Shown here: in pieces, positions 1 through 33,503 of the stretch | How positions within the stretch are numbered: the stretch's first letter is position 1 | Layout of the letters: each line of letters starts with the position of its first letter | Origin: Candidatus Thorarchaeota archaeon | GTDB taxonomy: Archaea; Asgardarchaeota; Thorarchaeia; Thorarchaeales; Thorarchaeaceae | Direction of reading: 5' to 3' | Assembly (NCBI GenBank): GCA_019057475.1 | Contig: DXJO01000002.1 | Location: forward strand, 1 to 33,503 | DNA: 33,503 bases | Made by a program: the position numbers and the translations under genes | Notes under the pieces: generated by a model | The model's database searches: none | Seen by the model: only the letters and a program-made list of their open reading frames with translations | What the model was told of the DNA's origin: nothing

Positions 1-94
1 CGCCTGTGGAGAGGACGTGAGACTTGTCGCAGATTCAGTAGGATCTGCAGAGCAGACCTCAATGAATCAGGAACCGAACATCAGTCAAGGACAT
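1..94 (+). ncRNA. omega-RNA (reRNA) 3' scaffold overlapping tnpB, partial
   Basis: The DNA folds into nested stems: CCTG (3-6) with CAGG (68-71), GAGG (11-14) with CCTC (57-60), and an inner hairpin GCAGAT (29-34) with ATCTGC (43-48). The second copy at 33431-33503 keeps the first and last blocks almost base for base. Its middle has a different sequence, yet it also forms a perfect hairpin. Conserved flanks with a structurally conserved but sequence-divergent hairpin suggest RNA function. In IS605 elements the guide RNA of TnpB is made from the 3' end of tnpB through the right end of the element, which fits this position. An additional hairpin, ACATCA (79-84) with TGATGT (96-101), may mark the right end. 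The 5' part is outside the window. Confidence 0.5.
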
Positions 95-97
95 TGA
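2..97 (+). CDS. tnpB: TnpB (IS605/OrfB family) C-terminus, partial
   Basis: The frame is open from the window edge to a TGA at 95-97 and reads about 31 residues, including the string ACGEDVRL and ending in MNQEPNISQGH. C-termini with CGEDVR followed by NQEP or NEAG are, from memory, typical of TnpB proteins of archaeal IS200/IS605-like elements. TnpB is an RNA-guided nuclease that cuts the donor or empty target site and so helps the element persist. All catalytic parts (RuvC residues, zinc ribbon) lie outside the window. A related 3' end occurs at 33432-33503. The call rests on a short motif and on the RNA fold described for 1-94, so it is moderately sure. What is seen is the reading frame and the repeat; the family is inferred. 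Confidence 0.55.
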   Translation, partial: ACGEDVRLVADSVGSAEQTSMNQEPNISQGH

Positions 98-109
98 TGT
101 CCAAGATAG

Positions 110-241
110 TATAAGTTTCGGGCAACGGTTCACACTGATGCTCTGACAGAGTGGCGCAAACTGAAGCCGGAAATCCCAGAAACTGGGCTCTACGAGATTC
201 CCATATGCGACGAAATCGAGCTGGAAAAGGACCTCCACTGA
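110..241 (+). pseudogene. 3' remnant of a host gene next to the IS right end
   Basis: After a TAG at 107-109 a frame runs without a usable start codon (no ATG, GTG or TTG in frame near its beginning) to TGA at 239-241. Its last part reads ALTEWRKLKPEIPETGLY followed by EIPICDEIELEKDLH, a balanced, protein-like composition. It stops 7 bases before the convergent stop of the gene at 249-545, as a true gene end would. The likely explanation is that the IS605-type element inserted into or displaced the 5' part of a host gene and left this stub. The protein family is not recognised. It could also be chance open frame, hence modest confidence. Confidence 0.35.
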
Positions 242-248
242 AATGCTG

Positions 249-545
249 TTACCTCCAAGGCCCGCCTCTCATTGCCCAGACAGCATCTTTTGAGAATCCC
301 CCGGGCAAGATCAATGCAATCAGACCGGCCACGATTAGAAGAACACCAAGGAGCAAAGCAAGAATTGCATAGCCTACGTAGTTTGACACGATGATTGAAG
401 AACCCGTATAGGCAGCAACTAGCACCACGCTGAGACCAAGAACAATAACACCGACAACAATAGCGACTCCCGAAATGAAAAGAATGCGACCTATGCGCTT
501 CAGCCTTGGCTGAGCTGGCGAACCTGTATCTGTTTCTTTGTTCAT
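249..545 (-). CDS. Small membrane protein, unknown function
   Basis: A protein of about 98 residues. A charged, probably cytoplasmic N-terminus (MNKETDTGSPAQPRLKR) is followed by two to three strongly hydrophobic stretches between about residues 20 and 82 and a short tail ending MRGGPWR. The ATG at 545 is chosen over an upstream in-frame ATG at 608 because it has the purine-rich site GAGGGG a few bases ahead, and because the upstream extension looks like leader. An AT-rich box near 582-590 on this strand could be the promoter. It is divergent from the small gene at 668 and convergent with the gene stub ending at 241. No family is recognised. Confidence 0.6.
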   Translation of the reverse strand: MNKETDTGSPAQPRLKRIGRILFISGVAIVVGVIVLGLSVVLVAAYTGSSIIVSNYVGYAILALLLGVLLIVAGLIALILPGGFSKDAVWAMRGGPWR

Positions 546-615
546 TGCTTCCCCTCGAGTACTATCTTGACCCCTACCGAGATAAAGATTGAGTTCTAGT
601 GAGGGCAAGCGACAG

Positions 616-627
616 TATCTTTAATAC
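616..627 (+). promoter_or_regulatory. TATA-like promoter for the 668 gene
   Basis: The AT-rich box TATCTTTAATAC lies about 40 bases ahead of the ATG at 668. It would place the transcript start near 650, just before the Shine-Dalgarno GGAGG at 656-660. This matches archaeal promoter geometry; it is read by eye only. Confidence 0.4.
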
Positions 628-667
628 AGGTCAGGAGCAAATACCGCAAACACTCGGAGGAATAAAC

Positions 668-814
668 ATGCCCGAAAAGGAAAACGATGAAATTGTTGAT
701 TCTCAGAAGCTTTCGAACCGTGATAAGAAGGAACTCAAAGAAGGCCTGTGCGTAAATTGCGCGATTTTCGCGTTCATATTCATGTTTGCAGCAATGATTG
801 CGCTCGTTCTCTAG
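668..814 (+). CDS. Small single-span membrane protein
   Basis: Encodes 48 residues: a charged N-terminal half (MPEKENDEIVDSQKLSNRDK) and one hydrophobic helix at about residues 27-48 (CVNCAIFAFIFMFAAMIALV) that ends at the stop, so it is a tail-anchored-like layout. A clear GGAGG at 656-660 sits 7 bases before the ATG, which fixes this start and argues that the gene is real despite its size. The next gene starts 19 bases downstream on the same strand, so the two are probably cotranscribed. Two cysteines (CVNC) sit at the membrane edge. No family is recognised. Confidence 0.6.
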   Translation: MPEKENDEIVDSQKLSNRDKKELKEGLCVNCAIFAFIFMFAAMIALVL

Positions 815-833
815 AAAAAGGAATTGCACTAGT

Positions 834-1205
834 ATGACGTTTCTAATCGACCCACCGCTGCTAATCATATTCGGCTATATATCGTTCGTCATAGGAAACG
901 CTCTGAAACACAAGACGCAGCTTCCGATATCGAAAGCTTTGGTTATATTCAGTTTCTGTACCATAATATTCACGAGCAGTTCACTTTACCTCAACATGGG
1001 GTATGTGGATTTCTTCTGGCTGCCGTTTGTGCCTGCTGTGGCATCGGGCAAAGACCTCATGATAAACTCGGGTATCTTTTCGTTCGAATCCACAGAAACA
1101 GCAGGACTCACTGACGCGCTTGCATTCCTACAGATAGCGATTTATCCGATTTGGATCTATCTTGGAGTGAAACTCTACCGTTACAGGCATAATGAGGGCC
1201 TTTGA
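834..1205 (+). CDS. Small polytopic membrane protein, unknown function
   Basis: Encodes about 123 residues with three or four hydrophobic segments: about residues 8-24, 33-55, a segment near 58-72 and 103-117. It ends in a basic tail (YRYRHNEGL). The ATG at 834 is preferred over an upstream in-frame ATG at 798 because the latter lies inside the preceding small gene; the purine run AAAAAGGA lies about 12 bases ahead. The gene follows the 48-residue membrane protein by 19 bases, so the pair may act together at the membrane. No family is recognised. Confidence 0.6.
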   Translation: MTFLIDPPLLIIFGYISFVIGNALKHKTQLPISKALVIFSFCTIIFTSSSLYLNMGYVDFFWLPFVPAVASGKDLMINSGIFSFESTETAGLTDALAFLQIAIYPIWIYLGVKLYRYRHNEGL

Positions 1206-1230
1206 TAGCAGCTCGGAAAAAGAGGGGTGC

Positions 1231-1247
1231 GGGACCCAAAGGGCCCC
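1231..1247. terminator. GC-rich hairpin between convergent genes
   Basis: GGGACCCAAAGGGCCCC can fold into a stem of two 3-bp blocks around one mismatch with an AAA loop. It lies exactly between two convergent stop codons, so it may stop transcription in both directions. There is no strong T run. Confidence 0.3.
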
Positions 1248-1256
1248 AGGCTGATT

Positions 1257-2657
1257 CTAATCTTCATCCTCCTCATCGTCACCAAGTCGCTTTCCTGGCT
1301 TGAAGCGAGCCTTCTTCCTGTCAACAGAAAGCCGCCCGGGTTGCTCTCCAGATAGGTCATGTCCAGGCTTATCCTTCGAAATACCTTCAGCCCGCTCACT
1401 CGGCCATGACTCACCAGGAGCTGGAGCCCGCTCGGCTATCTCCTCATCTACTTCTCCGGCCTCGAAGGTCTCGCCCTCCTCCTTAGCTCTTTCGATTATG
1501 CGATCAACCCGTTGCACGCGCAAGTAGTACAGACTTGTGAAAATCGCAACCAATGGGAATGCTATGAGCTTCGCTATGTCTCTGAATATGAATGCAGCCG
1601 AGGGATTCGCTATAAGATCTGTTTCAAACCAACTAGCCAGAATCGCGCCGGGCGCAGCGGTGTGCACAGATATGATACTGTCAACAAAGAAGAACCCGCT
1701 GGCCAAAAAGAACGTGAGCAATGGTCCAAGATCACGTAAGTGAGACCGTGATTCCTCTACTGCATCGGTCACAGTTCGTCCAATGCCACTCATGGCATAT
1801 GCCAAGAAGAAGAGAGACATACCAATGTCCACTGGAGTCAATCCAAAAGCGTCAACCCTCCGAATCACGTTGAATAGGAAGTACCCCGAGTACAAGGCAA
1901 TGAAAACCGTCAATAACGCAACATTCAGGGCAGAGCCTTTCCTGGCGTATTTGAGATAGGAGAGGAAGGATATCACCCCAAAGAGACCCAACAACCCAAA
2001 TGCGAGAAGGAGATATGGCCAGTGAAGAGTGATGTTTGCTAGGGATTGTGGATAAGCCGCCTCAACAGAATCCCCTATTCCGAAGTAGTTGCCCGGCAAG
2101 AGAACTAAGGCAAAGATCGCTTCAGCTGCTATTATGATAAGTCCAATTACGAGTATGATGAAGCTACCAATGCTTATTCCCCAACCGCCCTTCTTTGGCT
2201 CTGCAATAGTAGCAATCCTCAAACTGGTTCTAGACGAGAGGTACGCTTGGAATGCAATCCAGCCAACCCAACAGAACATGGCAAAGAAGATCATGAGGCT
2301 GTTACCGAAGAACCTAGCCATGAACACTGAGATTGCAAAAGATATCGCAAACCATGAGAAGCCTATCATCTCGTTCCATTTGCCACGACCCCTGCGCTTT
2401 ATCCACAGCTTGTCCAGGCCCAACCCAGTGAGTATCGTGCCAATCATGAAGTAGATGGTGCCAGTGGCGCCTATGTAGGCAAAGAAATTCACCAAGAGTA
2501 CCTCGGTGGGTGTACCTACAAATTGCGTCATCAACCATGACACGAATAGACCCAGGAATGTAGTGGCAACGAAAATAGTCACATATGCAACAAATCGCTT
2601 GGTCTTGAAGAAGACCCCTAGTCCAGAAAACATATCGCTTAGAATCGGGATTCCCAA
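1257..2657 (-). CDS. Polytopic membrane protein with acidic cytoplasmic tail
   Basis: Encodes 466 residues. About nine to ten hydrophobic segments fill residues 20-375, followed by a hydrophilic, highly charged tail of about 80 residues that ends in GDDEEDED and is likely disordered. The start is a TTG at 2657. It has a strong Shine-Dalgarno (GGAGG, 2666-2670) at a spacing of 8, which decides for TTG over the internal ATG eight codons later. Conserved-looking polar residues inside the membrane region (for example NVIRRVDAFG and FRDIAKL) hint at a transporter or sensor, but no family is recognised. It is convergent with the small gene pair at 668-1205. Confidence 0.65.
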   Translation of the reverse strand: MGIPILSDMFSGLGVFFKTKRFVAYVTIFVATTFLGLFVSWLMTQFVGTPTEVLLVNFFAYIGATGTIYFMIGTILTGLGLDKLWIKRRGRGKWNEMIGFSWFAISFAISVFMARFFGNSLMIFFAMFCWVGWIAFQAYLSSRTSLRIATIAEPKKGGWGISIGSFIILVIGLIIIAAEAIFALVLLPGNYFGIGDSVEAAYPQSLANITLHWPYLLLAFGLLGLFGVISFLSYLKYARKGSALNVALLTVFIALYSGYFLFNVIRRVDAFGLTPVDIGMSLFFLAYAMSGIGRTVTDAVEESRSHLRDLGPLLTFFLASGFFFVDSIISVHTAAPGAILASWFETDLIANPSAAFIFRDIAKLIAFPLVAIFTSLYYLRVQRVDRIIERAKEEGETFEAGEVDEEIAERAPAPGESWPSERAEGISKDKPGHDLSGEQPGRLSVDRKKARFKPGKRLGDDEEDED

Positions 2658-2901
2658 AGCAGAAACCTCCCTTACGCTGGTTTCTCTAGGTCAGCCTATG
2701 GTTTTAAGCTTTGCATTGACAAAGAGAGGATATTGAAAAATATCTTACCGCTGACGATACTTGCGCACCTCGCTGACCTTAATAGACTTCCCGCGAATGT
2801 TAGATACAGTGGTCATGTAGCTGGCGGGGTCTAGTTCTGCAAGATGCCCTCGTTACAAACTCCCCCTCCTACCATAACCCTGCTAGCTCTGGCCACACCT
2901 T
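2658..2901. other. Intergenic stretch with a hairpin and a doubtful mini-ORF
   Basis: Between two minus-strand genes. GATATT-GAAA-AATATC (2729-2744) is a perfect small hairpin. On the minus strand just upstream of it, a 23-codon frame from ATG (2816) to TAA (2745) reads MTTVSNIRGKSIKVSEVRKY and then RQR. It is basic and protein-like but lacks a ribosome binding site, so it is not called as a gene. No tRNA was seen. Confidence 0.25.
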
Positions 2902-3759
2902 CTACACTTCTTCAAACTCTTCGGTCTTGAGGGTCAGCTTCCGAGGATTTGCTAGTAGGCTAATTTCATGCCTGTGTTGCAGCGGAATGTCCTTTCCTTT
3001 CTGCCACTTCTTGAGCCCTTTCTCCAACCGCTTGAATATCTCACCGCGGTAAGCTATCACAACAGAAAAGCATTGGAGAATCCTGCAGAACCATTCGTTC
3101 TCAGCCAGGACAGAGTCCTTCACGTTTACAACAAACTCCCCGCCAACGTCACCCCACTTGCTATCAATCTCTGCTACGGTCTTGCCACTGGCTAGACGCA
3201 CGACCTTGAAATCATCGCCCATGGTTGCGCGCTTGCCTTCGATTCTGAAGACCTCGAACGTTTTGCCTGGCCCAAGGATGTAGAACGCGTAGTTCTCAGT
3301 GGCCATTGCACCGCGTCGAACTTGCCTGATGTAGGTGACAACCTCAGTTTCTCTTGAAACCACAGCGAATGCTAGCATTGGCTTATCAGAAACATAGCTA
3401 TTCGTGTATTCATCTGCCACCATCTCTTCTATTGTTGCAACCCACGAACCGCGGGATGTGAAAAGCTTCAAAACAAGACGACGCAACAGCTCATCTTCCT
3501 GGTCGTGCCATACTGATTTCCGTAGGATAATGAATCCAGTCCGCTCCATCTTGGATAGCTTCTTTTCGCCACGTTTCGTCTTCGCTTCCTCTATCTTCCC
3601 GATTATGTCAGCGTCTCTGGTGAACTGGCGGCTCTTGGCTCTCCAGACTTCATACTGGCGCAGTCCAACCTCTTCACCATGAAATCCTGTACTGTAGAGA
3701 TCCTGTGACAGAATTCGAAACACAGGACCGACCTTTCGATCATCTTCATTCTTTGGCAT
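2902..3759 (-). CDS. Soluble protein of unknown function, possible tubby/LURP-one-like barrel
   Basis: Encodes 285 residues with no membrane segment. The N-terminal about 130 residues are charged and helical-looking. From about residue 155 there is a beta-rich pattern (YAFYILGPGKTFEVFRIEG, then KTVAEIDSKWGDVGGEFVV, then a hydrophobic helix-like stretch CRILQCFSVVIAYRGEIFKR). It resembles in outline the end of tubby C2/LURP-one/scramblase-like folds, where a buried hydrophobic helix follows the barrel. This is a pattern impression, not an established match. The ATG at 3759 follows GAGGGAGC at a good spacing. A tentative 37-codon frame lies just upstream on the same strand. Confidence 0.55.
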   Translation of the reverse strand: MPKNEDDRKVGPVFRILSQDLYSTGFHGEEVGLRQYEVWRAKSRQFTRDADIIGKIEEAKTKRGEKKLSKMERTGFIILRKSVWHDQEDELLRRLVLKLFTSRGSWVATIEEMVADEYTNSYVSDKPMLAFAVVSRETEVVTYIRQVRRGAMATENYAFYILGPGKTFEVFRIEGKRATMGDDFKVVRLASGKTVAEIDSKWGDVGGEFVVNVKDSVLAENEWFCRILQCFSVVIAYRGEIFKRLEKGLKKWQKGKDIPLQHRHEISLLANPRKLTLKTEEFEEV

Positions 3760-3783
3760 AAGGCGCTCCCTCTGTGCATTGCA

Positions 3784-3897
3784 CTATTCTTCTCCCATGA
3801 TAATGGCTTCGCAGTATTTCATCATTGCGTATTGGACAACATAAGGGTCTACACAAGCTTCATATCTCGGATTCTTTGAGCCAAGCCGCGTAGACAA
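3784..3897 (-). CDS. Doubtful small ORF upstream of the 2902-3759 gene
   Basis: A frame starting at TTG (3897) reads about 37 residues, including GSKNPRYEACVDPYVVQYAM and ending EAIIMGEE, and stops at 3784-3786. The residue mix is protein-like and it runs straight into the leader of the next minus-strand gene. However, there is no ribosome binding site and the TTG overlaps the ATG of the divergent transporter at 3897. An ATG-ATG pair inside could start a shorter peptide. Confidence 0.2.
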   Translation of the reverse strand: MSTRLGSKNPRYEACVDPYVVQYAMMKYCEAIIMGEE

Positions 3898-5498
3898 TGA
3901 TTGAGAATCTTCTAGTCATGATTGGTGGCCTTGCTCTCTTCATGTATGCCATCACGCTGCTGCGGGAAACCCTCGGCAAGATATCTGGAAAACGGGTGGC
4001 GAAAATTCTTGAGAAGACAACTGACAGTCCAGTAAAGGGAATGGGCGTAGGAACCGCCGCAACGCTGATGACCCAAAGTTCAAGCATCACTGTGCTGACA
4101 TTGATTGGCTTTGTCAACGCGGGGATGATGACGTTTAGGCAGTCAGTCCATGTCATGCTAGGATCGGAGATAGGCACAACGATAACCGCTCAACTTGTAT
4201 CGTTTAAAATAGGCATAGATTACGCCTGGCTTCTAATCGCAGTTGGATTCTTCATGACTATGTTCCTGAAGAATGAAAATGCCAAGATGGCGGGGCGAGT
4301 AATATTCAGCTTAGGTCTTTTGTTTCTCTCAATGGATTTCATGAAAGATGGCGCCTCAGAACTGGGACAGAGCCAAGTCTTTGTTGACTTGATAATCGCA
4401 TTCGGCGTAATCCCAATTTTCGGCATCCTAATTGGTGCAACGATAGCTGGAATCACCCAAAGCAGCTCAGCCACGACGAGCTTGGTTATCGCGATGAGCA
4501 TGGCAGGTGTCATTGGTCTCCCTGCAGCCATAGCTCTTATCATGGGAGCCAATATCGGCACTTGTTTTCTAGAGAACATGGCAGCTATTGGTGCTACAAC
4601 TCCAGCCAAAAGAACGGCCATAGCGCAGACGATTATTAACGTCGTTGGAGTTGCTGTATTCTTCCCGTTCTTCGGACAATTCGCTGACATAGTCGCGCTC
4701 ACCTCGAATGACCTTCCTCGGCAGATTGCGAACGCTCATACCATCTTCAATGTCACAGTGAGCTTCATGCTCATCCCCTTCGTGGGACTCATTGTCAAGT
4801 TGTGTGAGAAACTCATTCCTGACAAAGAAGGAGAGATTATTGGAGCACATTTCTTCGATGACGAAATGCTTCACATGCCACAGGTTGCCCTGCTTGAGGC
4901 TCAAAGGGAGATGATTGCAACTGGCGACCTGACTGTGAAGATGATAGACTTGAGCCGGAAAGCTTTGCTCAACCATGATTTGGAGGCGGCACAGAAGGTC
5001 GTCAGGTACGAGGATAAGGTTGATGACAGCTGTAGGGCTACAGAGAAGTTCATCGACAAAATAAGAGAAGAAGAGCTGAACAAAGCGGATACTCTCTGGC
5101 GCATGAAACTGCTAGCGATTCTTGTAGACATAGAACGCGTTGGAGACCTCACATCCAACATAGCGGAGTTTGCAATCGACCGATTGACTGAGGAGATTAC
5201 CTTCTCACCCGCTGCCGTCTTGGATATGGAGGATATGTTTAGACTTGTTGAAGAAACATACTCCACATCGATCGAAGCGCTGAGAACAAGAAACAAGGAT
5301 GTTGCTGAGAGGGCGGTCGAGCTAGAAGACAAGGTGGATATACTTGAGAGAGAGCTACGGGAGGGCCACGAGAAGCGGACCGCTGCAGGGGTATGCATGC
5401 CTCAAGCTGACAGTGTCTTCGTGGAGACCTTGAGGAACCTGGAGAGGGTTAGTGATCACGCAGATAACATCGCGGCAGATGTGCTGATGAAGTACTGA
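3897..5498 (+). CDS. Na/Pi cotransporter family protein with PhoU-like domain
   Basis: Encodes 533 residues. The membrane half (about 1-320) has the two inverted repeats of the Na/phosphate cotransporter II family, each with a QSSS motif: MTQSSSITVL around residue 60 and GITQSSSATTS around 188. The family moves phosphate together with sodium into the cell; in prokaryotic members a role in export has also been proposed. The second half (about 330-533) is helical and PhoU-like, with repeated patterns around RVGDLTSNIAEFAIDR and ERVSDHADNIAADVLMKY (E/D-R-x-x-D-x-x-x-N-I-A). PhoU domains bind metal clusters and adjust transporter activity. The ATG at 3897 has no clear ribosome site, so the message may be leaderless. 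It is convergent with the lyase gene that ends at 5535. Confidence 0.88.
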   Translation: MIENLLVMIGGLALFMYAITLLRETLGKISGKRVAKILEKTTDSPVKGMGVGTAATLMTQSSSITVLTLIGFVNAGMMTFRQSVHVMLGSEIGTTITAQLVSFKIGIDYAWLLIAVGFFMTMFLKNENAKMAGRVIFSLGLLFLSMDFMKDGASELGQSQVFVDLIIAFGVIPIFGILIGATIAGITQSSSATTSLVIAMSMAGVIGLPAAIALIMGANIGTCFLENMAAIGATTPAKRTAIAQTIINVVGVAVFFPFFGQFADIVALTSNDLPRQIANAHTIFNVTVSFMLIPFVGLIVKLCEKLIPDKEGEIIGAHFFDDEMLHMPQVALLEAQREMIATGDLTVKMIDLSRKALLNHDLEAAQKVVRYEDKVDDSCRATEKFIDKIREEELNKADTLWRMKLLAILVDIERVGDLTSNIAEFAIDRLTEEITFSPAAVLDMEDMFRLVEETYSTSIEALRTRNKDVAERAVELEDKVDILERELREGHEKRTAAGVCMPQADSVFVETLRNLERVSDHADNIAADVLMKY

Positions 5499-5534
5499 AT
5501 GGTGTGCAAGCGAAGAGCGATTAGCTGTCGATCA

Positions 5535-6992
5535 TCAAGACTTCTTGTCGAGCTTCCGTTTGATGTCTTCATGGTCATGCCCCAGGATGCCCGGACGCGT
5601 CATGCGCTCGGGAGTGAGCACGTGATCTAGTTCTTCCTCAGAAAGCAGTCCTTCCTCCAGTACGAGCTCACGTATCGGTTTCTTGGTCTCGAGTGCATTC
5701 TTGGCAATCCTGCTTGAGGCTTTATAGCCAATGATTGGTACAAGAGCCGTAACCAGGCCCACGCTCTTGTACACCTTGTTCAAACCATCCATGTTTGGTT
5801 CTATTCCCTTTATGCACTTCTCCGCAAGAATCGGTATTGAATTCCTCAGTAGCTTCAAAGCTTGGAAGAAGTTGTATGTAATCAGAGGTCCAAAAGCATT
5901 CAGTTCAAGCATTCCGCCCTGAGCGGCGAGGGATATGGTTGCATCATGCCCCATCACTTGATAGGCGCACTGCATAGTCATCTCCACAATGACTGGATTA
6001 ACCTTGCCAGGCATGATCGAGGAGCCAGGCTGGACTGCAGGCAATGTAATCTCGTGGAAGCCCCCAATAGGGCCTGATGATAAAAGCAGAAGGTCTCCAC
6101 ACATCTTGCTCAGATTAGTGGCAAGGACTCTGAGGAGACCCGAGGCGTGGACGAATTCATCGTTATTTTGAGTGTCGTCAATAAGGTTCTCAGATGTCTT
6201 GAGATTCTGCAGACCAGTCACTTCACGCAAGTGCGTCTCCGCGAGCTTGATGTATTCCGGGTCTGCGTTGAGACCGGTTCCAATTGCTGTTGCTCCAATG
6301 TTGTGAGTTTCGAGGGTATCAATAGCCCAGCCAATCCTATGCAAATCCCGTTTGAAGGGGCCAGCCCAAGCTCCGAACTCTTGCCCTAGCGTAATGGGTA
6401 CTGCATCCTGCATTTCTGTTCGACCAAGTTTGAGGAGGTCCTTGAAGTCCTCGGCTTTCTCTTCGAGAACATTCACGAGCATTTCAACGTTGGTCGATAG
6501 GGCGCTCAAGCCAAAGATCGTGGCAATCTTCGTTGCGGTTGGATACACATCATTCGTTGACTGACTCATGTTTACATGATCGTTCGCATTAATCGGAGCT
6601 ATGGCATTCCGCGACTCGCCAAGAATCTCATTGGCTCTTGATGCGATGACTTCGTTAACGTTCATATTCGTTGAAGTGCCAGCCCCGCCTTGAAACGCAT
6701 CTACAATGAACTCGTCATGAAGGTCGCCCCCGATTATCTCATCGCAAGCTTGGATTATCGCGTTTCCATACTCCTTGGTAAGGTCGTTAAGCTCCATGTT
6801 GGCAAGGGTGCATGACTTTTTCACCATAGCAAGAGCGTTGATTAAAGTCGTGTAATGATGCAGACTTACTCCTGAAACGTGAAAGTTCTCAGACGCCCGT
6901 AGAGTCTGAACACCCCAGTAGGCATCTGCAGGGACTTTTCTAGGGCCTAGAAGATCACTTTCTTCTCTGTACTTCATTGGCTGCTCTGTCAT
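5535..6992 (-). CDS. aspA: Aspartate ammonia-lyase (aspartase/fumarase superfamily)
   Basis: Encodes 485 residues, the usual length for the family. It would deaminate aspartate reversibly to fumarate and ammonia as a soluble tetramer. The N-terminus (ESDLLGPRKVPADAYWGVQT) and the signature loop GSSIMPGKVNP (about 323-333) are clear, as is the substrate-binding stretch NMSQSTNDVYPTA (about 141-153). The DLLG start, LPAVQPGSS and the AQGGMLELN region resemble aspartase more than fumarase C, which has a different loop context. Class II fumarase remains possible. The start is the ATG at 6992, since GGTGA (about 6999-7003) is a good ribosome site for it. An upstream in-frame GTG at 7001 would sit inside that site. 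The next gene upstream on this strand is the gamma-glutamyltransferase, 112 bases away. Confidence 0.85.
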   Translation of the reverse strand: MTEQPMKYREESDLLGPRKVPADAYWGVQTLRASENFHVSGVSLHHYTTLINALAMVKKSCTLANMELNDLTKEYGNAIIQACDEIIGGDLHDEFIVDAFQGGAGTSTNMNVNEVIASRANEILGESRNAIAPINANDHVNMSQSTNDVYPTATKIATIFGLSALSTNVEMLVNVLEEKAEDFKDLLKLGRTEMQDAVPITLGQEFGAWAGPFKRDLHRIGWAIDTLETHNIGATAIGTGLNADPEYIKLAETHLREVTGLQNLKTSENLIDDTQNNDEFVHASGLLRVLATNLSKMCGDLLLLSSGPIGGFHEITLPAVQPGSSIMPGKVNPVIVEMTMQCAYQVMGHDATISLAAQGGMLELNAFGPLITYNFFQALKLLRNSIPILAEKCIKGIEPNMDGLNKVYKSVGLVTALVPIIGYKASSRIAKNALETKKPIRELVLEEGLLSEEELDHVLTPERMTRPGILGHDHEDIKRKLDKKS

Positions 6993-7104
6993 TAAGGTCA
7001 CCTTCTGTCAACAAGAACGTCGATAGCACTGTCCAGATTCACCGGCCCAGATTATGAAGATTGTGAAATGACTGGGATTTCATGAATGACGTTAATGGAG
7101 CAAG

Positions 7105-8691
7105 CTAGAAGCCAGCAGCCTGACCGTCCTTTCTGAAATCAGAGCCAGCAATCCAAGCATCTCCCAGACGGAATATAGCCTGACCGCCGCCGAAGCCCGA
7201 CATGGTTTCATGAACTAGCTTATGTCCACGCTTGCGCATCTCATTCTGAATCCCAGGAGGGATGCCATTCTCAAGAGCTACCGTATTCATCTCTTGATTA
7301 TGATTGAAACGTGGATGGTCCAGTGCCTCCTGAGGACCCATTTGATGGTCAATGACGTTGCTCACAAATTGCGCATGGGCTTGTGCTTGGTGCGCTCCAC
7401 CCATAATCCCGAATACACCAAAGAAATTGTTGTCCCTGTACATCGCTCCAGGAATGATTGTATGAAACGGTAGCTTTCCTGGTGCATAGCAATTTGGGTG
7501 CTTCGGGTCAAGTGAGAAAAGATGCCCTCGATTCTGGAGCTTTATTCCATAACCTGGAACGACGAGCCCGCTCCCGAACCCCATGTACAGACTGTTGATG
7601 AACGACACAGCCATTCCTTCACCATCAGCTGTCGCAAGGTAGATTGTGTCCGGACCAATTGCGATTCCAGGGTTTGGAGCCTCCATTGCCTGTTCTGGAT
7701 TGATGCTCTCAGCCCGTTTCTTCGCATACCTTTTCGAAAGAAGATTATCCAAGGGAACATCATAGAAATCGGGGTCTGCGTTGTGCTGATACAGGTCAGC
7801 ATAAGCGAGCTTCTTGGCCTCTATCATGGTGTGGTAGCGCTCTGCATCCAGAGGGGAGTATTTCCCAAAGTCGAACGATTCCATGATATTCAGCATTGAG
7901 AGAGCGGCAAATCCTTGTCCATTTGGCGGATGTTCGTAGACCTCGACACCTCGATATGATGTGGAAATTGCGGTAGTTTCAATAGTCTTGTGCCTAGCGA
8001 GATCATCTGGAGTCAGGAACCCACCATGGTCTTGTACCGTTTTTACGATTGCCTCACACATAGCTCCCCCGTAGAATGCAGATATTCCTTCTGCAGCCAC
8101 GGTCTCAAAGACCTTCGCTAAGTCCTTGTTGAACATTATTTCACCTGCTTCAGGAGACCTGCCACCAATACTGAATGTTTTGCGTGCCGCTTCATTTCCC
8201 AGAACTTGGACTACGAAACTCCACACTTCAGAGATAATTGGTGAAACGGGAAATCCTTTGCGAGCGTATCTGATTGCAGGGGACAGAACATCGCCTAGCT
8301 CCAATGCACCATGCTTCTCGATAAGGTATCCCCAAAGATGCATGGCTCCAGGAACTGTAACCGGTGGCCCACCTCGAACAGGCATTTGCGCCCAGTCTTT
8401 CTCAAGCAGTTCATCCAAAGTTGTCATTGTCCCCGCTCGGCCCGAGCCATTCACAGAGAGCGGTTTCTTCTTCCCAGGTAGATGAATCAATACGAAGGCG
8501 TCTCCGCCGCATCCAGTACTGAAAGGTTCTACGACGTCAAGCACAGCGGCAGTCGCAATCGCTGCGTCAACAGCATTTCCTCCATTTACTAGAATTTCAA
8601 GCCCGGCCTGAGTTGCCAGAGGCTGCGAGGAAGCCACGACACCATTCACAGCCACAATCTCAGAACGACCAGTTGCACGACGCCAGAACAC
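7105..8691 (-). CDS. Gamma-glutamyltransferase family protein, cytoplasmic
   Basis: Encodes 528 residues, typical of this Ntn-hydrolase family. Members hydrolyse or transfer gamma-glutamyl groups, or act as acylases, after self-cleavage before a Thr nucleophile. The N-terminal half shows GGNAVDAAIATAAVLDVVEP and TGCGGDAF. The predicted nucleophile is Thr349 in GPDTIYLATADGEGMAVSF, aligned with the TTH..VVD site of classical enzymes, though the second Thr and the His are Ile and Tyr here. There is no signal peptide, unlike the secreted bacterial enzymes. The start is GTG at 8691, directly after an in-frame TAG and with AGGTGAT just upstream. The substrate cannot be told from sequence; glutathione is not expected in archaea, so an acylase or other amide hydrolase role is possible. 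Confidence 0.85.
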   Translation of the reverse strand: MFWRRATGRSEIVAVNGVVASSQPLATQAGLEILVNGGNAVDAAIATAAVLDVVEPFSTGCGGDAFVLIHLPGKKKPLSVNGSGRAGTMTTLDELLEKDWAQMPVRGGPPVTVPGAMHLWGYLIEKHGALELGDVLSPAIRYARKGFPVSPIISEVWSFVVQVLGNEAARKTFSIGGRSPEAGEIMFNKDLAKVFETVAAEGISAFYGGAMCEAIVKTVQDHGGFLTPDDLARHKTIETTAISTSYRGVEVYEHPPNGQGFAALSMLNIMESFDFGKYSPLDAERYHTMIEAKKLAYADLYQHNADPDFYDVPLDNLLSKRYAKKRAESINPEQAMEAPNPGIAIGPDTIYLATADGEGMAVSFINSLYMGFGSGLVVPGYGIKLQNRGHLFSLDPKHPNCYAPGKLPFHTIIPGAMYRDNNFFGVFGIMGGAHQAQAHAQFVSNVIDHQMGPQEALDHPRFNHNQEMNTVALENGIPPGIQNEMRKRGHKLVHETMSGFGGGQAIFRLGDAWIAGSDFRKDGQAAGF

Positions 8692-8851
8692 CTACATCAC
8701 CTAAGCTTTTGATTTCCAACCTCTGCTCGATTGTCTGGGAGCATGTCCATACCGATGTCAGTTCCACTGATAAAAGTGGTTCATCAAAGCCGGAATCCTT
8801 AACATTCACCAGATAGTTCATTTCCAGATATCTAATGGAGGCGAAATTAGA

Positions 8852-9595
8852 ATGTCAATTGCTTCATTGAAAACGCCACTTGGTGTCTTGCGTGTCGTGA
8901 TTGTACTGGCAATTTTCATATCCACTTTATTTCTGATAACCATGATAAATCAGGGTACGCCCAATTGGAATTTACTAGCTACATCAGCGTTGATTGTCAT
9001 TCTAGCTTTCGTGAATTTCATGGATAAGAGAGCTACAGAGAAGTGGTCCCGTTTCGCACTACTCATGTTCGTTGCAATGTTCATTTGTTTTGTAGGAGAC
9101 CTCGTCATGGCATCAGTATTCTACATCACCACAGACCCATTGATCAACGGTGTTCTCATGTTTTCGCTGGGGCACGTGGTTTATCTTCTGGCTCTCAAAG
9201 ATCGTTCGCCCTTACTTCTAAGGAATGAATCGCCCAGACTAATCATGCGAAATGTGATCATCTGGATTGTCAGCATTGTGATCGTTATTATCCTGTTCGT
9301 CCTGACTCTGTATAACCCAGCTGAAATGGTCATTAGTATGGGTTTGTTTGGCTATGGGATTCTCCTGACAACAGTTCTAGCATTCAGTCTGTCAAAGTGG
9401 TTTGATAACTGTCCTAAACTCTTCGTCATCTGTCTTTTTATTGGGTTTCTGTTATTCTTTATTTCGGACTACATAATCGGGTATCGAACATTGACTGATC
9501 CAACTTTTCTCAGTGGTACAGAAGCAGTTGGTGTGACCTATATCGGTGGTCAACTTCTAATTCACATTTCATCTGTATTTGGTAGTGAGGCTTGA
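8852..9595 (+). CDS. YhhN/TMEM86 family membrane protein (lysoplasmalogenase-like)
   Basis: Encodes 247 residues with about eight transmembrane helices. The family marks are present: FVGDLVMASVFY in the middle, a following GHVVYLLAL, and near the end FFISDYIIGYRTL and YIGGQLLIHIS. YhhN/TMEM86 proteins of animals and some bacteria cleave the vinyl-ether bond of lysoplasmalogens, using conserved acidic residues in the membrane; Asp residues of GDLVM and SDYIIG match these positions. What an archaeal member does on ether lipids is unknown. GGAGG at 8837-8841 supports the ATG at 8852. It precedes the pirin gene on the same strand, but the latter has its own promoter. Confidence 0.75.
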   Translation: MSIASLKTPLGVLRVVIVLAIFISTLFLITMINQGTPNWNLLATSALIVILAFVNFMDKRATEKWSRFALLMFVAMFICFVGDLVMASVFYITTDPLINGVLMFSLGHVVYLLALKDRSPLLLRNESPRLIMRNVIIWIVSIVIVIILFVLTLYNPAEMVISMGLFGYGILLTTVLAFSLSKWFDNCPKLFVICLFIGFLLFFISDYIIGYRTLTDPTFLSGTEAVGVTYIGGQLLIHISSVFGSEA

Positions 9596-9664
9596 GTTAA
9601 ACACAGTGTAGAAGGAGCACCTCCTCGCAGCAGGGCATAGTGAAGTTTGCCTTTGGCAGAATGC

Positions 9665-9694
9665 TTAAATTAAATATAGTGAATTACTCACTAT
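9665..9694 (+). promoter_or_regulatory. TATA box with overlapping palindromic operator, pirin promoter
   Basis: The AT-rich box TTAAATTAAATATA (9665-9678) is followed by the perfect inverted repeat ATAGTGA-ATTAC-TCACTAT (9676-9694), which overlaps its end. The predicted transcript start is near 9700-9705. A dimeric winged-helix repressor bound there would block the basal factors. The geometry is seen directly; the regulator is unknown. Confidence 0.55.
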
Positions 9695-9726
9695 TCCGAT
9701 TAACTAGTCAATGGAGATACAATGCA

Positions 9727-10581
9727 GTGGTCGAAATTCGAGGAATCAGAACGGTATTCAAAAGTAAGCCAACCACGGAAGGTGCAGGCGTTCGGCTGAA
9801 ACGTGTCTTCGGATACAATGAAGTTGAACTCATGGACCCATTCTTGTTGCTTGATCATTTCGGCTCAGACAACCCAGATGACTACCTGAAGGGATTCCCA
9901 TGGCATCCACATCGGGGAATTGAAACAATCACTTACATGATTGAGGGACAAGTGAAGCACGAGGATAGTCTAGGTAACAGTGGCACCATTGAGTCAGGAG
10001 ATGTGCAATGGATGACAGCTGGGAGCGGCATCATCCACCAAGAGATGCCAAATCGTACAGACGGCATGATGATGGGTTTTCAGTTGTGGGCGAATCTTCC
10101 CAGTTCAAACAAGATGATGCATCCTCGATATCAGGGTATCAAGGAATCAGAGATACCTGAAGTTGTCACAGAGAGCGGTGCTAGAGTGAGAATCATCTGT
10201 GGGAAACTTGATGGGACCTGCGGACCAGTCCGTGAGATTGTCACAAACCCAGAATACTTGGATGTAATTGTACCTCCTGGAACTGGATTCACACACTCTG
10301 TGAAACGTGGACATACCGTCTTTGCATACGTTTTCGAAGGCGAGGGATATTTCGGCCAAGATAAGGAGAAACTCATTGAATCAGACCATCTTGTATTGTT
10401 TGAAGATGGTGAGCAGGTAGTTGCCACAGCAGGAGAAGAACAACTCCGGTTCTTGTTGGTTTCAGGAATGCCTATTGGAGAACCAATTGCTTGGCACGGA
10501 CCCATTGTTATGAATAACAGAGAGGAACTTGATGAAGCATTCCGAGAGTACCGAAGTGGCACCTTTATCAAACACAAGTAG
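9727..10581 (+). CDS. Pirin family protein (bicupin)
   Basis: Encodes 284 residues from the GTG at 9727, starting VVEIRGIRTVF. Pirins are two-cupin iron proteins; some act as quercetinases and others as redox-sensitive cofactors. The N-terminal cupin has the metal ligands in FPWHPHRGIET and GIIHQEMP, and the glycine-rich turn SGDVQWMTAGSG. GTG is preferred over an in-frame ATG at 9640, because GGAGAT (9713-9718) stands 8 bases before it and because the TATA box and operator lie between the two, so the ATG would be untranscribed. The promoter palindrome implies regulated expression, perhaps by oxidative or aromatic signals. No partner gene is evident. Confidence 0.88.
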   Translation: MVEIRGIRTVFKSKPTTEGAGVRLKRVFGYNEVELMDPFLLLDHFGSDNPDDYLKGFPWHPHRGIETITYMIEGQVKHEDSLGNSGTIESGDVQWMTAGSGIIHQEMPNRTDGMMMGFQLWANLPSSNKMMHPRYQGIKESEIPEVVTESGARVRIICGKLDGTCGPVREIVTNPEYLDVIVPPGTGFTHSVKRGHTVFAYVFEGEGYFGQDKEKLIESDHLVLFEDGEQVVATAGEEQLRFLLVSGMPIGEPIAWHGPIVMNNREELDEAFREYRSGTFIKHK

Positions 10582-10662
10582 AACGTTGCGGAACAAAGCC
10601 AACTGCGTTTAATCCTTGAGCCCTTCTCCACCCATCGCATGACGTCAGAACACCTAGATCAT

Positions 10663-12069
10663 TTAAGCCCTGCGCGTCTGTAACGGATATCCTGCCCGTT
10701 TCCAACCCCTCAGACCATCCAACGGGATACCAACATTTTGGAAGCCGGCCTTGGCAAGAATACTTGCGCCAGTTGTGGCACGCACGCCAAACGGGCACAT
10801 TGTTGCGATGTGGGTTTGTGGGTCAACCATCTCGATATCTTCAGCAATGCTGGTCAATGGAGCCAGAAGAGACCCTTCAATGAGCTCCTTCTCGGTTTCA
10901 TGTGGCTGTCGAACATCAAGAATCTTGAGCAAATCCCTATCGACTTGCGTTCTGAGTTCCTGGGCTGAATATGTCTTGAACGACTTGACAGACCTGCCAG
11001 CCTCAAGCCAGCTCTTGATTCCTTCAGTCAGGTACCCGACAATTGAATCTAGTCCTACCCGAAGGAGCATGCCCCGTGCGTCACGCAAGTCAGCCTTGGC
11101 ACCTAGCGCAAAGAAGAAGTCCTTATCATCCTCAAGCACCCAGCCTGCAAATAGGCCCATGTGACTCAGCGGAAGGCTGATAGAATGAGGAATGTGGCCC
11201 TTCACAAACTCGGATGCAGAGCGCGTATCTAGAATGACATTCTTGTCATCTTGCATCGCTTGCTCAAAATCGTCAACGTTCATCTCTAATGGGGAAGGAA
11301 AGTCGGCTACAATAGGTGGGCCGATAGTGTTCAAATGCTCGCATCGCTTGAAGTAGGGCGCCCTTGTGAGTCGCTGGTTAATCTTTCGCTCCACGAACTC
11401 ATCTTCGCCAATGCTGAGCCAAGGATTGTATGCTCGTTCATACCCGATTGTGGTTAGGTCCCTCTCGCCAATTGCCGCTCCACAGACAGACCCCGCTCCG
11501 TGTCCAGGGTAGACCATAACGCCATCCTTGAGAGGAAGCACTTTGTCATGCAAGCTGTGATACAATTTTCTCGACATCTGTTCGTGCTTCTTTATGTCTA
11601 CTAGGTCAGTCCTCCCGACTTCGCCTACAAACAGTGTATCACCTGTGAAAACCGCAACTGGATCAAAACCCACACTCTCATCGGAAAGAAGGTAGCACAT
11701 GCTATCATCAGTATGTCCTGAAGTATTCAGACAAGTAACTCTGATTTTCCCCACAGTGAAGACATCGCCGTCACCAATCTGCAAATCGCCGTACTTGAAG
11801 CGCGTGGCATCACTATGTCCAATCTGTGAAGAGGGTACTCGGTGTTTCACATCACAAGAGCCAATCACGTAGTCCTCATTCCGGTGGGTTTCAAACACGT
11901 ACCGTATCTCAGCCTTATCCTGCTTCGCGATGTTGAAGTAGATATCAGCATCCCTTCGAGGGTCAATAATCATCGCTTCTCCTTCTGAGCTTACAAAATA
12001 CGATAGAACTGCGAGACCTTCAGAGCGAACTGTCGTGATTCTCAACGGGACCGCCTTGGGTGTTGCCAA
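10663..12069 (-). CDS. Metallo-beta-lactamase fold protein with two rhodanese domains
   Basis: Encodes 468 residues. Residues about 10-245 are a metallo-hydrolase domain of the ETHE1/persulfide dioxygenase type, about 265-360 a first rhodanese domain and about 375-465 a second one. Metal ligands H119 (SGHTDD), D144 (FTGDTLF) and H190 (VYPGHG) are present. The usual THxHxDH motif reads THRNEDY (61-67), so the second and third histidines are replaced. Only the second rhodanese domain has a catalytic Cys (C425 in MCPFGVRA); the first (DTRSASEFVKGH) has none and is probably structural. A role in sulfane-sulfur handling is likely. The start is a TTG at 12069 without a ribosome site. A TATA-like CTTAAAT about 20 bases upstream suggests a leaderless message. 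Confidence 0.82.
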   Translation of the reverse strand: MATPKAVPLRITTVRSEGLAVLSYFVSSEGEAMIIDPRRDADIYFNIAKQDKAEIRYVFETHRNEDYVIGSCDVKHRVPSSQIGHSDATRFKYGDLQIGDGDVFTVGKIRVTCLNTSGHTDDSMCYLLSDESVGFDPVAVFTGDTLFVGEVGRTDLVDIKKHEQMSRKLYHSLHDKVLPLKDGVMVYPGHGAGSVCGAAIGERDLTTIGYERAYNPWLSIGEDEFVERKINQRLTRAPYFKRCEHLNTIGPPIVADFPSPLEMNVDDFEQAMQDDKNVILDTRSASEFVKGHIPHSISLPLSHMGLFAGWVLEDDKDFFFALGAKADLRDARGMLLRVGLDSIVGYLTEGIKSWLEAGRSVKSFKTYSAQELRTQVDRDLLKILDVRQPHETEKELIEGSLLAPLTSIAEDIEMVDPQTHIATMCPFGVRATTGASILAKAGFQNVGIPLDGLRGWKRAGYPLQTRRA

Positions 12070-12151
12070 GGCACGCAGCTCGCATTTAAGGTATCAGATA
12101 GAATCAACACTGTCAGAAAGCGGTGGTACCACTAAGTCGCTTCCATGCAGA

Positions 12152-13297
12152 TTATCGAACCCATTCCTGCAAAAGCCGAACGGCCCGATTCAATCTCAAT
12201 GAGTGGGCATGAGCAAGAATTTGCCTTTGGTCGTCAATCGCCTTCATTTGCAGTGAGAGTTCACCGGATTGAGCCATGGACACAAGTTTCAGGATTGCAT
12301 CGCGGTCTTCTTTTGGAGTATATGTCAGGATTTCCGCTAATTCTGAAACTCCGCATAATGCATCGTAAACGACTCGAACGAGAGACAGTACCTTAAGTAG
12401 TAACGTTTCGTTTCCATAGAGAGAGGGGTTAGTAATTAGCTCTACAAGCGAACACCTGGCCTCCTTTGAGCTCACCGCACGAAAAAGCTCGATGCTTCCG
12501 TCCAGCAGTTGTACCATGCCGGACTCTAAGTGATTAGCAAGGTTCTGTATCAGGCTCAGAGCGTGCTTTGCATTCTCATCGAGGGTTGATTCCACTTCTG
12601 CTCGTCTGACAGGCAATTGTGCACTCTTCTCATCGATGCTCATGTTCGTGCCTGCATGATATACAGTATGCCTGTCACCATCCACAGGTTCCACACAACC
12701 TGACAGAATAGAGAGAAGGTCGCAACCACAGCAGTTGCATATTGTCGCACCAACAAGAGCACGTTCAAGCTTGCCAAAGACACTCATTACTTGGTCGCGG
12801 TCCTTCACTCGTCTCATGTTGATACGGCCGTCCTGAAGAACGGTGATGTTCATCTCATCAACATCAGCTCGACCATATCCGAGGTCACGGCTACACTTGA
12901 CAAGATCAAACTGCGATTGCAGGCAGTTCATCAGGTCGCAAAGCGTTCGAGGGTCAAACACGGCAAATCGCATACTCTCACCGGGCTCAACGCCATTATG
13001 CAGGCTGAGCTCGGCCATCACTCTATCATTTGTGTCCTTGCAGGGTTGTGTGAACAAGACGCCGCCTTCAGGCAACTCCGGTGCAATTCCCATGCGAGGA
13101 GTGGAATCCCCTTTCAACATCGCCTCAAGCTCCGCTCTCAGGTTACCGTAATCGCGGAGCCCAAGAATCGGACAATCATCTAACTCAAGCTGTCCAACAA
13201 CCAAGGCTCTTGCAAAACCTGTGCAAGCGGCCCTGCCGCAAAGCCCACAGTTGATTTTCGGGGTGCGCATCCACGTCTTAACCCAGGTGTTACTCAT
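12152..13297 (-). CDS. Fe-S protein with N-terminal 4Fe-4S domain
   Basis: Encodes 381 residues. The start carries C17-x2-C20-x4-C25-x16-C42 (NCGLCGRAACTGFAR, then DDCPIL), the pattern of the 4Fe-4S domain found in RnfB and in the corrinoid protein of CO dehydrogenase/acetyl-CoA synthase. The middle (about residues 105-215) has several cysteines, ending in a dense ICNCCGCD group that could bind a second cluster or metal. The C-terminal half (about 240-381) is helical and lacks cysteine-rich motifs. The function is unknown; electron transfer or a methyl/corrinoid link is conceivable. The ATG at 13297 has GAGG upstream at about 10 bases. The MBL-rhodanese gene follows on the same strand, 82 bases away, which hints at redox or sulfur chemistry. 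Confidence 0.65.
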   Translation of the reverse strand: MSNTWVKTWMRTPKINCGLCGRAACTGFARALVVGQLELDDCPILGLRDYGNLRAELEAMLKGDSTPRMGIAPELPEGGVLFTQPCKDTNDRVMAELSLHNGVEPGESMRFAVFDPRTLCDLMNCLQSQFDLVKCSRDLGYGRADVDEMNITVLQDGRINMRRVKDRDQVMSVFGKLERALVGATICNCCGCDLLSILSGCVEPVDGDRHTVYHAGTNMSIDEKSAQLPVRRAEVESTLDENAKHALSLIQNLANHLESGMVQLLDGSIELFRAVSSKEARCSLVELITNPSLYGNETLLLKVLSLVRVVYDALCGVSELAEILTYTPKEDRDAILKLVSMAQSGELSLQMKAIDDQRQILAHAHSLRLNRAVRLLQEWVR

Positions 13298-13379
13298 TCA
13301 GATTTGCCTCGGCTTTCTTGGGTTGCACTCTGCCGCTGTTTAACGTTGTGATATAAGCGGGTAGAGCGGGCTTCGTCAG

Positions 13380-13387
13380 TTTTATTA
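13380..13387 (+). promoter_or_regulatory. TATA-like box for signal peptidase gene
   Basis: TTTTATTA lies about 40 bases before the ATG at 13423, in the divergent gap with the Fe-S protein gene. The transcript would start near 13408, giving a short leader. Read by eye. Confidence 0.35.
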
Positions 13388-13422
13388 GACTAACACAGTT
13401 CGCATCTAGAGAGTGTTGAGTC

Positions 13423-14013
13423 ATGGAGCGAATACGTCAACGTCTGAAATGGGGTCAAAGGACTGAGCTCGCAAAAACGATATTCCTGTTTGTCATTGTG
13501 ATAGGCGGCACTCTTACGGGTTACGGCGTATTCATGTTAGGGATGGGGACTGCCACTCCATTAGTAGTTGTCACTAGCGAGTCGATGGTTCCAACCTTGG
13601 AAGTTAACGACCTCCTAGTCCTGCAGGGGCGGGCTCCTGAGGATATCGCTGTAAACGACATCATTGTCTTCCGGGCGAGCTGGTACACTGAAGCCCCAAT
13701 TGTGCATAGGGTCGTATCCATTGAAGAAGTGAATGGCACTTACAGGTACTACACGCGCGGCGATAATAATCCATCACTGGATTTCGGTTATCGTACTTAC
13801 GAGGACATCGTCGGCGTGCTTGTCTGGAGGATTCCTCAAGTCGGAGGAATCAGTATCTTCCTGAGAACTTGGCCAGGGATGCTCTTCATGGCAGCTGTGT
13901 TCATTGCAATCCTCATTGTTCCTGAGTTCGTGTGCAAGGACAAGGAAGAGGAGGAAACTCAAGAACTCATAGAATCGCCATCAGCTGTCAAGGAACCCGC
14001 TACAGACGCGTAG
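13423..14013 (+). CDS. Signal peptidase I, archaeal/ER type
   Basis: Encodes 196 residues. It removes signal peptides from exported proteins at the outer face of the membrane. One N-terminal membrane helix (about 18-41) is followed by the catalytic domain with Ser54 in SESMVPTL, His95 in PIVHRVV and Asp114 in TRGDNN. His in place of the bacterial Lys marks the archaeal/eukaryotic ER class. A second hydrophobic helix near 150-168 and an acidic cytoplasmic tail complete the protein. The next gene, a membrane-anchored helix-hairpin-helix protein, follows on the same strand after a hairpin at 14022-14039. Confidence 0.88.
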   Translation: MERIRQRLKWGQRTELAKTIFLFVIVIGGTLTGYGVFMLGMGTATPLVVVTSESMVPTLEVNDLLVLQGRAPEDIAVNDIIVFRASWYTEAPIVHRVVSIEEVNGTYRYYTRGDNNPSLDFGYRTYEDIVGVLVWRIPQVGGISIFLRTWPGMLFMAAVFIAILIVPEFVCKDKEEEETQELIESPSAVKEPATDA

Positions 14014-14021
14014 CTTCATTG

Positions 14022-14039
14022 GGATTGATTTATCAATCC
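14022..14039 (+). terminator. Perfect hairpin after the signal peptidase gene
   Basis: GGATTGAT-TT-ATCAATCC starts 8 bases after the stop codon of the signal peptidase gene. It could terminate or process the message between the two genes; no T run follows. Confidence 0.35.
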
Positions 14040-14084
14040 AGAGTGGAAGGCGTGACCTATCCAACAAGAAGGAGATAATGTGGT

Positions 14085-14828
14085 ATGTCTTCAAGGGCTC
14101 AGAAGTACAAGAACAAGAATATGATTCCAGTCGTCATAGTGTGGATAGTACTAGCGATTATGGCAGCTCTGCTTTGGCAATACGACCCCAACAACGCCAT
14201 TCTGGCTATGTCGGTGCTAGTTGTCTTGATCATTGTGGTCCTACTGGGTTGGGGCGAGAGTATTAGTGAGATTGTCGAGGACATAATGGAAACAGTTGGT
14301 CCGCAAGTGGATGAGGAGCCTGACAAAACGAAGCCTAAGGCAAAGCCCAAGAAGAAGAAAGCATCGAAACCAGCTAGAAAGCCCGACAAGCACGAGGAGA
14401 AACATGTACCCGAAGCTGTGCAGCCGAAAGTCGAGCTGAGCCAACTGCCAATCGAAACCATAGAAGGCATTGGAGAGACCTATGGGTCCATGCTTCGAGA
14501 TGAGGGCATTGATTCTGTTCAGGACTTGCTCGGAGCGCAACCGGAGAGAGTTGCAGAGATTTGTGGTGTGGGCTCCGAAGTCGCAGGCAAATGGGTTGCC
14601 ATGGGACGCTTTGCATGGATTGATGGTATCTCAGAGGAGGATGCCGAGGCTATTGTGTTCGCCACGGGTATCACAACCCTAGATGATCTTGCGGCGGCAG
14701 ACCCAGAAGCCCTGCTCAGGAAGGTGAAGTCAGCCCTAGCATCTGAGGAGTTCAGAGTGCCAGCAGGCTACAAATTCGACATTAAGAAAGTTCGTGGATG
14801 GGTTGCCGCGGCGAAAGACCTGATTTGA
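14085..14828 (+). CDS. Membrane-anchored helix-hairpin-helix (DUF4332-like) protein
   Basis: Encodes 247 residues. Two membrane helices (about 13-32 and 36-56) form a hairpin. A lysine/proline-rich linker (about 80-115, KTKPKAKPKKKKASKPARKP) leads to a helical domain (about 125-247) made of repeated helix-hairpin-helix units: IEGIGETYGSMLRDEGI, AEICGVGSEVAGKW, and two further units. Such HhH repeats occur in DUF4332 and in DNA-binding or protein-binding scaffolds; nucleic-acid binding at the membrane is an inference. GGAGAT lies ahead of the ATG at 14085. Another ATG at 14078 belongs to a different, non-coding frame. Confidence 0.68.
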   Translation: MSSRAQKYKNKNMIPVVIVWIVLAIMAALLWQYDPNNAILAMSVLVVLIIVVLLGWGESISEIVEDIMETVGPQVDEEPDKTKPKAKPKKKKASKPARKPDKHEEKHVPEAVQPKVELSQLPIETIEGIGETYGSMLRDEGIDSVQDLLGAQPERVAEICGVGSEVAGKWVAMGRFAWIDGISEEDAEAIVFATGITTLDDLAAADPEALLRKVKSALASEEFRVPAGYKFDIKKVRGWVAAAKDLI

Positions 14829-14937
14829 CACTGAGCGGCCTGGATGTACTGGTTGAAGAGATGGTTCATAGGGTTCAAGGATTGATTATAGAGGTCCGTC
14901 AATCAAATGGCAACTGGAACATTTGCGCAGTGATCGA

Positions 14938-15069
14938 ATGAGTTTGACATTGTATAGTAGCATAGCCCTCTTGCTAGCAGCTTTGGTTTTCTTCTCAATA
15001 GTCTGCGGCAAGAAAGAGGAAGAGCCAGAGCCCGAACCGGAGCCTGAACCAGAGCCGGACTCAGACTAA
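14938..15069 (+). CDS. Tiny acidic lipoprotein-like peptide with EP repeats
   Basis: Encodes 43 residues: MSLTLYSSIALLLAALVFF, then SIVCGKKEEE and a run of Glu-Pro repeats ending PDSD. The first 23 residues form one hydrophobic helix or signal peptide. The Cys in SIVCG could be a lipobox-like anchor, or the helix could stay as an anchor for an extended acidic tail. An AT-rich box (ATTATA, near 14885) could be a promoter; no clear ribosome binding site was found. It follows the HhH protein by 109 bases on the same strand. Extended EP repeats act as rigid spacers in other proteins. The function is unknown. Confidence 0.5.
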   Translation: MSLTLYSSIALLLAALVFFSIVCGKKEEEPEPEPEPEPEPDSD

Positions 15070-15082
15070 TAGCTCGTGAAAC

Positions 15083-15325
15083 CTATCCGCCGCCCACTGG
15101 CGGAAACATAACAACTCTGTCCCCATTCCTCAGAGCGGACAGCAAATCAGATGTCTGATTGTCATTTACAAATACAATCCGAGCTTGTTCCTGAGTGAAG
15201 CCGAGTTGCTCTATAAGGTCGGAGATTGTCGCCCCATTGAACTCAACTTCAAAGAATTCGCCAAGTTCATTATCAGGGGGGGCGAGTTTGCGGAGAGTTG
15301 CGTAGAGCTTTACAAAGACCTTCAT
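15083..15325 (-). CDS. MoaD/ThiS-family sulfur carrier
   Basis: Encodes 80 residues with the ubiquitin-like beta-grasp fold: MKVFVKLYATLRKLAP at the start, the DLIEQLGF helix and a C-terminus NGDRVVMFPPVGGG. The terminal Gly-Gly is the site that is adenylated and thiocarboxylated in MoaD, which delivers sulfur to the pterin dithiolene of molybdenum and tungsten cofactors. The ATG at 15325 is chosen over GTG at 15334, since GGTGGGGAG is its ribosome site and would be lost inside the longer form. It starts 9 bases after the stop of the second ubiquitin-like gene. Close linkage to an aldehyde:ferredoxin oxidoreductase fits tungstopterin supply; a protein-modifier (SAMP-like) role is possible. 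Confidence 0.8.
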   Translation of the reverse strand: MKVFVKLYATLRKLAPPDNELGEFFEVEFNGATISDLIEQLGFTQEQARIVFVNDNQTSDLLSALRNGDRVVMFPPVGGG

Positions 15326-15334
15326 GCTCCCCAC

Positions 15335-15643
15335 CTAGTAGTAATCGACGTCAACATCCTTTCGGGTGTAACCGTGGCCCTTGAGGTGCTGACCTCCGCA
15401 CAGCAGAACCATGTTGAAAGGAAACATGCCCAGTCTGTCACCGTCAGATAGTCTGTCGCCGTGCTTGACTAGAGTCCCGTTCAAGAAACAGTCGCCCAAG
15501 TCACATAATTTCAGTCCGAGCCGCTGCACAAGTTGAGCGAATGTTTCATTCTCAATGAATTCATACTTCAGGACTGTATCCTCGTTTGGTTTGGCCCCAG
15601 GAATAAGGGATCGCAGTTTCCCATAGAGGTGTATCTCGAGCAT
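15335..15643 (-). CDS. Second MoaD/ThiS-like protein with a tail after Gly-Gly
   Basis: Encodes 102 residues of a beta-grasp protein: MLEIHLYGKLRSLIPG, a helix near FAQLVQRLGL, then CFLNGTLVKHGDRL and DGDRLGMFPFNMVLLCGG. The Gly-Gly (83-84) is not terminal, for 18 residues (QHLKGHGYTRKDVDVDYY) follow. Unless this tail is removed, the glycine carboxylate cannot be activated. Ub-Mut7C-type domains also lack a terminal GG, so this may be a non-conjugating partner of the oxidoreductase. The ATG at 15643 begins a two-gene unit with the MoaD-like gene downstream. The aldehyde:ferredoxin oxidoreductase gene ends 118 bases upstream on the same strand. Confidence 0.7.
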   Translation of the reverse strand: MLEIHLYGKLRSLIPGAKPNEDTVLKYEFIENETFAQLVQRLGLKLCDLGDCFLNGTLVKHGDRLSDGDRLGMFPFNMVLLCGGQHLKGHGYTRKDVDVDYY

Positions 15644-15705
15644 TACTACCAGTTCTCAATCTTTTCACAGATAAGCTGTTTCATCAGAGCGCACTCTCAA
15701 GCAAA

Positions 15706-15742
15706 CGGTAAAAAGAAGAAGCGAGGGAGCCGAAGCTCCCTC
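15706..15742 (-). terminator. Strong hairpin with U-rich tail after the oxidoreductase gene
   Basis: GAGGGAGC-CGAA-GCTCCCTC (15723-15742) is a perfect 8-bp stem with a tetraloop. On the minus strand it is followed by the U-rich tract CTTCTTCTTTTT. It lies 19 bases after the stop of the oxidoreductase gene and before the two ubiquitin-fold genes, so it should end or attenuate readthrough into them. Confidence 0.7.
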
Positions 15743-15761
15743 AGAGTTGCTCTATGTTCTA

Positions 15762-17555
15762 TCACATATCCTTGTAGACCGCATCGAGTTCCTCGTCCGA
15801 AACTTCGAATACCACGTTATGTGGCGGAAATGGTTCCGTGTAGAAGAACTCCGGAAGACGATCATCCTTCGCCGTGAAACCAGCACCCTTGTTGAAGGCA
15901 CGTTCATTCTTGAGAATGGCCATTCCGTACTCGCCAACATCAATGTCTTTTCCAAGGAAGCCATTGACTGTGTCGAGCATCCCTCCAAATCCGCTATCGT
16001 CGTCAAGAACGCAAAATGCGATGAACAGACAATAACCTGTAGAATCGATGTATGCTGTTGTCGCCTGGAAGGTGCGCGATAGCTCAGCCTTGTCTATGGC
16101 TTTTGGATCGGTGACAGTTCCTTTAATTCCAACAATCTCAGCCGCTATCGTGTATCCAGCCGTGTGATCGGCACCCATTGTGGTCGTTGCATACGTGACT
16201 CCAATTCCGCGGATAGGCCGCGGATCGTAAGCAGGCAGAGCCTGACCCTTCACTACTGGAATCCTGCTAACTCCTAGAGTTTCTCCTGCAGTCAATGCAC
16301 CAGAACACACCAAAGCACCCTTTGCTGATTCAGGATGATAACCTTTCATCAGAAGCTCAATTGCGGCGGGCCCATCTCCGAAGTCAATCAGACCAGATTC
16401 CATGAACATGGCGATTGCATTGCCAGCCTCAATGGTGTCAAGACCCAAGTCATTACAGATTCGGTTCATCTCAGCCACATCGTGCAAGACACCAATGCCT
16501 AGATTGGTGCCGAACGCCCATGCGGTTTCGTACTCCAGTGGAGACACTTGTGCCTTCCCGGTTTTTTCATAGGGCACAACATTGGAACATGCTATGACGC
16601 ACCCAGGATGGCATGCATGTCCGTACTTGCCTTCAGCCTTGTCCCCGAACCTCTTACGGGTTTTATCAATGAGATCATGAACTGCCTCACCAGATATCTT
16701 GGCAGCATCCTCGAATCGTCCAGTTCTGAAGCCTCGCGTTGGCAAGGCACCAGCCTCGTTCAGTATATTCTGAAGGACATTCGTGCCATAGTTCTTCAGT
16801 GCGCCATAGGGTTCACCCTTCTCATTGTTCAGTCGCCCCGTGAGAGCATGGTTGTCGAGTGCCTTCTTGAAGGCTTTCCGCCCTTTCTCAAAACGATCCT
16901 TGTCCTTTGCTTCAGGACGTGAGCCGTCTGATGCGTCTGAGATGATGGCTATAATACGCTTTGAGCCAAGGACTGCGCCGAGACCACCACGACCTGCGTA
17001 GCGGCCAGGGTCGGTGTTCTCAACATTGTTTCCAAAGACCCCAGCACCCTTGTGAAGACGCTGGCCTGCAATCCCACACCCTATGATGCCCGGCTTGCTC
17101 GGATAGTCTTTCCAAATCTTGCCTATGAGTTCGTAGAGGCCTATTCCGGCGTAGTCACTTGTCTTCTTGACCTCGCACTTGTCCTTGCCAATGTAGATGC
17201 TATACCAGTCCTTTGTTTCAACTGGCGGTGCACCCTCGATGATGACACCTTGCAGGCCAAGGTAACCAAGCCTTGTAGCGGTGAGTCCGCCAGCATTTGC
17301 TTCTTTAATGCCTCCAGTCAAAGGAGACTTCCCACCCACACTCAAGCGGCCTGAGGATGGTGCCATCGTTCCAGCAAGAAGTCCTGGCGATATGATGAAC
17401 TTATTCTTCTCACGAAGTGGATGACACGTTGGATCTACCTCGTTATGTATTACTGCTGAAGTGAACGCACGACCAGCAAGGGTCTCGTACTTCTTCGGCA
17501 GGGTTTCCCACTTGTGACCTAAATCACTCATATTGATGCGTAATATCTTACTCAT
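15762..17555 (-). CDS. Aldehyde:ferredoxin oxidoreductase (tungsten enzyme)
   Basis: Encodes 597 residues, the normal AOR length. AOR oxidises aldehydes to carboxylic acids and reduces ferredoxin, with a tungsten bis-pterin and one 4Fe-4S cluster. The N-terminal pterin domain has SPGLLAGTMAPSSGRLSVGG, and NTDPGRYAGRGGLGAVLGSK is highly typical. Likely cluster ligands are C315, C319 and C323 (ACHPGCVIAC) plus C509 (DSTGYC). The first spacing is C-x3-C, where classical enzymes have C-x2-C. The ATG at 17555 is near a purine-rich GGGGGTAACG. The upstream gap with the divergent KBL gene contains repeated CGATATG motifs. The substrate cannot be told; MoaD-like genes downstream may serve its cofactor. 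Confidence 0.92.
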   Translation of the reverse strand: MSKILRINMSDLGHKWETLPKKYETLAGRAFTSAVIHNEVDPTCHPLREKNKFIISPGLLAGTMAPSSGRLSVGGKSPLTGGIKEANAGGLTATRLGYLGLQGVIIEGAPPVETKDWYSIYIGKDKCEVKKTSDYAGIGLYELIGKIWKDYPSKPGIIGCGIAGQRLHKGAGVFGNNVENTDPGRYAGRGGLGAVLGSKRIIAIISDASDGSRPEAKDKDRFEKGRKAFKKALDNHALTGRLNNEKGEPYGALKNYGTNVLQNILNEAGALPTRGFRTGRFEDAAKISGEAVHDLIDKTRKRFGDKAEGKYGHACHPGCVIACSNVVPYEKTGKAQVSPLEYETAWAFGTNLGIGVLHDVAEMNRICNDLGLDTIEAGNAIAMFMESGLIDFGDGPAAIELLMKGYHPESAKGALVCSGALTAGETLGVSRIPVVKGQALPAYDPRPIRGIGVTYATTTMGADHTAGYTIAAEIVGIKGTVTDPKAIDKAELSRTFQATTAYIDSTGYCLFIAFCVLDDDSGFGGMLDTVNGFLGKDIDVGEYGMAILKNERAFNKGAGFTAKDDRLPEFFYTEPFPPHNVVFEVSDEELDAVYKDM

Positions 17556-17607
17556 TCCGAATCGTTACCCCCGGATATTTTCTGAATAAACAAAACCTCC
17601 TAATAAC

Positions 17608-17653
17608 CGATATGCTTCGAAAAGCACATCGATATGAATCATTATGCATATCG
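17608..17653. promoter_or_regulatory. Three CGATATG motifs between divergent genes
   Basis: CGATATG occurs at 17608-17614 and 17630-17636 as direct repeats 22 bases apart (two helical turns). CATATCG follows at 17647-17653 as the inverse, forming CGATATG-N10-CATATCG. The cluster lies upstream of the oxidoreductase gene on one side and the KBL gene on the other, so it may control both. Confidence 0.5.
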
Positions 17654-17787
17654 CTTTGGTTGGCCTGAAATCCCACCGAAATGGTCCGAATTCTGCGTAA
17701 ACAAAGGTTTCATATAGCTGAAAAATCCGGCCCCGCGTAGATTGACCCGAGGATGGGTTGCTAGATTACGAAATCAAGGTGACAATG

Positions 17788-18975
17788 ATGCGAGACCCAA
17801 TAGGCTGGATGAGAACCGAATACAACAAGCTAGTCGAGCAGAACTTCGACTGGAAGATCAGGGAACTTCAGGGCCCAAGCACTCCCAAGGCAAAGGTGGA
17901 CGGTCAAGAGGTCATCATGCTTTGCAGCAATAACTACCTCAATTTGAGCAACCATCCCAAGATGAAGGAAGCCGCGCTGAAGGCAATTGAAACTCATGGT
18001 GTCGGTTCTGGCTCCGTGAGAGCGATTGCGGGTACGATGGACCTTCACTTGGAACTCGAGCGCAGGCTCGCCAATTTCAAGGGTGCTGAAGCCTCACTGA
18101 CATACAGCGCAGGGTTTGCCACCAATGAAGGACTGATACCACAGCTTGTTGGCAAGAATGATGCAATCATCTCGGATGAGTTGAATCACGGCAGCATAAT
18201 TGATGGTGTCAGACTCACGAAGGCAAAGCGCTTCGTCTACAAGCACTGCGATACTGACGACTTGGCGCGCGTTCTGAATGAAGCAGAAAAGGAGAAACCG
18301 GACAAGATTCTGGTAATCACAGATGGTGTTTTCAGCATGGACGGCGACATAGCTCCGCTGGACAAGGTTGTCGAAGTCAGCAAGGAACATGGCGCAATGA
18401 TCTACGTCGACGATGCACACGGCGAAGCAGTCTTGGGCAAAGGCGGAAGAGGTATTGTATCACACTTCAACCTCACTCATCATGACGTGCACTTCGAGAT
18501 GGGTACTTTCTCCAAGGCATTCGGCGTCATGGGAGGTCATGTTGCAGGGAGCCGGGATATGGTGAACTACGCCCTGAACAAGAGCAGGTCATGGCTCCTC
18601 AGTGCGTCACATCCGCCTGCAACAGCGGCGGCATGCATCGCAGCAATCGATGTACTAGAAACCGAGGAAGAGCACGTAGAGACTCTATGGAAGAACAGAG
18701 AGTACTTTGTTAAGGGGCTCCAACAAATGGGCTTTGACACAGGCTTCAGCCAGACACCGATCGTTCCAGCCATGACTGGCGAGAGCTCAAAAGCCGCAGC
18801 TCTAAGCGATGGCCTCTACAAGGAAGGCATTCTTGCACTCCCAATTGTGTTCCCGATGGTCGCGCGCGATAAAGCTCGAATAAGGAACATGATGAACTCC
18901 GGTCTCAGCATGGAACAGCTTGACATCTCACTCGCAGCCTACGAGAAGATCGGCAAGAAACTGAGCATCATCTAG
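17788..18975 (+). CDS. kbl: Alpha-oxoamine synthase, probable glycine C-acetyltransferase (KBL)
   Basis: Encodes 395 residues, the usual length. This PLP enzyme family condenses an acyl-CoA with an amino acid. KBL interconverts 2-amino-3-oxobutyrate plus CoA with glycine plus acetyl-CoA in threonine breakdown. Evidence: LCSNNYLNLSNHPKM, GVGSGSVRAIAGTMDLHLELE, the Asp of YVDDAHGEAVLGKGG, and the PLP-binding Lys in GTFSKAFGVMGGHVAG. BioF or serine palmitoyltransferase-like specificity cannot be excluded; no biotin genes are nearby. The start is the second of two adjacent ATGs (17788), 5 bases after GGTGA (17778-17782). An upstream TTG at 17758 would add ten residues. A strong terminator follows the gene. 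Confidence 0.85.
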   Translation: MRDPIGWMRTEYNKLVEQNFDWKIRELQGPSTPKAKVDGQEVIMLCSNNYLNLSNHPKMKEAALKAIETHGVGSGSVRAIAGTMDLHLELERRLANFKGAEASLTYSAGFATNEGLIPQLVGKNDAIISDELNHGSIIDGVRLTKAKRFVYKHCDTDDLARVLNEAEKEKPDKILVITDGVFSMDGDIAPLDKVVEVSKEHGAMIYVDDAHGEAVLGKGGRGIVSHFNLTHHDVHFEMGTFSKAFGVMGGHVAGSRDMVNYALNKSRSWLLSASHPPATAAACIAAIDVLETEEEHVETLWKNREYFVKGLQQMGFDTGFSQTPIVPAMTGESSKAAALSDGLYKEGILALPIVFPMVARDKARIRNMMNSGLSMEQLDISLAAYEKIGKKLSII

Positions 18976-19003
18976 AAGCATATTCCAATCCATTCAAAGA
19001 ATC

Positions 19004-19058
19004 AAGCCGGGAGATCCTGCCATAAGGTGGGAAACTCCCGGGCTTGCTTTTCATTTTT
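19004..19058 (+). terminator. Terminator after KBL gene
   Basis: AAGCCGGGAG (19004-19013) pairs with CTCCCGGGCTT (19035-19045) with one bulged base and is followed by the T-rich tract GCTTTTCATTTTT. It lies about 30 bases after the KBL stop and separates it from the pyrophosphatase gene. Confidence 0.65.
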
Positions 19059-19147
19059 CCATCTTCATTCCAAGTAGACACAACTCAAGACTGCTTAGCA
19101 AACCTCAAATGGACGGCCAAGTCACGAAGTGATGGAGTCTGAGTATA

Positions 19148-19675
19148 ATGACCAACTATCTGCACGACATTCCATCGGGGCCAGACCCACCCCGCGAAAT
19201 CTACGTGATAGTCGAAATGACGCGGGCAAGCAAGAACAAGTACGAGTATGATTCAGACCACAACCTCTTCAAGCTTGACCGGGTTTTGTACACGTACGCT
19301 CCATTCGATTATGGCTTCATACCACAGACGCTAGACCATGACCTAGACCCACTCGATGTTGTCTTACTGATCAATGAGCCAACCTTCACATCATGCGTGG
19401 TTCACGCGCGACCTATTGGTGTAATGAAGATGAACGATGCAGGAAAAACGGATGATAAGATTATAGCAGTTCCAATCAACGAACCCTATTACAGAGAAGT
19501 CAAAAGCATCAGAAACCTCTCAAGAAGCCTCATTGATGAGGTAAAGCACTTCTATGCAACCTACAAAATTCAGGAGAAAGGAATTGTAGAGGTCAAGGAG
19601 TTCAGAGAGCTGGAAGATGCGTACCAAACGATAGACAGATGCATCAAGGACTACAAAAAAGGAAGCATCTCTTGA
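19148..19675 (+). CDS. ppa: Inorganic pyrophosphatase, family I
   Basis: Encodes 175 residues, normal for prokaryotic soluble pyrophosphatases. It hydrolyses pyrophosphate to phosphate with Mg2+ and drives biosynthesis forward in the cytoplasm. Motifs: ASKNKYEYDSDH (substrate-binding Lys and Glu), YAPFDYGFIPQT, the metal-binding aspartates in DHDLDPLDVVLL, and DAGKTDDKIIAVP. The usual Gly in the DGDPLD signature is Leu here (DLDPLD), a change next to the catalytic Asp pair, though the three Asp residues remain. GGAG lies 11 bases before the ATG. A hairpin follows the stop. Confidence 0.93.
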   Translation: MTNYLHDIPSGPDPPREIYVIVEMTRASKNKYEYDSDHNLFKLDRVLYTYAPFDYGFIPQTLDHDLDPLDVVLLINEPTFTSCVVHARPIGVMKMNDAGKTDDKIIAVPINEPYYREVKSIRNLSRSLIDEVKHFYATYKIQEKGIVEVKEFRELEDAYQTIDRCIKDYKKGSIS

Positions 19676-19677
19676 GT

Positions 19678-19713
19678 CCAATTGCACTCGAATACTACAA
19701 GAGTCCGAATTGG
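19678..19713 (+). terminator. Hairpin after the pyrophosphatase gene
   Basis: CCAATT (19678-19683) pairs with AATTGG (19708-19713) and ACTC (19686-19689) with GAGT (19701-19704), beginning right after the stop codon. There is no strong T run. The stretch from here to 19826 shows no gene. Confidence 0.4.
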
Positions 19714-19826
19714 CTACATGCTGAATAAGATAACCTGTGGTACGGTCTTCTCCGACCTCGATGGCATCTTACTGACAGTATGCCATGCACGGATGGAAAG
19801 AGAGGAAACCCCGAATTTGCTTTCTG

Positions 19827-20114
19827 CTATTTCAGCTTCTCATAGGCAGCGGCTGCTTCTTTCAACTCTGTAATCGGAGTGAATCGAAACTCCACCTCAG
19901 GAGTGTAGTAGGCAACCATGCCCGATATTTGATCAGCGCTATCAGCTTCGTACAACTGGAAGCCTGCAGTGCCGTCAAACATTACGTATGCCTTCGATAG
20001 CGACTTCGGGAAGAGCTCCGGTTTCTTTTTCCGAACCTCTCCGAGCTTCTTCCACTTGGCCTGGACCTTATCCAGGTCCTTTGGATCGTATTCCCAGATT
20101 GCTATGTACTTCAT
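19827..20114 (-). CDS. Small ferredoxin-fold protein (DUF3303-like)
   Basis: Encodes 95 residues, MKYIAIWEYDPKDLDKVQAK onward, with a beta-alpha-beta pattern and the stretch KAYVMFDGTAGFQLYEADS. This resembles the dimeric alpha/beta-barrel (ferredoxin-like) proteins of the DUF3303 type, small homodimers of mostly unknown role that may bind small ligands. There is no cysteine motif, so it is not an Fe-S ferredoxin. The ATG at 20114 has GGCAGAGAG just upstream. It is convergent with the pyrophosphatase gene and divergent from the small gene at 20251. Confidence 0.6.
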   Translation of the reverse strand: MKYIAIWEYDPKDLDKVQAKWKKLGEVRKKKPELFPKSLSKAYVMFDGTAGFQLYEADSADQISGMVAYYTPEVEFRFTPITELKEAAAAYEKLK

Positions 20115-20201
20115 CTCTCTGCCTCATTCGATTTGTCATTAAGTATGCCATGTTGCATAAGAGTTCTCCGCCCATTTTGCTAAACGAGTGAATCACTACT
20201 T

Positions 20202-20235
20202 CCCCTGCGTGAGCAAAGGGTTATGTTGCCAGGGG
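20202..20235 (+). promoter_or_regulatory. Leader hairpin upstream of the 20251 gene
   Basis: CCCCTG (20202-20207) pairs with CAGGGG (20230-20235), and GCAA with TTGC inside it, leaving a bulge (CGTGA) and a loop. The hairpin ends 15 bases before the ATG at 20251, and the gene lacks a clear ribosome site elsewhere. It may affect translation or message stability. Confidence 0.4.
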
Positions 20236-20250
20236 TTAGTAGAATAGTAC

Positions 20251-20487
20251 ATGTCAGAAGTCCAGGAGAATGTCACGCTCAGAAGCGTACTGGTTGACGC
20301 GGCGAAGTCCGGTGTGCAGCTCAGGTTCTACGGCGCCAACATGACAATTCTTGCTGAAGGAATTGTCGCGTTTGTTGGCAACGGTGTGGTTGCACTCAAA
20401 CACCGTAAGAAGGAAGAGCCCGACGAGTTTGTCGTGACAGCGTGCATTGTCAAGATTCAGTTCCTCGGCGACTACCGTCACTACTGA
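20251..20487 (+). CDS. Small beta-rich protein, possibly an SH3/Sm-like barrel
   Basis: Encodes 78 residues. After a short N-terminal helix (VTLRSVLVDAAKS) it reads as alternating beta strands: VQLRFYG, MTILAEGIVAFVG, GVVALKHR and EFVVTACIVKIQFLGDY. This order resembles small barrel proteins such as Sm/Hfq, where a helix precedes five strands. That resemblance is by pattern only. A stem-loop directly precedes the start. It is not linked to an operon, since the next gene is convergent. An RNA-binding role would be speculation. Confidence 0.55.
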   Translation: MSEVQENVTLRSVLVDAAKSGVQLRFYGANMTILAEGIVAFVGNGVVALKHRKKEEPDEFVVTACIVKIQFLGDYRHY

Positions 20488-20549
20488 AACCAGCGAGCGT
20501 CCCCACTGTGATTGGAGGCCGGTCCTCGAGTACTAAAGGACATGAGCCT

Positions 20550-21713
20550 TTAGTTAAGCGGGTAGATTCCAAATATCAGCAGTACGTAGAGCATCATGAC
20601 GAAGACAGCAATCATTGCGATGGACTCTAAAGCGTTCACCTTGGAGTCGTCCGCGATAAAGCGATGCATGATAAACATGGTCGGGAACGCAAAGAACAAC
20701 AGCACAACCGAGAACAGATCAATTGGAATCACATCAACGTGGCCGAGAATCAGACCACCAATTATGCCTGCAGCTAGGCACGTGTAAGCAAAGACTACAA
20801 AGAAGACTTGCACTATGCCGCCGAACGCGTTAGACAGCGCTATTTCTATCTCGTCCTTCATGTGACTGGAGGCCACTATGATGTACTCAGGAGTACCTGC
20901 GAATATAACTAGGAGAAGAGCCGCATAAAGGAAGTTCAGGTTTAGTGTATGCTCTGCGAAATGCGCGAAATTCGCAAGTGCCTCACCACCAACCAGCGCG
21001 CCAAATGAAGCTAGAACCAGGAATATGGCTAGTGTTCTTTTGGGCATAGGTTCGTGATGTACCTTGCCGGCCATTATGTGGTCATCTGATGTTGGGTCGG
21101 CTTTTCCATAGTATTTCGTGATGCGATATAGATAAGCGATGAACACAGCAAGGAGAACCGATCCAAACATTATGAGTTCGCCATAATTAAGAAATCGAGG
21201 CAGCGCAGGATTCTCCAAGGAGAACACGAAGACTATCAACATCGAGAGACCAACTGAGAGGCTAATGACTGATCCCATGGAGAGTAAGTCACTACCAACC
21301 CACATAATCGCGTCAGGCAATTTGAAGTTCCCGTGCTTGTCTTTTGGAAGCATGAGTGTGTAAATCGCAAATACAATGGAGTTCATAAAGATGGTAGCAA
21401 GAGCTAGCACCCAGGCAAGCTCGTACTGCTCGGCAAGAATGAGGAATGTTATCACTGAGAGCTCAGGTATCGTGCTCGCGATGCTGGCATAGATACCAGC
21501 CACATAATCTGTTAGATGATATCTGTGCGCGATACCTTCCACCGAGAGAACGAATGCCTCACACGATCCTGCAATAAGTAAGACACCGCCCAATAGCTCT
21601 ACCCAAGGTGTGATACCTTCAAGCCCCTGGACGCCAAGTACGTCCATTGCCATGAATGAGAGAACTAGTGCCATTCCAATCAGATAGGCTATCTGCCAGA
21701 GCTTAAGCTTCAT
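20550..21713 (-). CDS. CaCA-family cation (Ca2+/Na+ or H+) exchanger
   Basis: Encodes 387 residues with about ten to eleven membrane helices in two halves. The two inverted alpha-repeats that bind the cations are visible: YVAGIYASIASTIPELSVI (about 70-88) and FAGTPEYIIVASS (about 271-283). A hydrophilic, His-containing loop (about 200-226, KADPTSDDHIMAGKVHHEP) separates the halves and could sense cations. Ion specificity cannot be read. The ATG at 21713 is preceded by GAGGATGA. An AT-rich box near 21753 (GATTTATTT on this strand) may be the promoter, divergent from the HAD gene. Confidence 0.85.
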   Translation of the reverse strand: MKLKLWQIAYLIGMALVLSFMAMDVLGVQGLEGITPWVELLGGVLLIAGSCEAFVLSVEGIAHRYHLTDYVAGIYASIASTIPELSVITFLILAEQYELAWVLALATIFMNSIVFAIYTLMLPKDKHGNFKLPDAIMWVGSDLLSMGSVISLSVGLSMLIVFVFSLENPALPRFLNYGELIMFGSVLLAVFIAYLYRITKYYGKADPTSDDHIMAGKVHHEPMPKRTLAIFLVLASFGALVGGEALANFAHFAEHTLNLNFLYAALLLVIFAGTPEYIIVASSHMKDEIEIALSNAFGGIVQVFFVVFAYTCLAAGIIGGLILGHVDVIPIDLFSVVLLFFAFPTMFIMHRFIADDSKVNALESIAMIAVFVMMLYVLLIFGIYPLN

Positions 21714-21873
21714 GTTTCATCCTCCAGAGGCACGAGGGGAAGGAACGGCCAAATAAATCTCGCTCTCATCAATCCTATAAAAGAAAGATTGTTGTGAATG
21801 TGTGCAAACCGAAACTAACTAAAAGCCAACTCTGCGTAAACGGGATGCTTTCTGAATAGGGTAGGAATCAAGC

Positions 21874-22527
21874 ATGACCAAGAAGCTTCGGTGTAATGCC
21901 ATCATCTTCGACTTCGACGGCACACTAGCAGACAGCATGCCATTCTTAGCGAATATAGGTATTCAGATTATGAAGAAGTACTATGATGTTGATTACGACG
22001 AGGCATCAGATCGATACAAATCCACAACGGGCTTGCCCTATGAGCATCAAATTAACCTCAACTTCCCGGGCTATGAACATAACGAACAAGCAATCGAAGA
22101 GTTCGAAAAGCTGAAGATTGAGAGAATCTTCGAGCAACAACTGTTTCCGGATGTTGTGGAAACCCTCACTCAATTGAATCAAATGGACATCAGTATCTTC
22201 GTTTCATCCTCTACTTACCAGCCAATCATTGCTGAGTATTTCGCCAAGAGGGAACTCTCAACGTGTTTTGTGGAAGTTGTTGGGTACAGGCCTGGCTTTG
22301 AGAAGGGCAAGCACCACTTCGAACACATCAGGGCAGAACACGGCATCCGGCTTGGCGACACCCTGTTTGTGGGAGACTCGCTAAAAGACTACGAGCGGTC
22401 CAAGGATTATTGCAAATTCGTTGGTCTTGAAGGCATGTTCAAAGAGAAGGACTTCCGGCGCGTGGGACATAAGGGACCAGTCATTCAGCAAGTGTCAGAA
22501 TTGTTGGCCATGATCGAACCCCTGTAA
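21874..22527 (+). CDS. HAD-superfamily phosphatase (phosphoglycolate phosphatase-like)
   Basis: Encodes 217 residues. Motif I is IIFDFDGTLADSMPF (nucleophile Asp and acid/base Asp), motif II is the Ser of IFVSSSTYQ, motif III the Lys in EKGKHHFEHI, and motif IV GDSLKDYERS. The helical cap is between about 20 and 90, as in subclass I (phosphoglycolate phosphatase, beta-phosphoglucomutase). The natural substrate cannot be told. GGTAGGA (about 21860-21866) is a good ribosome site for the ATG at 21874. It is convergent with nadA, 16 bases away, so there is no operon link. Confidence 0.85.
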   Translation: MTKKLRCNAIIFDFDGTLADSMPFLANIGIQIMKKYYDVDYDEASDRYKSTTGLPYEHQINLNFPGYEHNEQAIEEFEKLKIERIFEQQLFPDVVETLTQLNQMDISIFVSSSTYQPIIAEYFAKRELSTCFVEVVGYRPGFEKGKHHFEHIRAEHGIRLGDTLFVGDSLKDYERSKDYCKFVGLEGMFKEKDFRRVGHKGPVIQQVSELLAMIEPL

Positions 22528-22543
22528 TTTCGTTTCAGCGCTG

Positions 22544-23503
22544 TTAGCTGGTTGTGCCAGCGATGGATGGGCGGCCAAGCGCCTGATACATTCGTTCAAT
22601 TGTTTCTCGGATGTGATCAACCATATGCACGGGGACCGTCACAAGATTTCTCTCTGGCAAGTCCTCCAGGACCTCAGCAATCTTCTCCAGCGAGTTCTTC
22701 TTCATCTGAAGGCAAATCGCACCATCATATGCCGGGAGGATATTCTTGTCAGGATGTTTGTCCTGCAGTTGTTCAACCAACCCAACTTCTGTTGCTATAA
22801 TGAAGGTCTTGGCGGGTGACTCCTCAACGGCCTTCACCATCCTGCCAGTAGAAACCACAAAGTCAGCCACATCTTGGACCTCAGGGTGACATTCAGGGTG
22901 TGCAAGAACAACCGCATCAGGATACTCCTCCTTCAACAAAGCAATCTGGGCGACATCGAACATTCTGTGAACATAACAATGACCTTGGGGTTCAATGTCC
23001 ACAATCTCTATACGTGTCTGTCTTCTCACGTACTCAGCTAGATTCTTGTCTGGACCGAATAGAACCTTGTCGACTCCCAAGCTTTCCACGATCTCTACTG
23101 CAGTACTCGATGTGCATACGATGTCGCAAGATGACTTCGTTTCCGCAGTTGTGTTGACGTAAACAACCACGGGAGTGCCAGGATGTTCCTGCTTCTTCGC
23201 CTGCACCTTACTAGGAGAAACAAAGGAAGCGAGCGGGCACAAAGCTTCAGGTGCAGGAATATACACTGGAATATCTGGGGAGAGAACAGCAGCCATTTCA
23301 GCCATAAATTTGACTCCACAGAAGACCACAAGATCGTATCCTTTCGCTTCAGCAGATTTTACTGCCAGCTGCAAGGAGTCCCCAACGAAGTCGGCGACCT
23401 TCTGAATCTCAAGAAGCTGGTAGTTATGAGCTATAATCAAAGCATTTCGTTCTTTCTTCAGCTCTAGAATCCGTTTCTGCAGATCGACTAGTTCGCCTTC
23501 CAA
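22544..23503 (-). CDS. nadA: Quinolinate synthase
   Basis: Encodes about 319 residues. NadA condenses iminoaspartate with dihydroxyacetone phosphate to quinolinate in de novo NAD synthesis and uses a 4Fe-4S cluster. Motifs: ALIIAHNYQ, FCGVKFMAE, HPECHPEV and the three likely cluster cysteines in EALCPLAS, GHCYVH and AICLQM, spaced 87 and 88 residues apart as in archaeal NadA. The start is taken as TTG at 23503, because AGGTGGT (23512-23518) stands 8 bases before it and the protein then begins EGELVDLQKRILELKKERNA like others. An in-frame ATG at 23530 has no ribosome site and lies very close to a TATA-like TTAAAATCC (near 23540). NadB and NadC are not in the window. Confidence 0.93.
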   Translation of the reverse strand: MEGELVDLQKRILELKKERNALIIAHNYQLLEIQKVADFVGDSLQLAVKSAEAKGYDLVVFCGVKFMAEMAAVLSPDIPVYIPAPEALCPLASFVSPSKVQAKKQEHPGTPVVVYVNTTAETKSSCDIVCTSSTAVEIVESLGVDKVLFGPDKNLAEYVRRQTRIEIVDIEPQGHCYVHRMFDVAQIALLKEEYPDAVVLAHPECHPEVQDVADFVVSTGRMVKAVEESPAKTFIIATEVGLVEQLQDKHPDKNILPAYDGAICLQMKKNSLEKIAEVLEDLPERNLVTVPVHMVDHIRETIERMYQALGRPSIAGTTS

Positions 23504-23683
23504 GAATGAACACCACCTTTGCGAAGTCATTTGCCGGATTTTAACCCAATCTCAACCGGCAAAATGGAGCCATTGCTTCTGAATGTCAGGTTGATTTAAG
23601 TGCAACAACCTTCTCGCACTGAGAATTAAGAGATATAATAGTGCACTGCTCAGGCAGAACTGCGCGTAGCTAAAGTGATATTC

Positions 23684-25825
23684 ATGGGTATCGACAAACA
23701 GAAGATTCCGAAGACGGATGTTCCAATCATAAGGAGCCAGTTCAAACAGGCAGCTGCGGACGCGGAAACTGCTCTTAAGGGCAAGTCGATACGCAAAGGA
23801 GAAGGCCCATTCGGTGAGCCGAGAGAGTTATTGGCATTCGCCATTCTCGAAGCGTCGGGTGAGCTAAGCCAGACCACTTCAACTGCTCAGTCTATCGCAG
23901 ACAGAATGATGGAAGTGTTCAGGGATGCTTCGCCCGAAATCTCAGTCGCAGATTATTTGGAAAGCGCCACTCTGTGTTTATACGGCTTCATCCTGGAAAC
24001 TTACAATGAAGAAGATTTCAGATACTTCTACAGATACTCCCTATCTAAGATTCGAAACCATGCCTCTATCGAGAGCTGGTTGAGAAAAGCCATTGTGTTC
24101 TATGGCCTCTGCAAGAATTTGAGGGGCCGCGCCCTTCTCGATGAATTCAGGCATTGGATACGGTACCTAGGCGCGTCGGCATGCAATCACAATCTGCTGG
24201 TTGAAGTATGTGCTGCTTTCGGAGAAGACATTCGGAGCGTGGTTGCTGAACCAGATTTTCGATTTGTCGATTCTCTACAAAGGCATCCTCAGTACTTGGA
24301 GGAGGCAATGGAGGGAAGATCATACCTGGATGTGCGAAATGCAACGAAGAACTGGCTTCAAGACGTGATGTCAGAAAAGTTGCTACGATTATACCAGAAG
24401 CGGATGTACAAGCTTGCTCAGGACAATATCAAGCAGGACGCAGACGTTGCAGAAGCCTACGATGCTGTAAGGTCCACGTTCAAGAAGGCGGGATTCAGAA
24501 GCGATAGAAAGGGTGTGTTTCCAGTCCAACTGCAGAAACTAAGCACCCCACCTCCAGCGGAAGCGGTGGACCCGGTTGTCTTTGAGATGATACCACAGAA
24601 GCTCCGTGTGAACCTTCTGCCATCAGTCGCATACTCGACTAAGACCAAGACTGTGGAGATAATCTTCCTCGGAGGGCCTCGTATTGGTCGAAGTGGCATT
24701 TTGCTGAAGACAGATACTGGAGGTGTTTTGCTGGACTACGGATTATCTGTAGCAAACCAGCGCATACCTGAATGGGTGCCGGAACTGGAGATGATTGACA
24801 CTGTCTTGATCAGTCATGCCCATCTGGACCATGTCGGAGGGCTGCCAGTTCTCTATGACAATTACGATGGCAAGTGGTGTTCCACCGATGTGACCGGGGC
24901 GATTGCTATGTCGCTTCTTGAAGATGCACTCAAGGTGGGTACCCCGCTACCTCCAAGAAGAAGGGACCGATGGGATAGCATCTCCAAGTTCCGACAAAGA
25001 AACATAGACAAGATAACTAAGAATCACGTACGCCTAGAAGTTGGAAAAAGCAGCGAAGTAGGACCCGGAATTGTTGCCACGCCCATAGATGCAAGCCACA
25101 TACCTGGAAGTGTGAGTTTCCTCATTGATATCGAGGGTGTCAAGATCCTGTATACTGGTGACTTCAACACAGATCAGTCGATCCTCTTTCCCGGAGCGAA
25201 TCTTCCGACTGATAATGACGTCACTATCTTCGACGGTACGTATTGGGGCAGGCAGGATTTCAACAGAGCAGAAGTGACAGCACATGTTGCCGAGATAATC
25301 GATAGCCATGGCCCTGTTATTATTCCAAGCTTCGCAGTGGGGCGTTCCCAAGAAATGCTCATGATCTTGGAATCAATAGGAGTGACTAAGCGCAAGAATG
25401 TAATTGTGGCAGGGCTCGCTGAGAAAATAACTAAGCTTGTGGGCGTCAAGGGTAATTGGCAAGGAATGAAGAAAAACAAAGTAGCGCTGGAGAAAGATGA
25501 CATCCTCGTAGCAGGCGGCGGAATGATGAGCGGAGGACTGGCCAGATATCATTTCAAGGAACATAGCAAGAATCCTGAAGCTGCGATTATCCTCTGCGGC
25601 TACCTAGCACCTAGAACTCCTGGGTGGAACCTTCTAAATGGTTTCGAACCGCACAAGTGCGACGTTGAGTATGCACGTATAAGTGCGCACTCTTCTGCAT
25701 CTCATCTGCAGCAGTGGGTTAAATCCTGTGGCGGCAAGAAGATTATGGTGCACACGCCGTCGAAGAAAGTTCCGAGAGGCATTATGATGCCCGATTACAA
25801 GCAAAAGATAATACTCTCAACGTAG
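23684..25825 (+). CDS. Beta-CASP-like metallo-hydrolase with long unrecognised N-terminus
   Basis: Encodes about 713 residues. The C-terminal part (about 325-713) is a metallo-beta-lactamase domain with SHAHLDHVGG (about 377-386), ASHIPGSV, LYTGDFN, then a beta-CASP-like insert (DGTYWGRQDF, PSFAVGRSQEML, RTPGW) and the final SAHSSASHLQQW. This is the pattern of archaeal RNA-processing nucleases (aCPSF, RNase J-like). Some DNA-repair or unrelated hydrolases share it. The first about 310 residues are helical and not recognised; no KH domains are seen, unlike aCPSF1. The start is ATG at 23684 after GTGAT; an in-frame GTG at 23675 is inside that site. It is convergent with the GTPase gene, 22 bases away. 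Confidence 0.8.
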   Translation: MGIDKQKIPKTDVPIIRSQFKQAAADAETALKGKSIRKGEGPFGEPRELLAFAILEASGELSQTTSTAQSIADRMMEVFRDASPEISVADYLESATLCLYGFILETYNEEDFRYFYRYSLSKIRNHASIESWLRKAIVFYGLCKNLRGRALLDEFRHWIRYLGASACNHNLLVEVCAAFGEDIRSVVAEPDFRFVDSLQRHPQYLEEAMEGRSYLDVRNATKNWLQDVMSEKLLRLYQKRMYKLAQDNIKQDADVAEAYDAVRSTFKKAGFRSDRKGVFPVQLQKLSTPPPAEAVDPVVFEMIPQKLRVNLLPSVAYSTKTKTVEIIFLGGPRIGRSGILLKTDTGGVLLDYGLSVANQRIPEWVPELEMIDTVLISHAHLDHVGGLPVLYDNYDGKWCSTDVTGAIAMSLLEDALKVGTPLPPRRRDRWDSISKFRQRNIDKITKNHVRLEVGKSSEVGPGIVATPIDASHIPGSVSFLIDIEGVKILYTGDFNTDQSILFPGANLPTDNDVTIFDGTYWGRQDFNRAEVTAHVAEIIDSHGPVIIPSFAVGRSQEMLMILESIGVTKRKNVIVAGLAEKITKLVGVKGNWQGMKKNKVALEKDDILVAGGGMMSGGLARYHFKEHSKNPEAAIILCGYLAPRTPGWNLLNGFEPHKCDVEYARISAHSSASHLQQWVKSCGGKKIMVHTPSKKVPRGIMMPDYKQKIILST

Positions 25826-25847
25826 ATATGGAAACCATTTCAGGCGC

Positions 25848-27773
25848 TCACGCAACGACCTCAAGGACTGCATCCAACACTAGTTTCTGTGCGACAAACT
25901 TCATTGCAGGAAGACTAACCCTCAACGATCGGACAATATCCTCAAGAGGTTTAGTACCATCACAAAGATCTACGAACTTAACGACGACCTCGCCATATGC
26001 CTTCCGAGTTTCCGCGCCTACATCTCCTATCTTCCTCAAATGGCTATCGTCCTCAATCGCAACCTTAAAATCAATCCAGCCATACTGCTCAAGAATCTGA
26101 AGACATCCGAGAACTTGATCTCGCGGGAGGTCTAGACTGCGGACCAGTCCACCTACAGTATCGCTTCCTTCTATGGCCGACTTGACAGCTACGACAGCGG
26201 CCCCAACATCGCGATTCTCGAAAGGCAGTGCTTTACCGGTTTCTCGCGACTTGACGATGTAGTCCAGACTGACAGGTTTCAATGGAACCTTTGAAAGAAC
26301 GGTGAATACAGAAGGTTCGAAGATAATCGTATTTCCATCCCAATTTGTCCATACATCTGAGTACATCATTTCAACGTCAGCCAGCAATGAAGCCATAGTC
26401 TTCCTGTACTCATCCTCGTGACTGCTATTGGTGATTACTAGTGCCAGCACGAAATGATTTGATTTCTCGACCATGACTATATTGTCCTCGTGTTCAATGT
26501 TCTCAAGGGCATCAGTCTTGCTGTCGGCGCCCCCAGAGTCTCCGTCGATTCCGCTGAAAGAATCCAGCGCAGAGATTAAGGAAGTAACCGCATTAACATC
26601 AATGAGCTCGGTAGAGTAGTCCAGATGATAGGAGGACTCAAACATGCCCTCCCTTTGCACAATAAGGAGCAAGTGAAGAATGCGAGCGGGGTCAGAAACC
26701 ACGGAAACCGCCTCTGCATCGACCTCTGTGTCTATTGATGATGTGGTTTCAGTTTCGACCACTGTTGTTGTGACTGTGGTAGAGGTGGCTGCGCCCTCTT
26801 GAACCGCCTCATAGGGAACCGTTTCATAGCCACCCTCCGTGGCATCAATCCTAGTCTGAGCGGCTTCAACTTCTTCAGTCCGCCGCCGCACAGTGATCAT
26901 CTCGCTCACCGGCAAGTCAGGTAACTGAACGCCCACCGTTTTTGCGGACACTTCAAGCATAAGGCGAATGAATTCCTCGCGCCGGGCCTTGTCAGTGGCG
27001 ACCATTTGGAAAGTCGGTGCGCCAAGTAGTCGTTTGATCTTATCACTCTGCATTGATTCAGGAAGGTCCTGTTTATTCGCGATGATAAATAACGGAACCG
27101 CAGGTGCCTCTTTCTTGATATTTCGAAGAAGCGTCTTGGTCTGCATCACGTTCCTGAAACTAGAGTCTGTGATGAGGAAGATGACATCGGTGCCCTGGAA
27201 ATAAAACGCCCATAGGTCCTGAAAAACGGCCTGACCTGCGAAATCCCACACAGTCACGAGAAAAGTTCCGAACTGTATGGTTTCAGACGAGTCCACAGCG
27301 ACGTTGATTGTGGGTGTATAGCCCCCTGGTGCGGGTTCCCGCCCAAATAGAAGTCTCAGCAGCGTGCTCTTGCCGACACCACCGGAACCCACGAATGAAA
27401 TCTTGAAGCGTGTGAAGATGAGCTCGCCAAGAATATCCTGCAAATTGTCCTTGACATACCCGATGCTCTGACCGCGAAGGGCCGTTTCCATTCGCGATGC
27501 ACCCTCTCGTGCCTTTTCCTTGATTCTTCGTTCCTCATCTTTGCCGTCCGTGACAAGCATGAGAATGAGGTCCTCACCGACCATGTGGTGGAAGACCTTG
27601 TGGTCACCAGCAAAGATAGGTGTGTCTTCTGAAAGACCCTCAGTAACCAGCAGGTCATTGAATCCGTGAATGAACTCAACGATTTCGCTCTCACCGAAGT
27701 CTATTTTCCAGAAACGTGTTGAGGTCACAATGGCGCCTGTGTCTTTTTCAATCAAAAGGACATTGTGAATCAT
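25848..27773 (-). CDS. Longin-GTPase-longin-winged-helix protein (Asgard ESP)
   Basis: Encodes 641 residues. Residues about 1-95 form a longin/roadblock-like domain (VLLIEKDTGAIV). Residues about 120-285 are a Ras/Arf-like GTPase: P-loop GSGGVGKST (129-137), switch I Thr in GYTPTIN (151-157), WDFAGQ (176-181), NKQD (233-236) and SAK (276-278). The Gln181 position matches the catalytic Gln of Arf/Ras proteins. A Thr/Glu-rich linker (300-360) follows. A second longin-like domain (about 364-500) and two helical, winged-helix-like units (about 525-575 and 595-641) end it. There is no lipidation or membrane segment. Fused longin-GTPase proteins are known for Asgard archaea, but this full order I do not know as described. 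The paralogous gene lies 100 bases upstream on the same strand. Confidence 0.82.
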   Translation of the reverse strand: MIHNVLLIEKDTGAIVTSTRFWKIDFGESEIVEFIHGFNDLLVTEGLSEDTPIFAGDHKVFHHMVGEDLILMLVTDGKDEERRIKEKAREGASRMETALRGQSIGYVKDNLQDILGELIFTRFKISFVGSGGVGKSTLLRLLFGREPAPGGYTPTINVAVDSSETIQFGTFLVTVWDFAGQAVFQDLWAFYFQGTDVIFLITDSSFRNVMQTKTLLRNIKKEAPAVPLFIIANKQDLPESMQSDKIKRLLGAPTFQMVATDKARREEFIRLMLEVSAKTVGVQLPDLPVSEMITVRRRTEEVEAAQTRIDATEGGYETVPYEAVQEGAATSTTVTTTVVETETTSSIDTEVDAEAVSVVSDPARILHLLLIVQREGMFESSYHLDYSTELIDVNAVTSLISALDSFSGIDGDSGGADSKTDALENIEHEDNIVMVEKSNHFVLALVITNSSHEDEYRKTMASLLADVEMMYSDVWTNWDGNTIIFEPSVFTVLSKVPLKPVSLDYIVKSRETGKALPFENRDVGAAVVAVKSAIEGSDTVGGLVRSLDLPRDQVLGCLQILEQYGWIDFKVAIEDDSHLRKIGDVGAETRKAYGEVVVKFVDLCDGTKPLEDIVRSLRVSLPAMKFVAQKLVLDAVLEVVA

Positions 27774-27873
27774 TTATCATCGGCCTCATTCATTCAGCAC
27801 GGGTCTACAGCATTTGTTGGTCTTTAGATGCTTCGCTTACAAGGGTCCTAGGAATACCAACAGCAAATGAAGA

Positions 27874-29589
27874 TTACGGGGGGGTAATGTTCGCGAATTT
27901 CAGCTCGATATAACCCCTGCGGTACAGCTCAGAAAATACCGTAATCAGAATCGCTTCATCGATGCCTACCTGTGATGCGATACTCTCAATGCTGCGAGTA
28001 CCATCAGCGAATCCAAGAATCAGCTCGGAGTGTGAGTACAGGCTTAGCACTTGGGCATCTGGTTTCTGGATGACTTCTGGAATATCACTTGCGATAATCA
28101 GCAACTTCGTGTCAATTGCGCCCATTCTCTTTAGGTAGTGCAGCGCGCCAAGAACCATTCCCGGGCCTTTTCCGATCACTAGTTGCGAAAGCGGTGTTTG
28201 TCCATCGATACTCTTCCAGACTGTCTGCAAGAATTTGCTCATAAAGTCAGACCGAAACCAAAGCCAATCAGGCTCCTCTATCCGAGTTGGACAAGTTCTG
28301 TCAGACCAATTCTCAGGGGGAAGAGTTGCAAGAAGCTTAATCATGAAAGGACCATAGGAATACAGGTCTCTTGAGTCCTCAGTTTCCTCAGGCATTTCAT
28401 CGAAGTAGATGTCTGGCAGGATTGAGAAGCGTGACCGCACCAATTCCGGATCTTCTCTGTCGCCGGTTACCAGCGTGAAAATAAGGCTCTCGCGCTCCAG
28501 TATTGCGTATTTCAGCTCCCCAGCCTGAAGCAAGGATGTTTCAGTACGGCCGCTGTCATCCAAATCGAATTGAGAGATTGCTGCAACGACATTGGGAGCT
28601 CGCCTTAGATACTCAGAATCCGATTCGTAGAAATAGGAAAAGTGTGGGGTTCCTGTCATCTTGTCTATAACAAAGAATGCTTGATGCCCAATGTCAGAAT
28701 CTTCTTCCACGGAAGCAGGAGGGCCTTCTTCTGTGCCCAGATGATCAACCACCCATGTTTCTCGAGCCAGTTCAGGATGCATATCCGTGAATCCAGCCAT
28801 AGCCAAGGCAGAGAGCAACAGGTCTGTAGGGTTACTAGAAACTGAATCGCAAAGATCGATGTCTAGAAGGAGTTCTAATCTGCGGGCGAACTCAAGCTCT
28901 TCATCGGATCCTGGAACAACTAGGATTGTTGCCTCGGAGTTAGCCTTAATCCTATCGATGACCTTACCCAGATCGAGGGCTGAAGGCAATGGTCGAGCAA
29001 TCACGAATACGAAGATATCCACCTGTTTCAGATAGTCGGGCCACTTCGCCTTGGGAACTTCTGCCGTTGTATGCCGCATCGCGACGACATCATACGGCCC
29101 AATTGAAACCGGTTTTGCGTAGCGAGATGATTTGTCACCCAGGCGTGTTATGAGCATTGCCACCGCTGAGCCCGACTTGTCTTCAGGAGTAGGCGAAGAA
29201 GCTGAGAAGAAGCAGATAGATAGACGCTTCTTCAGACTACCGGCAACTATGTCATTGAACGATTGTCTAGCAGCTCTTATCGATATTTCCGATGCTAGAA
29301 TTTTGAATGCTTCATCCAGCTCTTGCATGGCAGCGATGTCGTCCGCTGAGATTTCAGATGAACTGGTGAATCCTGCAATCAAAGTCACCTTATCAACTTG
29401 AACGAGGCAAACATTCCAGGCATCCACTTCAAGCAGTATATACTTGTCAAGGGTTTCTACCTTAGCCAACTCGAAGAATTTCTGAATAACAGACTGAAGA
29501 ATTTCCTCACCCGGGGCCTTCTTGGAAAAGGAGATGGAAGCTAGCACCTTTGTGCCACGAAGGTCATACAACGCCGCAGCTTCAATCAT
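27874..29589 (-). CDS. Longin-pseudoGTPase-longin-winged-helix paralogue
   Basis: Encodes 571 residues with the same order as its downstream neighbour: longin-like (1-105), GTPase-like (about 120-270), longin-like (about 300-415), then two winged-helix-like units (about 445-500 and 510-565). The middle domain keeps the fold pattern (RLSICFFSA, VDIFVFVIARPLP, ATILVVPGSDEE) at the places of the P-loop strand, the post-switch strand and the NKxD strand. It lacks GxxxxGKS, DxxG and NKxD, so it should not hydrolyse GTP. It is thus a likely pseudo-GTPase partner of the 25848-27773 protein. The ATG at 29589 follows GGAG and AGGA purine runs. Its promoter holds the palindrome at 29635-29647. Confidence 0.75.
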   Translation of the reverse strand: MIEAAALYDLRGTKVLASISFSKKAPGEEILQSVIQKFFELAKVETLDKYILLEVDAWNVCLVQVDKVTLIAGFTSSSEISADDIAAMQELDEAFKILASEISIRAARQSFNDIVAGSLKKRLSICFFSASSPTPEDKSGSAVAMLITRLGDKSSRYAKPVSIGPYDVVAMRHTTAEVPKAKWPDYLKQVDIFVFVIARPLPSALDLGKVIDRIKANSEATILVVPGSDEELEFARRLELLLDIDLCDSVSSNPTDLLLSALAMAGFTDMHPELARETWVVDHLGTEEGPPASVEEDSDIGHQAFFVIDKMTGTPHFSYFYESDSEYLRRAPNVVAAISQFDLDDSGRTETSLLQAGELKYAILERESLIFTLVTGDREDPELVRSRFSILPDIYFDEMPEETEDSRDLYSYGPFMIKLLATLPPENWSDRTCPTRIEEPDWLWFRSDFMSKFLQTVWKSIDGQTPLSQLVIGKGPGMVLGALHYLKRMGAIDTKLLIIASDIPEVIQKPDAQVLSLYSHSELILGFADGTRSIESIASQVGIDEAILITVFSELYRRGYIELKFANITPP

Positions 29590-29634
29590 TCAATTCCTAC
29601 TCCGCTCTCAACAGTCTAGTAGAACTGCATTACC

Positions 29635-29647
29635 GAGTTATTAACTC
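29635..29647 (-). promoter_or_regulatory. Palindrome overlapping the promoter of the longin/GTPase pair
   Basis: GAGTTA-T-TAACTC is a perfect palindrome that covers the TATA-like GTTAATAAC on the minus strand. The transcript would start near 29615, about 27 bases before the ATG at 29589. A dimeric repressor site is likely. Confidence 0.45.
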
Positions 29648-29669
29648 ATCAGGGATATCTATCCACGAA

Positions 29670-30902
29670 TCAGTTTAGCCTGCCACGCCTTCTGAGGAAC
29701 TCATCCATCTTCAGCAGGCCCCTTAAGAGCCGCTGGTAATCTGAATTAAGCCAGTAGTTCTCGTAAGTACACTCCTCAGACCCTCCGCCTGAAGGAATCA
29801 TCGGCAGGTCTGAGATGGCTTCTGACACATTAATTGGGGGCGGATAAGCGGCTGATGTCATCCTTGCGTCCTCTCGCTGACGACCTCTTGTGACGGAGGA
29901 AAATGAAGGAAGTGGCGATTCCAATTTCCTGCCAGTTCTGTTAGCGAGGACAACCAAGCGCCTACGTCTCTGAGGAACACCGTATTGTTCTGCATTCAAC
30001 TGAAAACAATGACAACTGTATCCAAATGATTCCAGAAACTCGATTGTCTTGCGTAGTACCTTGCCATTCTGCATGTGCCGCATTCCAGGAACATTCTCAA
30101 TTACGGCATAATCTGGCATGAACTCACTAACAATCTCCAGCATGGGAACAATCAAGCTGTTTCTCATGTCAGCGGGGTCTCGCTTTCCCGCCGTTGAGAA
30201 GCCTTGACACGGAGGGCCCCCTGTCACTATTCGAAGTGTTCGCCCTCCAAGCACACCCTCAATCGACTGCTTTAAAGATTCATACTGAACTTCGTCAGCG
30301 ATGTCAGCTTGAACAACAGAAGCATCTGAATGATTGTGTTTCAGAGTCTTGCACATGCTGGTGTTGATATCTGATGCCAGGACTACGCGGTGTCCAGCCT
30401 GCGAAAGGCCTTCTGATATGCCTCCGGCCCCGGCAAATAGATCAACAGCTAGACCTGCCTTAATCGTTTCTCCAATTGCTCTTGCCATTAACGGCGGCAC
30501 AGCGTTGCCAATCTGTTTCCGCATTGAGGCCGCACTGCCGAAGAATCTGTACTCGTCTGGAAACGATTGAAGTCGTGCCGCTTCTCGATGGCTTATCAAG
30601 CGGTCTTGATCAGGGTGAATGAATGTGCCATTTCCTGGGCGATTATAGTAGGTGTTGACTGTGTAGCTTGGATGGTCGCCTCTAAGACGCCCATAGTATG
30701 TAGTCCGTCCTCCAGATGCCCTGATTTGAGTAAGGCGCGAAGACTTTCGTACGGTTTCAAGGGGTATGTCCTTCCAGTTCCCTCCAGGAGGGACTGAGCG
30801 AACCATCTCCATGTCAAGGTCACTTAGAGAAGAACAGACATGGTTGTACAGGAGTCCAGATCCCTTCAAGCCTGATGCAAGCTCAACAGTCGATAACAAC
30901 AT
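29670..30902 (-). CDS. Circularly permuted cytosine-5 DNA methyltransferase
   Basis: Encodes about 410 residues. It would transfer a methyl group from S-adenosylmethionine to C5 of cytosine. Motif order (counted from an in-frame TTG three codons upstream) is unusual: IX (HREAARLQSFPDE, 108-120) and X (QIGNAVPP, 133-140) come first, then I (DLFAGAGG, 157-164), IV with Cys235 (GGPPCQGFS), VI (ENVPG, 272-276) and VIII (QYGVPQRRRRL, 309-319). The break falls within the target-recognition region: its first half is now the C-terminus (LNSDYQRLLRG) and its second half the N-terminus (VPPGGNWKDIP). Known permuted relatives include M.BssHII. The ATG at 30902 is used; neither it nor the TTG at 30911 has a clear ribosome site. 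The adenine methyltransferase gene ends 73 bases upstream. Confidence 0.88.
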   Translation of the reverse strand: MLLSTVELASGLKGSGLLYNHVCSSLSDLDMEMVRSVPPGGNWKDIPLETVRKSSRLTQIRASGGRTTYYGRLRGDHPSYTVNTYYNRPGNGTFIHPDQDRLISHREAARLQSFPDEYRFFGSAASMRKQIGNAVPPLMARAIGETIKAGLAVDLFAGAGGISEGLSQAGHRVVLASDINTSMCKTLKHNHSDASVVQADIADEVQYESLKQSIEGVLGGRTLRIVTGGPPCQGFSTAGKRDPADMRNSLIVPMLEIVSEFMPDYAVIENVPGMRHMQNGKVLRKTIEFLESFGYSCHCFQLNAEQYGVPQRRRRLVVLANRTGRKLESPLPSFSSVTRGRQREDARMTSAAYPPPINVSEAISDLPMIPSGGGSEECTYENYWLNSDYQRLLRGLLKMDEFLRRRGRLN

Positions 30903-30974
30903 CCAACTCAACTAACTGCGCTAATCAATTCATCTTTGAAAACCTTGATAATACAAGCTTGGGGCGATGTATAA

Positions 30975-33209
30975 CTAGGCTATCTCGCTCATTGCAGTCA
31001 TTGTTTCACGAACTTCATCTTGGTTCGCACCCCTTGAGGTCATGACAAACCTCGCTTCATTCAGTCCCAAGCCGTACAAGAGAAACACACGCGCTTCAAC
31101 GCTGGAACTTGGAGAGCTTCCTTTCGATAACATATCCTGTACATCATTGACTATCTCGCCAACGAGATCAGTAATGCGTTGATTCTGAGAATGAGGATCT
31201 GTGATAGGCAGAGATGCCAACTCACGGTTGGAAACATGGTTGTTCGCGTTGCTCAGATCGAACCTCCAGTTAAGGAGATCCGAGTTAAGGATGCCAAGCA
31301 TGTAGGAGAGTAGCCACTCATCTTTCGAGGGGCCCACTGCAACATAATTGCATGAGTTTGCGAGTACGGTCTTAGGTGGGACCATGGCGAATTTGAGACG
31401 CCAGCGTTGTGCACGGTTTGAAACCTGTTGGCAGGCTATCCGCGAATCGAAGATGTGAGGACTTCTCGCAGAGGAACCCAGTGATTTGACAAAGGACGAC
31501 AGTCCAACGCTCTCAGACTCACGTTTGATTGGTCGCAGTGTGTATCGTGAGATGTCAGCTCCTCTGACAAGGCGACTACCCTTCTTGCCTAGTTTGATGT
31601 GTTCCTTGCTCAGCGTGAGGTCAAGCTCACCCCTCCGATTCTGAAGCCAAGGGAGTGAGCCGAGGGTCGGATTCTCGTGAAGCGTTTTCAGTATTCGCCA
31701 TCCTGTTTGATTCACTCTTGGTATCACCATGGATTCACCCATGACCTGTTCGATATCGTCGACTCTGAGTTTCAACCGGGTCTTTGTCTGAGCATCGTGA
31801 ACGTCGCTCAATCCGAAGCTTGCACTCAGACTCTCTGTCGAACTGCACGTTTCAACAGTCATCACACAAACGGATTGAGTAACACCGGGAAACAATCTTG
31901 CACGCTCGGTGTACTCATCTATGCGCAATAAGCAGTGCTTGCTCAATAGATGCCGCCTGAGTAGCCCCGCAGAAATATCTCCAAGGAGTGTGGAGGGAAC
32001 GACGACCCCAAGGCGGCCTCCATGACGGGCCAATCGTAAGGCTTGCTCAATGAATAGACGATAAGTGTTGATCGTGTACCGATTGCCTAGAGCGTACTCT
32101 CCTGAGTTCCTGAAGTACGCTATGTCTTCTCGAAGGTCAACCTTGTAATCCTCAAAGTCCTGCAAGTGAATAGTCCGATCGCCTGACTGAAGGCGCTCTC
32201 TCAAAAACTCGGCCAAATTCGGTTTCAGCCTCTCATAAGGCGGATTCATCACAATGAAATCAAAGCCCCTGGCGCCCCGAGCGAGTATGTCGGGAAACTC
32301 TGATTGCCATTCAAAGGGACACCTAGAGGCGGAATCTTCAAAGAAGCTCGTGTGGTTTGCAGACCCATCCCACCCATTCATCATCACCAATGAGTTGCCT
32401 TGCTTCAATGTTCGCCCCAAGGTGGAGGAGGTCGCAGATGCAGGGTCTTGACCTAGAAGGAGTGCAATGGAAATGCCTGCAATCTCAAGCGCGGCTTTAT
32501 CAATATCTACTCCGAATAGATTCTCGCGCAGTACTCCCGGCAGATTAATAGAAGTCAGACCAACCTTCTTGGCAGCCGCCTCAATTGTTGATCTTCTCCT
32601 TCTGAACGCTTCAATTGCTGATAAGAGAAATGCTCCAGGCCCACATGCGGGGTCGAGTACTTTCAATGAGAGGAATTGCTCAAACTCCTCCAAATCGCCT
32701 TTCTGAATACCTGCAAGTCTTCGATCCAACTCGGCTCCAATAGTCATCTCGCAAATGTAATCCGACACGGTAAGAGGTGTGTAGATTGCACCTAAAGCTC
32801 TCCGAGATGGATGCCCTCTGCGGCCTGCGGGCAGCGAGAAACAGCCGTAGGAGTGTATCTGAGCAAGAAGCTCAGCTAAGTTTCGAGGAGTGGCGGACTT
32901 GACTTTGGCGGCGTAAGCATCGCCGTTCCAAATCTCAAGAGCTGACCGGGCCGTTTCAATTGCATCTCTCGGCGATACTCCATATTTCTCAGCTTCATGC
33001 GAAAGATGAGAGAGTAATGGGACAGGCTTTCTGATGATCTCGTCAGCTTGAGAATCAGTGCACTGTGCAACAGTCCAAGTCAAGGCGGCGATTCTGGCGG
33101 CCTCTGCGGGGGTTCGCATGTCCACTAAGGGTTTGGATGCAATGCCAATTATCTTGGAGTGCAGTGATTTGACAATGCTCCAGGCCAAACCACCGTTTCC
33201 TCTCAACAA
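30975..33209 (-). CDS. N6-adenine DNA methyltransferase (type II/IIG-like, no nuclease seen)
   Basis: Encodes about 744 residues. It would methylate adenine N6 in a DNA site. Motif X-like ALGAIYTP (138-145), motif I DPACGPGAFLL (186-196) and the catalytic NPPY (322-325) appear in the gamma-class order. The C-terminal part (about 480-730) with RLVRGADISRY and LANSCNYVAVG looks like a TaqI/Eco57I-type target-recognition domain. The N-terminal 130 residues show no PD-ExK nuclease motif, so it is a methyltransferase only. It resembles in outline the adenine enzymes of Alw26I/Eco31I/Esp3I-type systems, which pair with cytosine enzymes. The start is a TTG at 33209 next to a second TTG, weakly supported. 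The true start may be a little downstream. Confidence 0.85.
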   Translation of the reverse strand: MLRGNGGLAWSIVKSLHSKIIGIASKPLVDMRTPAEAARIAALTWTVAQCTDSQADEIIRKPVPLLSHLSHEAEKYGVSPRDAIETARSALEIWNGDAYAAKVKSATPRNLAELLAQIHSYGCFSLPAGRRGHPSRRALGAIYTPLTVSDYICEMTIGAELDRRLAGIQKGDLEEFEQFLSLKVLDPACGPGAFLLSAIEAFRRRRSTIEAAAKKVGLTSINLPGVLRENLFGVDIDKAALEIAGISIALLLGQDPASATSSTLGRTLKQGNSLVMMNGWDGSANHTSFFEDSASRCPFEWQSEFPDILARGARGFDFIVMNPPYERLKPNLAEFLRERLQSGDRTIHLQDFEDYKVDLREDIAYFRNSGEYALGNRYTINTYRLFIEQALRLARHGGRLGVVVPSTLLGDISAGLLRRHLLSKHCLLRIDEYTERARLFPGVTQSVCVMTVETCSSTESLSASFGLSDVHDAQTKTRLKLRVDDIEQVMGESMVIPRVNQTGWRILKTLHENPTLGSLPWLQNRRGELDLTLSKEHIKLGKKGSRLVRGADISRYTLRPIKRESESVGLSSFVKSLGSSARSPHIFDSRIACQQVSNRAQRWRLKFAMVPPKTVLANSCNYVAVGPSKDEWLLSYMLGILNSDLLNWRFDLSNANNHVSNRELASLPITDPHSQNQRITDLVGEIVNDVQDMLSKGSSPSSSVEARVFLLYGLGLNEARFVMTSRGANQDEVRETMTAMSEIA

Positions 33210-33273
33210 TGTAATCCCTATCAGGGCAATTCATGTCAAGATGAAAAGGGTATGTAACAGCTGCAGAAAACCT

Positions 33274-33283
33274 GTATAAAATT
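33274..33283 (-). promoter_or_regulatory. TATA box for the methyltransferase pair
   Basis: On the minus strand AATTTTATAC lies about 70 bases before the start at 33209 and would start a transcript near 33253. The same box could also work on the plus strand (TATAAAAT). Read by eye. Confidence 0.35.
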
Positions 33284-33331
33284 GGACATCTCTTAGATGA
33301 ATAGCGAATCGAAGACCCTTTTTTGTAGGTG

Positions 33332-33503
33332 TTAATATACTCCAGAGAGGGACCTGTACATGTAGTGTCAGTCCAAGACGAGAACCAAGTCCAAGGATGA
33401 CTCTACCGTCAGTTGGCCGGGGACGTAAAATGCCCGTGGAGAGGACGTAAGACTTTCAGTTAATTCTTCAGAATTAACAAAAAGCAACCTCGATGAAGCA
33501 GGA
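33332..33503 (+). ncRNA. Probable stand-alone omega-RNA, runs off the window
   Basis: A TATA-like box (TTAATATAC, near 33332-33340) is followed by a hairpin (33350-33374: GGAC-c-TG with CAGTCC), and then by the conserved scaffold also seen at 1-73. Stems: GAGG (33441-33444) with CCTC (33488-33491), and a perfect inner hairpin GTTAATTC-TTCA-GAATTAAC (33459-33478). The upstream 220 bases up to the methyltransferase start cannot hold a tnpB body, so this would be an RNA made without a linked nuclease, or the relic of a deleted element. The guide part would lie beyond the window end. Confidence 0.4.
33432..33503 (+). pseudogene. Decayed TnpB C-terminus, partial
   Basis: The frame starting after a TAA at 33426-33428 reads NARGEDVRLSVNSSELTKSN then LDEAG at the edge. 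It shares GEDVRL with the copy at 2-97, and DEAG recalls the NEAG ends common in TnpB. The stop just upstream and the absence of a longer open frame show that the protein is broken. The conserved bases may persist for the RNA rather than for the protein. Confidence 0.4.

Follow-up and report, generated by a model that had tools for sequence, protein, structure and literature searches.

Paralogous GTPases that pair with each other and carry a longin/roadblock-fold domain after the GTPase are known from the Rag/Gtr proteins (RagA-RagC, Gtr1-Gtr2), which are switches in nutrient sensing, and from MK-D1, where an operon pair of Rag-like GTPases is predicted by AF2 to form a heterodimer (PMC10933270). 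GTPases flanked in one chain by a longin and a roadblock domain have also been described (PMC10933270), and "NPRL2-like longin domain" is already an annotation category for Asgard proteins (PMC9834061). NPRL2 and NPRL3 of GATOR1/SEAC are paralogous longin proteins whose C-terminal lobe contains winged helices. They act on the Rag GTPases; the GAP arginine finger of NPRL2 is Arg78 (PMC8534245) and its C-terminal lobe makes protein contacts (PMC9646525). Our literature search found no paper joining the terms "pseudoGTPase" and "Asgard".

Here we compare these systems with two genes in a window of 33,503 nucleotides, the whole stretch of DNA that was analysed. Its host is Candidatus Thorarchaeota, in agreement with the Asgard origin proposed by the initial annotation.

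Domain order and GTPase motifs of two paralogues

The initial annotation had placed two neighbouring minus-strand genes at 25848-29589, and both coordinates and strand proved exact (Table 1). We refer to their products as P1 and P2. The four-part order that it ascribed to both was confirmed: P1 and P2 are paralogues sharing the order longin, GTPase, longin, two winged helices. Their family profiles align end to end (556 columns covered, probability 99 with hhalign), and comparing them domain by domain matched the first longins (94%), the GTPase domains (90%) and the tandem winged helices (98%). All off-diagonal pairs were at or below 3.4%, so that three of the four domains match their counterpart only. 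Although in register, the second longins did not match significantly by sequence (1.1%), and their equivalence is suggested by predicted fold. The AF2 models present the strand and helix order b-b-a-b-b-b-a-a in both longins of P1 and in the first longin of P2, with a closely similar order at lower local confidence in the second longin of P2. Two winged helices are predicted in each chain.

Table 1. Features of the P1/P2 locus and its neighbours, with window coordinates.
Feature	Position	Strand	Description
Beta-CASP metallo-beta-lactamase nuclease-like protein	23675..25825	+	Convergent neighbour of P1, conserved
P1	25848..27773	-	641 aa; longin-GTPase-linker-longin-wH-wH; GTPase motifs intact
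P1 tandem winged helices	25851..26219	-	aa 519-641; AF2
P1 longin 2 and next helix	26274..26687	-	aa 363-500; acidic; AF2
P1 linker	26688..26903	-	aa 291-362; acidic, low-complexity; 29% identity
P1 GTPase domain	26925..27413	-	aa 121-283; Pfam Arf/Roc/Ras
P1 P-loop GSGGVGKST	27363..27389	-	aa 129-137
P1 longin 1	27420..27773	-	aa 1-118; AF2 order b2-a-b3-a2
P2	27874..29589	-	571 aa; domain order as P1; GTPase domain degenerate
P2 tandem winged helices	27895..28254	-	aa 446-565; AF2; weak NPRL2 wH match
P2 longin 2	28390..28689	-	aa 301-400
P2 pseudo-GTPase	28786..29235	-	aa 119-268; without P-loop, DxxG, NKxD
P2 longin 1	29236..29589	-	aa 1-118; fast evolving
Circularly permuted C5 DNA methyltransferase	29670..30911	-	Motifs IX-X ahead of I-VIII; adjoins P2 upstream
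N6-adenine DNA methyltransferase, Alw26I/Eco31I/Esp3I-like	30975..33209	-	TIGR02987 5e-77, under the model's curated cut-off

P1 was found to be an active-type GTPase as far as its sequence can tell, as the initial annotation had claimed. It matches the Pfam families Arf (2.6e-18), Roc (3e-16) and Ras (2e-13), and the motifs GSGGVGKS, WDFAGQ and NKQD lie at residues 129, 176 and 233 of the window's protein. G1, G3 and G4 were kept in all 15 orthologues tested, which places P1 among the small GTPases of the Arf/Ras superfamily, and T155 and Q181 were invariant in 29 sequences. The domain presents a mean pairwise identity of 91% across genera. Its best profile match is Arf (66.5 bits), and Gtr1_RagA, with a cut-off of 22.0 bits, scored 22.4; in the AF2 model, however, a longin domain and not an Arf-type amphipathic helix precedes the GTPase. 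This model has a mean pLDDT of 69 with a poorly modelled GTPase domain, probably because the alignment is shallow.

In P2, the same signatures are gone. GxxxxGK[ST], DxxG at G3 and NKxD at the G4 position were present in none of 26 orthologues, and P2 retains the fold of a GTPase domain and homology to it. The AF2 model (mean pLDDT 83) keeps the longin and a Ras-like order of strands and helices, the folds that structure prediction of the upstream protein was expected to reveal. The motif loss reported by the initial annotation thus stands, but the lost sites are not blank, since VPGSD at the G4 position and LCDSVS at the G5 position are strongly conserved. Identity is highest in the second longin (55%), as expected for an interface, against 32% in the GTPase domain and 26% in the first longin. 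Searches of Pfam, NCBIfam and PADLOC with P2 or its C-terminal half returned no significant family and weak matches at most.

The pair is limited to one family, in which 36 of 47 genomes possess both genes. They are adjacent, in the same order and on the same strand in 33/33 genomes with both on one contig, as predicted if the two are conserved together. Genomes with a single gene, which were to count against the pairing, were met once: G031 is the sole genome truly having P1 without P2, and P2 without P1 was seen only at a contig end (G022). G028 presented a P1 fragment only. G027 was rejected as a genome without P2: with breakpoints inside both the N6 methyltransferase and P1, it was judged to be rearranged or misassembled. 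The case of G031, together with the 26-32% identity of the first longin and GTPase domain of P2, would suit a self-sufficient homodimeric P1 accompanied by a redundant duplicate that is slowly decaying and kept by linkage. We regard this as quite unlikely. In 13 genera, most P2 loci that do not run into a contig end carry a nearly full-length open reading frame, and P2 has invariant residues distributed along the chain in addition to the conserved second longin and G4/G5-position motifs. An open P2 adjacent to P1 in 33 genomes argues against a decaying copy.

Structural and sequence relatives

Fold searches with P2 matched Rag/Gtr complexes, which ranked best, along with Npr2/3 complexes, Mon1-Ccz1 and Fuzzy (E 1e-7 to 1e-5). 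With P1, GATOR1 and SEAC entries came at the top, followed by AP longins, Rag and others. TM-scores over whole chains were low (0.12-0.21, query-normalised). Structural kinship to longin/GTPase regulators was borne out, Mon1-Ccz1 being among the matches, and Rag and NPRL2/3, a comparison absent from the initial annotation, are closer to P1/P2 than the SRP receptor or Mon1-Ccz1. Mon1-Ccz1 and Fuzzy-Inturned, which are multi-longin GEFs, likewise consist of paired multi-longin chains, but these are not known to include an intact GTPase domain or a winged-helix tail of the P1/P2 type.

P1 and P2 resemble Rag/Gtr and the MK-D1 pair in being paired paralogues with a longin/roadblock-fold domain after the GTPase. 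In contrast to Rag/Gtr, this domain is a longin and not a roadblock, since no helix is predicted ahead of strand 1, and both chains are extended by a further longin at the N-terminus and by winged helices at the C-terminus. Moreover, one partner appears from its motifs to be catalytically dead, and the P1 sequence is Arf-like; the Gtr1_RagA profile did not match P2.

In their C-terminal halves, P1 and P2 recall the paralogues NPRL2 and NPRL3, as a longin precedes winged helices in both proteins of the pair. Here, however, these arms belong to the same chain as the GTPase instead of acting on a separate one. Conserved arginines occur in the longin domains (P1 R82, P2 R385). No significant match to an NPRL sequence family was obtained, and P1 gave not even a weak one. 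At the sequence level, the P2 profile has its closest solved natural relative in the NPRL2 winged helix, a weak match (E 0.013), and the C-terminal profile of P1 matched no solved structure. The second longin of P2 matches Fuz_longin_1 in 6/20 members (best 8e-4). A stand-alone tandem longin-wHwH pair is homologous to the C-terminal halves of P1/P2, including the second longin region of P1, and 4/23 of these paralogues match Pfam HTH_NPRL3 weakly (best 1.8e-4). Elsewhere in Thorarchaeota, a longin-GTPase gene is found next to one that separately encodes a longin-winged-helix-like protein (81-87% identity across genera); each of P1 and P2 looks as if the two members of such a team had been fused. 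The longin-winged-helix-like partner of the C31 GTPase had no significant match to the stand-alone pair. Finally, P1 resembles the Asgard longin-GTPase and longin-GTPase-roadblock proteins in carrying a longin ahead of an Arf/Rag-like GTPase, and a paralogue of the longin-GTPase type (39% identical) is found in the same genome. Among the Asgard longin-GTPase proteins that we found in the literature, none has a longin-wHwH tail or forms an active/dead pair of this form.

The initial annotation had further proposed that the pair possibly bridges membranes and nucleic acid by means of the winged helices. Winged-helix folds are indeed predicted, and some members weakly match DNA-binding winged-helix Pfam models. 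However, these domains are neutral to acidic (net charge averages about 0 to -3 for the domains and lies between -0.9 and +1.3 for the presumed recognition helices), and their nearest relative, NPRL2, is a protein-complex subunit whose C-terminal lobe mediates protein contacts (PMC9646525). The nucleic-acid role is therefore unsupported and we consider it very improbable.

The methyltransferase neighbourhood

The initial annotation did not mention the operon-like methyltransferase block in which P2 and P1 lie. The locus resembles the Alw26I/Eco31I/Esp3I type IIS restriction-modification systems, in which N6 and circularly permuted C5 methyltransferase genes stand side by side; the permutation is known for M.Alw26I/M2.Eco31I/M.Esp3I (PMC5944983). 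Unlike these systems, the locus continues with P2 and P1 and not with an endonuclease gene. We detected no restriction enzyme in the locus; the Alw26I-type HNH endonuclease (PF09665) is absent from the window's genome and exceeds the cut-off in just 2 of 228 genomes of the phylum, and in G031 it adjoins a separate methyltransferase pair. The C5 methyltransferase is directly upstream of P2 in 30/34 loci where this is visible (30 genomes), usually preceded by the N6 enzyme. In the window, and in most of the regions examined in relatives, the genes for the N6 methyltransferase, the C5 methyltransferase, P2 and P1 form a co-directional block whose gaps are mostly short (0-222 bases; one of 1206). 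P1 and P2 are probably co-expressed with this solitary Alw26I-type methyltransferase pair. No RNA families or tRNAs were found within the window.

It is possible that the four genes constitute a single system linked to DNA modification, with the GTPase pair standing in for a lost restriction enzyme, sensing methylation or foreign DNA and acting by GTP turnover in defence or chromosome control. The co-directional block, the rarity of the cognate endonuclease and the nuclease-like gene next to P1 are consistent with this, as is the rate of P2, which evolves as fast as the N6 methyltransferase (mean distances of 0.63 and 0.62). Nevertheless, this appears unlikely: P2 and P1 occur without the methyltransferases in G016 and G026 and P1 occurs alone in G031, and neither protein presents a nuclease, a recognised DNA-binding family, basic winged helices or a meaningful defence-family match. 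Conservation of the block is also not specific, because the functionally unrelated NadA and HAD neighbours are likewise syntenic. As one system, the whole operon might couple GTP switching to the DNA methylation state of this Asgard archaeon, a eukaryote-like Rag/NPRL-type GTPase/pseudo-GTPase pair having replaced the type IIS restriction enzyme, which we find rather doubtful.

A putative heterodimeric switch

We favour, with a probability of roughly 55%, the reading of P1/P2 as a heterodimeric switch of Rag/NPRL-like type, in which the live partner is scaffolded or regulated by the dead one. We infer that P1 and P2 form a heterodimer in which P1 undergoes the GTP cycle and P2 is regulatory. 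As ancient duplicates, they would combine a Rag/Gtr-like heterodimer with NPRL2/NPRL3-like longin-winged-helix arms. P1 would bind and hydrolyse GTP, and P2, having lost normal nucleotide binding, would act as a permanent scaffold or regulator. The two chains would most likely join through their second longins and winged helices, although the acidity of the second longin in each chain does not point to simple charge complementarity. The longin arms of P1 or P2 may set the nucleotide state of P1 in a GAP- or GEF-like manner, and the highly conserved face of the P1 GTPase may recruit effectors. In favour of this reading are the end-to-end paralogy, the G motifs kept in P1 and lost in P2, the constant gene order, the fold matches to Rag/Gtr and GATOR1, the well-conserved second longin of P2 and the MK-D1 precedent. 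The weak NPRL2/3 sequence signals, the Arf-like P1, the low TM-scores and the lone P1 of G031 speak against it.

For genes of this kind, a persistent association with a DNA methyltransferase pair that lacks its restriction enzyme is unusual and needs explaining. If P1 and P2 form a heterodimer, then Asgard archaea too pair a live GTPase with a partner that is fixed and longin-based, joined to GATOR1-like winged-helix arms, and the Asgard form would hold switch and regulator in one chain. P1 and P2 constitute testable proteins for the origins of the Rag, NPRL and multi-longin systems.

Domain composition and GTPase motifs

The two neighbouring ORFs lie 100 bases apart, and their positions and strand agree exactly with the initial annotation, which had also proposed that both proteins share the order longin 1, GTPase domain (G-domain), longin 2 and two winged helices. 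Pfam and NCBIfam identified P1 as a small GTPase, and its nearest solved relatives by sequence are Arf1-type proteins; P2 presented no significant match to families of either database. Aligned as families (29 P1 and 26 P2 orthologues), the proteins matched over 556 columns with hhalign (probability 99). Domain by domain, longin 1 (94%), the G-domain (90%) and the winged-helix pair (98%) each matched their own counterpart only, with off-diagonal pairs at 3.4% or less as a control. The second longin domains showed no sequence match to each other (1.1%), and that of P2 was therefore identified from its AlphaFold2 model and a fold search. The modelled longin domains follow b-b-a-b-b-b-a-a, slightly irregularly in P2 longin 2, and the P2 G-domain has a Ras-like order; the P1 G-domain is poorly modelled and its identity is secure by sequence. 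The shared order holds for three domains by profile match and for longin 2 by predicted fold.

Coordinates of the paired genes and of other features discussed in the text
Feature	Location	Coordinates	Strand	Description
P1	window	25848-27773	minus	ORF, 641 aa
P2	window	27874-29589	minus	ORF, 571 aa
P2 pseudo-GTPase	window	28786-29235		
Solitary N6 and permuted C5 methyltransferase pair	window	29670-33209		Alw26I/Eco31I-type
Beta-CASP nuclease-like protein	window	23675-25825		converges with P1 in almost every relative
Stand-alone longin-winged-helix proteins	L127, contig C12 of the same genome	10576-12386		tandem, 275 and 290 aa
Longin-GTPase and its neighbour	L125, contig C45 of the same genome	6997-10654		GTPase with long acidic tail; 379-aa longin-winged-helix-like protein
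Restriction-modification set	L124, genome G031	3597-8771		Alw26I-type, apparently complete, with endonuclease

The contrast first noted between intact motifs in P1 and lost motifs in P2 extends to their orthologues. G1, G3 and G4 were found in all 15 P1 orthologues checked, neither Thr155 of switch I nor the catalytic Gln181 varies (n=29), and mean pairwise identity of the P1 GTPase domain is 91% across genera, whereas none of the 26 P2 sequences has G1, DxxG at the G3 position or NKxD at the G4 position. VPGSD and LCDSVS are nevertheless strongly conserved at the G4 and G5 positions of P2, which suggests that its base-binding edge is still constrained, perhaps by a structural role or by a different ligand. 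Within P2, longin 2 is best conserved (55%); longin 1 (26%) and the G-domain (32%) evolve fast.

Distribution and genomic context

Sequence relatives in the named collection are mostly from Candidatus Thorarchaeota, with a few records labelled Lokiarchaeota or plain archaeon. Across 228 genomes of the phylum (counts tallied by hand from tables), P1 orthologues were found in 39 and P2 in 37, the latter all among the 47 genomes of the window's family. Both occur together in 36 genomes, and in all 33 with both on one contig they are adjacent on the same strand with P2 upstream; a contig end separates them in the other three. G031 carries an intact P1 alone, beside a different neighbour. That P2 is redundant is a doubtful alternative. 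P1 also lacks P2 on a fragmentary contig in G028, and only G022 has P2 without P1, at a contig end. In G027 P2 was not found, P1 is missing its first residues and the N6 methyltransferase, located 400 kb from it, is missing its last ones, a pattern suggestive of a rearrangement or an assembly fault.

Upstream lie two DNA methyltransferase genes, in the co-directional order N6, C5, P2, P1. The C5 enzyme is circularly permuted, with motifs IX-X ahead of I, as in M.Alw26I, M2.Eco31I and M.Esp3I (PMC5944983). Both enzymes match one PADLOC profile, seemingly a fusion of the two. C5 immediately precedes P2 in 30 genomes. Among loci whose flanks can be seen, G016, G026, G025 (which has just the N6 gene) and G033 (no C5 match within 518 bases) depart from this arrangement. 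The methyltransferase pair is kept in most genera of the family. It is restriction-less, since the matching endonuclease PF09665 exceeded its cut-off in only two of the 228 genomes (G031 and G035) and the G031 copy adjoins a separate methyltransferase pair, in a genome without P2. This layout could reflect a methylation-coupled system of the GTPase pair and the methyltransferases, a possibility we consider unlikely but somewhat less so than redundancy of P2. It does not prove joint function, because synteny extends to NadA and HAD genes on the opposite side and P2-P1 persist without methyltransferases in one genus. The convergent beta-CASP nuclease-like protein has an uncharacterised 320-aa N-terminus, and its matches to the aCPSF1 and type VII Cas14 models fall far short of their cut-offs.

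Structural likeness to Rag and NPRL proteins and a proposed switch

GATOR1/SEAC entries ranked first in the fold search with P1, and Rag/Gtr complexes in that with P2; other matches included AP longins, Mon1-Ccz1 and Fuzzy. As these matches are known by entry title, without chain names or aligned ranges, their reading as NPRL2/NPRL3 or Rag chains was inferred from chain length and complex. Backing by sequence is weak: the P2 profile reached E 0.013 against the NPRL2 winged helix, HTH_NPRL3 was matched by 4/23 stand-alone longin-winged-helix relatives and Fuz_longin_1 by 6/20 P2 C-termini. The winged helices had been proposed to link the pair to nucleic acid; charge speaks against such a link, which now appears improbable.

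Fusions of a longin domain to a GTPase, with or without a roadblock domain, have been described in Asgard archaea, as has an operon pair of Rag-like type (PMC10933270); "NPRL2-like longin domain" already exists as an annotation (PMC9834061). We found no report of the fused active/dead pair or its methyltransferase operon in the searchable literature of published papers, which includes a minority of the subscription journals.

The window's own genome (3.34 Mb) holds about 20 more matches to P1, the majority to its GTPase domain. The tandem stand-alone proteins share homology with the C-terminal halves of P1 and P2, occur side by side in most of the family's genomes and are possibly an NPRL2/NPRL3-like pair. 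The 379-aa protein, whose domains were read by eye (no Pfam match), is 81-87% identical across genera, and its pairing with the longin-GTPase recurs from genus to genus and, in a looser form, in another family. These two pairs point to a recurrent team of which P1 and P2 would be the fused forms. Going beyond homology, we propose as the best reading, at slightly better than even odds (about 0.55), that P1 and P2 would form a Rag/NPRL-like heterodimeric switch in which P2 is the fixed dead partner.
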